Origin: Mycobacterium sp. MYCO198283
GTDB taxonomy: Bacteria; Actinomycetota; Actinomycetes; Mycobacteriales; Mycobacteriaceae
DNA length: 64,000 nt
NCBI RefSeq assembly: GCF_021213805.1
Contig: NZ_JAJQJI010000001.1
Location: 503,944-567,943 of the forward strand
Direction: 5' to 3'
In this document: positions 1-64,000 of the stretch, piece by piece
Position numbering within the stretch: position 1 is the first letter of the stretch
How the letters are laid out: the number at the start of each line of letters is the position of its first letter
Notes under the pieces: model-generated
The model's database searches: none
Told to the model about the DNA's origin: nothing
Seen by the model: the letters and a program-made list of their open reading frames with translations, nothing else
Program-made: the position numbers and the translations under genes

Positions 1-27
1 CCGCCCGGAACGACGCCGTAGCGATCG

Positions 28-372
28 TCAGGTGTGCGGGCCGACCCGCTGAAAGACCGTCAACAGCACCGCGGAGTCCTCGAGGGCCTGCAGCGAGTGG
101 CGCTCGTGCGGGATGGCGATGTGATCACCCGCGGACCCTTCCCAGTTGGCGTCACCGACGGTGAGTGTGACGCGACCCAGCAGCACCTGCAGCGTCGCCT
201 CCTCCGGGCTCTCGTGCTCGTCGAGACCGCTGCCGGCGGTCAGCGCGATCAGCGTTTGCCGCAGCGAGTGCTCATGCCCGCCGTAGACGGTGTGCGCGCT
301 GCGTCCGCTGTTCGACGTGCGCGCGGTCTCCAGGTGCTCCCGCGCCGCCGCCGTCAGTGAGATCTTCTCCAT
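28..372 (-). CDS. Cupin-domain protein
   Basis: This 114-residue protein is a single small cupin barrel. A histidine/glutamate motif (HESPEEATLQVL, around residues 52-63) and a second one (GDHIAIPHERHSL, around 81-93) fit the two conserved cupin motifs that usually bind a metal. No substrate can be named. It lies downstream of, and on the same strand as, the thiolase gene, 64 bases away, so it may be the last gene of that leftward set. It has no signal peptide or membrane segment. Confidence 0.75.
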   Translation of the reverse strand: MEKISLTAAAREHLETARTSNSGRSAHTVYGGHEHSLRQTLIALTAGSGLDEHESPEEATLQVLLGRVTLTVGDANWEGSAGDHIAIPHERHSLQALEDSAVLLTVFQRVGPHT

Positions 373-436
373 CGCCTCTTCTCCTCCGCTCCCCGGGTTC
401 GTACCCGGCGGCGCGGGGACCCTAACGCTGGGAGGA

Positions 437-1591
437 TCAGACGGACAGGATGGTCGCCGACGCGGTCCCGGGTGCGCCGTACACCTGCGCGAGCCCGACC
501 TTCGGTTCGCCCGGCACCTGGCGTTCGCCGGCCTCGCCGCGCAACTGCCGCACCAGCTCGTGCATCTGCCGCAGCCCGGAGGCGCCGATGGGTTCGCCGT
601 TGGCGATCAGCCCGCCGTCGGTGTTGACCGGGATGGACCCGCCGATCTCGGTGGCGCCGTCGGCCAGCAGCTTCTCCTGCTCGCCGTCGGCGCACAGCCC
701 CGTCTCGGCCATGTGGATCACCTCGGCGCCGGCGTCGGTGTCCTGCAGCTGAGCCACGTCGACGTCCTCCGGGCCGATGCCCGCGGCCTCGTAGGCGGCC
801 CGCGCCGCGTACACGGTGGGGGCGGCGTCCTCGTCGAGCGGGGCGGACGTGGCGTGCACCTCGTAGGCGCCGAACCGACGGGTCCGAATCTCAGACGCCC
901 GCACGTACACCGGCTTCTTGGCGTAGCGGTGCGCGAGGTCGCCGCGGCACATGATCACCGCGGCCGCACCCTCGTCGGGTGCGCAGAACATGTACTGCGT
1001 CAACGGGTAGTTCAGCACCGTCGAGTTGAGGATCTCGTCCTCGCCGATCGGCTTGCGGCGGAACGCATTCGGGTTCAGTGCGCCGTTGCGGAAGTTCTTG
1101 GCCGCGACCTTCGCCAGCGTGGCCTGCGAGATGCCGTGCTTGTGCAGGTAGTGGTTGGCCTTCATCCCGAAGAACTTGGTGGTGACGAACTGGCCGTTCT
1201 GGGCGTACCACTGCGGCAGGGCGAGCTTGGCGGGGTCGTCGGTGAAGGCGCCGCGGGGGTGCTTGTCGAGCCCGATCGCGATGCCGATGTCGTACTTGCC
1301 CAACCGGATGGTGTCCGCGGTCTGCTGGATGGCGCTCGCGGCGGTGGCGCAGGCGTTGAACACGTTGGTGAACGTGATGCCCGTGAGCCCGACGAGCCGG
1401 GTCACGGAGTCCGGGTTGGACACCTCGTAGCTGCCACCGAAGCCGAATTGGATGTCCTGCCACTGCAATCCGGCGTCGTCGAGCGCCAGCTGGATGGCAT
1501 CGGCACCCATCTCGACGGCGGACTTGCCCTCGAACCGGCCGAACGGGTGCAGACCGACCCCGATGATCGCGACGTCGTTGTGGTTCGTCAT
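437..1591 (-). CDS. Thiolase-fold lipid-transfer protein (acetyl-CoA acetyltransferase-like)
   Basis: This 384-residue protein is a complete thiolase of the SCP-x/Ltp type. Cys81 (FNACATAAS) sits at the nucleophile position. Near residue 332 the usual thiolase GHP motif reads GEPIGASG, as in the mycobacterial lipid-transfer/aldolase subgroup rather than in classical ketothiolases. Members of that subgroup act on CoA esters in sterol or branched-chain breakdown and usually need a DUF35 OB-fold partner. Such a partner is encoded directly upstream on the same strand (1613-2053), so the two probably form one complex. The exact substrate is unknown. Confidence 0.85.
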   Translation of the reverse strand: MTNHNDVAIIGVGLHPFGRFEGKSAVEMGADAIQLALDDAGLQWQDIQFGFGGSYEVSNPDSVTRLVGLTGITFTNVFNACATAASAIQQTADTIRLGKYDIGIAIGLDKHPRGAFTDDPAKLALPQWYAQNGQFVTTKFFGMKANHYLHKHGISQATLAKVAAKNFRNGALNPNAFRRKPIGEDEILNSTVLNYPLTQYMFCAPDEGAAAVIMCRGDLAHRYAKKPVYVRASEIRTRRFGAYEVHATSAPLDEDAAPTVYAARAAYEAAGIGPEDVDVAQLQDTDAGAEVIHMAETGLCADGEQEKLLADGATEIGGSIPVNTDGGLIANGEPIGASGLRQMHELVRQLRGEAGERQVPGEPKVGLAQVYGAPGTASATILSV

Positions 1592-1612
1592 GGCGCGGAA
1601 GTCCTTCTCGTC

Positions 1613-2053
1613 TCAGGCGGGTTGAAAGGCGAACGTGACGATCTCGTTGCCGTCGGCGTCGGTGGTGAACGGGATCATCGTCAGCTCGACAGGCATACCG
1701 AACTGCAGCTTGGCCGGGTCGTTCTCGGTGAGCCGGCCCTCGACACGCACCAGATCACCCAGCTGCACGAGCCCGACGCCGAACGGCACGAAGTCCTTGC
1801 CGGTGGGCCCGGCATAGGGCGGTCCGGGCGGGAAGCCCTGCGTCGTCCAGGCGATCAGCGTGCCGGTGCGCGGCAGCGTCACGTCGCTCATCTCCGCCTT
1901 GCTGCACTTCGGGCAGCGCGGCTGCGAGGGGAACACGGTGGCCGAGCAGTGGCCGCACGTGCTGCCGATGAGCTGCGGGTTGTCGTCAGGCCACGTGGAG
2001 ATCTCGGGCGCCAGTGCCTTCTGCATGTGCGGATAGTACATCAGCATTTCCAA
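1613..2053 (-). CDS. Zn-ribbon/OB-fold (DUF35) protein, thiolase partner
   Basis: This 146-residue protein has an N-terminal rubredoxin-like zinc ribbon with Cys33, Cys36, Cys47 and Cys50 (CGHC and CPKC). An OB-fold follows that contains the segment FVPFGVGLVQLGD. This is the standard layout of DUF35 proteins, which bind thiolase-family enzymes and help position acyl-CoA. Only 21 bases separate it from the downstream thiolase gene, which supports co-expression and a shared complex. Confidence 0.85.
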   Translation of the reverse strand: MEMLMYYPHMQKALAPEISTWPDDNPQLIGSTCGHCSATVFPSQPRCPKCSKAEMSDVTLPRTGTLIAWTTQGFPPGPPYAGPTGKDFVPFGVGLVQLGDLVRVEGRLTENDPAKLQFGMPVELTMIPFTTDADGNEIVTFAFQPA

Positions 2054-2078
2054 AATGGAGAAGGACGTTCTCGCAGCG

Positions 2079-3080
2079 CTATCGCGTCAGCGCCGGGATC
2101 ACCTCGCGCTCGAAGCGCTCGATCGACGACCGGTCGTAGGCCGCCTCGGGGAAATAGACGATGACGTAGCCGCAGCCGAGCTCTCGGATGCGGGTCAGCC
2201 GCTCGACCACCTGCTCCACCGTGCCGCTCGCCGAGTCCGGCGAGCTGGTGGCGCTCAGCAGCGCGTCGGCCGCGTCCTCCCCGACGATCGGTACCAGCCG
2301 GTCGCGGATGGCGGCGATGCGGTCGGCCACCTCCCGCTCGGAGTCCCCCAGCACCGCGTTGACGTTGACCGAGCGCACGATGGCCGAGAAGTCGGTGCCG
2401 AGGTCGCGGCAGTGCCCCGCCAGCACGTTCGACTTGTGCGCGAACGCCGTGGGTTCACCGCTGAAATTGGTGTAGTGCGCATACCGGGCGGCGATCCGCA
2501 GCGTCTTACGCTCCCCACCGCCGGCGATCCACAGCGGGATGCCGTTGGGCTGCAGCGGCTTCGGCGCCACGATCGCGTCCTTCACCCCGACGTAGTACTT
2601 GGCGTCAGGCAGGCTCACGGTGCCGTGGCGCCAGGCGTCGCGCATGATGCGCACCCCTTCGTCGAGCCGCCCGAGCCGCTCGCCGGCCGATGGGAAGCCG
2701 TAACCGTAAGCGCGCCATTCGTGTTCGTACCAGCCGCCGCCGATGCCCATCTGCACCCGCCCGCCGGAGATGACGTCGACGGTGGCCGCCACCTTGGCGA
2801 GGTACACCGGGTTGCGGTAGCCCATCGACGTGCACATCTGCCCGAGCTTGATCCGGCGCGTGGTCGCCGCGTACGCCGACATCAGCGTCCACGCCTCGTG
2901 CGTCGCCTCGCCGGTGGGCAGCGGCACCGTGTGGAAGTGGTCGTACACCCACAGCGAATCCCAGGCATCGGCGCCGTCGGCGTAGGCCGCGAGGTCGCTC
3001 ATCACCCGCCAGTGCCGCTCGGGCGCGATGCCTACGAGATCGAGCCGCCACCCTTGCGGGATGAAGAGTCCGAAGCGCAT
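2079..3080 (-). CDS. LLM-class F420-dependent oxidoreductase
   Basis: This 333-residue protein is a full-length luciferase-like TIM barrel. It starts MRFGLFIPQGW and contains MGIGGGWYEHEWRAYGYGFP, the conserved segment of mycobacterial F420-dependent LLM enzymes. The family transfers hydride between F420 (or FMN) and a small organic substrate; the substrate here is not predictable. It lies upstream of the DUF35/thiolase pair on the same strand with a 25-base gap, so the three may be one operon. Confidence 0.85.
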   Translation of the reverse strand: MRFGLFIPQGWRLDLVGIAPERHWRVMSDLAAYADGADAWDSLWVYDHFHTVPLPTGEATHEAWTLMSAYAATTRRIKLGQMCTSMGYRNPVYLAKVAATVDVISGGRVQMGIGGGWYEHEWRAYGYGFPSAGERLGRLDEGVRIMRDAWRHGTVSLPDAKYYVGVKDAIVAPKPLQPNGIPLWIAGGGERKTLRIAARYAHYTNFSGEPTAFAHKSNVLAGHCRDLGTDFSAIVRSVNVNAVLGDSEREVADRIAAIRDRLVPIVGEDAADALLSATSSPDSASGTVEQVVERLTRIRELGCGYVIVYFPEAAYDRSSIERFEREVIPALTR

Positions 3081-3108
3081 GCCGCGACCCTAGCCCCGGA
3101 CCGCGGCG

Positions 3109-3645
3109 TCACAGGCCCAACGCCGCCATTGCACCCGTGACCGCTGCGGCGCGCAGCGCCTCCGGCGGTGCGTCGGGAAATTGGAGACAGCAATCCTGCA
3201 ACCCGCCGAGCGCGATGACCGCACGGGCGGCCTGCTCCAGGTCCGGGTCGGCGCCGTAGATCAGCCGGCCCAGCCGTTCGCGCCAGGCCATCATGCTGTC
3301 GATCAGGCCGAGGTCGGCGATGGTGCTCAGCTCCGACACCACCAGAACCAGATCGGCACGATTGCGGTAGGAGTAGTCGAAGAATCCCTCGAGCACTTTC
3401 CGCGGCGTGACGTCGCCTCGGCTTTCACACTCGCGCACGAAGGACTCCCCACCGTCGATCAGCGGTTGCACGATGCTGCGCACCAGGTCCTCGCGTGACG
3501 AGAAGTGATGGTAGAGCGCCGGCTTCGAGATCCCGAGTCGGGCGGCGATGTCCTGCAGGCTGGTCCGCTGCACGCCTTTGACGGCGAAGAGTTCCCGAGC
3601 CACGTCCTGGATCCGCCGCCGGGTGTCGGTGCGGGCGGAACTCAC
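3109..3645 (-). CDS. TetR-family transcriptional regulator
   Basis: This 178-residue protein has a typical N-terminal TetR helix-turn-helix (residues about 8-54, including RTSLQDIAARLGISKPALYHHFSSRED). The ligand-binding domain that follows is all-helical. It is divergent from a flavin monooxygenase gene. The 74-base gap between them carries two copies of an ACCGACCG...TTAAGTAAG element, so this regulator probably controls its own gene and the monooxygenase. It may also control the LLM, DUF35 and thiolase genes downstream. Confidence 0.88.
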   Translation of the reverse strand: MSSARTDTRRRIQDVARELFAVKGVQRTSLQDIAARLGISKPALYHHFSSREDLVRSIVQPLIDGGESFVRECESRGDVTPRKVLEGFFDYSYRNRADLVLVVSELSTIADLGLIDSMMAWRERLGRLIYGADPDLEQAARAVIALGGLQDCCLQFPDAPPEALRAAAVTGAMAALGL

Positions 3646-3657
3646 CGGGTCACCCTA

Positions 3658-3710
3658 ACCGACCGATCATTAAGTAAGCTCTGCCGAGAGGTTACCGACC
3701 GTTAAGTAAG
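3658..3710. promoter_or_regulatory. Repeated operator-like element between divergent genes
   Basis: Two direct copies of one element fill the space between the TetR gene and the monooxygenase gene. One reads ACCGACCG-ATCA-TTAAGTAAG at 3658-3678, and the other is the same without the 4-base insert at 3694-3710. The second copy ends in AAGGAG, which is also the likely ribosome binding site of the gene at 3720. Assignment to the neighbouring TetR regulator is inference from position. Confidence 0.55.
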
Positions 3711-3719
3711 GAGAATGTC

Positions 3720-4928
3720 ATGCGAGTGCTCATCTCCGGTGCCAGCGTCGCCGGACCCGTCGCGGCCTACTGGCTCACCCGCCGCGGCTTCGACGTCACC
3801 GTTGTGGAGCGCGCACCCGCGCTCCGCAAGACCGGCGGGCACGCCGTCGACCTCATCGGACCCGCCATGGAGATCACCGAGCAGATGGGCGTCGTCGATC
3901 GCGTCCTCGCGCACGCGACCGGCACCGAGCAGCTGCTGATACATCGCGTCGGCGCCACCCGCCCGGCGTCCATCGACTACCGCAAGTTGACGGCGACGAT
4001 GTCTGACCGCCACGTCGAGATCATGCGCGACGACCTCAGCGAGATCTACTACGACGCCGGCCGCGACGACGTCGAGTACCTGTTCGGTGATCGCGTCACC
4101 GCCATCGGTGACGACGGCAGCGTCTCGTTCGCGCGGTCCGCAGCGCGGACCTTCGACGTCGTGATCGGCGCCGACGGCCTGCATTCGGGAGTGCGCCGAC
4201 TGGTGTTCGGGGAGGACGCCGGCCACACCGAGTTCCTCGGCGCATACCTGTCGGTTGTGTCGGTGCCGAAATCGTTTGCCCGCGAGGGCGAGTCGACCGG
4301 TTTCATCGACGTCGACCGCTCCGCGATGATCTACACCGCCGACCACCTCACCGATGCCCGTGCGGTGTTCATCTTCCGTCCCGACGCACCCTACGACTAC
4401 GACCACCGCGACACGGCCGGGCATCGCCGGCTGTTGCGTGAACGCTTCTTTGGAATGTCCGCGCCCGTCGACCGGTGGCTCCGGGAACTGGAACGCACAC
4501 CCGCGTTCTACTTCGACGCGATCACCCAGCTGCAGCTGACGAGTTGGTCGCGTGGCCGGGTGACGCTCGTCGGCGACGCCGGTTACTGCCCGGGCCCGGC
4601 AGTCGGCGGCAGCACCAGCCTCGCGGTGATCGGCGCCTACGTCCTCGCGGGCGAGCTGGAGCGCGCCGCGGGCAATCATGCCGCGGCGTTTAGCGCCTAC
4701 GAGCAGTTCATGACGCCGTCGGTCCTCGCCGCCCGCGCGCTGGCCAAGGCGATGACCAGCGGGATCCTGCCGACGTCCCGACTGGGGGTGCGGGCGTTCA
4801 TGGGCGCGGGTCGCCTGGTCTCGCTGCTTCCGAGCCGCGTCACGTCCGCGCTGGCGCGGCTCAACGACAAGGGCATCCGGCTCTACGACTCGATCACCGT
4901 CCCGAAGTATCCGACCCCGGTCCGCTGA
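3720..4928 (+). CDS. FAD-dependent monooxygenase
   Basis: This 402-residue protein belongs to the aromatic-hydroxylase (PHBH) fold. It has an N-terminal dinucleotide-binding segment (ISGASVAGPVAAYWLTRRG), the mid-chain GADGLHSGVRR that contacts NAD(P)H and FAD, and the second FAD motif LVGDAGYCPGPAVGG. Such enzymes hydroxylate or decolour aromatic compounds using NAD(P)H and oxygen. It is divergent from the TetR gene at 3645 and is probably repressed by it. The ATG at 3720 follows an AAGGAG site. Confidence 0.85.
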   Translation: MRVLISGASVAGPVAAYWLTRRGFDVTVVERAPALRKTGGHAVDLIGPAMEITEQMGVVDRVLAHATGTEQLLIHRVGATRPASIDYRKLTATMSDRHVEIMRDDLSEIYYDAGRDDVEYLFGDRVTAIGDDGSVSFARSAARTFDVVIGADGLHSGVRRLVFGEDAGHTEFLGAYLSVVSVPKSFAREGESTGFIDVDRSAMIYTADHLTDARAVFIFRPDAPYDYDHRDTAGHRRLLRERFFGMSAPVDRWLRELERTPAFYFDAITQLQLTSWSRGRVTLVGDAGYCPGPAVGGSTSLAVIGAYVLAGELERAAGNHAAAFSAYEQFMTPSVLAARALAKAMTSGILPTSRLGVRAFMGAGRLVSLLPSRVTSALARLNDKGIRLYDSITVPKYPTPVR

Positions 4929-4967
4929 GAGGCGGTGCATGTCAGCGGCCGTCGTTATCCTCCGACC

Positions 4968-5393
4968 ATGGCGCTGTCGAAGGACGAACGAGAGCAATTC
5001 CTGACCGAACCGCACGTCGCCGCGTTGTCGGTGTCCGCCGGCGCAGGTCGCGGCCCCCTCACCCTGCCGATCTGGTACCAGTACACCCCCGGCGGCCAAC
5101 CCTGGGTGCTCACCGGGGCCGGCTCACGAAAACACCGGCTGATCGAGCAGGCGGGGCATTTCAGCCTGCTGGTCGACCGGGTCGAGCCCTCGGTGCGCTA
5201 CGTCGCGGTGGACGGCCCGGTGGCCCGCATCGAGCCCGGCACCGACGAACAGATGGTGGAGCTGGCCCACCGCTACCTCGACGAGGCGGCCGCCGAGCGG
5301 TACCTGGCCTTTGCCCGCGCCAATCTCGGCGAGCACGTCGCCATCTGGCTCGAGCCGAAGAACTGGTACTCGGCGGATCTCGGTTCGTTCTGA
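4968..5393 (+). CDS. Pyridoxamine 5'-phosphate oxidase-family (flavin/F420-binding) protein
   Basis: This 141-residue protein has the split-barrel fold of PPOX/F420 reductases. It starts MALSKDEREQFLTEPHVAALSV and continues with GPLTLPIWYQYTPGG and SLLVDRVEPSVRYVAVDGP. Mycobacteria have many such proteins, which use FMN, F420 or haem; the cofactor here cannot be decided. I chose the ATG at 4968 because the upstream GTG at 4935 adds residues not typical of the family. It follows the monooxygenase by 39 bases. Confidence 0.75.
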   Translation: MALSKDEREQFLTEPHVAALSVSAGAGRGPLTLPIWYQYTPGGQPWVLTGAGSRKHRLIEQAGHFSLLVDRVEPSVRYVAVDGPVARIEPGTDEQMVELAHRYLDEAAAERYLAFARANLGEHVAIWLEPKNWYSADLGSF

Positions 5394-5447
5394 CGGCACA
5401 TCGGGCTTGAGCCGCCCGGGCGCAGGCGCGTCAGGCCGGCAGACGCA

Positions 5448-5480
5448 AGAACCCCCGGAACAACCGGTTCCGGGGGTTCT
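5448..5480. terminator. Bidirectional hairpin terminator
   Basis: A perfect 14-bp stem (AGAACCCCCGGAAC at 5448-5461 with its complement at 5467-5480) encloses a 5-base loop. It sits between the convergent genes ending at 5393 (+) and 5523 (-), where one hairpin can stop both transcripts. There is no strong T-run, which is common in mycobacteria. Confidence 0.75.
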
Positions 5481-5522
5481 CGGCGATCGTGCGCCGGTAG
5501 CGGGGGTGCTACGTCGTCGAGC

Positions 5523-7673
5523 TTACGACGACAGCGACGCCGGCGGGGTGAAGCGCTCGCCGTAGCGCTCGGCCAGCTGCTTGGCCCGCGCCACGAACGC
5601 GTCCTTGCCGATGCCCAGTTCGCCCTGGTAACCGACGATGAACTGCGCCGACCCGCCGGTGTAGGGCGGGTAGCCGATGCCCATGATCGAGCCGATGTTG
5701 GCGTCGGCAGTCGAGGTGAGCACACCCTCGTCGAGGCACTTCTGCGTCTCGATCGCCTCGGCGAACAACATGCGGTCGATCATGTCCTGCAGCGGAATGT
5801 TCGCGCTGCCCGACTTGAACGTCTCCCGCAGGCCCGGCCACAGCCCGGCGCGCTTGCCGTCGACGTACTCGTAGAAGCCGGCGCCCTTGAGCCGCGACGG
5901 CCGGCCGATCTCGATCATGGTGTTGACGACCGCTTCGGCCGGGTGCGGCTCGTAGCTGGCTCCTTCGGCCTCGGCGGCCTTGCGGGTCTCGGTCGCGATC
6001 TTCTGCATCAGCTCGAGGTTGAGCTCGTCGGACAGCTGCAGCGGCGGCGCGGGGTAGCCCGCCATGCTGCCGGCCCGCTCGATGGACGCCGGCTCGACGC
6101 CCTCACCGAGCATCGCGAGCGCCTCGTTGACGAACGTCCCGATCACCCGGCTGGTGAAGAAGCCGCGGCTGTCGTTGACGACGATCGGGGTCTTCCCGAT
6201 GGCCAGCGTGTAGTCGAACACCCGGGCCAGCGCCTCGTCGGAGGTCTTCTCGCCCTTGATGATCTCCACCAGCGGCATCTTGTCGACCGGGGAGAAGAAG
6301 TGGATGCCGATGAAGTCCTCCTGGCGCTTCACGCCGGTCGCGAGACCGGTGATCGGCAGCGTGGAGGTGTTGGAGCCCAGCACCGCGTTCGGCTCGACGA
6401 TGTCCTCGATCTCCTGGAACACCTTGTGCTTCAGCTCGGTGTTCTCGAAGACGGCCTCGATCACGAAGTCGACGCCCTTCAGATCGGCCGCGTCGCCGGT
6501 CGGGGTGATGCGGTCGAGCAGCGCCTTGGACTTCTCCTCGGTGGTCTTGCCGCGTTGCAGCGCCTTGGCCTCGAGCTTCTCGGAGTAGCTCTCGCCCTTC
6601 TGGGCGTTCTCCAGGCTGACGTCCTTGAGCACCACGTCGAACCCGGCCTTCGCCGACACATAGGCGATCCCGGCGCCCATCATGCCGGCCCCGAGCACGC
6701 CGACCTTCTTGATCGGGGTCTTGCCGATGCCGTCGGGACGCGAGCCGCCGCCGTTGATGGTCTGCAGGTCGAGGAAGAACGCCTGGATCATGTTCTTGGC
6801 GGTCTGCCCGGTGACCAGGGAGACGAAGTAGCGGCTCTCGATGCGGCTGGCCGACTCGAAGTCGACCTGCGCACCCTCCACGGCGGCGTCGAGGATGGCG
6901 CGTGGCGCGGGCATCGGGGCACCCTTGAGCTGCTTCTTCAGCAGCGCCGGGAACGACGGCAGGATCGCCGCGAGCGCCGGCGAGGCCGGGGTGCCGCCGG
7001 GCATCTTGTAGCCCTTGACGTCCCACGGCTGGGTGTGGGCGTCGGGGTTGTCGCGGATCCACGCCTTGGCCGCGGGCACCAGGTCGTCGACCGAGTCGAC
7101 GAGCTCGTCGACCAGGCCGATCTCCTTGGCCTTGGCCGGCTTGAACCGGGTGCCCTGGCTGAGCACCTCCATGAACGCCTTCTGGATGCCGAACATGCGC
7201 ACGGTGCGGGTCACGCCGCCGCCGCCGGGCAGCAGGCCCAGCGTCACCTCGGGCAGGCCGATGACCGAACCCTTGACGTCGGCCGCGATGCGGTGGTGAC
7301 ACGCCAGCGCGATCTCCAGGCCGCCGCCGAGCGCGGCGCCGTTGATGGCCGCGACGACGGGCTTGCCCAGCGTCTCGAGTTTGCGCAGGTCGGCTTTGAT
7401 GGATTCGACCTCGGCGAACGACGCCTCGGCATCGTCGGGTCCGACGGTCATCATGCCCTTGAGGTCACCACCGGCGAAGAAGGTCTTCTTCGCGCTGGTG
7501 ATGACGACGCCGGTGATCGAGTCGATCTCCGCCGCGAGCTTCTCGACGGCGCCCCGCATCGACTCCTTGTAGTGCTCGTTCATCACGTTCGCCGAGCCGG
7601 TCGGATCGTCGAGCGTCAGGGTGACGATGCCCTCGTCGTCCTTGTCCCACTGAATGGTGTTCTCTACTGGCAT
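5523..7673 (-). CDS. fadB: Fatty-acid oxidation multifunctional enzyme (enoyl-CoA hydratase / 3-hydroxyacyl-CoA dehydrogenase)
   Basis: This 716-residue protein combines an N-terminal crotonase domain (AINGAALGGGLEIALACHHR around residues 100-120, then LPEVTLGLLPGGGG) with a 3-hydroxyacyl-CoA dehydrogenase domain. The NAD-binding motif of the latter is VGVLGAGMMGAGIAYVSAKAG, and the core segment IHFFSPVDKMPLVEII follows. It carries out the hydration and oxidation steps of beta-oxidation and works with FadA, encoded 11 bases upstream. I chose the ATG at 7673 (MPVENTIQW), since the open frame beyond it overlaps fadA and has no family similarity. Confidence 0.93.
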   Translation of the reverse strand: MPVENTIQWDKDDEGIVTLTLDDPTGSANVMNEHYKESMRGAVEKLAAEIDSITGVVITSAKKTFFAGGDLKGMMTVGPDDAEASFAEVESIKADLRKLETLGKPVVAAINGAALGGGLEIALACHHRIAADVKGSVIGLPEVTLGLLPGGGGVTRTVRMFGIQKAFMEVLSQGTRFKPAKAKEIGLVDELVDSVDDLVPAAKAWIRDNPDAHTQPWDVKGYKMPGGTPASPALAAILPSFPALLKKQLKGAPMPAPRAILDAAVEGAQVDFESASRIESRYFVSLVTGQTAKNMIQAFFLDLQTINGGGSRPDGIGKTPIKKVGVLGAGMMGAGIAYVSAKAGFDVVLKDVSLENAQKGESYSEKLEAKALQRGKTTEEKSKALLDRITPTGDAADLKGVDFVIEAVFENTELKHKVFQEIEDIVEPNAVLGSNTSTLPITGLATGVKRQEDFIGIHFFSPVDKMPLVEIIKGEKTSDEALARVFDYTLAIGKTPIVVNDSRGFFTSRVIGTFVNEALAMLGEGVEPASIERAGSMAGYPAPPLQLSDELNLELMQKIATETRKAAEAEGASYEPHPAEAVVNTMIEIGRPSRLKGAGFYEYVDGKRAGLWPGLRETFKSGSANIPLQDMIDRMLFAEAIETQKCLDEGVLTSTADANIGSIMGIGYPPYTGGSAQFIVGYQGELGIGKDAFVARAKQLAERYGERFTPPASLSS

Positions 7674-7684
7674 TTTCGGCCTTC

Positions 7685-8896
<1,212 letters not shown>

Positions 8897-8903
8897 AGCC
8901 CGC

Positions 8904-8934
8904 AGCGTAACAGCCTAAACCAACCTGTTGGTTG
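8904..8934 (-). promoter_or_regulatory. fadA-fadB promoter with inverted-repeat operator
   Basis: On the minus strand a TACGCT -10 box (8904-8909) is followed by 7 bases and the fadA ATG, which fits a leaderless start. A perfect inverted repeat, AACCAAC-CT-GTTGGTT (8919-8934), overlaps the expected -35 region. This placement suits a TetR-type repressor of fatty-acid oxidation. The regulator itself is not identifiable from the window. Confidence 0.6.
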
Positions 8935-9027
8935 GGGCGGTCCTCCCGCCGAAACCGACGAACGGGCGGGAGAAGTGCGAGACGTCGGCGCCATTTCGTC
9001 GGTCTCGGCGGCCTAACCTCGAGCGCC

Positions 9028-10215
9028 ATGACGGTCGAACGGCTGCGACCCTTCACCACGACGGTGTTCGCGGAGACCTCCGCGCTCGCGGCCCGGATCG
9101 GCGCGGTGAACCTCGGCCAGGGCTTTCCCGACGAGGACGGCCCGCCCGCCATGCTCGCCGCCGCGCAGCGGGCGATCGCCGAGGGCGCCAACCAGTACCC
9201 GCCCGGCCTCGGCATTCCGGAGCTGCGCCACGCCATCGCCGCCCACCGGCAGCGGCGCTTCGGAGCCGACTACGACCCCGAGACCGAGATCCTGGTGACC
9301 GCCGGCGCCACCGAGGCGATCGCGGCCGCCGTGATCGGGCTCGTCGAGCCCGGCTCGGAGGTGCTGCTCGTCGAGCCGTACTACGACTCCTACGCCCCGA
9401 CCATCGCCATGGCCGGCGCGCAGCGAGTGCCCGTGCCGCTGCGGCCGCACGGCCGCGGCTTCGCGCTCGACGTCGACGCACTGCGCGCCGCGGTGACGCC
9501 GAAGACCCGCGCACTGATCCTCAATTCGCCGCACAACCCGACGGGCACGGTGCTGTCGGGTGCGGAGCTGACCGCTCTCGCCGAGCTGGCGACGGCGCAC
9601 GACCTGCTCGTCATCACCGACGAGGTGTACGAGGCGCTCGTCTTCGACGACGCGCAGCACCGCCCGATCGCGGGGTACGCCGGCATGGCCGAGCGCACGG
9701 TGACAATCTCGAGCGCGGCGAAGATGTTCAACGCCACCGGCTGGAAGATCGGCTGGGCCTGTGCGCCCGCCGATCTCATCGCCGGCATCCGCGCGGCCAA
9801 GCAGTTCCTCACCTACGTCGGCGGCGCACCGTTCCAGCCTGCCGTCGCCTACGCGCTCGACCACGAGGACGCTTGGGTCGAGCGCCTGCGGATCTCGTTG
9901 CAGCGCAACCGCGACCGGCTCGGCGGGGCACTCACCGAACTCGGGTTCGACGTGCACGCCAGCGCGGGCACCTACTTCCTGTGCGCCGACCCGCGGCCGC
10001 TGGGCTACGACGACGGCACGGCCTGCTGCGCGGACCTCCCGGAACGCATCGGCGTGGCCGCGATCCCGATGTCGGCGTTCTGCGATCCGGGCCCGGGCCA
10101 CGGCGACGACTGGAACCACCTGGTGCGCTTCGCGTTCTGCAAGCGCGACGAGACGCTCGACGAGGCGATCCGGCGGCTCGCGGCGCTGCGCGGCGGAGCC
10201 GGCCGCCGAGCCTGA
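9028..10215 (+). CDS. PLP-dependent aminotransferase (class I/II)
   Basis: This 395-residue protein is a fold-type I aminotransferase. The PLP-binding lysine is in ISSAAKMFNATGWKIGW, preceded by the cofactor motifs LNSPHNPTG and ITDEVYEALVFDD. It resembles the mycobacterial enzymes annotated as kynurenine or DapC-like aminotransferases; the amino acid used cannot be settled. I chose the ATG at 9028 (MTVERLRPFTTTVFAE) because the 32 upstream codons look non-coding and the family starts here. Confidence 0.85.
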   Translation: MTVERLRPFTTTVFAETSALAARIGAVNLGQGFPDEDGPPAMLAAAQRAIAEGANQYPPGLGIPELRHAIAAHRQRRFGADYDPETEILVTAGATEAIAAAVIGLVEPGSEVLLVEPYYDSYAPTIAMAGAQRVPVPLRPHGRGFALDVDALRAAVTPKTRALILNSPHNPTGTVLSGAELTALAELATAHDLLVITDEVYEALVFDDAQHRPIAGYAGMAERTVTISSAAKMFNATGWKIGWACAPADLIAGIRAAKQFLTYVGGAPFQPAVAYALDHEDAWVERLRISLQRNRDRLGGALTELGFDVHASAGTYFLCADPRPLGYDDGTACCADLPERIGVAAIPMSAFCDPGPGHGDDWNHLVRFAFCKRDETLDEAIRRLAALRGGAGRRA

Positions 10216-10264
10216 CCGTCCCCGCCGGTGATGCGCGGCCGGCCGGGGTCGCAGACTGGGCGCC

Positions 10265-11206
10265 ATGGCATCGCAACAGTCCGGCGGCGAGAGCACGCTG
10301 ACCGTCATCACCGCACTCGGGGCCAACGTGGCCGTCGCCGTGGCCAAGACGGTCGCCGCCCTGATCAGCGGGTCGGCGTCCATGGCCGCCGAGGCCGTGC
10401 ATTCGTGGGCCGACGCCGGCAATCAAGGGCTGCTGGCGGTCGCGAACCGCAGGAGCAAGCGGCCGCCCGACGCCGACCGGCCCTTCGGTTACGGCCGCGA
10501 AGCGTACGTGTGGTCGTTGCTCGCGGCGGTCGGACTGTTCGTCGTGGGCGGATCGCTGTCGGTGTGGCACGGCATCACCGAGCTGCTGCACGGCGAGTCG
10601 ACGCACGAGAACTACCTCGTCGCCTACGTCGTGCTGGCGGTGGCGTTCGTGCTCGAGTCGGTGTCCCTGCTGCAGGCGGTGCGGCAATTGCGGTCCGAGG
10701 CGCGCCAATTCGATCTCGGCCTGCTCGACCACGTGCTCGACACCTCCGACCCCACCACTCGGGCGGTGTTCGCGGAGGACACCGCAGCGCTGATCGGGAT
10801 CGTGCTGGCCGCCGCGGGCATCGGGCTGCACCAATGGACCGGCAACGCCGCGTGGGACGCCGTCGGGTCCATCATGGTCGGCCTGCTGCTGGGCGTGATC
10901 GCGGTGATCCTCATCGACCGCAACCGCCGCTTCCTCGTCGGCGAGCCGGCCAGCCCGGCGGTGCGGGAGGCCGCGACGCAGCGCATCCTGGGCTTGCCGG
11001 AGGTCGCCGCGGTGCGGTTCGTCCGGCTGGTGTTCGTCGGACCCAAGCAGCTGTTCCTGGTGGCGTCCGTCGACCTGCAAGGCGACGCCGTGGAGTCCTC
11101 GGTGGCGGCCACCCTGCGCCGGCTGGAGGTTGCGCTGCAGGACGACCCGTTCATCGTCGACGCGGTGCTCACGATCGCCGAACCCGACGAGCTCGAACGG
11201 GCCTGA
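10265..11206 (+). CDS. Cation diffusion facilitator (CDF) transporter
   Basis: This 313-residue inner-membrane protein has about six hydrophobic segments. It carries the CDF segment SMAAEAVHSWADAGNQGLL in the second helix and DRPFGYGREAYVWSL before the third. A soluble C-terminal domain follows (residues about 225-313). CDF proteins export Zn2+, Fe2+, Mn2+ or Co2+ in exchange for protons. Many CDF proteins carry HxxxD in the second helix; here the spacing reads HSWAD, which is consistent with that site. Confidence 0.85.
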   Translation: MASQQSGGESTLTVITALGANVAVAVAKTVAALISGSASMAAEAVHSWADAGNQGLLAVANRRSKRPPDADRPFGYGREAYVWSLLAAVGLFVVGGSLSVWHGITELLHGESTHENYLVAYVVLAVAFVLESVSLLQAVRQLRSEARQFDLGLLDHVLDTSDPTTRAVFAEDTAALIGIVLAAAGIGLHQWTGNAAWDAVGSIMVGLLLGVIAVILIDRNRRFLVGEPASPAVREAATQRILGLPEVAAVRFVRLVFVGPKQLFLVASVDLQGDAVESSVAATLRRLEVALQDDPFIVDAVLTIAEPDELERA

Positions 11207-11215
11207 CGGTGTCCG

Positions 11216-11656
11216 CTAGCTGCCCTTCACCTTCAGCACCCGCTTGCGCAGGCCCTCGGTGGCCGTGTCCAACAGGCCCTTGGCGCCCTTCTTGATGAGG
11301 AATCCCGGCAGCGGCACGGTGGGGTCGACGGTGAGCTCGAAGTGCACCTTGGTCTTGTCGCCGTCCGGGGTGAGGGTGTAGCGGGCGTCCTGGGCGCGCT
11401 GCTGCTTCGAGCTCACCAGCGTCCAGCTGACGCCGTCGTCGTGCACGGTGTAGTCGAGCACCTGGTCGTCGGTGACGCCGACGATCTTGACGACTTGGCG
11501 GGAGCGTTTCGGCCGGCCCTGGTCGTCGCGTTCGAGGATCTCCACCTTCTGATGGGCCGGCGACCACTCGGTGAGCGATTCCAGATCGAACAGCACCGCC
11601 ATGATCTCGTCGGGTGTGGCTTCGATGGTGACGTCGCGTGATTCGGTGATGGCCAT
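11216..11656 (-). CDS. SRPBCC (START-like) family protein, copy 1
   Basis: This 146-residue protein begins MAITESRDVTIEATPDEIMAVLFDLESLTEWSPAHQ, the usual start of the polyketide-cyclase/START-like fold, and ends in a basic segment (LRKRVLKVKGS). The fold forms a hydrophobic pocket for lipids or similar ligands. It is the last of three tandem paralogues separated by 9-11 bases (11216-12567), which look like recent duplications in one leftward transcript. Confidence 0.8.
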   Translation of the reverse strand: MAITESRDVTIEATPDEIMAVLFDLESLTEWSPAHQKVEILERDDQGRPKRSRQVVKIVGVTDDQVLDYTVHDDGVSWTLVSSKQQRAQDARYTLTPDGDKTKVHFELTVDPTVPLPGFLIKKGAKGLLDTATEGLRKRVLKVKGS

Positions 11657-11665
11657 GGCGGCAAT

Positions 11666-12112
11666 CTACTTGCCGCCGTCGGCCACCTTCAGCACCTGCT
11701 TGCGCAGGCCGTCCGTGGCGGTTTCCAGCGCGCCCTTCATCGCGCGTTTGAGCACGAAACCGGGCAGCGGCACCGACAGGTCGACCGCGATGTCGAAGCG
11801 GACCTTCGTCCTGTCGCCGTCGGGGGTCAGGGTGTAGCTGGCGTCCTGCGCCTTGAGCTGCCCGGCGCTCACCAGCGTCCAGCTCACCCGGTTGTCCGCC
11901 CAGGTGTAATCGACGACCTGCTCGTCGGAGATGCCCGCGGTCTTGACCTTCATCTTGACGCGCTTGGGCCGCCCGTCGTCGTGGGTCTCGAGCACCTCGG
12001 CGCTCTGGTACTGCGACGACCACGACGGCGTGCTCTGCACGTCGGAGATCACGTCGAGGATCTGTTCAGGGCTGGCTTCGATGACGACTTCGCGGGAATC
12101 CTTGACCGCCAT
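11666..12112 (-). CDS. SRPBCC (START-like) family protein, copy 2
   Basis: This 148-residue paralogue of the genes on both sides starts MAVKDSREVVIEASPEQILDVISDVQSTPSWSSQYQ and shares the ...DGDRTKVRFDI...DLSVPLPGFVLKRAMKG pattern. The ligand is unknown. It is the middle gene of the tandem triplet and is transcribed leftward with the others. Confidence 0.8.
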   Translation of the reverse strand: MAVKDSREVVIEASPEQILDVISDVQSTPSWSSQYQSAEVLETHDDGRPKRVKMKVKTAGISDEQVVDYTWADNRVSWTLVSAGQLKAQDASYTLTPDGDRTKVRFDIAVDLSVPLPGFVLKRAMKGALETATDGLRKQVLKVADGGK

Positions 12113-12123
12113 GGTCGATCAAC

Positions 12124-12567
12124 CTACGTGGCGCGGCGGCGGGAGAGCACCCGTTTGCGCAGCCCGTCGGTCGCGGTGTCGATCACGCCCTTGCTCGCCC
12201 GCTTGATCAGGAATCCGGGCATCGGCATCACCGGGTCGATGCGCACCTCGAAGCGCACGCGGGTGCTCGTCCCGTCGGGCGTCAGGGTGTACCGGGCGTC
12301 CTGGCTGCGCTGCCACTGCGAGCTGACCAGCGACCAGCCGTAGCCGTCGTCGTAGTACTGCAGCGCGATCTCGACCTCGTCGGTGATGCCGACGGTCGTG
12401 ACGGTCTGCCGGCTGCGCAGCGGGCGGCCCCGGTCGTCGCGCTCGGTGACCTCGCAGCGCTGATGCGGTTCGGACCACTCCGGGAGCGACTCCAGGTCGA
12501 GCATCACGGCGAGCACCTCGTCAAGGCCCGCTTCGATGACGACCTCGCGGGAGGCGGTGATCGCCAT
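12124..12567 (-). CDS. SRPBCC (START-like) family protein, copy 3
   Basis: This 147-residue protein is the first gene of the triplet. It starts MAITASREVVIEAGLDEVLAVMLDLESLPEWSEPHQ and is closer to copy 1 than to copy 2 in its N-terminal half. It is preceded by a 30-codon thiolase remnant (12572-12664), which suggests that the triplet once stood downstream of a lipid-transfer thiolase gene. Confidence 0.8.
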   Translation of the reverse strand: MAITASREVVIEAGLDEVLAVMLDLESLPEWSEPHQRCEVTERDDRGRPLRSRQTVTTVGITDEVEIALQYYDDGYGWSLVSSQWQRSQDARYTLTPDGTSTRVRFEVRIDPVMPMPGFLIKRASKGVIDTATDGLRKRVLSRRRAT

Positions 12568-12571
12568 CGGA

Positions 12572-12664
12572 TCAGCGCTGCGCGGTCATGACGCGAGCCA
12601 CGCGTCCGCCCGGCTGCTCGGAGCACGTCATCCCCACCCCGACGACGTAGACCTTGTTGGGCAC
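12572..12664 (-). pseudogene. N-terminal remnant of a lipid-transfer thiolase
   Basis: A short frame, GTG to TGA, encodes 30 residues starting VPNKVYVVGVGMTCSEQPGG. This matches the conserved N-terminus of mycobacterial lipid-transfer/thiolase proteins (N-K-V-Y-V-x-G-V-G-M-T). An AAGGAG ribosome binding site stands 6 bases before the GTG. The rest of the roughly 390-residue gene is missing, and the frame ends 4 bases before the SRPBCC triplet. It is best read as a deletion scar that kept the original translation start. Confidence 0.7.
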
Positions 12665-12738
12665 GGCACGCTCCTTCGCCTGGCTCCGCTGCTCCCGGCG
12701 CGGAGTTTAGCGGTGGGTGCGACGGGAATCCGGCCCGA

Positions 12739-13260
12739 ATGCAATCCCCCGCCACCGCCTCCGACATCACGCTGGAGGTCGACGGCCGGCGATGTTCGCT
12801 GCACGTCGACAACCGCACGTCGCTGCTCGACGCGCTGCGCGACCACCTCGGCGTCACGTCGCCGAAGAAGGGCTGCGACCACGGGCAATGCGGGTCGTGC
12901 ACCGTGCTGCGCGACGGCCGGCGGGTGGTGAGTTGCCTGACGTTCGCGGTCGCGCACGACGGCGCGTCGATCACCACCGCGGCCGGCCTGCACGACGGCG
13001 ACGCGCTGCATCCGGTGGCGCAGGCGTTCCTGGAGCACGACGGGTTCCAGTGCGGCTACTGCACGCCCGGGCAGGTGTGTTCGGCGGTCGGCATGCTCGA
13101 CGAGGCCAAGGCCGGCAACCCGAGTTCGGTCACCGACGACCTCGAGGCGGCACCGCAGCTGACCGACGACGAGATCCGGGAACGCATGAGCGGCAACCTG
13201 TGTCGCTGCGCCGCCTACCCGAACATCGTCGCCGCCATCCGGCAGGCGGCCGGCGCATGA
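12739..13260 (+). CDS. Molybdenum hydroxylase, [2Fe-2S] small subunit (PaoA/YagT-like)
   Basis: This 173-residue protein holds a plant-type ferredoxin cluster (GCDHGQCGSC ... VVSC) and a second all-helical [2Fe-2S] domain (FQCGYCTPGQV ... GNLCRCAAYP). It passes electrons from the molybdenum subunit towards FAD. It is the first gene of a three-gene operon in the order small, FAD, large, as in Escherichia coli yagTSR. Unlike YagT it has no obvious Tat signal, so it should act in the cytoplasm. Confidence 0.88.
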   Translation: MQSPATASDITLEVDGRRCSLHVDNRTSLLDALRDHLGVTSPKKGCDHGQCGSCTVLRDGRRVVSCLTFAVAHDGASITTAAGLHDGDALHPVAQAFLEHDGFQCGYCTPGQVCSAVGMLDEAKAGNPSSVTDDLEAAPQLTDDEIRERMSGNLCRCAAYPNIVAAIRQAAGA

Positions 13261-14243
13261 TCCCGTTCGAATACCGCCGCGCGCAGTCGGCCTCCGACGC
13301 CGTGACCGCGCTCGCCGAGCGCCCGGACGCGGCGTTCCTCGGCGGCGGCACCAACCTCGTCGACCACATGAAGCTCGGAGTCGCCGAACCGCGGCTGCTG
13401 GTGGACGTGAGCTCGCTGCCCGGCGACGTCACCGGCACGGGCGCCGGCGGCCTGCGCGTCGACGCATCCGTGCGCAACAGCGACCTCGCGGCGCATCCGC
13501 TGGTGCGCAGCCGCTACCCGGTGCTGGCCCGCGCGCTGCTGTCGGCGGCGTCCGGCCAGCTCCGCAACGCGGCCACGACCGCGGGAAACCTGCTGCAGCG
13601 CACCCGCTGCGTGTACTTCCAGGACGTCACCACCCCGTGCAACAAGCGCGAGCCCGGCACCGGCTGCTCGGCCATCGGCGGCTACACCCGCTACCACGCC
13701 ATCCTCGGCGCGTCGCCGCAGTGCGTGGCGGCGCACCCGTCGGACATGGCCGTCGCGATGGCCGCACTCGACGCCGACGTGCTGGTGCTCGGGCCCGACG
13801 GTGAGCACCGGATCCCGCTGACCGAGTTCTACCGGCTGCCCGGCGACGAGCCGCACCGCGACACCGTCCTGCGACACGGCCAGCTGATCACCGCCGTCGA
13901 GCTGCCGCCGCCACCCGAGCGCGCCGTGAGCACGTATCGCAAGGTCCGCGACCGGGCGTCGTATGCGTTCGCGCTGGTGTCGGTGGGCGCGGAAGTGGTG
14001 CTCGACGGGGACCGCATCGCCTCGGCCCGGGTGGCGCTGGGCGGTATCGCGCACGCGCCGTGGCGGGCCACCCGCGCCGAAGGCGTGCTCGTCGGCGCCC
14101 CCGCCACCGAGGACACCTTCGCCGCCGCGGCCGACGCCGAGCTCGCGGCCGCAGAACCGTTGCCGGGCAACGAGTTCAAGGTGGAGCTGACGCGCCGCAC
14201 CCTGGTGGCCACGCTGCGCGAGCTGGCGGGTGGTCGGCGATGA
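13257..14243 (+). CDS. Molybdenum hydroxylase, FAD subunit with probable extra Fe-S site (PaoB/YagS-like)
   Basis: This 328-residue protein is a CoxM-like FAD subunit with the motifs FLGGGTNLVDHMKLG and TAGNLLQRTRC. An insertion carries four cysteines (TRCVYFQD, TPCNKREPGTGC, SPQC, residues about 117-160). That pattern is the [4Fe-4S] loop described for PaoB of the E. coli periplasmic aldehyde oxidoreductase. It overlaps the upstream gene by ATGA. Confidence 0.85.
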   Translation: MIPFEYRRAQSASDAVTALAERPDAAFLGGGTNLVDHMKLGVAEPRLLVDVSSLPGDVTGTGAGGLRVDASVRNSDLAAHPLVRSRYPVLARALLSAASGQLRNAATTAGNLLQRTRCVYFQDVTTPCNKREPGTGCSAIGGYTRYHAILGASPQCVAAHPSDMAVAMAALDADVLVLGPDGEHRIPLTEFYRLPGDEPHRDTVLRHGQLITAVELPPPPERAVSTYRKVRDRASYAFALVSVGAEVVLDGDRIASARVALGGIAHAPWRATRAEGVLVGAPATEDTFAAAADAELAAAEPLPGNEFKVELTRRTLVATLRELAGGRR

Positions 14244-16333
14244 CCATGGCCCCGCTGCGCCCGGTTGCCATCGGCCGGCCCGACCTGCGCGTCGACGGCC
14301 GCGCGAAGGTGACCGGCACGGCACCGTACGCCGTCGAGTATCCCGTCGAAGCGCCGCTGTATCTCCATCCGGTGCAGGCGACCATCGCCCGCGGGCGGGT
14401 GCGCAGCATGAGCACCGAGCGCGCGAGGGCGCTGCCCGGAGTTGTCGACGTGCTCACCGTGTTCGACGCGCCCCACCTCGTCGACGCCACCGACGGCGAA
14501 CTGGCGATCCTGCAGGACGACCGCGTGCACTTCCGCGGGCAGCTCATCGGCGGGGTGCTCGCGCAGACCGCCGAGACCGCCCGCGAGGCCGCGGCGCTTA
14601 TCGCCGTCGACTACGCCGCCGAGGAGCACGACACCGAGTTGCGGGCCGATCACCCGGAGCTGTACGCGCCGGACCAGGTGAACCCGTCCTACGAGACCGA
14701 CACTGCCGAGGGTGACGTCGACGCGGCGCTCGCGGAGGCGGACGTCGTTGTCGACCAGTGGTATTCGACGCCGATCGAGCACAACAACCCGATGGAACCG
14801 CACGCCACGATCGCGATCTGGCACGGCGACGGGGAGCGCGTCGCCACGCTGTACGACTCGATCCAGGGCGTCCACGCGGCGGCCAAGACGCTGGCGCCGT
14901 TGTTCGGGCTCGAGCCGTCGCAGCTGCGGGTCGTCGCGCGCCACGTCGGCGGTGGATTCGGGTCCAAGGGCGCGCCGCACGCACACGAGGTGCTGGCGCT
15001 GCTGGCCGCGCAGCGGGCCGGCGGCCGGCCGGTGAAGCTCGCGTTGACCCGCCAGCAAATGTTCGCGCTCGTCGGCTACCGCACCCCGACCATTCAGCGG
15101 ATCCGGTTGGGCGCCACGCGCGACGGCACGCTGACCGCGCTGGTGCACGACGCCATCGGGCAGACCGCGCGCAGCAAGGAGTTCGCCGAGCAGACGGCCG
15201 TCACGTCACGCAAGATGTATGCCGCGCCGAACCGGCGCACCACGCACCGGCTGGCCGCGCTCGACGTGCCGTTCCCGTTCTGGATGCGGGCACCGGGCGA
15301 GTGCCCGGGGACGTATGCCGCCGAGGTCGCGATGGACGAGCTGGCGTATGCCTGCGGCGTCGACCCGATCGAGCTGCGCATCCGCAACGAACCCGCCGTC
15401 GACCCCGAGACCGGCAACCCGTGGTCGAGCCGCCGCCTCGTCGACTGCCTGCGCCTCGGCGCCGATCGATTCGGCTGGGCCGCAAGGCCGTTCGCGCCGC
15501 GGGCCACCTCCGACGGCGATTGGCTGGTCGGCACCGGCGTCGCGTCGGCCACCTATCCGGCGATGATCCAGCCCGGTAACACCGCCCGCGTGCGCTACGT
15601 CGACGACCGCTACGAGGTGGCCATCGGCGCCGTCGACATCGGCACCGGCGCCTGGACGGCGCTGACGCAGATCTGCGCCGACGCGCTCGAGGTGCCGGTC
15701 GAACTCGTGGACCTGCGGATCGGCGACAGCGCGCTGCCCGCCGCGTCGGTGGCGGGCGGATCGTCCGGCATCAGCTCGTGGGGTCGCGCGATCGTCGCGG
15801 CGGCCCGCCAATTCCGCCACGACCACGGCGACGTGCCGTCGCCCGGCGCGGCCAGCGAGGCCGACGCCCCGGAGAATCCCGACGGCGACGCGGTCACGAT
15901 CCAGTCGTTCGGCGCGCATTTCGTCGAGGCGCGTGTCCACCGCGACACCGGCGAGGTGCGGGTGCCGCGGATGCTCGGCGTGTTCTCGATCGGCCGCGCC
16001 ATCAACGCCCGGACGCTGCGCTCGCAGCTGATCGGCGGCATGACGATGGGCCTGTCGATGGCGTTGCACGAAGAAAGCGTTCGCGACCACCGCTTCGGGC
16101 ACGTCGTCACCCAAGACCTGGCGACCTACCACTTCAGCTCGCACGCCGACGTCGCCGATATCGACGCGATCTGGCTCGACGATGAGGTGGACGAGCACAG
16201 CAACCCGATGGGCTCGCGCGGAGCCGGGGAGATCGGCATCGTCGGCTCGGCGGCCGCCGTCGTCAACGCGATCTTCCACGCGACCGGCATCCGGGTGCGC
16301 GACCTCCCGGCGACCCTGGACAAACTGCTGTGA
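14240..16333 (+). CDS. Molybdenum hydroxylase, molybdopterin-binding large subunit (PaoC/YagR-like)
   Basis: This 697-residue protein is a xanthine-oxidase-family large subunit. Motifs include VGGGFGSKGAPHAHEVLALLAA, PFWMRAPGE and, near the C-terminus, GSRGAGEIGIVG, which carries the catalytic Glu. The CO-dehydrogenase active-site loop with a reactive Cys is not present, so an aldehyde or N-heterocycle oxidase is more likely. It overlaps both neighbours by 4 bases. No cofactor maturation gene is visible nearby. Confidence 0.87.
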   Translation: MTMAPLRPVAIGRPDLRVDGRAKVTGTAPYAVEYPVEAPLYLHPVQATIARGRVRSMSTERARALPGVVDVLTVFDAPHLVDATDGELAILQDDRVHFRGQLIGGVLAQTAETAREAAALIAVDYAAEEHDTELRADHPELYAPDQVNPSYETDTAEGDVDAALAEADVVVDQWYSTPIEHNNPMEPHATIAIWHGDGERVATLYDSIQGVHAAAKTLAPLFGLEPSQLRVVARHVGGGFGSKGAPHAHEVLALLAAQRAGGRPVKLALTRQQMFALVGYRTPTIQRIRLGATRDGTLTALVHDAIGQTARSKEFAEQTAVTSRKMYAAPNRRTTHRLAALDVPFPFWMRAPGECPGTYAAEVAMDELAYACGVDPIELRIRNEPAVDPETGNPWSSRRLVDCLRLGADRFGWAARPFAPRATSDGDWLVGTGVASATYPAMIQPGNTARVRYVDDRYEVAIGAVDIGTGAWTALTQICADALEVPVELVDLRIGDSALPAASVAGGSSGISSWGRAIVAAARQFRHDHGDVPSPGAASEADAPENPDGDAVTIQSFGAHFVEARVHRDTGEVRVPRMLGVFSIGRAINARTLRSQLIGGMTMGLSMALHEESVRDHRFGHVVTQDLATYHFSSHADVADIDAIWLDDEVDEHSNPMGSRGAGEIGIVGSAAAVVNAIFHATGIRVRDLPATLDKLL

Positions 16334-17127
16334 CCGGTCAGCAGATGTTCACCGCCGCCGACGGCATCGAATTGGCCGTCCGCTCGACCGGGTCGGGTTG
16401 CCCGCTGCTGTTGGTGCACGGCAGCAACGGCGGGCTCGACTCATGGGACGACCTGGCACCGAAGTTCGCCGACCACCAGGTGTGGCGGTATGCCCGCCGC
16501 GGCTATCCGCCGAGCGGCGCCGCGCCGCCCGGCAACACGTTCGCGGCCGAAGCGGACGATCTGCTGCTGATCGCGCGGCGGGCCGCGGCGGACGCCGAAC
16601 AGCGCGTCAACGTGGTCGGCAGCTCCTACGGCGCCTCGGTCGCGCTGCATGCCGCGCTGCGGTCGACGGCCGACATTGCGTCGTTGGCGCTGCTCGAACC
16701 GCCGTTGCTGCTGTGCGGTACGAGGCTGGCGCCGGTCGTCGCCGAGTACCGCGAGCTGTTCGACGCCGGTCACTACCGCGCCGCGCTCGAGCTGTTCCTG
16801 CGCGAGGCGGCGCGGCTGCCCGACGAGCTGCTCGACGCCGGTCCGCCGGTGCCCAACGATCCGGCGGCGGCCGCGGCCGCGCTCGGTGACCTGGAGGCGA
16901 TGGCCGCCGACTCGTGCGACGTGCAGCGATGGTCGGCGATCGACGTGCCGGTACTGCTCATGGGCGGCGCCGACAGCTGGGATCCGTTGCCGCAGGGGAT
17001 GCGGGATCTCGCCGACGTCCTGCAGGACGTGCAGCGGGTGTCCTGGGAGGGGAAGTCGCACCTGACGCTCGCCTCGCCACCCGATCTGGTGGCCGGCCGG
17101 CTCCGGGCGTTCCTCGGCACGGTGTGA
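16330..17127 (+). CDS. Alpha/beta hydrolase
   Basis: This 265-residue protein has the fold's oxyanion segment LLVHGSNGG, the nucleophile elbow VVGSSYGAS (Ser at GxSxG), and a plausible late acid and His (GGADSWDPLP; GKSHLTLA). The substrate is unknown. Its GTG start overlaps the stop of the molybdenum subunit, so it belongs to the same operon and may act on the oxidation product. Confidence 0.82.
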   Translation: MTGQQMFTAADGIELAVRSTGSGCPLLLVHGSNGGLDSWDDLAPKFADHQVWRYARRGYPPSGAAPPGNTFAAEADDLLLIARRAAADAEQRVNVVGSSYGASVALHAALRSTADIASLALLEPPLLLCGTRLAPVVAEYRELFDAGHYRAALELFLREAARLPDELLDAGPPVPNDPAAAAAALGDLEAMAADSCDVQRWSAIDVPVLLMGGADSWDPLPQGMRDLADVLQDVQRVSWEGKSHLTLASPPDLVAGRLRAFLGTV

Positions 17128-17159
17128 CTCCGACGCCCGGCACCACCCGAACCTGAATC

Positions 17160-17206
17160 CAAGGTAAGGGTAACCTCTTGTTTCTTAGGTAACCCTCAGC
17201 TACATT
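17160..17206 (+). promoter_or_regulatory. Promoter with two iron-box-like sites upstream of the porin gene
   Basis: A promoter reads TTGTTT (17178-17183), 17-base spacer, TACATT (17201-17206). Two sequences resemble the IdeR iron box TTAGGTTAGGCTAACCTAA. CAAGGTAAGGGTAACCTCT at 17160-17178 fits the degenerate consensus (W/S allowed) at 15 of 19 positions, and TTAGGTAACCCTCAGCTAC at 17185-17203 at 14 of 19. The second overlaps the promoter core. Control by IdeR is inference from these matches. Confidence 0.5.
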
Positions 17207-17252
17207 CGGCGCGCCCCGCTGGGGGTCACCCATGCTGACAACAGGAGACACC

Positions 17253-18818
17253 GTGCACCTTGCCCTACGCGACGACACGAACGCCGAGTTCTGGTCGCGA
17301 CCCACTGCACCGGCCCGCCGCGCCAACCGGTTCGCCGTCGCCGGCGTCGCCGTCGCCGGCGCTGCCGCCATCGCACTGAGCCCCGCGGCGCCGACGATGC
17401 CCGCGCTCGAAGAGCTGCAGCAACGCGCGGTCGAGTTCACCGGGCTCACGTTGACCGACCCGAACCGGCTCGTCGATCCGCTGACCGCCCTTGGGCAGGC
17501 GTTCACCGCCAGTGTGGGCGCGGTGACCCAGTTCGGTACCAACCTCGCCGGCCAGACGGTCCCGAACCTCGCGTCGATCCTCGGCAACAGCCCGGCGTTG
17601 CTGGCCGACCTCGGCCAGGTGGCGATCAACCTGCCCACCGGCATCTCGAACCTGTCGACGGTGCTGCAGAACGCCGCCACCGCCTACAACAACGCGAACC
17701 CAGCGGTGCAGGCGGCGCTCCAGGACGCGATCACCAAGCTCCCGACCTCCATCGGAAACGCGCTGGGTTACCTTCAGCAGGGCGAGTTCGTCGAGGCGTT
17801 CAGCGAACTGAACATCTGGTTCCTCGTGGAATTGCTGGAGCAACCGGCCGCGCCGCTGTTCCCCCTGCTCACCACGCTGCCGGGCGACATTGGCGAGGCG
17901 TTGGGCTCCGAGCGGCTCGGCAATCTGCTCGACGCGCTCTTCACGCGTGCCGGCGGCTTCAACGGCATCGCCCGCGCGCTGCTGGCCGCGCCGATCTCCG
18001 GCGTCTTCCAGTCGGCGATCATCCTCGACGACGTGCGCGCGGCCATCCAGATCGGTCGGACCGACCTGGCCGTCGCCGGGCTCGCGAGCCTGCCGATCCT
18101 GGCGGCCAGCGCCTTCCTCAACGGCTTCGTTCCGCCGGTCCTCAACCCCAATCAGTCGCCGATCCGGTCGACCTTCCCGGGCATCTTCGGCGACAACGGC
18201 CTGGTCGACTTCTTCTTCGTCGACCTGCCCCGCACCATCGCCACGGGCCTGGCGGCGCCGGTCACAACCACCGCCGCCACCCCGGCGGCAGCGCTGGCCA
18301 CGGTGGCGTCCACCGACCTGACGGCCGGCGGCACGACGATCACCGTCTCGCTCGACGACTCGGCTGGCGAGGCTTCGGCTGGCGGTATCTCAGTCGGCGG
18401 TGTTTCGGCCGGCGGTGTTTCGGCCGGCTCGACCGGCTCGGCCGGCGGTGTTTCGACCGGCTCGGCCGTCTCGGCCGGCGGTGGCTCGACCGGCTCGACC
18501 GGCTCGACCGGCTCGACCGGCTCGACCGGCTCGGCCGGCGGCGTCGAAGTGGGCGATGAGTCCGACGACGGCGACGATGCCGGCACGGATGCTGGTGCCG
18601 GCGCGAAGGACGAGGTGGCGGACGGCGCGAAGGAGGCGGATAAGGCGCTCGACGACAAGTCCGCCGCCGACGACGACTCCGCCGACGCGGGCGACGGCGC
18701 CTCGAAGAAACACGCTTCGGACGACAATGCCGACAACAAGACCGACCGCGGCACCGACGGCAAATCGAACGACGGCGGCGCCGACAACGGCGGTTCGGAC
18801 AAGTCCGGCGACGCCTGA
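17253..18818 (+). CDS. GjpA-type outer-membrane porin-like protein
   Basis: This 521-residue protein begins with a basic stretch and a hydrophobic segment (residues about 22-40, FAVAGVAVAGAAAIALSP), likely a signal sequence. The body resembles mycobacterial proteins annotated as outer-membrane porin GjpA. From about residue 370 it turns into a Gly/Ser/Thr repeat, then a charged Asp/Lys/Ala-rich tail to the end. The GTG at 17253 is preferred over the ATG at 17232 because AGGAG lies just upstream of it. The monocistronic layout, promoter and terminator are all visible. Confidence 0.75.
   Translation: MHLALRDDTNAEFWSRPTAPARRANRFAVAGVAVAGAAAIALSPAAPTMPALEELQQRAVEFTGLTLTDPNRLVDPLTALGQAFTASVGAVTQFGTNLAGQTVPNLASILGNSPALLADLGQVAINLPTGISNLSTVLQNAATAYNNANPAVQAALQDAITKLPTSIGNALGYLQQGEFVEAFSELNIWFLVELLEQPAAPLFPLLTTLPGDIGEALGSERLGNLLDALFTRAGGFNGIARALLAAPISGVFQSAIILDDVRAAIQIGRTDLAVAGLASLPILAASAFLNGFVPPVLNPNQSPIRSTFPGIFGDNGLVDFFFVDLPRTIATGLAAPVTTTAATPAAALATVASTDLTAGGTTITVSLDDSAGEASAGGISVGGVSAGGVSAGSTGSAGGVSTGSAVSAGGGSTGSTGSTGSTGSTGSAGGVEVGDESDDGDDAGTDAGAGAKDEVADGAKEADKALDDKSAADDDSADAGDGASKKHASDDNADNKTDRGTDGKSNDGGADNGGSDKSGDA
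18361..18545 (+). repeat. Gly/Ser/Thr codon repeat inside the porin gene
   Basis: A degenerate array of short units (GGCTCGACC and GGCTCGGCC, plus GGCGGTGTTTCG) encodes residues about 370-431 as strings of GST, GSA and SAGGVS. Such arrays can change length by slippage, so the copy number here may vary between strains or be mis-assembled. Confidence 0.85.
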
Positions 18819-18831
18819 CGACCCGATGGCG

Positions 18832-18860
18832 ACGGCCCCCTCGAACTCCGAGGGGGCCGT
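18832..18860. terminator. Hairpin terminator after the porin gene
   Basis: A perfect 10-bp stem (ACGGCCCCCT at 18832-18841 and its complement at 18851-18860) closes a 9-base loop, 13 bases after the porin stop codon. There is no T-run. Confidence 0.75.
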
Positions 18861-18883
18861 TCGCGTTGTGCGTCTGCGTGGTT

Positions 18884-19345
18884 ATGGCCTCGCTCGCGTT
18901 CCGCACCACCACCCGCCGCTCCTCGGACTTGAGTAAGCACTCCGCGGAGGTATTCGCCGAGGCAGAGCAACTTCCGGTGACGGTCACGCGCCGCGACGGC
19001 GCGCCCCTCGTGTCGATGTCGCAGCGCGAAGCCGAGGGTCGCGCCCGCCTACTACTCCAATTTGCCGCGCAGCTCATCGGCGTGGCCCCGGACGATGACG
19101 GCCCGCTGGTCGAGCGGATGGCAAAGGCATTCCCATGGATGTGCGCGTTGTCTCCGGAGGACCGGGCTAGTTGCGCTCAGGATCTCGTCGACGCGGCGCG
19201 GGCGTCGTTCTCGACCGACCAGCGCATCCGGCGCTCGCGGAGCTCACCTCGTGGCGGGGAAGCGGCGACCGCCATCGCCGCCGGTCTTGGTCAGGCCGAT
19301 CTCGAATGGCTTGACGCCGACGACGCCGTTGTCGAGCGCCCGTAG
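18884..19345 (+). CDS. Antitoxin-like protein (Phd/YefM-type prevent-host-death)
   Basis: This 153-residue protein starts MASLAFRTTTRRSSDLSKHSAEVFAEAEQLPVTVTRRDGAPLVSMSQ, the N-terminal pattern of actinobacterial antitoxins that bind DNA and neutralise a RelE/ParE-type toxin. A small frame that looks like an internally deleted toxin follows two bases after the stop, which supports the call. The ATG at 18884 fits the family start. Confidence 0.65.
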   Translation: MASLAFRTTTRRSSDLSKHSAEVFAEAEQLPVTVTRRDGAPLVSMSQREAEGRARLLLQFAAQLIGVAPDDDGPLVERMAKAFPWMCALSPEDRASCAQDLVDAARASFSTDQRIRRSRSSPRGGEAATAIAAGLGQADLEWLDADDAVVERP

Positions 19346-19347
19346 CG

Positions 19348-19473
19348 GTGGCGGGTAAGCGCGGCCACCTCGTCCCTCGTCCTCCGAAAAAGTTCGAGTA
19401 CAAAATCCGCTTTGCTACGACCAACGCACTCAAAGAGCAGGTGCATCCGCGTCACCCGAACGAAACGAAATAG
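19348..19473 (+). pseudogene. Internally deleted RelE/ParE-type toxin gene
   Basis: A 41-codon GTG frame encodes VAGKRGHLVPRPPKKFEYKI and continues FATTNALKEQVHPRHPNETK. The first 29 residues resemble the N-terminus of actinobacterial toxins paired with this antitoxin type. The last 12 (EQV-HP-RHPNETK) resemble the extreme C-terminus of the same family. The central roughly 70-80 residues, which contain the RNase fold, are missing without loss of frame. It overlaps nothing and ends 7 bases before the island edge. The family match is from memory of the pattern. Confidence 0.55.
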
Positions 19474-19480
19474 ACGGTGG

Positions 19481-19506
19481 GGCCAGGGCCGTGATCGAAT
19501 CGGCGA
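19481..19506 (+). repeat. Island attL: degenerate copy of the tRNA-Phe 3' end
   Basis: This 26-base sequence matches 24384-24409 at 24 positions, in the same orientation. It corresponds to the acceptor and T-arm of tRNA-Phe. The two differences fall in the T-stem, so this copy could not form a good T-arm. It lies 7 bases after the toxin remnant stop codon. Confidence 0.75.
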
Positions 19507-19525
19507 TGATCGCCCCGGTGGTCCT

Positions 19526-19558
19526 ATCGGGTCTGTGCCGAGATCGGGTCTGTGCCGA
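19526..19558 (+). repeat. Tandem 16-bp direct repeat beside attL
   Basis: ATCGGGTCTGTGCCGA occurs twice, at 19526-19541 and 19543-19558, with one base between. It lies 20 bases inside the island's left edge, where arm-type integrase or excisionase sites are commonly found. That role is inference. Confidence 0.6.
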
Positions 19559-19601
19559 AAATCCGTCGCGCTTCGACACCTTGGCGACATACGGTGACGC
19601 G

Positions 19602-19994
19602 ATGAGCGGGTGCCCGGAGTGCGGTGTGGTGCCGAGCAGGTTCGTCGACGGTGACCACGCCGACGGTTGCAGCCGGCGGCCGCGCTGCCCAACCTGCGGC
19701 ATGGACCCGGCGTCCTTCTTGCACCGCTGCACGGAGGTGGTCAAGCAGTTCGCGGCGCATCTGGTCGAGCGGTACGCCGACACGATGGATCCGGCGGCCG
19801 CTGAGTTGGTGCGCGGCGATCTGGCGGCCGGCGAGTGGGAGTCCGCGGCGATCGTTGTCATCGAGGACGCCCCGGACGTCAGTGCCGTGGACATCACTCG
19901 GCTCAAGATCCTGGCCGCCGACTTCGATGACACGGACCGAGAGATTGCGCTGCGAGTGGTGGCCAAGCGGCGCGCCGCCAACGGTAAGGGGTAG
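19602..19994 (+). CDS. Small zinc-ribbon-like hypothetical protein
   Basis: This 130-residue protein starts MSGCPECGVVPSRF, and a second knuckle follows (RPRCPTCGMDPASFLHRC). Together they give two CxxC pairs plus a further Cys, enough for one or two zinc sites. The rest is acidic and helical and has no recognised domain. It stands alone at the left end of the island. Confidence 0.5.
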   Translation: MSGCPECGVVPSRFVDGDHADGCSRRPRCPTCGMDPASFLHRCTEVVKQFAAHLVERYADTMDPAAAELVRGDLAAGEWESAAIVVIEDAPDVSAVDITRLKILAADFDDTDREIALRVVAKRRAANGKG

Positions 19995-20075
19995 CCCACC
20001 CCACGGCCCCTCTCCGCGGGCGTCCAACGGCCACGGATGGCGGGGAAGTTTATCCGCCCTGGGGTCTACCGAGGC

Positions 20076-20303
20076 TCAGAGCCTGGTGTGTGCCCGGATC
20101 GCGTCGATGAGCTTGTCTGACCTGTCGCGGTCGTCGATGTCGTCCAGGCTCGTTTGGTCGATACCGAGGTCGACCGTATGACCGTCGGTGAACGTGAGGC
20201 AGATGTGACCGAGGTTGATGTGGTCGCGCAGCCACACCGCATCCCGTCCACGAACACCCACGGAGATGGAGCGAGATCTCGCAGGCGCTGAATCGAGCAA
20301 CAT
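20076..20303 (-). CDS. Hypothetical protein
   Basis: This 75-residue frame reads MLLDSAPARSRSISVGVRGR and then DAVWLRDHINLGHICLTFTDG..., ending in a charged helix (DDIDDRDRSDKLIDAIRAHTRL). It has protein-like composition but no family I recognise. It is divergent from the TIR-like operon. A longer frame extends upstream, but that part overlaps the TIR gene and looks like an antisense shadow. Confidence 0.4.
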   Translation of the reverse strand: MLLDSAPARSRSISVGVRGRDAVWLRDHINLGHICLTFTDGHTVDLGIDQTSLDDIDDRDRSDKLIDAIRAHTRL

Positions 20304-20408
20304 CGGGACCGGAGCTCCGCAAGCGACCACGAATTGTCGGTGGTTCTGGCAATGTTTGCCGTATGCCGGCCGCGACGCCGGGAGGACTTCCAGCCAGGGA
20401 GGCACAAC

Positions 20409-20789
20409 GTGGTGCAACGAGCCTTCATCAGCTTCGACTACGACAACGACGCACGGTTGAAGGACCTGCTGGTCGGCCAGTCGAAGAACCCCGACTCTCC
20501 GTTCGAGGTACACGACTGGTCTATCAAAACAGCCTCCCCAGGTTGGCGTGAAGAAGCCCGGCGCCGAATTCGTGCGAGCGGGTTGGTGATCGTCCTGTGC
20601 GGCAAGTACACGCACCTTGCTACTGGCGTTGGCGTTGAGCTCGGCATCGCCCAGGCGGAGAGCGTGGACTACTTCCTCCTCGCGGGTTACCAGAACGGTT
20701 CAACTCGGCCGACGACAGCGAAGGCGACGGACAAGATGTACAGCTGGACCTGGGAGAACCTCAAGAAGCTTGTGAACGGCCAGCGATGA
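20409..20789 (+). CDS. TIR-like protein (MTH538/ThsB type)
   Basis: This protein of about 126 residues is essentially one domain. It starts VQRAFISFDYDNDARLKDLL, with SPFEVHDWSIKTASPGWREEARRRIRASGLVIVLCG in the middle, then KYTHLATGVGVELGIAQAE. These match the TIR-like MTH538 fold used by ThsB in Thoeris and by related signalling proteins. A GGGAGG site precedes tandem GTG codons at 20409 and 20412, either of which may be the start. The stop overlaps the next gene by ATGA. A role in phage sensing or signal production is inference from family and context. Confidence 0.78.
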   Translation: MVQRAFISFDYDNDARLKDLLVGQSKNPDSPFEVHDWSIKTASPGWREEARRRIRASGLVIVLCGKYTHLATGVGVELGIAQAESVDYFLLAGYQNGSTRPTTAKATDKMYSWTWENLKKLVNGQR

Positions 20790-21262
20790 GTGAACTAGCT
20801 GAAGCACTCCCCGACGCGCGGGTCCTGGACATCTACAAGCTGGCTGTGGAGATGGCGGACCGTGTCTCGGCCCGGCGCGCGTTGGCCAATGCCTTCTTTC
20901 TCACCGTCAACACCACCCTGGTCGCTGTGGTCGGGTTATCGACCACACAGCCAGACTCCGCGCTGCGTTTCATAGCCGTGTGCGCGGCAGGTGTCGCTGT
21001 GTCCGTGTGCTGGTGGCTCCTTCTCCGCGCGTACCGCCGGCTCAATTCGGCCAAATTCGCAGTTATTAACCAGATCGAGAATGACCACCTTCCCGTCAAG
21101 CCGTACACGGACGAGTGGAAGGAGCTAATGCCCGACGACGTGGCCACCGGCCGCCGTGCGCGGCTGAAGGCCTTGCGCGAACTCGGCGGTGTCGAACGCA
21201 TTGTGCCAATCGTCTTCGGGTTGCTGTACGTCGCACTCTTGGTCGGCAGACTAGTGACATGA
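20786..21262 (+). CDS. Three-helix membrane protein in the TIR-like operon
   Basis: This 158-residue protein has three hydrophobic segments (residues about 33-52, 60-80 and 138-156). A basic/acidic cytoplasmic stretch separates the second and third. The N-terminus (VLDIYKLAVEMADRVSARRALANAFFLTVNTTL) recalls small SLATT-like membrane proteins that occur beside nucleotide-signalling and TIR genes. It overlaps the TIR gene and the downstream gene by 4 bases each, which implies coupled translation. A pore-forming effector role is a hypothesis. Confidence 0.75.
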   Translation: MSELAEALPDARVLDIYKLAVEMADRVSARRALANAFFLTVNTTLVAVVGLSTTQPDSALRFIAVCAAGVAVSVCWWLLLRAYRRLNSAKFAVINQIENDHLPVKPYTDEWKELMPDDVATGRRARLKALRELGGVERIVPIVFGLLYVALLVGRLVT

Positions 21263-21555
21263 GTTACCTCGATGTCGACGCTGAGCTGATCCGGAGCTGC
21301 CTACCCACGGGCACTGGTGTACCCGAGGACTCGGACGACCTGTTCGTCCTCTACGCAGTCCTCATGCGCGCCAAAGGCGAGGGCACGCGAGCCGCCGACG
21401 TGCACGACGCCTGGTCGGCGTGGATGTCGCGAAACGAACCAGACCACGAGTCAATCCGCCCGTACGACCAGCTCGCGCCGTCGGTGCAACAAGAAGATGC
21501 GCCTTTCCTCACCGCAATACATAGCGCAGCTCGCGTTCGCGCCGAGCGCGGCTGA
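21259..21555 (+). CDS. Small conserved actinobacterial protein (DUF7701-like)
   Basis: This 98-residue protein starts MSYLDVDAELIRSCLPTGTG and contains DLFVLYAVLMRAKGEGTRAADVHDAWSAWM, then RPYDQLAPSVQQEDAPF. The pattern matches a small actinobacterial family that I recall as DUF7701, with no known biochemical role. Its ATG overlaps the stop of the membrane-protein gene, making it the third member of the operon. Confidence 0.7.
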   Translation: MSYLDVDAELIRSCLPTGTGVPEDSDDLFVLYAVLMRAKGEGTRAADVHDAWSAWMSRNEPDHESIRPYDQLAPSVQQEDAPFLTAIHSAARVRAERG

Positions 21556-21658
21556 AACCCGCGGAGCTACCTCAGATGATGGTGTCACCCCCACTGAAGT
21601 GCAACGATTTCCGTCGTGGCGTACCGATTACGGTCCCTCGACTCATTAGGCTCGCGCT

Positions 21659-22057
21659 ATGAACTTGGTGAGGTCGAAGGAGCGCATGGCCGATCACGGT
21701 GAGGTGTTCACGCCCCTGTGGGTCGTCGACGCGATGTTGCAGTTGGTGAAGGGCGAGTCCGAGCGTATCGACGCGTTTTCTAGAACCTGCATGTACCTCA
21801 CGGATTTTCGGGAGAACACTCTTAAAGACGTCATAACGAAATTGGAGCCGGACCTTTTTAAGACGGTCACCGGCCTCAGCGTCGCTGACTTCAACCTGTT
21901 GGTGTCGCTCAATGTCTTCAACAGCACGCACATGAACCAGGCCGTGCTCGCGTTTCGCCGGTACGAGGATGCGTCGCTGTCTTACACCGGTATCGATAGC
22001 CACGAAGGGCTCAGTCATTTGGGGCTCTACGACACGGTAGTCGCCCGAGAGGGCTAG
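21659..22057 (+). pseudogene. Internally deleted N6-adenine DNA methylase gene
   Basis: The 132-residue frame joins two methylase ends. The start (VRSKERMADHGEVFTPLWVVDAMLQLV, residues about 4-30) is the lead-in to the SAM-binding motif of type I/IIG-like N-6 methylases. The end (LFKTVTGLSVADFNLLVSLN through FRRYEDASLSYTGIDSHEG) resembles the C-terminus of the same family. The SAM motif, the NPPY motif and several hundred residues between are gone, with the frame kept. The junction is near base 21780. A TAGGCT -10 box at 21647-21652 precedes the ATG by 6 bases, so it may still be expressed leaderless. Confidence 0.65.
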
Positions 22058-22145
22058 AGACGATTATGACGAGTTGCTAACCACCGTATCCGCAGCATCT
22101 CTCTGAGGCTTCGTCCCAGAAGGGCCTTTTGTCGGTCGGTAGCGC

Positions 22146-22151
22146 TACACT
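22146..22151 (+). promoter_or_regulatory. Leaderless -10 box for the CAP12-type TIR gene
   Basis: TACACT lies 7 bases before the GTG at 22159, the spacing expected when transcription starts at or next to the start codon. No Shine-Dalgarno sequence is present, which agrees with a leaderless message. Confidence 0.55.
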
Positions 22152-22158
22152 GGCCTCC

Positions 22159-23034
22159 GTGTCGGAGGGCATTAGAAGAAGGAACGCGAGGAAGGTCTTC
22201 GTTGTCCACGGCCGCAACCTGGGCGCACGAGACGCGATGTTCAGCTTCCTTCGGTCTATCGGCCTGGAGCCAATCGAATGGTCCACGGCAATCAGTGCGA
22301 CCGGCTCAGCGAGCCCCTATATAGGTCAGGCGCTGGACGCTGCATTCGAGATGGCACAGGCGGTGGTGGTGCTCCTGACGCCCGATGACATCGCGTATCT
22401 ACGCTCTGAATACGCTAACGCTGACGACGATCAAGAAAGGATCCCGACGCCGCAAGCAAGGCCGAACGTGCTCTTCGAGGCTGGCATGGCTATCGGCCGT
22501 CATCCTGAGAGAACGGTCCTCGTGGAGTTAGGTTCCCTGCGTCCGTTCAGCGACGTCGCGGGTCGACTAGCAGTGCGTCTCGACAACTCTGCGCCGAAGC
22601 GAAATGATTTGGCGAGCCGGCTCAAGGACGCGGGCTGCGACGTGACGACCTCTGGGTCTGACTGGCTCACCGTAGGTGACTTCACACCACCGAATGAACC
22701 GGACGCACCGCTTGGCCGTCGGGTTCCGAGTTCTTCGAGACGTCCTCGAAATCGTCTCGATGCGCAGTACCTACGCCGCACGGCAGGCTCTGATCGAATT
22801 CAGCTCATCAATCGCAGTGGGGAAGACCTTTTCGATCTGAAGTCGCCAAACGCCAAGGACTTTCTCGGGAGAATAGACGGCTTCCCTGTGACGCGGTTGC
22901 CCGCGTCAAAGTCCATAAGTTTGCAAGCACTTCAAGGGTCGGGAACTCCGAATACATTCGATCTGGTCGTCACAGGGCATACCGAGGACGGCGAGCAGTT
23001 CGCTGAGACACTCTTCTTAGACCTCAACGGGTAG
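22159..23034 (+). CDS. TIR-domain protein of the CAP12/Pycsar-associated type with extra C-terminal domain
   Basis: This 291-residue protein starts with a predicted nucleotide-binding TIR-like domain (residues about 10-140). Its motifs are KVFVVHGRNLGARDAMFSFL, ALDAAFEMAQAVVVLLTPDD and RPNVLFEAGMAIGRHPERTV. Relatives in CBASS and Pycsar loci degrade NAD+ when a second messenger binds. After a basic linker there is a beta-rich segment of about 90 residues (RIQLINRSGEDLFDL to FAETLFLDLNG) that I do not recognise. No cyclase gene is visible. The zinc-ribbon gene 6 bases downstream is probably co-transcribed. Confidence 0.75.
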   Translation: MSEGIRRRNARKVFVVHGRNLGARDAMFSFLRSIGLEPIEWSTAISATGSASPYIGQALDAAFEMAQAVVVLLTPDDIAYLRSEYANADDDQERIPTPQARPNVLFEAGMAIGRHPERTVLVELGSLRPFSDVAGRLAVRLDNSAPKRNDLASRLKDAGCDVTTSGSDWLTVGDFTPPNEPDAPLGRRVPSSSRRPRNRLDAQYLRRTAGSDRIQLINRSGEDLFDLKSPNAKDFLGRIDGFPVTRLPASKSISLQALQGSGTPNTFDLVVTGHTEDGEQFAETLFLDLNG

Positions 23035-23040
23035 GCAACC

Positions 23041-23487
23041 GTGGATGTCCCGATTTCGTTTCCGCTCGACGTTGACGGATTCTTGCGACGCGAGTGTCCG
23101 AGTTGCGGTGACGAGTTCAAATGGCATGACGGACCCACCGCCGCCCGACCTGTTACTGCGGTCGACCCCGAGCAGTACACATGCCCGTTATGCGGATCGC
23201 TAGCTCCGCCGAATCAGTGGTTTACGCAAGACCAAGTGCGGTACCAGCGAGAAACGGTGGAGTTCTACGGTCTCGACGCGGTTCACGATGAACTCAGACG
23301 AGCGTTCGGGAAAAACTACAAGCCGGGCAAGAACACTGCTCCTGCGCCCACTCCGCTCCACGAACCTAACGACATGATCATTATCGAATCCCCGTGTCAC
23401 CCTTGGGAGCCCGTGAAAGTTCCGCAGCAACGAGCCGACAGCGGACAATTGTATTGTCTCGTTTGTGGCAACAGCTACGAGGCATGA
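23041..23487 (+). CDS. Zinc-ribbon hypothetical protein beside the TIR gene
   Basis: This 148-residue protein has three CxxC pairs (ECPSCGDEF, YTCPLCGSL and YCLVCGNSY) plus Cys/His near residue 118 (ESPCHPWEP), consistent with two zinc ribbons. It has no catalytic motif. A GTG at 23041, 6 bases after the TIR gene stop, makes it a likely operon partner, perhaps a sensor or a nucleic-acid binder. Confidence 0.6.
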   Translation: MDVPISFPLDVDGFLRRECPSCGDEFKWHDGPTAARPVTAVDPEQYTCPLCGSLAPPNQWFTQDQVRYQRETVEFYGLDAVHDELRRAFGKNYKPGKNTAPAPTPLHEPNDMIIIESPCHPWEPVKVPQQRADSGQLYCLVCGNSYEA

Positions 23488-23500
23488 ACCTCAGTACCGG

Positions 23501-23938
23501 TTACACAAGATTGATCCCATCGTGCAGGCGCGAATGGGGTATGTCGTCAAAAGCATCCAGGACGCGCACCCCAAACGCAGGCGTCATGGCTGATCGGACC
23601 TCTTCCTTTGTCATCCAACGGATTTCGCGTGCTTCCTCAGTTGTGCGAGGTTGACCACTAGCTTGTCGACAGCGGTACACCAGCGCGACGATTCCCTGGG
23701 CCAAATTCTTGTAGACACCGGTAAGGCGCTCGACAGCCACTGCCACCCCGGTCTCTTCCATGACCTCGCGCTGCACACCAGCCTCAAAGGATTCGTCGAG
23801 TCCCAGGACTCCCCCAGGCGCTTCCCAGCAGCGGCCGTTGTCCTGACGCTTAATTACGAGAACCCGGCCGTCGTCGCCGACGACGATGCCTGACACGCTC
23901 ACCGAGTGTTTCGGGGTGTCTACCCTGCGCGAGCACAT
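23501..23938 (-). CDS. Nudix hydrolase
   Basis: This 145-residue protein carries a full Nudix box (GGVLGLDESFEAGVQREVMEETGV pattern, residues about 42-65: G-x5-E-x7-REV-x-EE-x-G) on the usual fold (VSVSGIVVGDDGRVLVIKRQD). Such enzymes hydrolyse nucleoside-diphosphate compounds. It is convergent with the zinc-ribbon gene, 13 bases apart. In a TIR-rich island a role in NAD-derived nucleotide turnover is conceivable but unproven. Confidence 0.82.
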   Translation of the reverse strand: MCSRRVDTPKHSVSVSGIVVGDDGRVLVIKRQDNGRCWEAPGGVLGLDESFEAGVQREVMEETGVAVAVERLTGVYKNLAQGIVALVYRCRQASGQPRTTEEAREIRWMTKEEVRSAMTPAFGVRVLDAFDDIPHSRLHDGINLV

Positions 23939-23959
23939 CCCTCCGGGGCGCCCGTTTAG

Positions 23960-24445
23960 TGTGTCGTCGACATCCTCAAAACGCGGATCGGCGGACGGGA
24001 TCCTGACGAGCCCGCCGTCACCTCACCTAATGGCGCGATGCTGCGCTCCAACAACTGGCGTCGACACACCCACTGGAACAAAGCCCTCAAGAAGACCAAT
24101 CTGGCGCCGTTGACCATCCACGATCTGCGCCATACCTACGCCAGCTTGGCCCGCAAATCTGGCGCCAATCTTCGCTACGTGCAGAAGACCATGGGCCACT
24201 CAACGCCAACCGTTACCGCGAACATCTACTGCGACCTCTACTCCGACGAGCTGGACCAGGTCGCAACCGAACCTCGATCAGCTTCACGCGAACGAGATTC
24301 ACACACCAATGACCGGACAAGAACCGGACGAATCAAACTGAAAACCGAGTGCAAGACCCGTGTCGATGCAGATCAGTCCTGGTGGCCAGGGCCGGGATCG
24401 AACCGGCGACCTTCCGCTTTTCAGGCGGACGCTCGTACCAACTGA
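23960..24445 (+). pseudogene. C-terminal remnant of a tyrosine integrase
   Basis: An open frame without a credible start begins right after a TAG at 23957. It encodes the catalytic end of a tyrosine recombinase: LTIHDLRHTYASLARKSG (HxLRH box), YVQKTMGHSTPTVTANIY (GH box) and the nucleophile Tyr in IYCDLYSDEL. The first catalytic Arg and the arm-binding domain are lost. Similarity ends near 24270; the rest of the frame runs into tRNA-Phe antisense. Its position beside the right island edge shows it was the island's own integrase. Confidence 0.8.
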
Positions 24446-24456
24446 GCTACCTGGCC
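24383..24456 (-). tRNA. tRNA-Phe (GAA)
   Basis: The 74-base cloverleaf reads from 24456 down. The acceptor GGCCAGG pairs with CCTGGCC, the discriminator is A, the anticodon loop CTGAAAA gives GAA, and the T-loop is TTCGATC. The CCA end is not encoded. The genomic island abuts its 3' end, and its last 26 bases recur at 19481-19506. Confidence 0.95.
24384..24409 (+). repeat. Island attR inside tRNA-Phe
   Basis: This is the right-hand copy of the 26-bp repeat at 19481-19506 (24/26 identical). It forms the acceptor and T-arm of the intact tRNA-Phe, as expected when the element supplies a replacement tRNA end on insertion. Confidence 0.75.
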
Positions 24457-24493
24457 CGGAAGGCACCGGAATCCGTGCCTCGCCGCACTAAAG

Positions 24494-24567
24494 CGACCCT
24501 GACGGGACTCGAACCCGCGACCTCCGCCGTGACAGGGCGGCGCGCTAACCAACTGCGCCACAGGGCC
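24494..24567 (-). tRNA. tRNA-Asp (GTC)
   Basis: The 74-base cloverleaf reads from 24567 down. The acceptor GGCCCTG pairs with CAGGGTC (one G-T pair), the discriminator is G, the anticodon loop CTGTCAC gives GTC, and the T-loop is TTCGAGT. It lies between tRNA-Phe and tRNA-Glu in one leftward cluster. Confidence 0.95.
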
Positions 24568-24599
24568 TTGCGCTTGCTTCCGGCGTGTGCCGGTTGCAG

Positions 24600-24672
24600 T
24601 ACCCCCTACGGGATTCGAACCCGCGCTACCGCCTTGAAAGGGCGGCGTCCTAGGCCGCTAGACGAAGGGGGC
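24600..24672 (-). tRNA. tRNA-Glu (TTC)
   Basis: The 73-base cloverleaf reads from 24672 down. The acceptor GCCCCCT pairs with AGGGGGT, the anticodon loop CTTTCAA gives TTC, and the T-loop is TTCGAAT. It is the first gene of the Glu-Asp-Phe cluster. The 123 bases to tRNA-Lys hold only promoter sequence. Confidence 0.95.
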
Positions 24673-24780
24673 CCAGCCGAATCTCTCCGGGGTACTCGCA
24701 ACGTCTTCACGCTGGGAGCCACGTCAGCTTAGGGCACGGCGGGCACAAGACTCAAACGAGGTCGCGCGCAGGACAACCAG

Positions 24781-24786
24781 TATCCT
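24781..24786 (+). promoter_or_regulatory. -10 box of tRNA-Lys
   Basis: TATCCT lies 9 bases before the mature 5' end of tRNA-Lys, which places transcription start a few bases upstream of the tRNA. No clear -35 element is seen. Confidence 0.5.
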
Positions 24787-24795
24787 CGACGCCAC

Positions 24796-24868
24796 GCCCC
24801 TATAGCTCAGTTGGTAGAGCTACGGACTTTTAATCCGCAGGTCCCAGGTTCGAGCCCTGGTGGGGGCA
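24796..24868 (+). tRNA. tRNA-Lys (TTT), prophage attachment site
   Basis: The 73-base cloverleaf has acceptor GCCCCTA pairing with TGGGGGC, anticodon loop CTTTTAA (TTT), T-loop TTCGAGC and discriminator A. CCA is not encoded. Phage genes begin directly after its 3' end, and the repressor frame on the other strand runs into it, so its 3' half should be the left prophage-chromosome joint. Confidence 0.95.
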
Positions 24869-25164
24869 CCGCCGGCTCCGCCGTCATCGTCGCCGCCGTC
24901 CCCGCCGTCGGGCAGCAACTCCACCGGCGGGATGAGGCTTTCGGGCGTCACGCCCAGCCAGGCCGCCGTCACAGCAATGTCGATGGCCGACCACTCGGTC
25001 TTGCCGCGCAGGCGGTCTGACACCGACGCCTGGCCCATCTGCAGTACCGCGGCGAGCTGCTTCTGCGTGCGGCCAGACCTCCACATCAGCGTGTGGACGC
25101 GCTCCCCGATTGCACTGGTGGCGCGCTTCTTCGGATCATCACGATCATCTACGGCGACGGTCAT
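24820..25164 (-). CDS. Prophage immunity repressor (XRE-type helix-turn-helix), reading into attL
   Basis: This 114-residue protein has an XRE helix-turn-helix (RVHTLMWRSGRTQKQLAAVLQMGQASVSDRLRGKTEWSAIDI, residues about 22-65). After an acidic Gly/Asp stretch, the last 15 residues (APTRARTWDLRIKSP) are encoded by the antisense of tRNA-Lys, with the stop inside the tRNA. Before integration the gene would therefore have had a different 3' end. It is divergent from the excisionase-like gene. The ATG at 25164 lies 7 bases after a TAAGCT -10 box, so it is probably leaderless. Confidence 0.8.
   Translation of the reverse strand: MTVAVDDRDDPKKRATSAIGERVHTLMWRSGRTQKQLAAVLQMGQASVSDRLRGKTEWSAIDIAVTAAWLGVTPESLIPPVELLPDGGDGGDDDGGAGGAPTRARTWDLRIKSP
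24824..24868. other. Probable prophage attL (common core in the 3' half of tRNA-Lys)
   Basis: The switch from chromosome to phage falls in this tRNA: host tRNA genes lie to the left, and the repressor and phage genes lie to the right. Mycobacteriophage cores usually cover the anticodon-to-3' half of a tRNA. The exact core cannot be set because attR is outside the window. Confidence 0.6.
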
Positions 25165-25172
25165 GCGTAGCA

Positions 25173-25187
25173 GCTTATGCCATAAGC
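25173..25187. promoter_or_regulatory. Inverted repeat at the repressor promoter
   Basis: GCTTATG-C-CATAAGC is a perfect 15-bp inverted repeat. It overlaps the TAAGCT -10 box of the repressor gene on the minus strand, where it could serve autoregulation or binding of the Cro-like product. Confidence 0.55.
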
Positions 25188-25216
25188 GTCGTTTTGCGAC
25201 ATACCGTGCCTAACAC

Positions 25217-25246
25217 TTGACACTTTATCGGCTTAGCCGATACGTT
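25217..25246 (+). promoter_or_regulatory. Early rightward promoter with operator 1
   Basis: TTGACA (25217-25222), an 18-base spacer and TACGTT (25241-25246) form a strong promoter. The 17-bp palindrome TATCGGCTTAGCCGATA (25226-25242) fills the spacer. Transcription would start at or beside the ATG at 25254, giving a leaderless message. The repressor encoded alongside is the likely ligand. Confidence 0.75.
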
Positions 25247-25253
25247 CCGTCGC

Positions 25254-25463
25254 ATGTCTATCGGCTCAGCCGATACCGATCGGCCCACGCAGCAGCCGAC
25301 CAGGTATCTCACCGTCAACGAAGTCGCAGACCACTACCGCACGACTGCCCGCACAGTGCAGCGGTGGATCCGCGAGGGTCGGCTGCCGGCTACTCGACTT
25401 CCCGGAGGGCGGAGCTACCGCATCCGCGCCGAGGACATCGCTACCGGTGAGGCGTCGGCGTGA
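25254..25463 (+). CDS. Excisionase/Cro-like helix-turn-helix protein
   Basis: This 69-residue protein has a MerR-type winged helix (YLTVNEVADHYRTTARTVQRWIREGRLPATRLPGGRSYRIRAEDI), as in phage excisionases. It is the first rightward gene, divergent from the repressor, so it could act as Xis, Cro or both. Its first codons carry operator 2. The next gene overlaps its stop. Confidence 0.78.
   Translation: MSIGSADTDRPTQQPTRYLTVNEVADHYRTTARTVQRWIREGRLPATRLPGGRSYRIRAEDIATGEASA
25259..25275. promoter_or_regulatory. Operator 2 inside the excisionase-like gene
   Basis: TATCGGCTCAGCCGATA repeats operator 1 except for the centre base and lies 33 bp (three helical turns) downstream, across codons 2-8 of the gene at 25254. 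Two in-phase sites suggest cooperative binding of a dimeric repressor. Confidence 0.75.
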
Positions 25464-25816
25464 GCGCGCCGGCGTTCCGGTCGCGGGAGAGCTGGGACGG
25501 CGATGATGCCGACACCCGTGACACGCTCACCGACGGCGCCGCTGCTCGCTCCACGTCGACGTCGATCGAATACGCGATCCGGCTCGGCGACGGCCGCTAT
25601 GTCACCGGGTGGGACGACTACCGCGGCGAATTCGTGCCGACCTGGACTGATCTAGTCGCCGCTCAGGACGAACTCGACCGAATCAAGAACGCCGGCATCA
25701 CCGTGGTCACTGACCCTCACCGGGAATCGGGCCGCCGCATCGAGCGTGACCCGACACTGACGCGGGCACAGCTGGTGCAACGGCAGGTTACGACCTGGCA
25801 GCAGGTCGACCAGTGA
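25460..25816 (+). CDS. Hypothetical phage protein
   Basis: This 118-residue protein contains SIEYAIRLGDGRYVTGWDDYRGEFVPTWTDL, a small beta-rich stretch, then a charged helical C-terminus. I recognise no domain. Its GTG overlaps the preceding stop codon, so it is probably translated together with the excisionase-like gene. Confidence 0.6.
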   Translation: MSAPAFRSRESWDGDDADTRDTLTDGAAARSTSTSIEYAIRLGDGRYVTGWDDYRGEFVPTWTDLVAAQDELDRIKNAGITVVTDPHRESGRRIERDPTLTRAQLVQRQVTTWQQVDQ

Positions 25817-25956
25817 CCGCGGCCGTGATCGCCGCCGGCCTGGTGATGCTGGCCGTCGGATTCTGCCTCGGCTGCGTCGCCGTGCACCACCACACCGAAC
25901 TCGAAGCGACCTGCGCCCAGGAGACCCGCGACACCCTTTGTCGACGGGGTCGCTGA
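25813..25956 (+). CDS. Small membrane-anchored phage protein
   Basis: This 47-residue frame starts with a GTG that overlaps the stop before it. It consists of one hydrophobic segment (MTAAVIAAGLVMLAVGFCLG, then CVAV) and a short polar tail with two cysteines. The function is unknown. Confidence 0.5.
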   Translation: MTAAVIAAGLVMLAVGFCLGCVAVHHHTELEATCAQETRDTLCRRGR

Positions 25957-25998
25957 CGACGCGTGCGACGACGACGCCGATGTAGCGGTGCTGCTGTG

Positions 25999-26163
25999 GT
26001 GACCGGCACGAACGCGATCGATGTGTGGGCGTGGTTCGACCACGCCGTCAACTTCGCGTTCATCGCGACCGCGATGCTGTTGCTGCGCAGCCGGATTCGC
26101 CGCGTCCTCGACCGGGTCCTGGCGCTCGACGACACGCCGTCGACGGATCGGCCGCCGCTGTGA
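25999..26163 (+). CDS. Small membrane-anchored phage protein
   Basis: This 54-residue frame starts at one of two adjacent GTG codons (25996 or 25999). It has one hydrophobic segment (WFDHAVNFAFIATAMLLL) followed by a basic tail (RSRIRRVLDRVL). It overlaps the next gene by 4 bases. The 42 bases before it contain no clear gene. Confidence 0.45.
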   Translation: MTGTNAIDVWAWFDHAVNFAFIATAMLLLRSRIRRVLDRVLALDDTPSTDRPPL

Positions 26164-26348
26164 ACGTTTGCCCGGCGACCGCTGAGCCGGAGCTCCTCGA
26201 ATGTCCGCGCGGCTGCGGGTTCGTCACCCTCGCCGCGCCGTCGCTGCGGTGGGGGCCGTGGCGGATGCAGCTGCACCTGTTGCTTCCCCGCTGTCCGACA
26301 CCGATTCCCGGGACGGCCGGCACCTACCGCCGCGCCGCCCGCCGATAA
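26160..26348 (+). CDS. Small cysteine-containing phage protein
   Basis: This 62-residue protein starts VNVCPATAEPELLECPRGCGF and ends in a basic tail. Four N-terminal cysteines (C4, C15, C19 and one later) could hold zinc. It overlaps the gene before it by 4 bases. I recognise no family. Confidence 0.45.
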   Translation: MNVCPATAEPELLECPRGCGFVTLAAPSLRWGPWRMQLHLLLPRCPTPIPGTAGTYRRAARR

Positions 26349-26373
26349 CCGACCCGAGAGGACCACCAGCACA

Positions 26374-26967
26374 ATGGCATTCGCACCCGACCCCGCGAAG
26401 GAACGCGCCGCCCAGGAGGCTGAGGCTGAGGCCCGCGCCGCGATCGACCGCCGTCTCGAAGCTGAGGCGACGAAGCGGATGAACCCGTTCGAGCGGCGAC
26501 TGCTCGGCGTGCTGGAGGACCTCCGCGACGCCATCGCCGCGCCGGAGCCGGTGCTCGCCGTCTGCGAACCGAACACGCCGAGCTCGGTCCTCAAGGCGAT
26601 CCAGTCCGCACTCCCGCCGGGATCTCTGGTCACCGGCCCGAACGGGCCAATCATCAGCGCCTACCGCATAGCTCCCGCGGCCACCGCGGCGCAGCCGCCG
26701 AAGCCGCCGCCGCTGTCTCTCGACGCGCTGCTCGACGCGCCGGCGCCGCAACTGGTCGCGGCGATCAAGGCCGGCGGTGAGGCGATCGTCGAGCGCTACC
26801 CGCATTTCAGACACACCGACGGCAAGACGCCGCTCGATATCGCGCAGGCCGCGATCGAGGGGGCGCTGCGGTTCGCCGCCGCCATGACGTCCGACGGTCC
26901 CGCGACGGCCGCCGGCGGGGCCGCCGGCGGCGATCCGCTCCCGCCGGCGGACCACCCGCACCCCTGA
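26374..26967 (+). CDS. Hypothetical phage protein
   Basis: This 197-residue protein starts with a charged helix (KERAAQEAEAEARAAIDRRLEAEATKRMNPFERRLL), followed by a compact segment (SLVTGPNGPIISAYRI) and a Pro/Ala-rich linker. It ends in low-complexity Ala/Gly/Pro. No domain is recognised. Confidence 0.6.
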   Translation: MAFAPDPAKERAAQEAEAEARAAIDRRLEAEATKRMNPFERRLLGVLEDLRDAIAAPEPVLAVCEPNTPSSVLKAIQSALPPGSLVTGPNGPIISAYRIAPAATAAQPPKPPPLSLDALLDAPAPQLVAAIKAGGEAIVERYPHFRHTDGKTPLDIAQAAIEGALRFAAAMTSDGPATAAGGAAGGDPLPPADHPHP

Positions 26968-27038
26968 GACGCCGAGCGCCGGCCGGTGTGAGGCCCGGCC
27001 GGCGCTACTAGACCGAACAACGAGGAGAGCTAGCCGCG

Positions 27039-27833
27039 ATGTCCACGACGCAACATAGCAACCCGCCGCCGCAGCGCGTGCCCGCCGCCGCTGTCCGCGA
27101 TCACGTCGTGCGGCTCCTGGGCGCCGGGCTCTCGCCGGCTGTCATCTCGAAGCTCGCCGGCGTCGAACTGCGGCGCATCAACGGCCTGCTCGAATTCGAC
27201 CAGCAGCGGGTGTCGCACCGGATCGCCGCCGCGGTCCTGGCCGTACCGATCCCGGCCGGCATGTTCGTGCCCGCCGTCGGACCGGTCAGACGGCTGCAGG
27301 CGCTGGTGCGCATCGGCTACGGGTTCGACGACCTGGCCGCCGCCATCGGCTGCGACGCGTCCCTGCTGGCGGACATCGCGCTCAGCCGCTGCGACGTCGT
27401 CGACGCCGAGTTCGCCGACCGCATCACCGAGCTGTTCGCGTCGCGGCACGCCGAGCCCGGCCCGTCCGACGCCGCCCGCGAACTGGGCCGCCGACACCGC
27501 TTCGCGGCGCCGCTCGCGTGGGCCGTCGACGACGACGACACCGCCGGATCGATCGACGACCCGGGCGCCACCCCGGACGGCCTACCCGCCCCCATTGCGA
27601 AGGGTGTGCCCGCCGACTTCGCCGACATCGTCGCCGACCACCGCGACCTCGGCCACTACGACGAGGACATCGCCGACGCGTTCGGCCTGTCCCTCAACAC
27701 CTTGTCGAAGCGGCTGCAGCGCGCCGGCATCCCCGAGCGTCGCCGCGGCACCGGAGCTCGCACGATGACCTCACCGCTCTACGGGGCCCGCTACCGCGTC
27801 CGGCTGCCCCGCGCGATGCAGGCGGTGTCCTGA
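27039..27833 (+). CDS. Phage DNA-binding (helix-turn-helix) protein
   Basis: This 264-residue protein has at least two helix-turn-helix-like segments. One is near residues 18-55 (RDHVVRLLGAGLSPAVISKLAGVELRRINGLL), and one is near the C-terminus (YDEDIADAFGLSLNTLSKRLQRAGIPE). Such proteins are common early in mycobacteriophage genomes and are presumed regulators. An ACGAGGAG ribosome binding site precedes the ATG. It abuts the next gene by TGATG. Confidence 0.65.
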   Translation: MSTTQHSNPPPQRVPAAAVRDHVVRLLGAGLSPAVISKLAGVELRRINGLLEFDQQRVSHRIAAAVLAVPIPAGMFVPAVGPVRRLQALVRIGYGFDDLAAAIGCDASLLADIALSRCDVVDAEFADRITELFASRHAEPGPSDAARELGRRHRFAAPLAWAVDDDDTAGSIDDPGATPDGLPAPIAKGVPADFADIVADHRDLGHYDEDIADAFGLSLNTLSKRLQRAGIPERRRGTGARTMTSPLYGARYRVRLPRAMQAVS

Positions 27834-28033
27834 TGCCCGCCCCCGGATACGTGCTGCGCGCCTGCCCGGTGTGCAAGGCGGCCGTCGACACCGTCCGCCA
27901 GCCGGGCCGCGGCCGCGAATTGGTCTGGTACGCCGACCACCTCGACGGCGTGCAGCGGTTCTGCCCGATGAGCGGCCGCGGCGCCGCGCTGGCCGCCGTC
28001 GCCTTCACCGGCATCACGGGAGCTGCGGCGTGA
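27833..28033 (+). CDS. Small zinc-finger-like phage protein
   Basis: This 66-residue protein contains RACPVCKAAVDTV near the start and FCPMSGRG further on, with a His between (YADHLDGV), suggesting one zinc site. Its start overlaps the stop before it, and its stop overlaps the next GTG. The function is unknown. Confidence 0.55.
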   Translation: MPAPGYVLRACPVCKAAVDTVRQPGRGRELVWYADHLDGVQRFCPMSGRGAALAAVAFTGITGAAA

Positions 28034-28647
28034 GCCCCGACCTGCCCGCCGGCTTCCGAATCGACTCGCTCGACGACGTCCGCCACATGGTCGGCAATCT
28101 GCCCGACGACACCGTCCGGTCGATCGTCGCCGATATGGTGCACAGCCTGCTGGACGGCATCGCCGAGGCGCTGGTGACATCGATCCTCGGACGCCTCGAA
28201 GAGCGCGCCGCACACGCTGACGAAGACGGTGCAGCGGTCACCGAAGACGAGCAGCCCGTCGTCGTCGACACCACCACGACGAAGCGCTCTGCGCAGGACT
28301 CGGCGCGACGCACCTGCGAAGTGTGCGGCCGCGTCGGCTCACGCCGATTCGTCGCGACCGACACCGGCTGGCGGTGCGCACCGACCGCCACGGCGTGCGT
28401 CGGACACAAGACGGACCAGGCCGCCGCCGTGGCGAGTGACATTGCGTTGGAACCGTTTCAGCCGGAAGTCACACCGCCCGCCGCGACTAAGGACGAAGCG
28501 GCTTCGACGCGGCCCGCGGTCACCGCCCGCTGCCGCGACTGCCCTCGCACCTGGAATCTGACCGGCCGCGTCCTGCGTACCGCGATCGACACCCACGAGT
28601 TCCAGAAGCACCACATCGTCGACGTCACCGAAGAGGCCGACCAGTGA
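28030..28647 (+). CDS. Hypothetical phage protein with Cys/His motifs
   Basis: This 205-residue protein has a helical N-terminal half (RIDSLDDVRHMVGNLPDDTVRSIVADMVHSLLDGIAEALV). The C-terminal half carries RTCEVCGRVG and later CRDCPRTWNLTG with HEFQKHH, a probable C2H2-like site. It is placed directly before the exonuclease gene, which it overlaps by 4 bases. Confidence 0.55.
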   Translation: MSPDLPAGFRIDSLDDVRHMVGNLPDDTVRSIVADMVHSLLDGIAEALVTSILGRLEERAAHADEDGAAVTEDEQPVVVDTTTTKRSAQDSARRTCEVCGRVGSRRFVATDTGWRCAPTATACVGHKTDQAAAVASDIALEPFQPEVTPPAATKDEAASTRPAVTARCRDCPRTWNLTGRVLRTAIDTHEFQKHHIVDVTEEADQ

Positions 28648-29624
28648 GGCGGCACCCCGAGGGCGTGCGTTTCTACACGCCGCGAGACCCCGAGTTCGTG
28701 CCGCCCGGCACCGACGAGTGGCGGCGGGTGATCACGCCGAGCAAGGTGGCCGCGATCCTCGGCGAGCCCGGCGATCCGGTGTCACGGTACGAGTCGCCGT
28801 TCCGGTTGTGGAACCGGATGACCGGCCGCGTCGCCCCCGAGGAACCACGCGACGCCTACCAGCTCGGCCACCGCGTCGAGTCGCTGGCCGCCGGCCTGTA
28901 CCGCGACGACCGGCCCGACTGGCGGCTGTCGCCCGGCGAGGTGCAGGCCCACGTCGACCCCGGCAAGTTCGGGTTCCCGGCGATGGCGACGCTCGACCGC
29001 CGCGGTGTGCGCGGCGCGTCGCGCCGCGTCGTCGAGTTCAAACTCGCCCGCAACCTCGACGACTTGGAGGTGTGGGGCGACGACCTGACCGGCGACCTAC
29101 CCGACGACTACCACGCCCAGGTGACCGCGCTGATGCTGTTCACCGGCTGGACGGCGATCCCCGGGGAGCTGCTGGTCATCGGCCCCTATCTGCAGCACCG
29201 CATCTACACCGTCGACTACAACCGCCAGTTCGCGGCGCTGATCATCGAGAAGTGCCGGCGGTTCTACGAGTCGCTGTCCGCGGATGAGCCTCCGCCGCTG
29301 GACAACTCGAAGGCCACCTACGAGTGTCTGCGCGCGCTGCATCCCGACATCGACCGCGGCGTCGAGGCGCTGATACCCGACGACGAGGCCCGCGACTTCG
29401 TCGCCGCACGCGAACAGCTGGCCGCCGCGGCCGACGAGTTCGCGCTCCGCAAGAACCACCTGCTCAAGCGTATGGAACGTGCCCAGTACGCCATCACCGC
29501 CGACGCCGTCAACGAGGCGACCGGCAAGCCGATCCGCATCGCCGACCGCCGCCGCGGCCGCAACGACACCGTCGCCCTGTACCCCGCCAAGAACATCACC
29601 GCAGCCGACATCCCGACCCGATGA
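28644..29624 (+). CDS. YqaJ-type phage exonuclease (RecE-like)
   Basis: This 326-residue protein begins with the YqaJ-like segment DEWRRVITPSKVAAILGEPG. The nuclease core follows: FPAMATLDRRG (Asp, residues about 112-122) and VVEFKLAR (the E-x-K pair near 129). It should digest one strand of duplex DNA ends for annealing recombination. The RecT gene follows 14 bases downstream, giving the usual pair. A C-terminal helical tail (residues about 245-300) may contact the annealing partner. Confidence 0.82.
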   Translation: MRRHPEGVRFYTPRDPEFVPPGTDEWRRVITPSKVAAILGEPGDPVSRYESPFRLWNRMTGRVAPEEPRDAYQLGHRVESLAAGLYRDDRPDWRLSPGEVQAHVDPGKFGFPAMATLDRRGVRGASRRVVEFKLARNLDDLEVWGDDLTGDLPDDYHAQVTALMLFTGWTAIPGELLVIGPYLQHRIYTVDYNRQFAALIIEKCRRFYESLSADEPPPLDNSKATYECLRALHPDIDRGVEALIPDDEARDFVAAREQLAAAADEFALRKNHLLKRMERAQYAITADAVNEATGKPIRIADRRRGRNDTVALYPAKNITAADIPTR

Positions 29625-29638
29625 AAGAAGAACGCACG

Positions 29639-30769
29639 ATGACCGAAACCCGCACCGCGACAAGCGAAACGCAGGACTGGCGAGACCTCGGCGCCAACGC
29701 CCGCGGCAACCTGCCGCAGCCGCACGCGTCGAGCAAGCTGGCGCTGCGCGCCGGCCAGGACGACTGGACCGAGGACCAGCGCGTGCAGCTGCGGGCGCTC
29801 GGCCTCGAACACGCCACCGAAGCCGACCTGCGGCTGCTCTACCACTACACCGCCCGCACCGGCCTGGACCCGTTCACCAAACAGGTCTACATGGTGTCGC
29901 GGCGCACGAAGATCAAGGTGCGGGTGCAGAACCCCGACACCGGCAACGAGCGCATCGAAGAGCGTGACGTCGACAAGTTCACCGTGCAGGTCGGCATCGA
30001 CGGGTGGCGCGTCATCGGCACCCGCGCGGCCCGCCGCGAAGGCGTCCGCGTCGGCCACGACGACGTCCTGTGGCGCGGCAAGGGCACCGGCTGGATCGAC
30101 TACTGGGACAAAGACGAGCACGGCGGCCCGCCGTCGGCGTGCAAGTACACCGTCGAGTTCGACGGCGTCCGCGTCTCGGCCACCTGCTCCTACGCCGAGT
30201 ACGTGCAGCTGACCCGCATCAACAACGAGTGGGTGCCGAATTCCATGTGGTCGAAGATGCCGGCCAACCAGCTCGCGAAGTGCGCCGAGGCGCTCGCCTG
30301 GCGGAAGGCGTTCCCGGCTGACTACTCGGGCCTGGTCCTCGAAGACGCCGCCCAGGCCCACGAGATCGTCGACGGCGAAGTCATCGACACGGCGGCGACA
30401 CCCGCCGGCTCACCGCAGTCCGCGCCGCCGCGTAAGGCGGCGGGCGCGTCACGCAACGCGCAGCGCGCCGCCCGCGCCCAACAGAAGCAGGCCGACGGCG
30501 TGCGCGCCCTGCTGATCACCGAGCTCGACGACATACTCAAGCGCGGCGGCGTCGACAAGTTCGCCGACGCGGCGCTCATCGTCGCGCAGCTCGGCGGCCT
30601 GCAGCAGGCGCCCAGCACACCCGACGACGTGACCGACGAGACGCTGCGCGGCGTGGTCGGCAGCCTCCGCAAACTCGCAGCCGCCGACCGGCCGCTCAAC
30701 GAGGCCCTCGACGACGTCTTCAACACCTGGCTGCTCGCCCATCCGGACGAGCCGACACCGACCAACTGA
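29639..30769 (+). CDS. recT: RecT-family single-strand annealing protein
   Basis: This 376-residue protein has the Bet/RecT core LLYHYTARTGLDPFTKQVYM, VQVGIDGWRVIGTRAARREG and MPANQLAKCAEALAWRKAFP. It binds single-stranded DNA and anneals it during phage recombination. The long C-terminal part (residues about 250-376) is Ala/Gln-rich and variable. The ATG at 29639 follows GAAAGAAG. It is coupled to the exonuclease gene upstream. Confidence 0.88.
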   Translation: MTETRTATSETQDWRDLGANARGNLPQPHASSKLALRAGQDDWTEDQRVQLRALGLEHATEADLRLLYHYTARTGLDPFTKQVYMVSRRTKIKVRVQNPDTGNERIEERDVDKFTVQVGIDGWRVIGTRAARREGVRVGHDDVLWRGKGTGWIDYWDKDEHGGPPSACKYTVEFDGVRVSATCSYAEYVQLTRINNEWVPNSMWSKMPANQLAKCAEALAWRKAFPADYSGLVLEDAAQAHEIVDGEVIDTAATPAGSPQSAPPRKAAGASRNAQRAARAQQKQADGVRALLITELDDILKRGGVDKFADAALIVAQLGGLQQAPSTPDDVTDETLRGVVGSLRKLAAADRPLNEALDDVFNTWLLAHPDEPTPTN

Positions 30770-30785
30770 CAGGAGAACCACCCCC

Positions 30786-31100
30786 ATGGCGAAGACCGAG
30801 CCCGCCGACTTCTACGTGTCGTTCGGCGGCAACCACGGCCAGAGCAACGTCGACGAACCGAAGCTCGGCCAGGAGGTCGAGTACACGGTGTTCGGCACGG
30901 TCACCTCGATCCGCGAGAACATCCGCGACGACGGCGAGAACCGACTCACCATCGGCGTCACCGTCGAGGCGGCGTGGCCGAAGGGCAGTAAGCGGCCCGA
31001 CCACGCGAACCAGGGCTCGCTGATCGGCCACGACGGCGAGCCGACCGCCGAAGCGACCGGCGAGCTGATGGACACCACCGGAGCCGCCGACGATGAGTAA
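30786..31100 (+). CDS. Hypothetical phage protein next to recT
   Basis: This 104-residue protein reads MAKTEPADFYVSFGGNHGQS and contains VEYTVFGTVTSIRENIRDDGENRLTIGVTVEAAW, a beta-rich core that could be OB-like. With recT just upstream, a single-strand-binding accessory is possible but not shown. It has a good AGGAG site and overlaps the next gene by 8 bases. Confidence 0.6.
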   Translation: MAKTEPADFYVSFGGNHGQSNVDEPKLGQEVEYTVFGTVTSIRENIRDDGENRLTIGVTVEAAWPKGSKRPDHANQGSLIGHDGEPTAEATGELMDTTGAADDE

Positions 31101-31716
31101 CCCGGCACGGCGGCGGGCCCGCGCCGCCCGGTACGGCAGCCGGCAACCGACCCGCATGACCGAGTATCAGCGGAACCGGCAGGCCGAGCAGCCGCGCGGC
31201 GAAGTGAAGCTGCACGCACACCTGCACAACCTGAACCTCGACACCGCGATCGACCTCGACGAGGCCGGCGCGTTCGACGGCCTGCCCTGCCAGCTGTGCC
31301 GCGCGGCGATCGAGTACTCCGAGGACCTCGGCGACTGGCAGCACCACGCCACGAAGCGTGCGGGCTGCACCGGCGGCCGCGGCGTCGCCACCCCACCCGA
31401 CTGGTACACCGGCGAACCCGTTCTCGGCGAGGCCTTCGATCTCGTCGAGGAGGAGACGCTCGACCTCACCGACGACGACGCGCACATGCAGCGGCTCGCC
31501 GAGGAGGACCGCAACGCCACGCCCGAGCCGGCGCCCGCCCGGCCGCCGCGCGTCGACGGCAACCCGTACGAGACCGACTTCGCGCACGGGATCGTGGCCG
31601 GCCTGCAGCACAAGCCGATCTATCAGGCCACCGTCCCGGCCGACGAGATCCGCCGGCGGCGGCGCCGCAACAGCGCCGCCCGCCGCGCCCGCCGCAGCAA
31701 CCGGAGCGCGGCGTGA
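31093..31716 (+). CDS. Hypothetical phage protein with a Cys knuckle
   Basis: This 207-residue protein is very basic at both ends. It has a central LPCQLCRAAIEYSEDLGDWQHHATKRAGC segment that could be a zinc site (two Cys, two His, one Cys). No enzymatic motif is seen. It overlaps both neighbours by a few bases. Confidence 0.55.
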   Translation: MSNPARRRARAARYGSRQPTRMTEYQRNRQAEQPRGEVKLHAHLHNLNLDTAIDLDEAGAFDGLPCQLCRAAIEYSEDLGDWQHHATKRAGCTGGRGVATPPDWYTGEPVLGEAFDLVEEETLDLTDDDAHMQRLAEEDRNATPEPAPARPPRVDGNPYETDFAHGIVAGLQHKPIYQATVPADEIRRRRRRNSAARRARRSNRSAA

Positions 31717-31952
31717 TCGCGTCCCAGGATCCGCGCAGCGAAGGGCGTGACGTCGGCGTGGTCCGAGACGCCGTCAGCGATGCGTTGTGGGTGCTGGGCC
31801 GCAACGTCGGCCGGCTCGGCGACCTCCTAGGCCGGCTGCGCGACGCGATCGCCTGGCTCGGCTTCCGTGTGTGGGACCTGTCGAACCTCGTCGGCGGCTA
31901 CCCGGCCGCAGCGCCGCCCACCCCGCTCCACAACCCCGAGGAGACCCGATGA
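31713..31952 (+). CDS. Small hypothetical phage protein
   Basis: This 79-residue protein contains a helix-rich stretch (DAVSDALWVLGRNVGRLGDLLGRLRDAIAWLGFRVWDLSNL). It is amphipathic rather than a clear membrane span. The GTG start overlaps the preceding stop and the gene overlaps the next by 4 bases. Confidence 0.5.
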   Translation: MIASQDPRSEGRDVGVVRDAVSDALWVLGRNVGRLGDLLGRLRDAIAWLGFRVWDLSNLVGGYPAAAPPTPLHNPEETR

Positions 31953-32194
31953 TCCGAATGCGTGTCCAGCAGGCCGACGACGGGAAGTGGACCGTCAACG
32001 AGGCCGACGGCCGCAACGGCCGCACCCTGCTGTCGTCGACGTCGCAGGGCTACGACCGCCGCGCGAAAGCCGAGGCGATCGCCCGACGCGTCGCCCCGGC
32101 AGGCAACGAGCTCGTCGAGCTGGTCGTCACCGACCGGGCCGGCGCCGTCCTGCTGCGCGAAACGCTGCACCACGGCGAGGCCGGTGCGCTGTGA
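31949..32194 (+). CDS. Small phage protein with DUF1508/YegP-like fold
   Basis: This 81-residue protein reads IRMRVQQADDGKWTVNEADG then LLSSTSQGYDRRAKAEAIARRV. The latter has the W-x-(V/I)-nucleotide-like strand and Ser-rich turn seen in YegP-like repeats. The role is unknown. It is translationally coupled on both sides. Confidence 0.55.
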   Translation: MIRMRVQQADDGKWTVNEADGRNGRTLLSSTSQGYDRRAKAEAIARRVAPAGNELVELVVTDRAGAVLLRETLHHGEAGAL

Positions 32195-32518
32195 GCCGGC
32201 CGCCGCGCCCATTCACCCTCGGCCAGGTCCTCACCCTGGCGTGCGCGGACGCGCCCGCGCAGCAGATGTTCTGCAGCTACGCCCAGCTACTCGACGTGCT
32301 CGGCTACCTGCGCTCCGACGTCCCGATGGCCGACGAGATCCCCGCCGCGATTCTCGAATGCCGCCCGTACGTGCTGGCCGCCTACCCCCGAATTCGCCGG
32401 GATCGCCCCACCGACCGTCGACGCCCCCGAGGAGGCGGTGCTCAGCTGGGTGGCCGACCAGGAGCAGGCCCTCGGCGCCACCCGCGTCCTCCTCCCGCTC
32501 GACACCGAGGTGCCCTGA
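32191..32518 (+). pseudogene. Frameshifted hypothetical phage gene
   Basis: The GTG frame reads SRPPRPFTLGQVLTLACADA through VLAAYP, then falls out of frame at a run of five C (32385-32389). Removing one C restores EFAGIAPPTVDAPEEAVLSW through RVLLPLDTEVP and a TGA at 32516-32518 that overlaps the next ATG, as elsewhere in this region. The repaired product would be 108 residues, with no known domain. A real one-base insertion and a sequencing error cannot be told apart here. Confidence 0.7.
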
Positions 32519-32706
32519 TGCCGCACCCCTGCCAGATCGTCGAGGACGGCGACACCCAGCGCGTCGGGATCCTCTCCGACAGCGGCGAACTCGTCGAGGT
32601 GACGCTGACCCGCGAGGACAACCGGCTCGTCGTCACCCTCCCGCCGGCCGCCGCTGACCGCGTCGCGATCCGCGTCACCAACGCACACTCCGGGGAGTCG
32701 CCGTGA
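32518..32706 (+). CDS. Small hypothetical phage protein
   Basis: This 62-residue protein starts MPHPCQIVEDGDTQRVGILS and continues with EVTLTREDNRLVVTLPPAAADRVAI. It is a compact beta-rich sequence without a known family. The ATG overlaps the stop of the frameshifted gene. Confidence 0.5.
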   Translation: MPHPCQIVEDGDTQRVGILSDSGELVEVTLTREDNRLVVTLPPAAADRVAIRVTNAHSGESP

Positions 32707-32951
32707 GGTTCAAGGGCGACAAGACCGGCGGGATGCGCATCGGCGACGTCGTCGGGCCGGGCACCGACGGCTGCTACCGGCGGATCACCGACGTGTGGTT
32801 CGACGATATCGACGGCCACACCTACGTCGACGGCGAGGCGCTGCCCCCGCAACCGGAGAGCGGCAACGTCCGCTACTACGGCTCGGCCGGCGCCGACGAC
32901 GGCCCGCCGCCGATGCAAGAACGCCTACCCAACGAATTGAGGCCCCGATGA
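32703..32951 (+). CDS. Small hypothetical phage protein
   Basis: This 82-residue protein is beta-rich in the middle (GCYRRITDVWFDDIDGHTYVDGEAL) with an acidic/proline C-terminus. It overlaps both neighbours by 4 bases. No domain is recognised. Confidence 0.5.
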   Translation: MRFKGDKTGGMRIGDVVGPGTDGCYRRITDVWFDDIDGHTYVDGEALPPQPESGNVRYYGSAGADDGPPPMQERLPNELRPR

Positions 32952-33073
32952 ACCGAAAGCCGTTTCGATGCGCCGTGGTCGCGGCCAGCGTGGCCGGAGC
33001 TGCCGCTCTAGCCGCGCTGATCGCAGCATCCGCCGCGGTCAGCCACTACAAGGCGGAGATCCGCGGCCGATGA
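32948..33073 (+). CDS. Small single-span membrane protein
   Basis: This 41-residue protein has a basic start (MNRKPFR), one hydrophobic segment (CAVVAASVAGAAALAALIAA) and a short basic tail. It overlaps the gene before it by ATGA. It could be membrane-inserted; the role is unknown. Confidence 0.5.
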   Translation: MNRKPFRCAVVAASVAGAAALAALIAASAAVSHYKAEIRGR

Positions 33074-33145
33074 CCGCGCGGACAGCCGGCCGACTGCGGC
33101 AGCGCAGCCCCCGGTTTGTCCTCCGGCCTCCCTATACCTACGAGA

Positions 33146-33177
33146 GAGGCCCCCTCGGGGGCAACCGAGAGGGCCTC
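33146..33177. terminator. Hairpin in the 255-base gap after the small-gene cluster
   Basis: A 13-bp stem with one mismatch (GAGGCCCCCTCGG and CCGAGAGGGCCTC) encloses a 6-base loop GGGCAA. It lies in the only long gap of this region (33074-33328), so it is a likely terminator. The rest of the gap is less GC-rich, with no gene I trust; it may carry the promoter of the HNH gene. Confidence 0.6.
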
Positions 33178-33328
33178 AACAGCTCAGACACACACCCTTC
33201 ACCAGGTCCGTCGAGCACCCGAGCTACCCCCGACTCTAAGCCCATCGGGGGACACGCGAACCAAGCGTGGTCGTCCCCGGTCAGAGCGGGATCGCTCTCC
33301 CGATTCATCAAGTTCGCGAGGTAAAGGC

Positions 33329-33907
33329 ATGTCCGGGCTCGCCGCTGACAAGGGCTTGACGAAACACACCGACCGTGGGGCCACCGCGCCCGCCGACGAC
33401 GGACACACCATGCGCGACAGCCATACGCAGCACAGTCCACGTTGGCCCTTAACAGGGCCAACTCTGTCAGCCCGCACTCTGCCTCCGCAGGAAACCCCAA
33501 CCCCGCCCGGGGACCAGCGAGCAGCGGGTGTCGCGCAGCGCCGCTACCACCGCTACATGAACTCGACCGCCTGGCGCGACCGGCAGACCAGTTACTACGC
33601 CACCCACGACCGGCGGTGCGCGTTCTGCGGAGCCACCGACGACATCGAGCTGCACCACCACACCTACGTGCGGCTCGGCCGCGAGCTCGACGCCGACCTC
33701 CTGCCGCTGTGCCCCACCCACCACGCCGAAGTGCACACCCACCACACCGAGCACGACGTGACGCTCACCGCGGCGACCCGGGCGGTGGCCGCCAGGTACG
33801 GGGTGGCGATCGTGCGGCGCCGGGAGCCCGGCCGCAAGGCGCGGAACCAGCAGCGGAAAGCGCGCCGGCAGGCCCGCATCGAAGCCCAACGCGAGGCGGC
33901 CCGGTGA
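33329..33907 (+). CDS. HNH endonuclease
   Basis: This 192-residue protein carries an HNH domain: YYATHDRRCAFCGATDDIELHHHTYVRLG, then LCPTHHAEVH. The ATG at 33329 is preceded by GAGGTAAAGG. A shorter start at MNSTAW (near 33557) would leave only the nuclease domain. The N-terminal 75 residues are Thr/Pro-rich and unstructured, so the start is uncertain. A very basic tail suggests DNA binding. It is the first of three HNH genes in the prophage. Confidence 0.72.
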   Translation: MSGLAADKGLTKHTDRGATAPADDGHTMRDSHTQHSPRWPLTGPTLSARTLPPQETPTPPGDQRAAGVAQRRYHRYMNSTAWRDRQTSYYATHDRRCAFCGATDDIELHHHTYVRLGRELDADLLPLCPTHHAEVHTHHTEHDVTLTAATRAVAARYGVAIVRRREPGRKARNQQRKARRQARIEAQREAAR

Positions 33908-34155
33908 GCGACGAAGAACGCAGCGACTGCTACCGGCGGGACTACAGCGGCCATTCCCGGAACTGGCGCAGCGACCCCGAGCTGGTGCGCCGCCACCACG
34001 CAGCGCTCACCGTGCTGTGCCGGCACTGCCAGCAGCCACCCGGCCAGCCGTGCGTCCACTGCGACAACCTCGGCGCCCCCACCACCGAACCGCTGATCAA
34101 CCTCCCGTGCCACCCGGTGCGGGAGACCGACTCGAAAGGACTCAAGCAGCTATGA
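33904..34155 (+). CDS. Small zinc-binding phage protein
   Basis: This 83-residue protein has CRHCQQPPGQPCVHC near the middle. This is a double CxxC pattern shared by small actinophage zinc-finger proteins, followed by a conserved-looking HPVRE segment. It overlaps both neighbours by 4 bases. Confidence 0.6.
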   Translation: MSDEERSDCYRRDYSGHSRNWRSDPELVRRHHAALTVLCRHCQQPPGQPCVHCDNLGAPTTEPLINLPCHPVRETDSKGLKQL

Positions 34156-34607
34156 CTACCACCGACCATGACCAGCGGTGCCGCTGCCTGCACTCACGCC
34201 GCGCGCACCGCCGCGGATCATTCGGCCGGCCCTGCTGCACACGCTGCCGGTGTGACCGCTACGTCGTGCGGCGGCCCGCCTGGCGTGTCACCAGCAAGCC
34301 GCGCTCGGCGTCCATCGCGCCGCTACTGGCCCGATGGTCAGTCGCTTCGCCGAGCGGCGACGTCGTGTTCACGGCGCCGACACAGCTGTCCGCGCTGACG
34401 ATCGCGAACGCACTCGCAGTGGTGGCGCGCCTGGCCGCACGAACCGACCGCCACCTGGGGATCGCCCCGGTCCGGCCGACGCTCATCGGCGCCAGCCTCG
34501 TCCCGGGCGTCGTGCAGTACGCCGAGAGCGGCATCGACCACGGCGCGCACAGCGCCGCCGAGATGTTCCCGCAGCACCGCGGCCGCACCGCCGCCCAGGG
34601 GGGCTGA
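34152..34607 (+). CDS. Hypothetical phage protein with Cys-rich N-terminus
   Basis: This 151-residue protein starts MTTTDHDQRCRCLHSRRAHR, with further cysteines in GRPCCTRCRCDRY that could bind zinc. The remainder (VVFTAPTQLSALTIANALAVVARLAARTDRHLG) is a plain alpha/beta stretch. The function is unknown. Confidence 0.5.
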   Translation: MTTTDHDQRCRCLHSRRAHRRGSFGRPCCTRCRCDRYVVRRPAWRVTSKPRSASIAPLLARWSVASPSGDVVFTAPTQLSALTIANALAVVARLAARTDRHLGIAPVRPTLIGASLVPGVVQYAESGIDHGAHSAAEMFPQHRGRTAAQGG

Positions 34608-34610
34608 GGC

Positions 34611-34883
34611 GTGTCTCACGAACTGCCGCCGCACCTGCAGTCGATGGTCGACCAGGCCGACGCGTTCAGCCGCGACGTGCTCACCTCGGCGCTGACGAAC
34701 TACCGGACCCACGCCGACAGCGCGCACGGCGGGAACCCGTCACCGTGCGGGCAGGCGCTCGTCGCGCTCGGCGCGTTCTCCCGGCTCGACCGGATGAGCC
34801 TCGCTAACGTGTTCGCCTACGCCGTCGAACGGATCTTCGTCCTGGAGCGCGAGCGGGCCGACCGAGGCGGGGCCGCCCAGTGA
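34611..34883 (+). CDS. Hypothetical phage protein
   Basis: This 90-residue, mostly helical protein (ELPPHLQSMVDQADAFSRDVLTSALTNYRTH ... LANVFAYAVERIFVLERERADRG) has no recognised motif. It overlaps the RuvC-like gene by 4 bases. Confidence 0.5.
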   Translation: MSHELPPHLQSMVDQADAFSRDVLTSALTNYRTHADSAHGGNPSPCGQALVALGAFSRLDRMSLANVFAYAVERIFVLERERADRGGAAQ

Positions 34884-35701
34884 GGACGGTCGACCCGATC
34901 GCGCCGGGCGCCGCCGCGCTCGCCGCTGCCGGCGGAATCGAGTTCGTCGGCACCGACAACGTCATCTCGTGCGGGCTGTGCGGCGAATGGAACGACCGCC
35001 TCGGCGCCAGCGCCGCGGCGTGGAGCCGCCGCCACGCGCGCGAGGTTCACGACGCCGCCCGCCCGTCGGTGCTCGGCCTCGACCTGTCGCTCACCCGCAC
35101 CGGCATCGCCGTCGAGACGCTGGAACCAGGCGCCGACGGCGCGACGTGGCCGTCGCTCCTCACGCACTGCGGCGAAACCGGCTCGCAGACCGCCACCTAC
35201 GACGAACGCGGCCGCCGCCTCGTCCGCCAGGCCCGCGCCGTCATGGGCTACGTCGACGCCGCCGCCCGCGCCGGCGCCGACATCCGGCTCGCCGTCGTCG
35301 AAGGACCCAGCTACGGACAGTCGTCGATGCCGTCCTACTACGACCGCGCCGGCCTGTGGTGGGCGATCATCACCGCCCTGCAGGCCCGCAGCATCCCGTT
35401 CGCGGTCGTCACGCCCGACCACCGCGCGAAGTTCATCTGCGGCGTCAAGCCACCGATGGGCAAGGACCGCGACCGCGGGAAACGGCTCATCGTCGACCAG
35501 ACCCGCGCCCGCTTCAACACCACCGCCGGCCGCAGCACCGCCCCCCGTGACATGATGGACCGGCTCAACGCCGACCAAGCCGACGCGCTCGGCCTCGCCG
35601 ACATGGGAGTCGTCGCGCTCGGCTGGCCGACACCATGGCGCAAGGGCCGCCGCCACGTCGAGAACGTCGCCCTCACCACCTGGCCCGAGGTGACCGCATG
35701 A
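34880..35701 (+). CDS. RuvC-like resolvase/nuclease with N-terminal zinc-finger-like segment
   Basis: This 273-residue protein has a C2H2-like start (ISCGLCGEWNDRLGASAAAWSRRHAREVH, residues about 28-56). An RNase-H-fold RuvC domain follows, with acidic residues in VLGLDLSLTRTG (near 66), LAVVEGPSYG (near 138) and LNADQADALGLAD (near 230). Phage RuvC-like enzymes cut branched DNA in recombination or before packaging. It overlaps the methylase gene by ATGA. Confidence 0.78.
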   Translation: MRTVDPIAPGAAALAAAGGIEFVGTDNVISCGLCGEWNDRLGASAAAWSRRHAREVHDAARPSVLGLDLSLTRTGIAVETLEPGADGATWPSLLTHCGETGSQTATYDERGRRLVRQARAVMGYVDAAARAGADIRLAVVEGPSYGQSSMPSYYDRAGLWWAIITALQARSIPFAVVTPDHRAKFICGVKPPMGKDRDRGKRLIVDQTRARFNTTAGRSTAPRDMMDRLNADQADALGLADMGVVALGWPTPWRKGRRHVENVALTTWPEVTA

Positions 35702-36519
35702 GCACCGTCTACTTCGGGGACGGCTGGATCCGCTCCGAGCGCGGCCTGCTCGTGCCGCCCCGGCGCCGCGGCTGCGACTGCGGGCGACCGCACGCCGTCG
35801 AACTGTTCGCCGGCGCGGGCGGCTTCTCGTACGGCTTCCACCAGGCCGGCTGGCACGTCATCGCCGCCGCCGAGTACGACGTCGCCGCGTCGCTGACCTA
35901 CCTCGCGAACCTGGCCCGCCCCGGCGTCCGCATCCACACCGACCCCACCCACCCGGTGGCGGCCAGCGCGAGGTCGTCGAAGCCCGCGAAGCGGAAGACC
36001 GCCCGCACCGCGGTGCCGTTCGAGCCGCACATCGGCACCGGCTGGATCGCTGGCGAGCCCGACGACCCCGGCTGCCGGCACTTCTACCTCTACAACGTCC
36101 GCAACCTCACCGGTCAGCGGATCCTCGACGACCTCGGCCTCGACGAAGTCGAGTGCGTCTTCGGCGGCCCACCGTGCCAAGGCTTCTCCGTCGCCGGGAA
36201 GCAAGACGTCATGGACCCGCGGAACTGCCTGATCTTCGACTTCGCGCGCATCGTGTGCGAGATCCGGCCGAAGACGTTCGTCATCGAGAACGTGCCCGGC
36301 CTGCTGAAGATGCGCACACCTGAAGGCATCCCGGTCGTCGACGCCTTGGCACTCGCCATGTCACGCGGCGGCTACGGCGAATACGAGCCACTACGGCGCG
36401 CGCTCGGCGCGACGGACACCGCGCGCGCCGGAATGCGGGACGCGGTGAAGAAGCCGTCCGCCGCCGCGGCGGACGCCGCCGTCGACGACGAGCTCGCGCT
36501 GTTCGAGGTGACGCCATGA
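35698..36519 (+). CDS. Short C5-cytosine DNA methyltransferase
   Basis: This 273-residue protein keeps motif I (AVELFAGAGGFSYGFHQAG, residues about 33-51), the catalytic loop (VFGGPPCQGFSVAG, Cys near 159) and the ENVPG motif (near 196). Motif VIII (QxRxR), a target-recognition domain and motif X are not visible, and the protein ends about 75 residues after ENVPG. It could be a reduced phage enzyme or need a partner subunit. It is coupled to the RuvC-like gene. Confidence 0.8.
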   Translation: MSTVYFGDGWIRSERGLLVPPRRRGCDCGRPHAVELFAGAGGFSYGFHQAGWHVIAAAEYDVAASLTYLANLARPGVRIHTDPTHPVAASARSSKPAKRKTARTAVPFEPHIGTGWIAGEPDDPGCRHFYLYNVRNLTGQRILDDLGLDEVECVFGGPPCQGFSVAGKQDVMDPRNCLIFDFARIVCEIRPKTFVIENVPGLLKMRTPEGIPVVDALALAMSRGGYGEYEPLRRALGATDTARAGMRDAVKKPSAAAADAAVDDELALFEVTP

Positions 36520-37058
36520 CCGACACGCCCGACGACATCGTGACCCGCGCCCACCAGGCGCTCGAAGGCATCACCGAAGGGCCGTGGGAACACCGCACGG
36601 CACCCCACCGTGATGACGACGAGATGCCCGTATCGGCAGCCGATAAGGCCGAGTGGCAGAACGGAACACTCATCGGCGACGGAGAACCGCTGCACGTGCT
36701 CATCGCCGCAAGTCCGGACCCGGAGTTCGCGTACATCGTCCCCGCGCTGACGGGGGATGGCCCGACCAGCGAGCGGAACGCCGAGTTCATCGCTGCTGCG
36801 CGGACCCTCTTGCCGGAGCTGGTCGCCGAGGTCAAGCGGCTGCGTCCTCGTCGCGTCGAGACCGTCGAGGAGCTCGACGCGCTGCCGGAACACTGCATCA
36901 TCCGGTCGCAGCGCAACGGCCACGCCTACGAGAAGAACCGCCGCTACTGCCAGGCCGGCAAGCCGTGGTGGGAGGCGGGGAACGGCAGCTGCATGAGCAG
37001 CGACGACGTGCCGCTTCCCGCGCTGCTGCTGTGGACTCCGGAGGCCGGCGGTGCCTGA
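36516..37058 (+). CDS. Ead/Ea22-like phage protein
   Basis: This 180-residue protein contains ITEGPWEHR near the start and ERNAEFIAAARTLLPELVAEVKRLR, the pattern of phage Ead/Ea22-like proteins. A C-terminal segment follows (CIIRSQRNGHAYEKNRRYCQAGKPWWEAG). The role is unknown. It overlaps the methylase gene by ATGA. Confidence 0.6.
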   Translation: MTDTPDDIVTRAHQALEGITEGPWEHRTAPHRDDDEMPVSAADKAEWQNGTLIGDGEPLHVLIAASPDPEFAYIVPALTGDGPTSERNAEFIAAARTLLPELVAEVKRLRPRRVETVEELDALPEHCIIRSQRNGHAYEKNRRYCQAGKPWWEAGNGSCMSSDDVPLPALLLWTPEAGGA

Positions 37059-37212
37059 GTCGTGGCGGCCGGGCGAACCGGTCCATGTGTGCGGCTGCGT
37101 CATCGAAGGCGGCGTATTCACCGCGCGGTGTGCTGCTCACCCGCCCTGGGATGAGTTGCGGAACGACCAGCTGCACGCCGCCTCGATCCGGCCGGAGGTC
37201 GGCGATGCCTGA
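37051..37212 (+). CDS. Small Cys-containing phage protein
   Basis: This 53-residue frame (VPESWRPGEPVHVCGCVIEG ...) has CxC plus a later Cys and His (ARCAAHPPW). It starts with GTG and overlaps both neighbours by 8 bases. Confidence 0.5.
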   Translation: MPESWRPGEPVHVCGCVIEGGVFTARCAAHPPWDELRNDQLHAASIRPEVGDA

Positions 37213-37402
37213 CGTCTACGTTCCACCAGCCCCGCACTACTGCAGCCCTTGGCGTGACGGATCGCGCACCGACCGGGCCATCTGGCGGTGCGCGGTGTGC
37301 GGTCGTTACTGGTGGCATGACGACGTCTGGAACTGCTGGGTGCGGGTGCGCTGGTGGCACTTCCGCCTGCGCCGCTGCATACGTACGCAGGAGGCGCGGT
37401 AG
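37205..37402 (+). CDS. Small tryptophan-rich zinc-finger-like phage protein
   Basis: This 65-residue protein contains IWRCAVCGRYWWHDDVWNCWVRVRWWHFRLRRC, so Trp is unusually frequent and a CxxC knuckle is present. It resembles small zinc proteins of actinophages. It abuts the WhiB gene. Confidence 0.5.
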   Translation: MPDVYVPPAPHYCSPWRDGSRTDRAIWRCAVCGRYWWHDDVWNCWVRVRWWHFRLRRCIRTQEAR

Positions 37403-37758
37403 TGGGTCAGACGAATCACGCCCGGCCCCCGGGCCTCGCGACGGCCGGCCAGGCGCGCGCGAAGCTGGTGCGGTTGATCCTCGGCGACCTCGACCAGGAC
37501 TGGCAGCTGCGGTCGGCATGCCGCGGGCACCCCCGTCCGGACATCTTCTATCCGCCGCCGGCGCGGGCGGACGCCGACATCAAACGCTCGCAGTCGGAGC
37601 GTCGACGGCGGATCATCATCGCGGAAGCGAAGAGCGTGTGCCGACGCTGCCCGGTGCGCGAGGAGTGCCTGGCGTTCGCGGACGCGATCGGCGACTACAA
37701 CGGCATCTGGGGCGGCAAGACAGCACGCGAGCGCGGCCGCCCCCGCGACGAACGATGA
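37402..37758 (+). CDS. Phage WhiB-family transcriptional regulator
   Basis: This 118-residue protein has the four WhiB cysteines (SACRGHPRPDIFYPP near residue 39, then SVCRRCPVREECLAFA) and the signature turn GIWGGKTARERGR with its basic tail. It should bind a [4Fe-4S] cluster and act with the host sigma factor. A related phage WhiB (TM4) blocks host septation and superinfection. The GTG at 37402 follows an AGGAGG site. Confidence 0.88.
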   Translation: MGQTNHARPPGLATAGQARAKLVRLILGDLDQDWQLRSACRGHPRPDIFYPPPARADADIKRSQSERRRRIIIAEAKSVCRRCPVREECLAFADAIGDYNGIWGGKTARERGRPRDER

Positions 37759-38108
37759 CCGCCTCACCGACTGAGAGGACTGCCCTTGTGACCACGATGC
37801 GTCTGTGGAACGCCGAATTCGACCATCTCGCCACGCAATCGGGCTGCCGCGCCCCGAAGCGGCTGAGCCCGGAATGCGTCGAGGCCGCGGTGCGCCCAGG
37901 TCCGCTCCTCGACGCCATACACAGCGAGCTGCGCGCCGACCGCAACATGTACATCAGCTGGGACCCGGACCCCGACGAGCCGCCCGCCGCACGAGTGAGC
38001 GCGATCGTCACGTCGCTGTCGATCGAGCAGCGCCCCTGCGAGTGCGGCAACAGCACGGTCACCACCGCGACCGTGCGCGGCCACGTACCACTCGGGACCC
38101 TGCGGTGA
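37755..38108 (+). CDS. Hypothetical phage protein
   Basis: This 117-residue protein (MTASPTERTALVTTMRLWNA ...) has no recognised fold and ends with a CxC (RPCECGNSTVTTATVRG). Internal starts at 37788 (GTG) and 37797 (ATG) are possible. It overlaps both neighbours by 4 bases. Confidence 0.5.
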   Translation: MTASPTERTALVTTMRLWNAEFDHLATQSGCRAPKRLSPECVEAAVRPGPLLDAIHSELRADRNMYISWDPDPDEPPAARVSAIVTSLSIEQRPCECGNSTVTTATVRGHVPLGTLR

Positions 38109-38662
38109 CCGACGCGACGATGCGCCGCGTGCTGGTGCGGATCGTCGACAACACCGGGCCTTGGCGGGAAGTCGGCTACACGATCGCCAGCGAAGTGATC
38201 TGCCGGCCGGTGACGTTCCGGACCCGGCTCGGCGGCCCGCAAGGCGACCCCGGCGAAGCGACCCTCGACGGCATCGCGCTCGTCGGGGAGGGCGGCAAGG
38301 CCGGGTACCTGTCGATCGAGCCGATCGCGCACATGCTCGGCCAGCAGGTGCTGAAGATCGCCCGCACCGTCGAGTTGCTGTGGCTGCCCGTCACCGCCAG
38401 CCGCAACGAGCTCGTCGACATGTGGACCATCGAATGCGTCCCGCTGGTGTCGTGGTTCAACCTGTCGCAGATGACCGACGACGCGATCCTCCGCCGCGGC
38501 GGCGTCAACCCGGACACCGGCGAGCTGCGCCTCCCCGACGAGCCGGACCGCTGCGACTACTGCGGCGGCGCCGGCGTCATCGCGGGCCCGCTCAGCGCCG
38601 CCGCCTCACAGAACCTCATCTGCCCCGCCTGCGAGGGCACCGGCCGCAAACCCGCGCCGTGA
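38105..38662 (+). CDS. Phage protein with C-terminal DnaJ-like zinc motif
   Basis: This 185-residue protein has an alpha/beta N-terminal part (RVLVRIVDNTGPWREVGYTI; LSIEPIAHMLGQQVLKIART). It ends in DRCDYCGGAGVIAG ... LICPACEGTGRKP, two CxxCxGxG knuckles like half of the DnaJ zinc-binding region. The partner is unknown. Confidence 0.6.
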   Translation: MTDATMRRVLVRIVDNTGPWREVGYTIASEVICRPVTFRTRLGGPQGDPGEATLDGIALVGEGGKAGYLSIEPIAHMLGQQVLKIARTVELLWLPVTASRNELVDMWTIECVPLVSWFNLSQMTDDAILRRGGVNPDTGELRLPDEPDRCDYCGGAGVIAGPLSAAASQNLICPACEGTGRKPAP

Positions 38663-38892
38663 CACCGGAACTCATCGACCGCCTGGTCGACGAGTTCGAC
38701 GAGCGGTTCGACGAACCGCCGCCCGCCGTCGGCGTCGACGACCTCTGCGTGTGCGGGCACACCTTCGGGGAGCACCGGCCGGGCTGCGACGCCCTCATCA
38801 TCGCGGCCGGCCGCGAACAGTTCTGCACCTGCACCGATTTCGAGCTCGACGACGAGCTATCAAACCGGCCGCCCGGTTCCTACGGTGACTGA
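38659..38892 (+). CDS. Small acidic Cys/His phage protein
   Basis: This 77-residue protein starts with an acidic helix (LIDRLVDEFDERFDEPPP). It continues with DLCVCGHTFGEHRPGCDALI and FCTCTDF, several Cys/His residues that could hold zinc. It is followed by a 114-base gap with no gene, probably a promoter region for the gene at 39007. Confidence 0.5.
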   Translation: MTPELIDRLVDEFDERFDEPPPAVGVDDLCVCGHTFGEHRPGCDALIIAAGREQFCTCTDFELDDELSNRPPGSYGD

Positions 38893-39006
38893 ACGCGGTG
38901 GTGCGTCAAACCGGTTCACACAGGTACCTCGGTGTTTGTTCTCGACCGGCAAGGGCAAGCCACGATCCGCGGGTCGCGGGGAGCCTGCACCTGCGCACCA
39001 CCGCGC

Positions 39007-40020
39007 ATGTCCTTCGACCTGCCCACAATCAGCACCGTGGGCAAAGCCATCAAGCAGAAGCGCCGTCACCCCATCAGCGTCGCTGAGGCGAAACGCCAGC
39101 TAGCAGCGGCCCGCCGCCGCGAAGAGGCCGCGCCGCCCGCGGTCGACCTGGCGAACCTCGACACCCCCGGCGTCAGCCACGCCGAGCAGTACGCCGAGTT
39201 CCTCAACCGGCCCGGCGACTTCTACGTCGCCCGCATCGAGATCCCCCTCGACGACGAGATACACCTGCGGCCGAAGCTCGGCGTCACGGCCACCTTGAAG
39301 GCCGACGCGCAGCAACTGCCCTACCTCGTCGAGGTTCTCCGACAGATCCGCGGCGCACTCGGCGACCACGCCCGGATCAACCTCGTCCGCGCCACCCCAG
39401 CCGGCGACCAGCCGGAGCAAGCATCGCGAGCCTCGAGCACGGCTCCTACCAGGGCGTTTCCGACCTCAACGGGGCCGCTGCAGGCCACTCCCGAGGAGCT
39501 CTCTGCCATCCGCGAGATGCGCGCCCGCGCCGAAGCGCGCAACGGCTTCACCATGCCCCCACCGAACGGCAAGCCGATGCTCCCCGACGGCCCGCCGCAG
39601 CTCTACGGCCGCGACTGGGTCGCCGAGGGTCAGAAAATCTACGACGGCACCGTCGCGCAGTCCCCGTGGCAGCAGGAACACGCCGTGATCGCCGACGCCG
39701 CTCAGCGCGACCTCACCCGCGAGGAGATCGCCCGCATGCTCCCGGGCCGCACCCGCGCCGAGGTTGCCGCTGAACTCGGCAAGACACCCGAGGAGCTCGG
39801 CGGGAACGTATATCACGCGGACGTGATGCCCGAGCAGCTCGCCGCCGACCTGGGCGTCCCAGTCGAATCGCTGCGCCGCATCCCGATGACCGGCGGAGGC
39901 CACGCCTGGACCGTCGCACCGGCCGAACCGGCCACCACGCCGCAGCCCGCACCGCCGCCAGGAACGCAGCACGGACGCGACGGCGATCAGTGGCTCGACG
40001 CAAGATACGACGACCGCTGA
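39007..40020 (+). CDS. Hypothetical phage protein
   Basis: This 337-residue protein has a basic helical start (GKAIKQKRRHPISVAEAKRQLAAARRREE). A folded segment follows (FYVARIEIPLDDEIHLRPKLGVTATLKADAQQLPYLVEVLRQIRGALG), then a Pro-rich C-terminal half. No family is recognised. The ATG at 39007 is the first start compatible with protein-like composition. Confidence 0.55.
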   Translation: MSFDLPTISTVGKAIKQKRRHPISVAEAKRQLAAARRREEAAPPAVDLANLDTPGVSHAEQYAEFLNRPGDFYVARIEIPLDDEIHLRPKLGVTATLKADAQQLPYLVEVLRQIRGALGDHARINLVRATPAGDQPEQASRASSTAPTRAFPTSTGPLQATPEELSAIREMRARAEARNGFTMPPPNGKPMLPDGPPQLYGRDWVAEGQKIYDGTVAQSPWQQEHAVIADAAQRDLTREEIARMLPGRTRAEVAAELGKTPEELGGNVYHADVMPEQLAADLGVPVESLRRIPMTGGGHAWTVAPAEPATTPQPAPPPGTQHGRDGDQWLDARYDDR

Positions 40021-40023
40021 CGC

Positions 40024-40518
40024 CTACCCGTGGGGCGGTACAAATCCGAAGCACTCGCACTTGAAGCAACGGCCTCCGGGTCCCTCGTGGTGCCAGCTCG
40101 CGCAGGAGCATGCCGCGCAGGACGGCACATTCGCCTCGGGGTCGCGGTACCAGGCCAGCATTTCGGCTGCCCGCCAGTCCCGGTGCTGACGTGACCGGAT
40201 GTCCATCGCGAGCCACGCAGCGGCGTCACGCGCGCCGGCGCGGCGGCATTCATCGGAGTCGTCTGTGGCGCACACCACCGTCCCGTCGAAAGCCTGCAGG
40301 CCGGGTCTCGGGCCGGCGAGCCATGGACTCAGCGACGGGGCGATCTCATCGATGACGCCGATGAGGTACTCGTAGACCTTCGCCTTCTCCTGCAGCTGCG
40401 CGTTTTCCCGCGTCGCATGGGCCAGGTCCTCTTCAGCTGCGTAGGCGCGCGCCCAGCCGATTCTGCGCTGCCGCTCCAACGCGGCCACCATGACGTCGAT
40501 CGAGTCATCCGACGTCAC
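40024..40518 (-). CDS. Cys-rich hypothetical protein of a leftward cassette
   Basis: This 164-residue protein has a coiled helical middle ([45 protein letters not shown]). It ends with [27 protein letters not shown], which is dense in Cys/His. Its GTG overlaps the stop of the HTH gene. It ends 3 bases from the end of the convergent gene at 40020. Confidence 0.6.
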
Positions 40519-40778
40519 GGCGCGACCTTGCCGAAACGCTGGTAGGCGGCCTGCCGGCTGATGCCGAGCGCGGTGCCGATCATGGCCCAGGTGTCGCCGG
40601 CCTGGCGGGCTGCGGTCACCGCGGCGAGCAGCTCGGCGTCGGCGTCGCCGAGGGCCTTCGCCGCCGCGGCGATGCGGCGCATGTGCCGGCCGTCGCGGGC
40701 GTCGGCCGGGTTGACGTCGAGGCTGTCGAGCCACGCCTCAGCACTGGTGGCCTCAGTGGTCTTGTCGCGCATCATCAC
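40515..40778 (-). CDS. Antitoxin-like helix-turn-helix protein
   Basis: This 87-residue protein has an N-terminal helical region ([25 protein letters not shown]) and a C-terminal helix-turn-helix ([26 protein letters not shown]). The ATG follows AAGGTG, only 3 bases after the end of the broken toxin gene. Actinobacterial toxin-antitoxin pairs of this composition are known to me, so an antitoxin role is likely. Confidence 0.65.
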
Positions 40779-40781
40779 CTT

Positions 40782-41014
40782 TCAGAGGTAGTCGTAGAAC
40801 TATCGGGCGGAGCACGTCGGCGTGGATGATCCGCGCGAGCGCATCGGTCACGACGACGATTTCGAGCAGGCGACCGGTGCGGTCGGCACCGATGACGAAC
40901 TGGCGGATCTCGCCGTCGTAGTCCTACTCGATGACGCGGATGGCGTTGGCGACGGCGTGCAGCATGTCGGCGTCTTCGATGCCGTGCTTCCAGGCGCTGT
41001 CCGTGAATCCGCAT
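40782..41014 (-). pseudogene. Toxin gene with three inactivating lesions
   Basis: Read leftward from ATG at 41014, the gene would encode MRIH-DSAWKHGIEDADMLH then AVANAIRVIE-[stop][12 protein letters not shown] and [20 protein letters not shown] ... FYDYL. Three changes break it. There is one extra base after codon 4, an in-frame TAG at 40924-40926 where the family has Tyr, and one extra base before the final FYDYL. The stop (40782-40784) sits just before the antitoxin-like gene. The remaining sequence resembles small RNase-type toxins of actinobacteria. Confidence 0.72.
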
Positions 41015-41044
41015 ATGTAAATGAGACGTTTACACGGCCTCGGT

Positions 41045-41068
41045 TGTCAAGATGTTGTTTACAACATC
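41045..41068 (-). promoter_or_regulatory. Promoter and operator of the leftward toxin-antitoxin-like cassette
   Basis: On the minus strand TTGACA (41045-41050) stands 18 bases from TCTCAT, which precedes the old toxin ATG by 6 bases. A perfect 18-bp inverted repeat, GATGTTGT-TT-ACAACATC (41051-41068), lies directly upstream of the -35 box. This is a plausible autoregulation site for the HTH protein. The rest of the gap to 41131 shows no gene. Confidence 0.6.
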
Positions 41069-41130
41069 GGGAGGGTTCTTCGCGGTCGGCGGACCGCCGG
41101 TTTGTCCTTCGATGTTCGCAAACTCACAGA

Positions 41131-41508
41131 GTGCCCAACACCACGCCGAAGCCCGCCAAGAGCACCACGGCGAAGGGCCTCGGCTACGACCACCAGGTGC
41201 ACCGCGACCGGCTGCTGCTGCGCCACGTCGACGGCTCACCGTGCTGGTGGTGCGCGCACCCGATGTTCCGCGACCCGACACGGAACTGGGACGGCAAACC
41301 GCTGCACGCCGAGCACTCCCGCAGCCGCGCAGTGCACGGCGTTGCCGGCAACCGCGCCGACCGCCTCATGCACGACACCTGCAACAAGCGCCGAGGGGAC
41401 GGAACCCGAGATGACCAGCGACCTGCACTCAACCCCGACCAACCCGGCGGCCTCGACAGCTCCTCCGACCTGCTCGGCGACCTCGTCTACTTCGACTGGC
41501 CCGCATGA
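41131..41508 (+). CDS. HNH-type endonuclease
   Basis: This 125-residue protein contains PCWWCAHPMFRDPTRNWDGK, LHAEHSRSRAVHGVAGN and RLMHDTCNKRRGDGTRD, a phage HNH arrangement with the first Cys pair as CWWC. It starts with GTG after the divergent promoter region. It may assist packaging or be a free-standing homing-type nuclease. Confidence 0.7.
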   Translation: MPNTTPKPAKSTTAKGLGYDHQVHRDRLLLRHVDGSPCWWCAHPMFRDPTRNWDGKPLHAEHSRSRAVHGVAGNRADRLMHDTCNKRRGDGTRDDQRPALNPDQPGGLDSSSDLLGDLVYFDWPA

Positions 41509-41605
41509 CCTCTGGCTGCTGCTGATCGCCGGCCTGTCGCTCGCCGTCCTCGTCGGCACCGGCGTCGCCTGGGCGATCATCACCACGCTGGAGGTGATCC
41601 GGTGA
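41411..41605 (+). CDS. Small single-span membrane protein
   Basis: This 64-residue frame has a Thr/Ser-rich start and one C-terminal span (LWLLLIAGLSLAVLVGTGVAWAII). The ATG at 41411 overlaps the HNH gene by 98 bases, and no later start exists before the span. Either the long overlap is real or the start is wrong. Confidence 0.4.
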   Translation: MTSDLHSTPTNPAASTAPPTCSATSSTSTGPHDLWLLLIAGLSLAVLVGTGVAWAIITTLEVIR

Positions 41606-41943
41606 GCAGGGCGGCCGTCGAGCACGTCGTCACCCCGCGCGAGACACGGAACTACTCCGGGAAGCGACGGTTCTTGCCGACCTGCTCGTGCGGCTGGATC
41701 GGCATCGCCGCGAAGACCCCGGGAACCGCGGCCCGCGTCGCGGCCCGAGACCACATCGACCGGCTACCGAAGCCCTGCCCCACCCCACGGAAGCGCCGGT
41801 TCCGCACCGAAGACGCCGCCGAGCGTGCCCTCGAACTGTTCTGGCGGACCTCCGGCAAGGGCAAGACGATGCCGTGCCGCACCTACCGGTGTCCGTGCGG
41901 CGGCTGGCACACCACCGCCAAGCCGCTCAGGCAGCGCGCGTGA
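41602..41943 (+). CDS. Hypothetical phage protein with CxC motifs
   Basis: This 113-residue basic protein contains FLPTCSCGWIGIA, KPCPTPRKRRFRTEDAAERAL and CRTYRCPCGGWHTT. These give paired Cys sites typical of small zinc-binding phage proteins. It overlaps both neighbours by 4 bases. Confidence 0.55.
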   Translation: MSRAAVEHVVTPRETRNYSGKRRFLPTCSCGWIGIAAKTPGTAARVAARDHIDRLPKPCPTPRKRRFRTEDAAERALELFWRTSGKGKTMPCRTYRCPCGGWHTTAKPLRQRA

Positions 41944-42095
41944 GCAAGGAATCGAAGCCGGCCGACCTGTGGCGCCAACTCGACAGCTCCGCCGCCGACC
42001 GGCCCCGCGAGTTCTGCCCCGGGTGCGGCTACTTCCGCGTCGCCCACGGCACCCACCGAGCCGACTGCACCGCCGAGAGGACAGCAACCCGATGA
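41940..42095 (+). CDS. Small zinc-binding phage protein
   Basis: This 51-residue protein has FCPGCGYFRVAHGTHRADC, a C2-H-C type site. It overlaps both neighbours by 4 bases. The function is unknown. Confidence 0.5.
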   Translation: MSKESKPADLWRQLDSSAADRPREFCPGCGYFRVAHGTHRADCTAERTATR

Positions 42096-42520
42096 CACCA
42101 CCGTTCGCCCGCACCGTCGTCTACCGGCACCCGTGCGACTGCCCGACCGCCAGCCGGCCACTCAGGGAAGGCGAGCACGCCGAGCACCGCTTCGACGTCG
42201 ACGGCGAGCCGTTCCCGTGGCACATCACCGAAGACGGCGCCACCTTCGCCAAACACCCGACCGGCGTCTACCTGATCACCGTCACGGTGCTCGCGATCGA
42301 ACGCTCCAACAGGCAGCCGGTCCAGTTCGCGCAGAGCTGGTGGAACGACCGCAGTCGCTGGTTCACCCTCGGCGGCCGCCCGTTCCCGTGGGCAGTCGCC
42401 GGCCCCATCACCTACCGCGTCGACCCCCATTCGATCGGGCAGCTAGAGCTCACCTTCATCGCCGAGGACGTCGACGCCGACGTCGCGATCCCCGACCTCG
42501 ACGAGGTGACCGTGCCGTGA
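42092..42520 (+). CDS. Hypothetical phage protein
   Basis: This 142-residue protein is beta-rich (EHRFDVDGEPFPWHITEDGATFAK ... VYLITVTVLAIERS ... FTLGGRPFPWAVAGPI). A FPW motif occurs twice, which suggests an internal duplication. No family is recognised. Confidence 0.55.
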   Translation: MTPPFARTVVYRHPCDCPTASRPLREGEHAEHRFDVDGEPFPWHITEDGATFAKHPTGVYLITVTVLAIERSNRQPVQFAQSWWNDRSRWFTLGGRPFPWAVAGPITYRVDPHSIGQLELTFIAEDVDADVAIPDLDEVTVP

Positions 42521-42873
42521 CCGGCGGCCACCTTCCGCGGATCGTCCCCGCCGACGACCCCGACACCTACACGCGCGGCGGCCTGCAGGTCCCGGTCCGT
42601 TTCCGGGTGCCGGTCACCGTCACCTGCGCGGCCTGCCAGTTCACGCGGCTGCGGCTGAAGGTGCTCAGCAACAGCCACCTCGGCCGCCCGGCCGCCGAGC
42701 GGCTCCTCACCGAGTACCTGACCGCCCTGGGGTGGACGCGTCTCCGCGACGGCGGCGCCGACATCTGCCCCGAATGCGCCGGCACCAGCCGCGACGTCTG
42801 CGAGTTCTGCCGCGACTACACCGGCGGACACGCACGCACCTGCCCCACCCAGCTACCCGGGTCGCTGCTGTGA
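42517..42873 (+). CDS. Hypothetical phage protein with zinc motifs
   Basis: This 118-residue protein has VTCAACQFTRLRL in the first half and ADICPECAGTSRDVCEFCRDYTGGHARTC in the second, enough for two zinc sites. The function is unknown. Confidence 0.55.
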   Translation: MTGGHLPRIVPADDPDTYTRGGLQVPVRFRVPVTVTCAACQFTRLRLKVLSNSHLGRPAAERLLTEYLTALGWTRLRDGGADICPECAGTSRDVCEFCRDYTGGHARTCPTQLPGSLL

Positions 42874-43241
42874 CCCGGGCCGCCACCCTTCCCGACGAGG
42901 TGGAGGTGTACGTCGGGCCGGACCTGGACCGCTTCGCCACCACCCGCTTCGGCCGCGTCGGGACGGCGCCGCGATTCGTCGACGGCGAACCCGTCGAGGA
43001 CGTGCCGCCGATCGTGCTGTTCGTCGTCGACTGCGTCGCCGCGGCGCTACAGGACCGGCAGTGCCGCCGCTCATGGGCTCGGTGCCGCTGCCGCACCAGC
43101 GACGTGACTACCACCGCGACGCGCGACGGCTTCGTCCGCATCAGCACCGCCACCCGCACCTGGGTGTGGGAGCTGTACCCCGTCCGCTGGTCCCACGGCC
43201 GCAACCAGCCACCCTGCTACCTCGGCGTCTGGAGAGACTGA
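42870..43241 (+). CDS. Hypothetical phage protein
   Basis: This 123-residue protein (VEVYVGPDLDRFATTRFGRV ... VLFVVDCVAAALQDRQC ... FVRISTATRTWVWELYPVRW) has no recognised domain. It abuts the next ATG. Confidence 0.5.
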   Translation: MTRAATLPDEVEVYVGPDLDRFATTRFGRVGTAPRFVDGEPVEDVPPIVLFVVDCVAAALQDRQCRRSWARCRCRTSDVTTTATRDGFVRISTATRTWVWELYPVRWSHGRNQPPCYLGVWRD

Positions 43242-43885
43242 TGAACTACCCGCCCGGCATGACGCTGCGCCCACTCGACGGCTGGCCGAAAGCGTTCACC
43301 AGCGACCGCAAACCGTCCCGCTTCGAGGCGAAGTTCTCCGACACGCTGGAGCTCCTCGGCCGCGAACTCCGCATGATCGACCCGGACGATCGCTACTACC
43401 CGCCCTCGGTACTGCAGATCGCGCTCCGCGAACAGGACCTCCGCCGCACCGACGGAATGCCCCGCGTCCAGGCGGTCACCGCGCACCCCGGGGTCATCCT
43501 TAACATCGAACCCCGCAACCGGCCCGCCGTCTCGTTCCCGTGCGACACCTTCACCCACTGGCACGGCAACCTCCGCGCGATCGCGCTCACCCTCGAACCG
43601 CTCCGCAAGATCGACCGCTACGGCGTCGCCGACACCGGCCAGCAGTACCGAGGCTGGCAGGCCATCGAAGCGCCGCAACAGAAACCGGTGACCGAACTCG
43701 TCGCGTTCCTTGCCGCCGTCGCCGACGAACCGACGCCCGTCGCCGACACCTCACCGGAGAACCTGCGCCGCATCCACCGCCGCGCCCAACGCAACGCCCA
43801 CCCCGACCGCAACTCCGGCAGCCGACTCACCTGGAACGAGGTCGAGCACATCGCCGACCAGCTCCGCCGGATGGGCTGGCTGTGA
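43241..43885 (+). CDS. Phage protein with C-terminal J-domain-like motif
   Basis: This 214-residue protein has an N-terminal part rich in aromatic residues and a C-terminal helical segment, LRRIHRRAQRNAHPDRNSGSRLTWNEVEHIADQL. It contains HPD at the loop position of a J domain. It might recruit host Hsp70. The rest is unassigned. Confidence 0.6.
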   Translation: MNYPPGMTLRPLDGWPKAFTSDRKPSRFEAKFSDTLELLGRELRMIDPDDRYYPPSVLQIALREQDLRRTDGMPRVQAVTAHPGVILNIEPRNRPAVSFPCDTFTHWHGNLRAIALTLEPLRKIDRYGVADTGQQYRGWQAIEAPQQKPVTELVAFLAAVADEPTPVADTSPENLRRIHRRAQRNAHPDRNSGSRLTWNEVEHIADQLRRMGWL

Positions 43886-44268
43886 CCGCACCCCACCACC
43901 GAACCACCCCAACCAGCCGCATCCCCGCCCCCGTCCGCCGAGACCTCCACGAACGAGCCCTCGGCTGCTGCGAACTCTGCGGCCGACACGGCGCCACCAA
44001 CGCCCACCACCGCATCAACGCCAGCCAAGGCGGACCCGGCCTACTCGGCAACCTGCTCCTACTCTGCGGAAGCGGCACCACCGGCTGCCACGGCTGGGTC
44101 ACCGCCAACCCCCTACGCGCACGCCGCCTCGGCTACTCCGTCCGCTCCACCTTCGAGCCCTGCGACACACCTGTGCTCCGATGGTCCCGCTTCATCGGTC
44201 AACGTGAGTGGGTGCTCCTCGACCACCGCGGCGGCATCACCCCCACCGAACGCAGGCCCACACCATGA
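43882..44268 (+). CDS. HNH endonuclease
   Basis: This 128-residue protein has ALGCCELCGRHGATNAHHRINASQGG, LLLLCGSGTTGCHGWV and NPLRARRLGYSV, a standard phage HNH nuclease. It lies shortly before the terminase genes, where HNH nucleases often assist genome packaging. It overlaps both neighbours by 4 bases. Confidence 0.75.
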   Translation: MTAPHHRTTPTSRIPAPVRRDLHERALGCCELCGRHGATNAHHRINASQGGPGLLGNLLLLCGSGTTGCHGWVTANPLRARRLGYSVRSTFEPCDTPVLRWSRFIGQREWVLLDHRGGITPTERRPTP

Positions 44269-44840
44269 AGGGCTACTGCGCCGAGTGCGGCAAGTACCGC
44301 GACATCCTGCCCGCCAACAACCCGGCCTACGACGTGCTGTGCGTGCCATGCCGCAGACGCAAGAGCGCACGCGACCGCCTCAGCCCACCACCTCAGCGTG
44401 CAGGCCAGGTGCGCTGCACCGTGGTCATCGGCCCACCAGCATCAGGCAAGACCACATGGATACATCAGCACGCACAACCCGGCGACCTCGTCATCGACTT
44501 CGACGCCATCACCCGCGCACTCTCAGGCCCACACGCAACAGGCTGGACCGTGCCATCACCACTGATCGGCAAGGCAGCGTTCGACGCACGAGCAGCAGCC
44601 ATCCGTGTCGCCTTCCGCGTGCGCACCGAACCGAACCACGCCTGGCTCATCCACGCATGCCCAACAGCAACCGCCCTGTCCGACTACCAACGACGCGGCG
44701 CGAGCATCGTGGTGTGCGACCCCGGCCGCGACGTCGTCCTCGCGCGGATCGCCGCCGAGCGCCCGGCCGACAAGGTGAAGGTGGCGCTGCACTGGTACGA
44801 CGAAGCCCGTCCGAGCTACCCCGCGGGGTTGGTAGCGTGA
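44265..44840 (+). CDS. P-loop kinase-like protein with zinc-binding N-terminus
   Basis: This 191-residue protein starts with a zinc knuckle (YCAECGKYRDILP ... LCVPCRRRK). It then has a Walker A (VVIGPPASGKTTWIHQ, residues about 55-70) and an acidic strand (LVIDFDAITRAL) like the kinase domain of polynucleotide kinases. A lid-like Arg segment (DVVLARIAAERP) follows. Likely a nucleic-acid end-modifying or nucleotide kinase. Confidence 0.7.
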   Translation: MKGYCAECGKYRDILPANNPAYDVLCVPCRRRKSARDRLSPPPQRAGQVRCTVVIGPPASGKTTWIHQHAQPGDLVIDFDAITRALSGPHATGWTVPSPLIGKAAFDARAAAIRVAFRVRTEPNHAWLIHACPTATALSDYQRRGASIVVCDPGRDVVLARIAAERPADKVKVALHWYDEARPSYPAGLVA

Positions 44841-44986
44841 CCCTCAGCCGCCTGACGCGTGACGCCCCCGCCGCCGGCCCCCCCACCCCCGAAAAAGTTG
44901 AGGCCCCCCGTGGGCTGACTCTCCGGCGCGGTAGTCAGAATTTTTTTCAGCGGGTCGGCGATTTTTCGGCCGAGGTGGCCCCCTGA
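44837..44986 (+). CDS. Possible small protein before the terminase genes
   Basis: A 49-codon GTG frame (VTLSRLTRDAPAAGPPTPEK ...) overlaps the stop before it and the terminase small subunit ATG after it, as a real gene would. Its base composition is odd, however, with runs of C, A and T (AATTTTTTT at 44940-44948). The stretch may instead be an untranslated regulatory or terminator region. Confidence 0.35.
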   Translation: MTLSRLTRDAPAAGPPTPEKVEAPRGLTLRRGSQNFFQRVGDFSAEVAP

Positions 44987-45516
44987 TGGCCCGCAGCGGC
45001 GCGGCGGCGGACGCGCCCGCTTCGGCGCCTCCAGCGGCGTCGGCGGCCGGGAAATCGGCTGCCAGGACGGCTGCGAAACGGGCGGCCACGGGCACGAAAC
45101 GGGCGGTCACCGGGCCTCGTCGGGTCCGGAAGAGGTGGGCGCCCACCGCCGGCGCCCGGCTTCGGGCCGACCTGTGGCGCGATACGGATCCCGGCGGGAT
45201 CAAGGTGCTCGTCGAGCAGGCGTGCCGCGTCGCTGACCGCCTCGAAACGCTCGACCGGACGCTGCGCGGGGACGCCGGCGCGATGATGAGCCTCGACCTG
45301 GGCCGGATCCTCGTCGAGGAGACGCCGCCGGGCGACCGGAAGGCGTTCTACGTCGAGGTGGCCGTGAAGGTCGACGCCGCCGCATCGGAGGAGCGCCAGC
45401 AGGCGAAGCTGTTCGCGTCGCTGCTGTCCGACATCGCTCGGCAGCGCGCGCTGCTGCCGCCGGCGCCGACGGGCGGCGGCGACGGTGAGGGCGATGACGA
45501 CGACCTCGACCTCTGA
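44986..45516 (+). CDS. Terminase small subunit
   Basis: This 176-residue protein begins with a long Ala/Lys/Arg-rich tail. A helical core follows (DPGGIKVLVEQACRVADRLETLDRTLRG ... ASEERQQAKLFASLLSDIARQRALL), then an acidic end. Its size and position just before the large subunit fit a small terminase that recognises phage DNA. No helix-turn-helix is evident, so the call rests mostly on order. Confidence 0.7.
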   Translation: MARSGAAADAPASAPPAASAAGKSAARTAAKRAATGTKRAVTGPRRVRKRWAPTAGARLRADLWRDTDPGGIKVLVEQACRVADRLETLDRTLRGDAGAMMSLDLGRILVEETPPGDRKAFYVEVAVKVDAAASEERQQAKLFASLLSDIARQRALLPPAPTGGGDGEGDDDDLDL

Positions 45517-47242
45517 GCCGACGCGCCGGCCGCAGAAAGCGCAGGCCACGAAGAGAAAGCCGGCGCCGAGTCCTGGACGTGCTGCGGGTCGCGCGCCGCC
45601 GGCCAACCGCACCGATCAGCATGGGCCGCCGCCGTGGGTCGGGGAGTGGCCGCGGCTCGACGGCCCGCAGGATCCGCGCTACCACTGGTCGCACCCGGAC
45701 GCGGCGACGGCCGACGACACCGACAGCATCAAGGCGGCGAAGTTCACCGCGCGGGTCACGCGGTCACGGTGCCTGCCCTGGCAGTGGTCGGAGCTGCGCG
45801 GCATCACGCTGCGCAACGACGAGGGACTGTGGCTGCACCGCGAGGCGTGTCTGGTCGACACGCGCCAGCAGGGCAAGACGTGGATCGTCGTCGCGCGGAT
45901 CCTCTACGGCCTGTTCTACCTCGGTGAGACCAGCGTCTACTCAGCCCAGCGCGGCCAGACCGCCGACGCGGTGTTCGCCCGCGTGGTGTCGATCATCGAG
46001 AGCCGGCCGGCGCTGTTCGCGCGGCTGGTGTCCAAGACGGGCGGCAAGCAGGGCCGCGGCGACGTCGTCGTGCGGGCCCGCAACGGCAAGATCGCGCACC
46101 TGCGCTGCGGTGTTCGCTCGACCGACCTCGGCCGCGGCCTCGACCAGATCGACCTCGTGGTGTTCGACGAGGCGTACAACCTCACCGAGGCCGAGGTGGC
46201 GGCGCTCACCGGCTCGCAGATCGCCAGCTCGAATGCGCAGACGATCTACACCTCGACGGCTCCTGTCGCGTCGATCCACCCGTTCTGCGAGATCTTCGGC
46301 GGCGTGCGGGAGCGCGGGAAGGCCGGCCACCACGATCCGGAGCGCGGCGACCCGCTGCTGTGGTACTCGGAGTACTGCGCCCCTGACCCGCCGCGCGACG
46401 AGCGGGCCCGCGCCGCCGCGCGCCTCGACCGCGAATTGTGGCGGCTCGCCTCCCCGTCGCATGGCGTGATCAGCAAGGACCGCGACATCGACGCGATCCG
46501 CAAGGTGCTGTGTGTGAACGCCGCCGGCGTCGCATTGTGGGAGGCGGACTACCTCGGCTGGGGCGAGTGGCCGGCCACCGAGGAGGCCCGCGAGCCGGTC
46601 ATCCCGATCGAGGAGGTGTGGGCCAACTTGGTGGACCTGGCGCCCGAGCTCGTCGGGCAGATCGTGATCGCGGTGTCCCGAACTCAGGACCGGCAGCGGT
46701 GGGCGTTCGCGGCCGGGCAGCGCACGTCGACCGGCGCGGTGGCGTTGGAGCTTGGCCGCTTCGAGGTGATGAACATCGGGCAGGCCGCCCGCTATCTGCT
46801 GCTGCTGATCCAGCGGTTCGACCCGCCCGAAGTTGTCATCGAAGGGCACGACCCGGGCGTCGACCTCGTGCCGGTGATGCGCAAGCTCGGCGTCGACATG
46901 CGCGTCACCACCGCGAACGAGTTCTCGATCGCGACGTCGGCGTTCATCGACCACGCGGTTGCCGGGGATCTGGTGCACACCGACCAGCCGATCATCCGCG
47001 AGGCGCTGGAGCGGGCGGCGATGCGCGAACTGCCACGTGGGGACCGGGTTTTCGACACCCGTGAAGGGTCGATCGCGCAGCTTGTGGCGTTCGCGTTGGC
47101 GCTGTGGGGAGTCCTGGAATTTGCCGAGGAGGACACCCCGGCCGCGTTGCCGGTGGGCGCGCACGGCACCGCGCCGGCCGACGAGTTCGCAGAATTCGGG
47201 GCGACAAGTAGCCATTTCGCGAGCTGGGACCTGTCAACCTAG
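45494..47242 (+). CDS. Terminase large subunit
   Basis: This 582-residue protein has an ATPase domain with Walker A-like DTRQQGKTW (near residue 122) and Walker B LVVFDEAYNLT (near 220), preceded by the adenine motif region LPWQW. A nuclease domain follows from about residue 385. Its first acidic position reads IAVSRTQDRQRW, so the usual leading Asp is not where expected. Later acidic positions (VVIEGHDPG, FDTREGS) are present. It packages DNA into proheads. The ATG at 45494 overlaps the small subunit by 23 bases. Confidence 0.9.
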   Translation: MTTTSTSEPTRRPQKAQATKRKPAPSPGRAAGRAPPANRTDQHGPPPWVGEWPRLDGPQDPRYHWSHPDAATADDTDSIKAAKFTARVTRSRCLPWQWSELRGITLRNDEGLWLHREACLVDTRQQGKTWIVVARILYGLFYLGETSVYSAQRGQTADAVFARVVSIIESRPALFARLVSKTGGKQGRGDVVVRARNGKIAHLRCGVRSTDLGRGLDQIDLVVFDEAYNLTEAEVAALTGSQIASSNAQTIYTSTAPVASIHPFCEIFGGVRERGKAGHHDPERGDPLLWYSEYCAPDPPRDERARAAARLDRELWRLASPSHGVISKDRDIDAIRKVLCVNAAGVALWEADYLGWGEWPATEEAREPVIPIEEVWANLVDLAPELVGQIVIAVSRTQDRQRWAFAAGQRTSTGAVALELGRFEVMNIGQAARYLLLLIQRFDPPEVVIEGHDPGVDLVPVMRKLGVDMRVTTANEFSIATSAFIDHAVAGDLVHTDQPIIREALERAAMRELPRGDRVFDTREGSIAQLVAFALALWGVLEFAEEDTPAALPVGAHGTAPADEFAEFGATSSHFASWDLST

Positions 47243-47248
47243 CCGGTA

Positions 47249-48757
47249 ATGGCGAATCACACGGCTGTTATTTCGCGGCCTCGGCCTAAGCCGGCGCGCT
47301 CGATGAGCGGGTTGCGGCGGCCCGAGGCGACGGCCCGTGTGCAGACCGCGATGCCGCTCGGTGAGCGCGGCTACGTCAACGGCGGCGGAAACCACAACGC
47401 GTGGCTGGCGTGGGATCCGTTCGAGAAGGTGCCGCAGCTGCAGCACCCGGAGAGCGTCGGCGTGTTCCTCGACATGGACAACGACGACTCGCGGGTGACG
47501 TCGCTGCTGGAGTCGATGAGCCTGCCGATCGTGTCGGCGAAGTGGCGGATCGACCCGAACGGCGCCAACGCCGACGCGGTGCAGCTGGTGTCGCGTGTGC
47601 TGCGGGTGCCGGTCGTCGGTGAGGACGCCGTCGCTGACGGCGGCCGACTGCGCGGCAGGTTCTCGTGGCTCGGCCACTTGCAGGACGTCGCCAGCCCGGT
47701 TCCGCAGTTCGGGCACGCCGTCTTCGAGCAGGTGTATCGGCGGGAGGCGGACGGCCGCGTCGTGCTGCGCAAGCTCGGCCCCCGTCCGCAGTGGACGATC
47801 CAGGCGTTCAACACCGCGATGGACGGCGGCCTCGAGTCGGTCCGGCAGATCGCGCCGGCGTCGAGCGAGCGGGTCCTCTACGGCCTTAACCCGTTCGACA
47901 TCCCCGTCAACCGGCTCGTCGTGTACTCGCGTAACAAGCGGCCCGGCCGGTGGGAAGGCCGCTCGGTGCTGCGGTCCAGCTACAAGCACTGGCTGCTGAA
48001 GAACGAGCTCCTCAAGATCGAGACCGCGGTCGCCCGCCGCAACGGCATGGGCGTCCCGGTCGGCACCGCGAGCAAGCCGAACGACCCGGTCGAGGTCGCG
48101 GCCATGCAGCGCATCGCGTCCGGATTCATGGGCGGCCTGCACTCCGGTGTCGGCCTGGCCGCCGGCCAGTCCCTCACCCTGCTCGGCGTGCAGGGCAACC
48201 TGCCGAACATCCGGTCGGCGATCGAGTACCACGACAAGGCCATCGCGCTGTCCGGGCTCGCGCACTACCTCAACCTCGACCGCGGCGGGTCGTTCGCGCT
48301 CGCCGCCGTGCAGGAACGCCCCTTCGTGCAGGCACTCAACGCGGCCGCACTGTCGTACGCCGAGATCGCCCAGGCGCACATCATCGAGGACCTCGTCGAC
48401 CTGAACTTCGGGACCGACGCCCGCTGCCCGCGGCTGGTGTTCTCCGCGATCGGCTCCCAGCAGGACAGCACCGCGGCGTCGCTGAAGATGCTGGTCGAAG
48501 CGGGCCTGCTCGCACCTGACCTGCGGATTGAGCGGGCGCTGCGCCAACTGCTCGACCTGCCCGCCAAGCCGGACCCCGACGACCCCGACGCCGAACCGCC
48601 CGCCGGCGACACCACCGACCCCGACGACGCGCCCACACGCCCGGACGACCCGGACGACGATGCCGACGGGCGCGCCGCTGACGCGCTGGCCGCGATCGGC
48701 GCGCTGCTGCGCCCGCGGGCAGACGTGTGGCTCGGCGCCGGATCGATCGGCTACTGA
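47249..48757 (+). CDS. Portal protein
   Basis: This 502-residue protein resembles DUF935-like phage portals. It has an N-terminal clip region (DSRVTSLLESMSLPIVSAKWRIDP), a central KHWLLKNELLKIETAVARRNG helix, and an acidic Asp/Pro-rich C-terminus (residues about 440-490). It forms the ring through which DNA enters the head. It lies 6 bases after the terminase, in the usual order. Confidence 0.87.
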   Translation: MANHTAVISRPRPKPARSMSGLRRPEATARVQTAMPLGERGYVNGGGNHNAWLAWDPFEKVPQLQHPESVGVFLDMDNDDSRVTSLLESMSLPIVSAKWRIDPNGANADAVQLVSRVLRVPVVGEDAVADGGRLRGRFSWLGHLQDVASPVPQFGHAVFEQVYRREADGRVVLRKLGPRPQWTIQAFNTAMDGGLESVRQIAPASSERVLYGLNPFDIPVNRLVVYSRNKRPGRWEGRSVLRSSYKHWLLKNELLKIETAVARRNGMGVPVGTASKPNDPVEVAAMQRIASGFMGGLHSGVGLAAGQSLTLLGVQGNLPNIRSAIEYHDKAIALSGLAHYLNLDRGGSFALAAVQERPFVQALNAAALSYAEIAQAHIIEDLVDLNFGTDARCPRLVFSAIGSQQDSTAASLKMLVEAGLLAPDLRIERALRQLLDLPAKPDPDDPDAEPPAGDTTDPDDAPTRPDDPDDDADGRAADALAAIGALLRPRADVWLGAGSIGY

Positions 48758-48772
48758 GGAGACGACGACACG

Positions 48773-50017
48773 ATGCCCGACAGCACCCGCCAGTGGTTCA
48801 CCTTCATCGCCGCGAAGGCCGACACCAGCAAGGACAGCAAGCGGGCGACGCTGCACATCTACGACGTGATCGGCGCTGACCTGTTCTTCGGCGGCGTCGA
48901 CGTCAACGAGTGCGTCGCCCTGATCGAGGGCCTCGACGACGACACCGAGCTCGACGTGCGGATCAACTCTCCCGGCGGCGCGGCGTGGGACGGCCTGGCG
49001 CTGGCGAACGCGATCATGCGCCACCCCGGCAAGACCACCACGCACGTCGACGGGCTTGCCGCGTCGGCCGCGTCGCTGATCGCGCTGGCCGGCGACGACG
49101 TCGTCATCTCCAAGTACGGGCAGATGATGCTGCACAACGCCCGCGGCGGCCTGTACGGCACCGCCGAGGAGCTCACCGCCGCGGCCAAGCAGCTCGACAA
49201 GCTCAACGGGTCGATGGCGGCGTTCTACGCCGACCGCGCCGGCGGTGACACCGCGGTGTGGGCGCGGGCGATGAAGCGTGAGACCTGGTACGACGCCGCC
49301 GAGGCGAAAGACGCCGGCCTGGCTACCGAGATCGACGAATCCGGCAAGCGCGACGAGGTCGAGGCCGCCGCCGCGGCGTCGATCGCGAAGGCCGCCGCGC
49401 TGTTCAAGTACGCAGGCCGTCAGGCCGCCCCCGCACCGTCGGCGCGGGTAGAGGACGGGCCCACGGGCCCCGACACCAAAGGAGGGGCCTCCGTGGCTAC
49501 CAGCAAGACTGTCCTCGACGCTCTCGGATTGCCCGAGGACGCCACCGATGAGGAAGTGACCGCCAAGATCGCCGAGCTGAACAAGGGCGGCGACGGCACC
49601 GGTGCGGCGGGCGGCGCGCAGCCCGACGACGACAAGGTCGACGCGGCCGAGGTCAAGCAGCTCACCGACGCTGCCGCCAAGCTCGGCCTGACGATCATCG
49701 ATCCCGGCACGCTGGCTGCGCTGCAGGCCAACTCGGAGCTCGGCGCGAAGGCGCACGCCAAGCTCGAAACGCAGCGCATCACCGCCGCCGTCGACGCCGC
49801 CATCGGCCTCGGCAAGATCCCGCCGGCGCGCCGCGACCACTTCGTCGCGCTGATGCGCGCCGACGAGGTCGGCACCACCAAGCTCCTCGCCGAAATCCCG
49901 GCGGAGACCGCGGTGCCGATGACCGAACTCGGCCACGCCATGACCCCCGCGGCGCAGGCCGGGTCGGGTGACGGCGACGTCGCCGAGGACCCCAAGTACA
50001 AGGCGTGGCAGGTCTGA
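48773..50017 (+). CDS. Capsid maturation protease (ClpP/S14-like) fused to scaffold domain
   Basis: This 414-residue protein starts with a ClpP-type serine protease. LDVRINSPGGAAWDGLALAN forms the oxyanion region, HVDGLAASAASLIALAGDD carries the nucleophile Ser (ASAAS), and MMLHNARGG carries the His. From about residue 240 it changes to a helical, acidic scaffold domain. The scaffold can also be made alone from an internal start (49493). It shapes and then matures the prohead. Confidence 0.87.
   Translation: MPDSTRQWFTFIAAKADTSKDSKRATLHIYDVIGADLFFGGVDVNECVALIEGLDDDTELDVRINSPGGAAWDGLALANAIMRHPGKTTTHVDGLAASAASLIALAGDDVVISKYGQMMLHNARGGLYGTAEELTAAAKQLDKLNGSMAAFYADRAGGDTAVWARAMKRETWYDAAEAKDAGLATEIDESGKRDEVEAAAAASIAKAAALFKYAGRQAAPAPSARVEDGPTGPDTKGGASVATSKTVLDALGLPEDATDEEVTAKIAELNKGGDGTGAAGGAQPDDDKVDAAEVKQLTDAAAKLGLTIIDPGTLAALQANSELGAKAHAKLETQRITAAVDAAIGLGKIPPARRDHFVALMRADEVGTTKLLAEIPAETAVPMTELGHAMTPAAQAGSGDGDVAEDPKYKAWQV
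49493..50017 (+). CDS. Nested scaffolding protein (internal in-frame start)
   Basis: Inside the protease gene an AAAGGAGG Shine-Dalgarno sequence (49478-49485) stands 7 bases before an in-frame GTG, which would start ATSKTVLDALGLPEDATDEE. The product of 174 residues is the helical scaffold part alone, as in lambda C/Nu3. A site of this strength inside a coding region is unlikely by chance, and the protease domain ends just before it. Confidence 0.72.
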   Translation: MATSKTVLDALGLPEDATDEEVTAKIAELNKGGDGTGAAGGAQPDDDKVDAAEVKQLTDAAAKLGLTIIDPGTLAALQANSELGAKAHAKLETQRITAAVDAAIGLGKIPPARRDHFVALMRADEVGTTKLLAEIPAETAVPMTELGHAMTPAAQAGSGDGDVAEDPKYKAWQV

Positions 50018-50052
50018 CGGGCCGCACGGATCACTGAGGAGGACACCGAACT

Positions 50053-50508
50053 ATGCCCGGAACCATTCAGGTCACCAAGACGGGGCCGCGGACTTACTCG
50101 CCGCTGGCCGGCCAGGTCGTGCGCGGCGGCCGGCTCGTCGAATTCGGCGCCGGCGGCCGCATCCGCGAAGCGCAGGCCGGCACGCTCAAGTACGCCGGGG
50201 TCGCGCTCACCGACGCGATCGCGCCGGAGGACGTGAACACCCAGGCGACCACCGATTCGACGGGGCGGCCGGTGCTCAACACCGCCATCCTGCCGACCAC
50301 GGTCGCCTGCGCGTACGGCGGCGATGAGGTGCCCGTCATCTACGCGGCTAACGCCAATCAGGGCGACCTGCTGGTCGCCGCGGCGAACGGCACGGTCACC
50401 CCGGCCGGCGCCACCCCCGATGCCCGCACGATCGTCGGCCGCTGCACGCAGCCCGGCGGCGTGACCGTCAGCACCAACCCGCGCGGGCTCGCCCGCCTGG
50501 CGATCTGA
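50053..50508 (+). CDS. Capsid decoration protein (DUF2190-like)
   Basis: This 151-residue protein (YSPLAGQVVRGGRLVEFGAGG ... TLKYAGVALTDAI ... VPVIYAANANQGDLLVAAANGTVTPAGATPDARTIVGRC) has the pattern of phage head-stabilising proteins. These are encoded between protease and major capsid genes. It has a clear GAGGA ribosome binding site. Confidence 0.8.
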   Translation: MPGTIQVTKTGPRTYSPLAGQVVRGGRLVEFGAGGRIREAQAGTLKYAGVALTDAIAPEDVNTQATTDSTGRPVLNTAILPTTVACAYGGDEVPVIYAANANQGDLLVAAANGTVTPAGATPDARTIVGRCTQPGGVTVSTNPRGLARLAI

Positions 50509-50539
50509 CCCCACCCGGTCGAGACAGGAGACGAAAGAC

Positions 50540-51478
50540 ATGCCCACTGGAGTCGTGAGCATCAGCGACGGACCGCGCACCACCGTCGCGGACCTCATCG
50601 GTTCGCCGATGATGGTGCCGACCAAGCAGAAGGAGCTGATGACGAATGTGTTCATCAGCGAATCGATTCTGCGCAACGTCGGCGGCAACCCCGCCGGGCT
50701 GGTCGGCTACACCGAAGGCGACCCGACGTTCCTCGTCGGCGACGTCGAGGACGTGGCCGAGTTCGCCGAGATCCCCGTCACCTACGGGGAGATGGGCGTG
50801 CCGCGCGTGGCGATCGCCAACAAGCGGGGCCTCGGCATCCGGATCTCCCGCGAGATGCGCGACGAGAACCGCATCGGCGCCGTCAACAAGCAGATGACGC
50901 AGCTGCGGAACACGTTCGTGCGCGCCGACGACCGGGCGGCGCGCGCGCTGCTGCTGTCGAACGCGGTCCCGACGATGCCGGTGGCGAACGCGTGGGACAC
51001 CGCGAACGGCAACCCGCGCATCGACCTGGCGCTCGCCATCAAGGAGGTGTCGTTCGCGACGCCGACCGGCAGCGTCGCCAGCGCCGAGGAGTGGGCCGGT
51101 TTCCAGCCCGACACCATCGTGCTCAACCCGGGCATCCTGCCGGTGCTCCTCGACAACGAGAAGTTTCTGAAGGTGTACAACGGGGCCACCGCCGGCGACA
51201 GCCCGCTGCTGACCGGTCAGCTGCCCGGCTCGATCTTCGGCCGCACCATCATCGGGTCGCTGTCCTTCCCTGAGGACCGCATCCTGGTGTGCGAGCGCGG
51301 CACCATCGGGTTCTACTCCGACACCCGGCCGCTGGAATTCACCGGCGTGTACCCGGAGGGCAACGGCCCCAACGGCGGACCAACCGAGACGTGGCGCTCG
51401 GACGTCACCCACAAGCGGGCCATGGCCCTCGACCAGCCCAAGGCCGGTATCTGGCTGACGGGCCTGGTGACCCCGTGA
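50540..51478 (+). CDS. Major capsid protein
   Basis: This 312-residue protein has the HK97-type layout expected here: EYAEIPV-like strand VAEFAEIPVTYGEM, the spine helix region (RIGAVNKQMTQLRNTFVRADDRAARALLL), and the P-domain strand segment SIFGRTIIGSLSFPEDRILVCERG. It forms the icosahedral shell. The next gene overlaps it by 4 bases. Confidence 0.85.
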   Translation: MPTGVVSISDGPRTTVADLIGSPMMVPTKQKELMTNVFISESILRNVGGNPAGLVGYTEGDPTFLVGDVEDVAEFAEIPVTYGEMGVPRVAIANKRGLGIRISREMRDENRIGAVNKQMTQLRNTFVRADDRAARALLLSNAVPTMPVANAWDTANGNPRIDLALAIKEVSFATPTGSVASAEEWAGFQPDTIVLNPGILPVLLDNEKFLKVYNGATAGDSPLLTGQLPGSIFGRTIIGSLSFPEDRILVCERGTIGFYSDTRPLEFTGVYPEGNGPNGGPTETWRSDVTHKRAMALDQPKAGIWLTGLVTP

Positions 51479-52050
51479 GCGCCCCGAAGGCCGGCACCTA
51501 CGTGCTGGCGGGCGCCGCGTTCTACCGCACCGAGGGCGACGGCGACGACGCCGTGCGGCGCCGCTACAAGCGCGGCGACCGGGTGCAGCTGTCGAAGGCC
51601 GAAGCCGCCCGGCTCGCGGTGCCGACGCGGCTCGCCCCGGCCGCGTTCGTGCCGGCCTCCGACGACGTCCAAGTCGTACCGGGCGATGACCTGATCAGCT
51701 CGCCGCACCCGGCGGTCAACCGGGTCAGCGAGGCCAATCAGCTCGTCGCCGAGGCGAACACCGGCCTGAACACCGTCACCGAGGGCGGCGCGGTGCTCAG
51801 CGCCGATCAGGTCGCCAGCGAGGTGTCGGCGCCGCTGGTGACCGGTGCGGGCGCAGGGAACGTCGTCCCGGTGGGCGACGTGTCCGGTGCGGCCCCGTCG
51901 CCAGTCACCGATAGCGGCGCGCCGGCCAAGAGCGCCACCCTCGACGCGTGGAAGGCGCACGCGGTGAAGGTCGGCGCGGTCACCGAGGCAGAGGCCGGCG
52001 ACATGACCAAGCCGCAGCTGCAGGAGGCCGTGGCCCGCAAGGCCCGGTAG
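51475..52050 (+). CDS. Head-associated hypothetical protein with SAP/Rho-N-like C-terminus
   Basis: This 191-residue protein starts with a beta-rich part (GTYVLAGAAFYRTEGDGDDAVRRRYKRGDRVQLSKAEAARLA). After an Ala/Val/Gly linker it ends in TLDAWKAHAVKVGAVTEAEAGDMTKPQLQEAVARKAR, a short helix-extended-helix motif often found at the ends of phage structural proteins. Confidence 0.6.
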   Translation: MSAPKAGTYVLAGAAFYRTEGDGDDAVRRRYKRGDRVQLSKAEAARLAVPTRLAPAAFVPASDDVQVVPGDDLISSPHPAVNRVSEANQLVAEANTGLNTVTEGGAVLSADQVASEVSAPLVTGAGAGNVVPVGDVSGAAPSPVTDSGAPAKSATLDAWKAHAVKVGAVTEAEAGDMTKPQLQEAVARKAR

Positions 52051-52078
52051 GCACTGGCACCAGGAGGAGCCCGACCGA

Positions 52079-52543
52079 GTGGACACCCAACCGTTCCTCA
52101 CGGCCGCAGAGTTCGCGCAGCTGATCGCTCCGCGGGTGCTGACGGCCGGTGAAACGGCGCTCGTCGGGCTCCTCGTCCAGGCCGCCGCGGACTGGATCCG
52201 CGACCCGTCGCGGCGGCCGGGCCTGGCGCGCACCGACCCGCTGGGCGCCACGCAGGCCAAGCTCATCACCTACGAGGTCGTGAGCGCGGCGCTCGGCGCC
52301 GCGGGCGTCGACCCGCAGCTCGGCCCGCGGGTGCGGCAGGTGATGAGCAACACCGACGGCCGCCAGCTGTCGGTCACCTACGCCGACGCCGCGCGACTCC
52401 TCGAATTCGACGACCGGCACCTCGCGGCGCTCGGCCTATCGACCTCAGCCGCGCCGCAGGCGTTCTTCGGCAACGACCGCACCGGCGCCTACGGCGCGTC
52501 GTTCGCCGACGCGTTCACCGAGCCCGGACCGAGGCGGTGGTAG
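52079..52543 (+). CDS. Head-to-tail adaptor
   Basis: This 154-residue protein is helical (FLTAAEFAQLIAPRVLTAGETALVGLLVQAAADWIRD ... KLITYEVVSAALGA), with a later beta hairpin, as in HK97 gp6/SPP1 gp15-type adaptors. It starts with GTG. It sits directly after the capsid genes, where adaptors are expected. Confidence 0.72.
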   Translation: MDTQPFLTAAEFAQLIAPRVLTAGETALVGLLVQAAADWIRDPSRRPGLARTDPLGATQAKLITYEVVSAALGAAGVDPQLGPRVRQVMSNTDGRQLSVTYADAARLLEFDDRHLAALGLSTSAAPQAFFGNDRTGAYGASFADAFTEPGPRRW

Positions 52544-53247
52544 TGACCTCACCGCTGAACCTGCTGACCGCTCTCGGCCCGGACACCGTGGAGCTGGTCC
52601 GCCGCGTCCCCGTCACCGCCGGCACCCCGCCGGCACCGGTGCTCGACGCATGGAACCGCCCGCAGGTCACGAACGTCTACCTGACCAAGCACGGCTGCTC
52701 GTTCACCGTCACCGGTGGCACCGAGGAGGTGGCGGGGTCGACCATCGCGGTGCTCGACGCGACCGGCGCGCTGCCCGTCGACGCCGACACCGAGGCGCTC
52801 GCGCCCGGCGACGCGATCCGCTTCCAGGGCCGGGTGTTCGAGCTCACCACCCCCGGCGTGCGGCACGACGGCCCGCTCGGCCGGCCTAGCCACGTACGGG
52901 TGTTCGCCCGGTGGGCAGGTGAGGCCGGGCTCGGCGAGCAGGTCACCGTGATACCTGCCGGCGGCCGCCACGACGGCGTCGTCAGCCCCGACGGCGCCCC
53001 CATCGCGCTGATCGCCCGGGCGGTCATGCCCGGCAACACAACCGTGCGGTACCGCGACAGCAGCGCCGCCGCGGTCACCGCCGACTTCACCGTGGTGCTC
53101 GACGTCGACGCGCCGGTCAACGACGGCGACTGGCTGATTGTCCGCGGCCGCGAGTGCCGGGCGGTCATCGAGCGGCAGGAATCGCAGTGGGCGGCCCGCC
53201 GCGAGCTGGTCGTGCTGGCGCAGTACCGCGGCGGAGGGCGGACCTGA
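52543..53247 (+). CDS. Head-to-tail stopper with extra domain
   Basis: This 234-residue protein has a first half that is beta-rich like SPP1 gp16-type stoppers (ALAPGDAIRFQGRVFELTTPGVRHDGPLGRPSHVRVFARW). The second half (VTVIPAGGRHDGVVSPDGAPIALIARAVMPGN ...) looks like an added beta domain. The GTG at 52543 overlaps the preceding stop; a GTG at 52537 is the alternative. Confidence 0.68.
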   Translation: MTSPLNLLTALGPDTVELVRRVPVTAGTPPAPVLDAWNRPQVTNVYLTKHGCSFTVTGGTEEVAGSTIAVLDATGALPVDADTEALAPGDAIRFQGRVFELTTPGVRHDGPLGRPSHVRVFARWAGEAGLGEQVTVIPAGGRHDGVVSPDGAPIALIARAVMPGNTTVRYRDSSAAAVTADFTVVLDVDAPVNDGDWLIVRGRECRAVIERQESQWAARRELVVLAQYRGGGRT

Positions 53248-53498
53248 TGGCGCCGCGCCGCCGCAAGGAGGGCTTCGTCCGCGACGCGAAAGCCATCGGC
53301 CGGATCGCCCGGCAGGACCGCGGCCTCAAGGCGTTCATCCACGACATCGCCGCCCAGGGCGCCGAACGCGCTGGCGGGCACGTCGAGGACTACGTCACCG
53401 ACCGGTCGGTGTCCGCCGTCGTCGTCGGCGCCGAAGACCAGGCGAAAGACGGCGCCGCCACCAAGGCCGCCGGCGAACTCGGCTGGCCGATCCGATGA
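53247..53498 (+). CDS. Neck/head-closure protein (HK97 gp10-like position)
   Basis: This 83-residue protein starts basic (MAPRRRKEGFVRDAKAIGRI) and contains LKAFIHDIAAQGAERAGGHVEDYVTDRSVSAVVVGAED. That pattern fits small neck proteins between stopper and tail terminator. It overlaps both neighbours. Confidence 0.65.
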   Translation: MAPRRRKEGFVRDAKAIGRIARQDRGLKAFIHDIAAQGAERAGGHVEDYVTDRSVSAVVVGAEDQAKDGAATKAAGELGWPIR

Positions 53499-53926
53499 GC
53501 GGGCTGTGGGTGCAGGCCGACCCGGTGCCCGCCGTGCTGGCGCGGCTGCGGCACTTCTTCATGCTTCCGTCCACGATCGCCGAACTCGGCGGCGCGTGCC
53601 GCGTCGAGGACGGCCAGGACGGAATCCCCGACACCTGGTCCCTACGCACCGACCCACCCCTCGTCACCGTGTTCGACGACGGGGGTCCCGTCACCTACCC
53701 CTACAAGCGCGACCCAACCATCAGGGTGCTCGTGCGGGCCCGCGGATCGCGTCTGGCGATCCGCGTTGCTGCCCTCGCGGACGGCTATCTTCGCGCGCAT
53801 CTACCCGATGGAATGGCAACTATCCGGCGTGGTGGCTCGGCTTTCGTGACGACACGAGATCCGGACACCGGAGCGGACCTCGCTTCGTTCACCCTGCCGG
53901 CGGTTGTCCCGACGATCGAGTACTAG
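53495..53926 (+). CDS. Tail terminator protein
   Basis: This 143-residue protein (DPVPAVLARLRHFFMLPSTIAEL ... VLVRARGSRLAIRVAALADGYLRAHLP) is an alpha/beta protein in the place of the tail terminator, just before the major tail gene. Assignment is by order and size. Confidence 0.68.
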   Translation: MSGLWVQADPVPAVLARLRHFFMLPSTIAELGGACRVEDGQDGIPDTWSLRTDPPLVTVFDDGGPVTYPYKRDPTIRVLVRARGSRLAIRVAALADGYLRAHLPDGMATIRRGGSAFVTTRDPDTGADLASFTLPAVVPTIEY

Positions 53927-53942
53927 ACAAGGAGCAACGCCG

Positions 53943-54485
53943 ATGGCCGGCAACCCCGCAAACGTGTCGAAGCGCCTCTTCTCCGAGGCTGACGTCCTGA
54001 TCTACCCGAACGCCGTGCTGGCATCGGCCGACATCCCGGCCGCGGTCACCGACCCGTTCCCGAACACCACCGGCAAGTGGGAGTTCCTCGGCCTGCTGGT
54101 CGGCGACGCCGGCATCGAGCAGTCCCGGCAGTGGGACGAGACCGAGATCCCCGCCTGGGGGTACGGCACGATCATCGTCGCGAGCAAGGACTTCTCGCAC
54201 ACCACCACGGTGTCGGCTCTGGAGGACAACCCCACGGTGCAGAAGATCCTGTGGCCGGGCTCGACCGACACCAGCATCGTGGTGCCGCAGCCGCTGCACG
54301 CGTTCTTCGCGATCGAGAAGCGCACCGCCGCCGCCCAGGTGAACCGGCTGATCTCGACGATGCCGGGCCGGTTCTGGTCGGAGACCATCACCGACGCCGA
54401 GGGCAACGCGGCGCCGCGCGAGATCACCATCCGCGTGTTCCCGAACTCCGCCAAGGAGCTCTACAAGGCGCAGAAGAGCGCCTAA
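53943..54485 (+). CDS. Major tail (tube) protein
   Basis: This 180-residue protein starts MAGNPANVSKRLFSEADVLI and contains WEFLGLLVGDAGIEQSRQWDETEIPAWGYGTIIVASKDF. It matches mycobacteriophage major tail subunits. An AAGGAG site precedes the ATG. It polymerises into the tail tube. Confidence 0.82.
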   Translation: MAGNPANVSKRLFSEADVLIYPNAVLASADIPAAVTDPFPNTTGKWEFLGLLVGDAGIEQSRQWDETEIPAWGYGTIIVASKDFSHTTTVSALEDNPTVQKILWPGSTDTSIVVPQPLHAFFAIEKRTAAAQVNRLISTMPGRFWSETITDAEGNAAPREITIRVFPNSAKELYKAQKSA

Positions 54486-54514
54486 CCACCACGGACTGAA
54501 GGAGAGAAGGAATC

Positions 54515-54880
54515 GTGCAGACGGTCAAGGCAAAGAAGGCGCTCCCCGGTTACACCGAGGGGTCGGTGTTCCAGGTCGACGAAAACTCCGCCGCGGTGCT
54601 CAAGGAGCGCGGCGACGTCGAATTCGTCGAGGACTCTGCGCTGACGGCGGCGGGCGGCGCGTTCAACGTGAACACCAGCCGCAACGGCGCGGTCACCCAG
54701 CTCGTCGAGGCCGACCCGCCTCCGACGGCGCCGGCCGGCGTCACCCGCAACAGCAAGCACGCCGACCTCGTCGAGGCGGCCAAGGCGGCGAAGGTCACCG
54801 GCGACGACGGGCAGCCGCTCGACGACGCCGCGGTCGAGGCGCTGACCAAGGCCGAGCTCGCCGACAAGCTCGGCCTGTAA
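54515..54880 (+). CDS. Tail-associated hypothetical protein
   Basis: This 121-residue protein starts MQTVKAKKALPGYTEGSVFQVDENSAAVLKERGDVEFVED. It ends in ADLVEAAKAAKVTGDDGQPLDDAAVEALTKAELADKLGL, the same sort of SAP-like helical end as the protein at 51475-52050. The role is unknown. Confidence 0.6.
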   Translation: MQTVKAKKALPGYTEGSVFQVDENSAAVLKERGDVEFVEDSALTAAGGAFNVNTSRNGAVTQLVEADPPPTAPAGVTRNSKHADLVEAAKAAKVTGDDGQPLDDAAVEALTKAELADKLGL

Positions 54881-54886
54881 CCGGCG

Positions 54887-55627
54887 GTGCCGAGCGACGC
54901 CGCTCGGCTGGAAGCGCAAGGCGCCACCGACGCCGGGGTGCTGTTCCGCGGCCGCGTGATCAGGGTGCCGCTGTCTCTCGACGAGTGGCCGCTCGCCCTG
55001 ATCCGCGGCGCCCGCTGGGTCGAGGCCGTCGACGCGCTCCTGGCCGGCCAGTCACCGGGCAGCGCCAACCCGCTCATCGATGACTACCGCGAGCTGTCCG
55101 ACGCGATGGCCGCCGCGGTCGGCGTGGCCCGGCTACCGGAGAAACCCGACGCCCCCGACCAGTGGTTCGGCGACATCCCGCAGCTGCTGCGGCTCCTCCA
55201 CGACCAGGAGGAGGACGTCGAGCTCGACCTGCGCCGCATCGGCGTCGACTACCGCGACCGGTTCCGCGGCACCCTCACGCTCCGCCAGATCTGGGTGTAC
55301 ATCCGCCGGTCGCTGTCGACGTCGGCGATCGCGGTCGGCGACAACGACGGCAAACACGTCTGGACAGAATCCGACTTCATCAGGGCGTCGAACTACCAGG
55401 CCCTCACCGGACAGATCTATCCCGGCCGGCCACTCAAACCGGAGGAACGCGAGCGGGCCATCGAAGCTATGCAAGCGCAGGCCGCCCACGTCGCTAAGTT
55501 GAGGGAACGCCAGGCCCACTACCAGCCGCAACCGCCGCCTGCGGCCGCACCGGGCCTACCCGCAGCAATGCAGGAGGCGGTAGCCAACCGGCGGCGCGAA
55601 CTAGGAGAGACCGACTCGCATGGCTAA
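54887..55627 (+). CDS. Tail assembly chaperone, continuous G-T fusion
   Basis: This 246-residue protein has an N-terminal part (GVLFRGRVIRVPLSLDEWPLALIRGARWVEAVDALLAGQ) that looks like the G-type chaperone domain. The following part (LLRLLHDQEEDVELDLRRIGVDYRDRFRGTLTLRQIWVYIRRS) looks like the T extension. In most siphophages these are joined by a programmed frameshift; here one frame encodes both. It overlaps the next gene by 8 bases. Confidence 0.72.
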   Translation: MPSDAARLEAQGATDAGVLFRGRVIRVPLSLDEWPLALIRGARWVEAVDALLAGQSPGSANPLIDDYRELSDAMAAAVGVARLPEKPDAPDQWFGDIPQLLRLLHDQEEDVELDLRRIGVDYRDRFRGTLTLRQIWVYIRRSLSTSAIAVGDNDGKHVWTESDFIRASNYQALTGQIYPGRPLKPEERERAIEAMQAQAAHVAKLRERQAHYQPQPPPAAAPGLPAAMQEAVANRRRELGETDSHG

Positions 55628-55925
55628 GAGCAACACCGCCGTCCAGGCCGTCCCCGACGCGCCCACCGAGACGCCCGAGGACCTCAACAGCGCCGTCGTC
55701 ACCCTCGAATGGAAGGGCGAGACTTTCACGCTGCCCAAGCGGCGGGGCCGCTGGCCGATTCGCGCGGCGCGGGAGTTCGGCCGCGAGAACTACTTCGAGG
55801 CGATCATCGCGCTGATCGGGGAAGACGGCTACGACCGGCTCGAATGGGTGTGCCCGTACGTCGACGACATCAACGACTTCGCCGACTACGCCGGCCGCAC
55901 GATCAACACCGAATGCGTGCCGTAA
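55620..55925 (+). CDS. Second, G-like tail assembly chaperone
   Basis: This 101-residue protein contains VVTLEWKGETFTLPKRRGRWPIRAAREFGRENYFEAIIALIG. It resembles the first domain of the preceding gene in length and pattern. It lies just before the tape-measure gene, as chaperones do. The 114-base gap after it (55926-56039) holds no gene. Confidence 0.68.
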   Translation: MAKSNTAVQAVPDAPTETPEDLNSAVVTLEWKGETFTLPKRRGRWPIRAAREFGRENYFEAIIALIGEDGYDRLEWVCPYVDDINDFADYAGRTINTECVP

Positions 55926-56039
55926 CCCCCACCTGAAGGCGCCGGCCGCCTGCCCACTTCACCCCCTCCCTCACCCCCCACACCTCGACCCGCCCGAGAG
56001 AGCAGACACCACCGACGCGATCCCTGAAGGCGGTGACGG

Positions 56040-59000
56040 GTGGCGCTCGACTCCATCGGCTACTACGCGCTGCCGGTGATCCCCTCGTTCGAGGGGATGG
56101 ATCGCAACGTCAACACGCAGATGCGCAAGTCGTTCGGCGGCCTGGGCAAGCAGCTCGGCCGCGACGTCGGGCTGAACGTCGGTCAGGGATTGAAGCAGTC
56201 CGCGGGGCAGGTGCAGTCCGCGGCGCGGGCGCACGTCGACGCGCTCGACAAGGTCAAGGACGCCACCGGCAAGCTGCGCGCCGAGGAGGCGAAACTGCAG
56301 GCGGCGCGCGGCAACGCCGGCGCCCGCGCCCAGGCCGTCGGCACCGCCGAACGCCGGCTGCGCGAATTGCGCGCCAGCGGCAACGCGACCGCCAAGCAGC
56401 TCGAAACCGCGGAACGGCAGGTGGCGACCGCCCGCGAGCGGGCCCGCAACGCGGCCGCGCAGGCGACCAGCGCCGAGCAGCGCACCGAGGCTCAGCGCCG
56501 CCGCGAGACAGCCGCCGCCCGCGAAGCGAAACGCGCCGAGGACGACCTCGCCCGCGCGCGCCGCACCGCCAGCTCAGCCGGATCCGCCGGCAGCGGGATC
56601 GGGAACCCGTTCAAGACCGCCGAGCGGTCGCTGTCGAGCAGCGGGTCGGGGCTCTCAGCGCTGGCCGGCGGGATCGGCACGAAGGTCGGCGGCGCGTTCA
56701 TGGGCGCGATGGCCGCGGTGGTGAGCGTCGCCGCTGTCGGCGCCCTGTTCAAGAGCGCGCTCGACGTCGGCATCGACTTCGAGCGCCAGGTCAACATGTT
56801 CAGCGGCGTCACCAATAGCGGCGCCGAGGGCATGGGCAAGATGCGCGAGGCGGCGCGCGCCCTGGGCACCGACGTCACCTTGGCCGGCACGTCGGCGAGC
56901 GACGCCGCCGCCGCTATGGTCGAGCTCGCCAAGGGCGGCATGACCGCGCAACAGGCGATGGACGCCGCCCGCGGCACCTTGCAGCTGTCCACCGCGGGCC
57001 AGATCGACGCCGCCGAAGCGGCGAAGATCCAGTCCGCTGCGATCAACATGTTTCAGCTCAACGCGTCCGACGCGACGCGTGTCGCCGACTTGCTCGCCGC
57101 GTCGGCGAATGCGAGTTCCGCCGACGTCTCCGACCTGGGCATCGCGTTGCAGGCCGGCGGCTCCGCGGCGTCCGGGTTCGGGGTGTCGATCGAGGACACC
57201 CTCACGGCGCTGACGATGTTCTCGCGGATGGGCATCAACGGCTCCGACGCCGGCACGATGCTCAAGACGTCGCTGCTCGCGATCACCGACCAGGGCAACC
57301 CGGCGCAGGGCGCGATCCGCGAGCTCGGGCTCGCGCTGTACGACGCGCAGGGCAACTTCGTCGGCGTCGAGTCGATGATGAAGCAGGTCGCCGAAGCGTC
57401 GAAGCGGATGACCGCCGAGCAGTTCCAGGCGAACACGGCGATCCTCTTCGGGTCGGATGCGATGCGCGCATCGATGGTGGCCGCGCAGGGCGGCGCGGAA
57501 GCCTGGGATTCCGCCGCCGCGGCGGTCACCCGGCAGGGCGCCGCCGCCGACATGGCCGCAGCGAACATGCAGGGCTTGCCGGGTGTTACGGAAGCGCTGT
57601 CCAACGCGTGGGAGGGCTTCAAGCTCAAGCTGTTCGACGTCATCGACGGGCCGCTGATCACCATCGGGAATTGGTTCACCAACCTGATGAGCGGCGGCGG
57701 ACCTGATTGGCTCCAGGAGTACGGCAACAAGTTCCGCGAGGTGTTCGGCGAGCTCGGCGACATCCTTCGGCCCGCGTTCGAGCAGATCAAGCAGGGGTTC
57801 GCCGGCATCGGCAACTTCTTCCGCGACGCGTTCGGACCCGAGTACGTCGAGCAGTTCGGCAAGATCAAGGGCCCACTGCTCGACCTCGGCAAACAGATCG
57901 TCGCCACCTATACGGAGGCGGCGCCGGTGCTGAAAGTCGTCGCCGGCATCATCGGCGGCGCGCTGCTCGGCGCGCTGAAGCTCCTCGGCACCGCCTACCC
58001 GATCATGCTCAAGGGCTTCACCGGCGGCCTGCAGGTCGCGCAGACCTTCTACGCCGGCATCAAGGCGGTGTGGAGCGGGCTGACCGCCGCGTTCAACGTC
58101 GGCAAGGCGATCTTCACCACCACGTTCGACGTCATCAAGGGCGCGATCTCCGTCGCGTGGAGCGTCATCTCGCCGGTCATCGACGCGCTCAAGGCGGCGT
58201 TCGGGTTCCTCGCCGACGCCGCCCGCTATGCGTTCGACACGGTGATCCTGCCGATGTGGCACAACCTGCAGCTCGCCTTCCAGGGCGCGATGGTGGTGCT
58301 CACACCGGTTTGGGACGCCATCAAGGCGGGACTGTCGGCGATCGGTGACGCCGCCACCTGGCTGTGGCAGAACGCGATCGTCCCGGCCTGGGAAGGCATC
58401 AAGAGCGCGTTCACCACGGCCTGGGGTGTCATCTCGCCGGTCTTCACCTGGATTAAGGACGCGTTCCAGTCGACCGCCGACTTCATCGGCGGCGTCTGGA
58501 ACGGCGTAGCCGGCACCATCAAGACGGTCTTCGACAGCATCATCAACGCCATCAAGGGCCCGCTGCGGTGGATGGGCGGCATTCTGCAGAAGGTGCCGCT
58601 GAAGGTCGGCCTGATGGAGGTTCCCGGCGCGCAGATCGCCCACGACCTCGGCAACACTCTGGCCGGGTTGCGCGAGGGCGGCGTCGCCGGCCGCCGCCGC
58701 GACGGCCGGCTGTACGGGCCGGGCACCGGCACGAGCGACTCGATCCTCGGCGTCGACTCGCGCGGCTATCCGACGGCGCTGGTCTCCACCGGCGAAGGCG
58801 TCGTCAAGACCGATGCGATGAAGCGGGGCGGCAGCCCGCTGGTGAAGGCGCTCAACGCCGGCTGGGTGCCGCCGCCGGGCCTGCTGCACGCGATGCTGCC
58901 CGGCTACCGCAGCGGCGGCGTCGTCAGCGACGACGAGATCGCCCGAATGGGCGGCGGCACCGTCAACCGATCCATCCTCGAGGCGGTCCGCGAACGGAAC

Positions 59001-60539
59001 CCGTCCGCGCGGCTCAACAGCGCGAAGACCGACCACGACGACGACGGCGGCTTCCATCCCAAGGGCATGGCGATTGACCTCGACCCGAGCCGGGAGAACC
59101 TTGAAGCGCTCTGGGCGATCCGCGACCAGCTGACCCAGATCATCTACGACGACCCCGACAAGGTCTGGTACAACGTCAACGGCGAGCGCGCCGAAGGCGC
59201 CGAGGCCCGCGCGATCTACGGCGAAGCCACGATGGCGCAGCACCGCACGCACATTCACGCCGCCGCCGCTCGCGAGCTCCGCCTGTCGAGGAGTGACAGC
59301 GGGTCGCTGCCCGGTCTCGACGCCCTCGATCCTGGCGCGGGACCGGAAGAGATCGCCCGGCACATCGCCGCCGAGGGGATGCGCCGCGGCTACGACCCCG
59401 AGACCATCAAGGCGGCGATCGCCGCCGGGCTGAAAGAGTCCGGGCTCGACCCGACCGTGACCAACGCGACTGGCCACGAGTCGCTTTTCCAGACCAGCTC
59501 CGACAAGGGCGTCGGCCACGACCCGCGTGACCAGATCAAGTGGTTCTACGACACTCTCGACAAGCTCGGCGGTCCCGGCGCCTCGTCAGGTGATCCGTAC
59601 GGACTGATCGCCGACCGGGTGGAGATCGGCGGCTACTCAGGGGCCACGCTGCGCAGCGAGCAGGGCGGCCGGGCGTCTCAGCTGTACGGCTCCGTCGCGC
59701 CGGGCCTCTCGACGGTCGACCCCTACGGCGGATCGTCTTCGACCGGCGGCGACAGCAAGGCGGTCCGCGAAGCTGAGCAGCGGCTCGCCGATAAGGAGCA
59801 GGCGATCGCCAACGCGGAGCGCGTCCTGAGCGAGCGGGAGCAGAAGCTTCGCGAACTGCCTGACGACGCGAGCGAGTCGCAGCGCATGGCCGCCGAGCGC
59901 CAACGCGACGAGGCGCAACAGAAACTCGACCGCGCGAATCGGGAACGCGACGACGCGGCGAGCGACCTCGACGTGGCCCGCTCGAAGGCGGCCAGCGACA
60001 CCTCGGGCAGCTCATCGACGGGCGGCGGCGGCGACAGTGAGGACAGCCAGCTCGGCGAACTGGGCTCCATCGGCAAGACGTTCCTCGACGAGATGTTCGG
60101 CTTCGGTGACCTCTTCCCGAACCCGGCCGACCTCGGGATCGTGAAACTCGCCAGCGCGCTGATGGGCATCAAGTACACCCCGCAGGGCAAGGGCTTCCCG
60201 TGGCAGACCGGGTACGCCAACGGCGACGGCACCCCGTGGTCCGGCAGCCCCGTCAACCCGCTGCAGGGCCTGGTCGACCAGGCCGCCGGCGGGCAGCTGC
60301 CGCTCGGCGTCATCCCGGGCGTCTCCTCGGTGCTGCCCGACCTCGGCTCACCTGCCGACCTGGCCGGCCAGCACGCCGGCAGTGGAGCCCCGCCGGGACC
60401 GGTCGACCAGTCCACCAACGTCACCATCAACAACCCGCAGGGCACGCCGCAGGAGAACGAGCAGCGGATCCGCCGCACCCTGCTCAAGACGCCGCGCTAC
60501 GGCACCTACACGCAGAACCCCGGGGTGATGGGGACGTGA
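56040..60539 (+). CDS. Tape measure protein with cell-wall hydrolase-like motifs
   Basis: This 1499-residue protein has a coiled-coil region (about 50-190) and the TMP core with GTDVTLAGTSASDAAAAMVELAKGGM. Repeated hydrophobic Trp-rich segments follow (about 640-850, several AVWSGLTAAF/AWSVISPVIDALKAAF units). Near residue 1000 SARLNSAKTDHDDDGGFHPKGMAIDLD resembles a metal-binding peptidase motif. Near 1130 AAIAAGLKESGLDPTVTNATGHESLFQTSS resembles a lytic transglycosylase (Glu of KESGLD). It sets tail length (about 1.5 angstrom per residue by the usual rule) and may open the cell wall. Confidence 0.9.
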   Translation: MALDSIGYYALPVIPSFEGMDRNVNTQMRKSFGGLGKQLGRDVGLNVGQGLKQSAGQVQSAARAHVDALDKVKDATGKLRAEEAKLQAARGNAGARAQAVGTAERRLRELRASGNATAKQLETAERQVATARERARNAAAQATSAEQRTEAQRRRETAAAREAKRAEDDLARARRTASSAGSAGSGIGNPFKTAERSLSSSGSGLSALAGGIGTKVGGAFMGAMAAVVSVAAVGALFKSALDVGIDFERQVNMFSGVTNSGAEGMGKMREAARALGTDVTLAGTSASDAAAAMVELAKGGMTAQQAMDAARGTLQLSTAGQIDAAEAAKIQSAAINMFQLNASDATRVADLLAASANASSADVSDLGIALQAGGSAASGFGVSIEDTLTALTMFSRMGINGSDAGTMLKTSLLAITDQGNPAQGAIRELGLALYDAQGNFVGVESMMKQVAEASKRMTAEQFQANTAILFGSDAMRASMVAAQGGAEAWDSAAAAVTRQGAAADMAAANMQGLPGVTEALSNAWEGFKLKLFDVIDGPLITIGNWFTNLMSGGGPDWLQEYGNKFREVFGELGDILRPAFEQIKQGFAGIGNFFRDAFGPEYVEQFGKIKGPLLDLGKQIVATYTEAAPVLKVVAGIIGGALLGALKLLGTAYPIMLKGFTGGLQVAQTFYAGIKAVWSGLTAAFNVGKAIFTTTFDVIKGAISVAWSVISPVIDALKAAFGFLADAARYAFDTVILPMWHNLQLAFQGAMVVLTPVWDAIKAGLSAIGDAATWLWQNAIVPAWEGIKSAFTTAWGVISPVFTWIKDAFQSTADFIGGVWNGVAGTIKTVFDSIINAIKGPLRWMGGILQKVPLKVGLMEVPGAQIAHDLGNTLAGLREGGVAGRRRDGRLYGPGTGTSDSILGVDSRGYPTALVSTGEGVVKTDAMKRGGSPLVKALNAGWVPPPGLLHAMLPGYRSGGVVSDDEIARMGGGTVNRSILEAVRERNPSARLNSAKTDHDDDGGFHPKGMAIDLDPSRENLEALWAIRDQLTQIIYDDPDKVWYNVNGERAEGAEARAIYGEATMAQHRTHIHAAAARELRLSRSDSGSLPGLDALDPGAGPEEIARHIAAEGMRRGYDPETIKAAIAAGLKESGLDPTVTNATGHESLFQTSSDKGVGHDPRDQIKWFYDTLDKLGGPGASSGDPYGLIADRVEIGGYSGATLRSEQGGRASQLYGSVAPGLSTVDPYGGSSSTGGDSKAVREAEQRLADKEQAIANAERVLSEREQKLRELPDDASESQRMAAERQRDEAQQKLDRANRERDDAASDLDVARSKAASDTSGSSSTGGGGDSEDSQLGELGSIGKTFLDEMFGFGDLFPNPADLGIVKLASALMGIKYTPQGKGFPWQTGYANGDGTPWSGSPVNPLQGLVDQAAGGQLPLGVIPGVSSVLPDLGSPADLAGQHAGSGAPPGPVDQSTNVTINNPQGTPQENEQRIRRTLLKTPRYGTYTQNPGVMGT

Positions 60540-61627
60540 CGTCAGCGCTGATCAGCGACCGCCGCGTGGTGCCGTGGCGAGACCTGTCGCCGGCGGCGCG
60601 CGCCGAAGGCGTGTCCTGCGCGTGGATCGGCTCCGACGGCCGCTACTGGCCGCTCACCGGACAGATGGCCGGCACCGAGGGCGCGTTCATCACCGGCCCG
60701 ATCGACGGCATGGTGCACGTGCCGTTCGAGGGCGTGTGGACCACACCGGCGTACGGGCCGCCCCGCTTCGAGCGCACCGTCGACGGGCGCCGCGAGATCT
60801 CGTTCACCCTCGGCCTGATGTCGAACACCGAACTCGGCTGGTACGACACCGAATCCCGGTTCTGGGCGGGCTGCAAGAAGGACGCGACCGGATGGTTCAC
60901 GGTCACCACCCGCCGGCACGGGCAGCTGTGGATCCCGATGCAGCTCCTCGAAGCGCCGAAGTGCGCGCTGCCTGATGACCCCGCCTACCAGCGGGTCGCG
61001 CTGCACGAGGTGATCCTCGCCGCTGACGGCGAACCGCGGTGGCGTCGCCCCGACGTCGCGCCGCCGCCGTTCATCCGGCCGGCCGGCGGCCCGAACCTCG
61101 GCAAGATCCGCATCGCGAACCGCAGCACCGAGCCGCAGTGGCCGATCTTCTTCGTCTCCGCGCCCGGCAAGGTGTGGCTGCCCGACGGCCCGAACGCCTT
61201 CACCACCGGTGAGCGCAACCCGCTCGACGACTGGCCGCGCATCGGGAAGCTGTTCGGGATCCCGTTCGTCGACGAGATCCTCGGCACGTTCACCCGCAGC
61301 CGCGACGCCAACATGATCGAAATCCCGGAGCTCGAACCCGGCGAGCACGCGATCATCGACACCGACCCCACGCACCGGATCGCGATCACCGCCAAGGACC
61401 CGGTCGACAACCTGCTCAAGAAGTTCATCCGCAAGAGCGAGCTCCTCGACTGGCTGCTCGGCGAGTACGGCGACAGCGGGCTGCCGCTGCTGCAGCGGTT
61501 CCGCGGCCAGGGATTCTCGGTGCCGATCCCGCCGCGCTCGACCGCGACGCTGCCCGTCGTGCACGAGCAGCCCGGCGGCAAGATCTGGTGCCAGCTGCCG
61601 CAACGCTTCGAGAGCGCGCTCGCATGA
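60536..61627 (+). CDS. Minor tail protein (distal tail type)
   Basis: This 363-residue protein (FEGVWTTPAYGPPRFERTVDGRREISFTLGLMSNTELGWYDTESRFWAG ... IRIANRSTEPQWPIFFVSAPGKVWLPDGP) matches the first minor tail protein after the tape measure in mycobacteriophages, likely the Dit-like hub. Its GTG overlaps the tape-measure stop by 4 bases. Confidence 0.78.
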   Translation: MTSALISDRRVVPWRDLSPAARAEGVSCAWIGSDGRYWPLTGQMAGTEGAFITGPIDGMVHVPFEGVWTTPAYGPPRFERTVDGRREISFTLGLMSNTELGWYDTESRFWAGCKKDATGWFTVTTRRHGQLWIPMQLLEAPKCALPDDPAYQRVALHEVILAADGEPRWRRPDVAPPPFIRPAGGPNLGKIRIANRSTEPQWPIFFVSAPGKVWLPDGPNAFTTGERNPLDDWPRIGKLFGIPFVDEILGTFTRSRDANMIEIPELEPGEHAIIDTDPTHRIAITAKDPVDNLLKKFIRKSELLDWLLGEYGDSGLPLLQRFRGQGFSVPIPPRSTATLPVVHEQPGGKIWCQLPQRFESALA

Positions 61628-63366
61628 CCGCCATCCTCGACCGCGTCGTGTCCGCGATCGGCGGCGCACTCGATCCGCGCACCGAAGCCGGCGAACTCAC
61701 CCCCGAGCTGCGGATGCACCTGCTGGAGCGCCGCTTCGCCTACATGAACCGGCGCACCAAAGCGCCGCTGATCCGGCTGTGGGACAAGGAGTTCAACTTC
61801 ATCGCCCGCGTCGAGAACCTCGACAAGTGGGACTGGGAGGAACTCGCCCAGGACGACGGCGAAGCGCACATCACGTTCTCCGGCCGCGACATGGACTGGC
61901 TGCGCGAGGTCCTCACCTACCAGATCGACGACGACGAGGACATCCACGTCACCATCGACCCGGACCCCGACAAGCCGCACGACTGGCGGATGCGGTGGGG
62001 CGGCAAGGTCGTCACCATCGAGGGCGAAGACACCGCCGGCGCGGCGTCCGTCACCACGCTCAACTGCATCTCGAACCGCCGTCACCTCAAGGGCATCTAC
62101 CTGGCCGCGAACCCCATCTTCCCGATGGAGGTGCAGTTGCCGAAGATGTTCCTGTGGGGCGGGCCGACCGTCTCCACCTGCGCGATCTCCACCTTCATCA
62201 ACTGCTTCCGGCTCTTCACCCTCAACGGGTTCTACCCGATCCCCCGGAACCTGTTCGCGCCCGAGACGTGGCTGCAGAACCTCTCGCCGCTCAACTGGCC
62301 GGTCCAGGTGATGCCGGTCAACCCGATCCTCGACCAGTCCCGCTGGTGCACCATCGGCGCCCGCTGGAAAGACGCCCACACCGTGCTCTCGCCGGTCATG
62401 CAGGACGCCGGCGTCATCTGCCGCGCCTACACCTGGCTGCCCGGCGACCCGCCGCCGTACACGATGTTCGGCGACGAGCTCGCCGAGGTCCTCAAGCCCA
62501 CCCGGGCGTGCGTCATCCTCAGCTTCGAGAACAAGAGCGGCGTCACCGGCCCGACCGGCACCCTCGTCGACGGCGCGCTCAACCTGTTCGCCGCCACCCT
62601 CGACGACCTGATCACCGAAACGATCATCCCGCTCGACACCGACCGGGACACCGAGACCGACCCGTTCTTCCGCAAGCTGCTGCTCGTCGCACCGCAACCG
62701 ACACCGTTCGTGCACCGCGACGTCGGCTACGGCAACGTCCGCAGCTCGAAGTTCGTCATCCACAAATCGCAGGCCACCGACATCATCGTCGGCGGCAAGA
62801 GCCCACAGTGGGTCAACCAGGCCATCACGTTCGCGATCCGCTACGGGATCTCACAACTGGCGCAGGTGGTGCTCGGCCAAGAAGCGCCGGGCGTCGAGGG
62901 CCTCGACAACATCTATCAGGGCCAGCTCGACGACGTGTTCGTCGCGTTCCAACGGTTCGTCAACCCGCTGCGCTCCAGTAAGGCCGGCAGCTACGCGTTC
63001 CGGGAGTACTTCCACCAGGGGCACGGCTCCGCCTACACCCTGAACGCAGTCCAGGACATCGCCGCCGGCGACCACGCCATGAAGGCGTACCGGTCGCAGA
63101 AGTTCGACGTCGGCGACGGGCAGCCCTACATCCTCGGCGAGGACTACTGGCTCGGCGACCGCGTCGCGGCGGAGATCCGCGGCGTCACCTACACCGAGAA
63201 CGTGTGGGCGATCCGCGCCGAGGGATCACGCACCGACGTCGGCCGCCCGATCATCTCGTTCGGCGACGACACCCGCGAGGAGGACCCGGTGGCGCGCGGG
63301 TTCCGCACCATGAGCAACATCGCCAATTTCGCCGCGCTGCTGGCCGGATCCGGGGACCTGTTCTGA
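61624..63366 (+). CDS. Minor tail protein (tail-hub, siphophage ReqiPepy6 gp37-like)
   Basis: This 580-residue protein contains PLIRLWDKEFNFIARVENLDKWDWEELAQDDGEAHITFSG and later PQWVNQAITFAIRYGISQLAQV and AYRSQKFDVGDGQPYILGEDYWLGDRVAAEIRGV. This is the layout of actinophage tail-hub proteins of the gp37-like family. It probably forms the baseplate hub. It overlaps its neighbours by 4 bases and 1 base. Confidence 0.78.
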   Translation: MTAILDRVVSAIGGALDPRTEAGELTPELRMHLLERRFAYMNRRTKAPLIRLWDKEFNFIARVENLDKWDWEELAQDDGEAHITFSGRDMDWLREVLTYQIDDDEDIHVTIDPDPDKPHDWRMRWGGKVVTIEGEDTAGAASVTTLNCISNRRHLKGIYLAANPIFPMEVQLPKMFLWGGPTVSTCAISTFINCFRLFTLNGFYPIPRNLFAPETWLQNLSPLNWPVQVMPVNPILDQSRWCTIGARWKDAHTVLSPVMQDAGVICRAYTWLPGDPPPYTMFGDELAEVLKPTRACVILSFENKSGVTGPTGTLVDGALNLFAATLDDLITETIIPLDTDRDTETDPFFRKLLLVAPQPTPFVHRDVGYGNVRSSKFVIHKSQATDIIVGGKSPQWVNQAITFAIRYGISQLAQVVLGQEAPGVEGLDNIYQGQLDDVFVAFQRFVNPLRSSKAGSYAFREYFHQGHGSAYTLNAVQDIAAGDHAMKAYRSQKFDVGDGQPYILGEDYWLGDRVAAEIRGVTYTENVWAIRAEGSRTDVGRPIISFGDDTREEDPVARGFRTMSNIANFAALLAGSGDLF

Positions 63367-63932
63367 TGAGCAAAGCGGCGCGGCTGAGGCGCGAGAAGAC
63401 CAAGGGCAAGCTCGTCTTCGCGGGGTTTCCGTACGACCGGGAGTTCACCCAGGCTGAGCTCGACGGGCTGTTCGCGCGGTGGGACCGGCTCAAGGAGACG
63501 CTTCGCGACGCCGTCGGCCCGCAGGGCTGGGGCATGGGTGTGCCCGAGGACCTGCTTCAGCAGCTCGCGCTGCACCAGGCGCTCGCCGGCGTCGACGTCG
63601 ACTCGGCGTACCCGCCCTACGACGACGCCACCGGCCGCGGCGCGTTCATCCGGCCGGTCCGCAACCCCGACGGTCTGCACACCGACTCGCTGCGCTGGGT
63701 GCTGACCAAGCACGACAAGCCCGGCGACCGCGAGCGCGACACCCAGGCCGAGGCGCGGGCCCGGATCAAGGCGATGCAGGAATCAGCTATGCGCGGTGTC
63801 GCCCCCGAGGTGCGCGACGCTATGCGCGAGATGTTCGCTGCCGGCACCGAATGGGCGGAAGACCAGAACAGACCCGCGGCCGATCCTGAGCCGTGGGCCG
63901 AGAAGATCGAGCGTGAGAGGAGCCCCGAGTGA
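63366..63932 (+). CDS. Minor tail-region hypothetical protein
   Basis: This 188-residue protein (EFTQAELDGLFARWDRLKETLRDAVGPQGWGMGVPEDLLQQLALHQALAG ... RGVAPEVRDAMREMFAAGTEWAEDQN) is mostly helical and lies in the tail block. Mycobacteriophages often carry such a gene after the hub protein. The role is unknown. Confidence 0.6.
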   Translation: MSKAARLRREKTKGKLVFAGFPYDREFTQAELDGLFARWDRLKETLRDAVGPQGWGMGVPEDLLQQLALHQALAGVDVDSAYPPYDDATGRGAFIRPVRNPDGLHTDSLRWVLTKHDKPGDRERDTQAEARARIKAMQESAMRGVAPEVRDAMREMFAAGTEWAEDQNRPAADPEPWAEKIERERSPE

Positions 63933-64000
63933 CGGCCCCAACACTGGGAATGATCCCCACCGAGCCCCTGTTCGTCGGCGAGCGGTTTGTGCGGCTGCTG
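63929..64000 (+). CDS. Start of a minor tail-region gene, cut by the window end
   Basis: A GTG overlaps the stop before it, and the frame (TAPTLGMIPTEPLFVGERFVRLL) is open to the last base. Only 24 codons are visible, too few to name a product. Confidence 0.6.
   Translation, partial: MTAPTLGMIPTEPLFVGERFVRLL

Follow-up and report, generated by a model that had tools for sequence, protein, structure and literature searches.

The locus described here raised the question of what three overlapping genes, encoding a TIR protein, a small membrane protein and a DUF7701 protein, do together in Mycobacterium sp. MYCO198283. The stretch of DNA analysed (the window) was 64,000 nucleotides long, and its relevant features are collected in Table 1.

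Table 1. Features of the window discussed in the text (positions counted from the first nucleotide of the window).
Feature	Position	Strand	Description
TIR gene (ThsB-type)	20409..20789	+	GTG start at 20409, 126 aa; candidate maker of a signal from NAD; E77 is the invariant Glu
8xMP gene	20786..21262	+	158 aa with three hydrophobic segments; candidate effector at the membrane
DUF7701 gene	21259..21555	+	98 aa, of RyR type; candidate subunit for binding cyclic ADPR
Short ORF after the trio	21659-22057		may be a decayed remnant
Second TIR-family gene	22129-23034		CAP12-PCTIR_TIR PF10137, 97 bits; PADLOC candidate PDC-S35
Gene directly after the second TIR-family gene	23041-23487		product matches PADLOC candidate PDC-M14A
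Tyrosine integrase, C-terminal fragment, at tRNA-Phe gene	24038..24445	+	Pfam PF00589, 39.1 bits
tRNA-Phe	24380-24456		first of the cluster
tRNA cluster	24380-24870		starts 2.8 kb downstream of the trio

The TIR, 8xMP and DUF7701 genes were linked by two ATGA overlaps, as an earlier sequence-only reading of the window had described, and its gene assignments held as well. The first protein, read as a ThsB-type TIR, scored 25.6 bits against Pfam ThsB_TIR PF08937 (gathering cut-off 21.2). The second, read as a 158-residue protein with three hydrophobic segments, showed hydropathy peaks at residues ~33-51, 62-80 and 139-157 and scored 135.1 bits against PF24838 (gathering cut-off 30), and the third, called DUF7701-like, scored 127.3 bits against PF24792 (gathering cut-off 27). 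The same reading had reported no SIR2/ThsA or SAVED partner, and Pfam found neither gene in the trio. It was concluded that the trio is one conserved operon, real at the coordinates of Table 1.

The conservation of the operon was followed first within the genus. DUF7701 was found above the cut-off in 8 of 198 genomes, the window's included (a ninth match fell below the cut-off), and 8xMP in 11; all 8 DUF7701 genomes were among the 11 with 8xMP (hypergeometric probability 3e-12). TIR and 8xMP neighboured DUF7701 at every one of the 8 above-cut-off loci, the window among them. ThsB-type TIRs outnumbered the trio, being present in 38 of the 198 genomes. A phylum-wide sample of 296 genomes contained DUF7701 in 4, again counting the window's, and 8xMP over the cut-off in 7. 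Two of the other DUF7701 loci (L084 and L085) carried TIR and 8xMP, and the remaining one (L086) started at a contig end.

A GTDB scan with the 8xMP alignment yielded 73 loci, the composition of which was scored with trimmed profiles (untrimmed, the DUF7701 profile drew in out-of-frame ORFs overlapping 8xMP). All three genes were present at 29 loci, 8xMP with DUF7701 at 23, TIR with 8xMP at 8, and 8xMP only at 13. The 29 trio loci included Mycobacterium, Gordonia, Schaalia, Streptomyces and Actinoplanes. These counts and those of the genus bore out the conserved trio that had been proposed. Of the 52 loci having both genes, 44 showed an identical 4-base overlap between the end of 8xMP and the start of the DUF7701 match, and a single locus (L008) had the order TIR-DUF7701-8xMP, with 8xMP last. 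Over 25 trio loci, the distances of 8xMP and DUF7701 correlated at r 0.74, those of TIR and 8xMP at 0.40 and those of TIR and DUF7701 at 0.47. No r value as high as any of these came up in 2000 permutations, and shared ancestry adds to all three.

Among the 36 loci lacking a ThsB-TIR, 18 carried within the fetched stretch, up- or downstream, a member of a protein family with YLRPF and GT.WE motifs (L022, L025, L028, L048, L066, L068, L070, L073 and others, in Streptomyces and relatives). The family was present at 14 of the 23 such loci with DUF7701. Hydrophobic stretches often preceded its motifs, and Pfam named none of the six members scanned. In a profile-profile comparison (score 30.7, P 4e-4) the TIR glutamate was aligned with the WE motif, and this modest score suggests that the family may be TIR-like. 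Its occurrence in place of the ThsB-TIR fits a swappable input before a fixed output. The TIR looks like the swappable input, and 8xMP with DUF7701 like the fixed output pair.

Several other arrangements were seen at these loci. A tandem pair of TIR genes stood ahead of 8xMP and DUF7701 at L042, L057, L061 and L062. Large STAND/SARP-like regulator ORFs were read by eye upstream of 8xMP and DUF7701 at three Streptomyces loci (L050, L055 and L056), and SARP/STAND-like regulators stood upstream of 8xMP at several Kitasatospora/Streptomyces loci. An apparent TIR-8xMP fusion in one reading frame at the Streptomyces locus L035 was set aside as a likelier product of assembly errors, since DUF7701 was out of frame on that contig and an intact DUF7701 was listed for its strain name (P0198).

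The TIR protein was compared with its relatives in an alignment of 46 full-length sequences, which consisted of 48 stretches minus five incomplete or doubtful ones (L035, L038, the first of L049, the second of L057, and L067), with three plasmid TIRs added. S38 and E77 were the sole invariant residues, and the glutamate stood at 92% in the unfiltered set of 49 sequences. PF08937 was matched by 45 of the 46 at E ≤ 0.001. Against the PDB, the TIR profile matched 8fz9 (named TIR) at 4e-10, 8wcf (named molecular chaperone Tir) at 1.5e-8, 9b7d (putative cyclic ADP-D-ribose synthase ThsB1) at 4.5e-5 and MTH538 at 0.003. The TIR protein may be an active NAD-consuming cyclase triggered by phage.

Profile comparisons placed DUF7701 among the ryanodine-receptor (RyR) domains as a divergent member, which is a new identification. 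The family comprised 2330 proteins at E ≤ 0.001. The top five of the 11 PDB matches of its profile at E ≤ 10 were RyR domains. When DUF7701 was aligned by hhalign with bacterial PF02026 domains, scores of 36.0 to 38.5 (P 1.4e-6 to 8.1e-6) were obtained, mainly over the second half. Among the controls, 60 column shuffles reached 15.9 at most, reversed profiles gave 11.1 and 11.7, and three unrelated families scored 12.0 to 13.6. The Pfam RyR model was weakly matched by 9 of 57 aligned DUF7701 members (best 0.018); the window protein had no PF02026 match at E ≤ 1 in Pfam, and hence none over the gathering score.

The ligand residues of an RyR protein have been described for the phage protein RyDEP, which contacts cyclic ADP-ribose through H75, W78, H100 and D117, with H75 and D117 as the catalytic pair; 6 of 8 phage RyR homologues tested in the same account bound 2'/3'cADPR (PMC13232231). 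Residues H49, W52, H63 and D80 of DUF7701 were placed by HMMER alignment to Bacteroides RyR structures, an animal RyR being aligned as well. The Bacteroides residues opposite them were spaced by 3, 22 and 17 positions (manual count), the same as in RyDEP, and the middle spacing in DUF7701, from Trp to the second His, was 11 as against 22. H49, W52 and D80 were kept in 170 of 170 unique host sequences and H63 in 169, the full set (HxxW, H, D) occurring together in 169; the DUF7701 alignment omitted short or broken stretches, such as those of L024 and L035. The TrkA-type RyR domains of the hhalign comparison had a residue other than His opposite H63. It was proposed that the four residues of DUF7701 would share the ligand role of their RyDEP counterparts.

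TrkA_N was present in 47 of 50 bacterial PF02026 proteins fetched and ion-channel domains in one, a count biased by the TrkA-RyR query. RyR domains attached to channels may, by analogy, be a precedent for the putative DUF7701-8xMP pairing. The sequence-only reading had assigned the third gene a role in the trio as "regulator or adaptor". What had been missed was the RyR-type domain, with the set of residues by which a phage relative contacts cyclic ADPR, and this makes the assignment a definite hypothesis.

Copies of DUF7701 were also found in phages. By tblastn, the family was present in 44 of 50,697 phage records, all of them Streptomyces phages and each at less than 60% identity, and 8xMP was present in none of the 50,697. 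The five DUF7701 records fetched had genes of 86 to 155 codons with mostly hypothetical proteins as neighbours, and H, W, H and D were kept in all five. Phage DUF7701 without 8xMP parallels the RyDEP sponges, and the parallel supports a putative ligand binding by DUF7701.

The second protein had been described correctly as a membrane protein, its membership in a named family, 8xMP ("octameric membrane protein family"), having been missed. An AlphaFold2 monomer model (pLDDT 86) had two long helices and a further one at the C-terminus. No PDB relative was found by profile search, and no convincing fold match to the model was found in PDB or viral structures; a SLATT-labelled protein that came third among the viral matches was not significant (E 1.2). 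Such negative outcomes do not by themselves make the fold a new one. Of the 61 8xMP members in the alignment, 11 matched SLATT_1 weakly (best 4.5e-4), and the window protein was not among its matches at E ≤ 1. For SLATT, a role as a pore-forming effector responsive to nucleotides has been predicted (PMC7159879) and, beside TIRs, one as an effector regulated by ADPr derivatives (PMC9503650).

On plasmids, a TIR gene adjoined 8xMP in 4 of 7 contexts (Paenarthrobacter, Polaromonas, Novosphingobium and Halorussus) and not in the other 3 (Rhizobium, Leptolyngbya and Acaryochloris). DUF7701 was not found with the trimmed profile at the Polaromonas, Novosphingobium and Halorussus loci, and TIR+8xMP is therefore a wider pair, three of its four plasmid loci being without the third gene. 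The Paenarthrobacter plasmid L103 was also considered as such a pair and was ruled out, as a DUF7701 with an internal stop was found there. An annotated NB-ARC gene was located upstream of 8xMP in the Rhizobium case (L104).

Taking the three proteins together, we proposed that the trio is a TIR signalling system against phage, and would give this reading about an even chance of being right. Phage infection would trigger the TIR protein, which would convert NAD into a signal of the cyclic ADP-ribose type. DUF7701 would bind this signal as a receptor rather than destroy it as an enzyme, and in its ligand-bound form would switch on 8xMP by contact. The activated 8xMP would then damage or depolarise the membrane, by which the infected cell would be stopped. 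The logic of a TIR coupled to a membrane effector, as anticipated from the sequence alone, was judged right.

One alternative concerned the novelty of the trio. It could be a subtype of Thoeris that has been published under a different name, for instance in the 2025 preprint of a TIR-system survey, which we consider somewhat unlikely. PMC13232231 cites both a type VI Thoeris and a systematic survey of TIR systems, and the systematic TIR discovery preprint is cited in PMC13142454 and PMC13174449 as well. Against this, the open-access PMC literature searched contained no text naming DUF7701, PF24792 or the trio of TIR, 8xMP and RyR-type genes. PADLOC 2023 matched the TIR protein weakly to ThsB (E 0.004), and it had no model matching the 8xMP or DUF7701 proteins of the window at E ≤ 1.

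The conserved ligand residues of DUF7701 fit a receptor and a brake alike. As a brake, DUF7701 would bind or hydrolyse the TIR signal in the manner of RyDEP and curb its leak, and 8xMP would sense the signal itself. We regard this as unlikely, even though H49 and D80, the counterparts of the RyDEP catalytic pair, were invariant in the 170 host sequences, TIR+8xMP pairs without DUF7701 do occur, and phages carry DUF7701 without 8xMP, as expected of a signal silencer. It is opposed by the correlation of DUF7701, which was tighter with 8xMP than with TIR, and by the 4-base overlap of the two genes, shared by 44 of 52 loci. Among 11 DUF7701-less loci read by eye, L037, L038 (where the TIR was cut short as well) and L063 had an open 8xMP frame followed by a DUF7701 that had lost its own, to which the internal stop on plasmid L103 may be added, sequencing errors being possible in all four. 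Such losses beside an open 8xMP should be costly if DUF7701 were an essential brake. From these gene patterns, the receptor role of DUF7701 was preferred as about twice as probable as the brake.

The trio could also be a module for stress, of a toxin-antitoxin-like kind or of a selfish island, in which the NAD signal is real and has no part in phage defence. In favour of this reading, no defence assay was found, and a nearby tRNA and integrase fragment commonly accompany mobile cargo, whatever its nature. It was judged improbable in view of the carriage of DUF7701 by Streptomyces phages, of relatives adjoining a type I restriction subunit gene or lying near a TIR+caspase pair, and of another TIR-family gene (CAP12/Pycsar type) near the trio in the window.

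The tRNA linkage of the operon, which had been noted from the sequence, was confirmed (Table 1). In Mycobacterium sp. SM1 (L014), the TIR and 8xMP genes had the same tRNA-Phe/Asp/Glu/Lys order on their downstream side, with 8xMP cut short and DUF7701 lost. Four trio genomes had both the trio and a tRNA-Lys match placed; the two were ~11 kb apart in G035 and G016 and far apart in G026, and for the latter reason the tRNA site is not universal. The shared tRNA order, the proximity to tRNA-Lys and the integrase fragment at tRNA-Phe suggest a shared integration hotspot, and the operon is probably mobile.

The island with the trio may hold a second defence unit, made up of the second TIR-family gene and the gene directly after it. 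The short ORF that follows the trio had no Pfam match; its end closely resembled the sequence after the cut-short 8xMP of L014, its start presumably resembles the N-terminus of a DNA methylase, and it may be a decayed remnant. Further, 116 proteins neighbouring 24 of the 29 trio loci were scanned with PADLOC and Pfam, those longer than 700 aa being left out. Restriction-modification, PD-T4-6, RT, nSTAND and transposase families were found beside many ordinary ones, and these neighbours were not taken as evidence of a defence island.

With these assignments the DUF7701 family gains a testable identity, and an RyR-type domain is placed on the host side of TIR immunity. The trio is also a candidate natural target of anti-defence proteins with an RyR domain that phages carry, among them RyDEP of a mycobacteriophage, for which PMC13232231 describes tests against Thoeris systems of Bacillus. 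If binding were shown, three bacterial genes would suffice to study how cyclic ADP-ribose acts on RyR domains. More tentatively, and with less than even confidence, we propose that bacteria have a complete immune circuit of TIR, cyclic ADPR, RyR domain and membrane effector, that it is a prokaryotic counterpart and possible source of cyclic-ADPR signalling through RyR domains, that the Streptomyces phages took its receptor, DUF7701, as a decoy, and that RyDEP may have evolved to counter such systems.

Among known systems, DUF7701 resembles RyDEP in its RyR-type domain, its His/Trp/His/Asp ligand residues and its occurrence in phages (PMC13232231). It differs in that the bacterial protein sits on the host side, in a TIR operon, and is 11 residues shorter between Trp and the second His than the RyDEP described there. 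The trio shares with TIR-SLATT pairs a TIR beside a small membrane protein; 8xMP, however, is a separate Pfam family, and the passages on these pairs in PMC9503650 and PMC7159879 mention no RyR-type third gene. A three-gene system of a TIR and associated transmembrane proteins in the P2-like phage AC1, reported to act against lambda and LF82_P8, is similar in its parts, and the passages describing it mention no RyR-type gene (PMC9122126). In animal ryanodine receptors, RyR repeat domains likewise act with a membrane channel, and cADPR has been implicated in modulating them (PMC13232231); that channel, however, is a giant single chain without a TIR, and 8xMP has no convincing match among solved structures.

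In Thoeris, the ThsB TIR makes a cyclic ADPR or His-ADPR, and ThsA is the effector. The trio shares with it a ThsB-type TIR (PF08937), here a putative signal maker, in an operon with an effector gene. The effector of type IV Thoeris is caspase-like, and a TIR+caspase pair which we take to resemble that type was located on the conjugative Paenarthrobacter plasmid L103 (region 505-4465), ~1.7 kb upstream of its TIR-8xMP pair with the broken DUF7701. The effectors of types I and II are described in PMC12948488. Instead of a SIR2-SLOG, macro-domain or caspase-like effector, none of which was named by Pfam among the 10 window ORFs scanned, the trio has 8xMP and a separate RyR-type protein. It was not filed as Thoeris because it has no ThsA-type effector and its signal is putative. 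The trio is most likely a Thoeris-like variant of TIR signalling.
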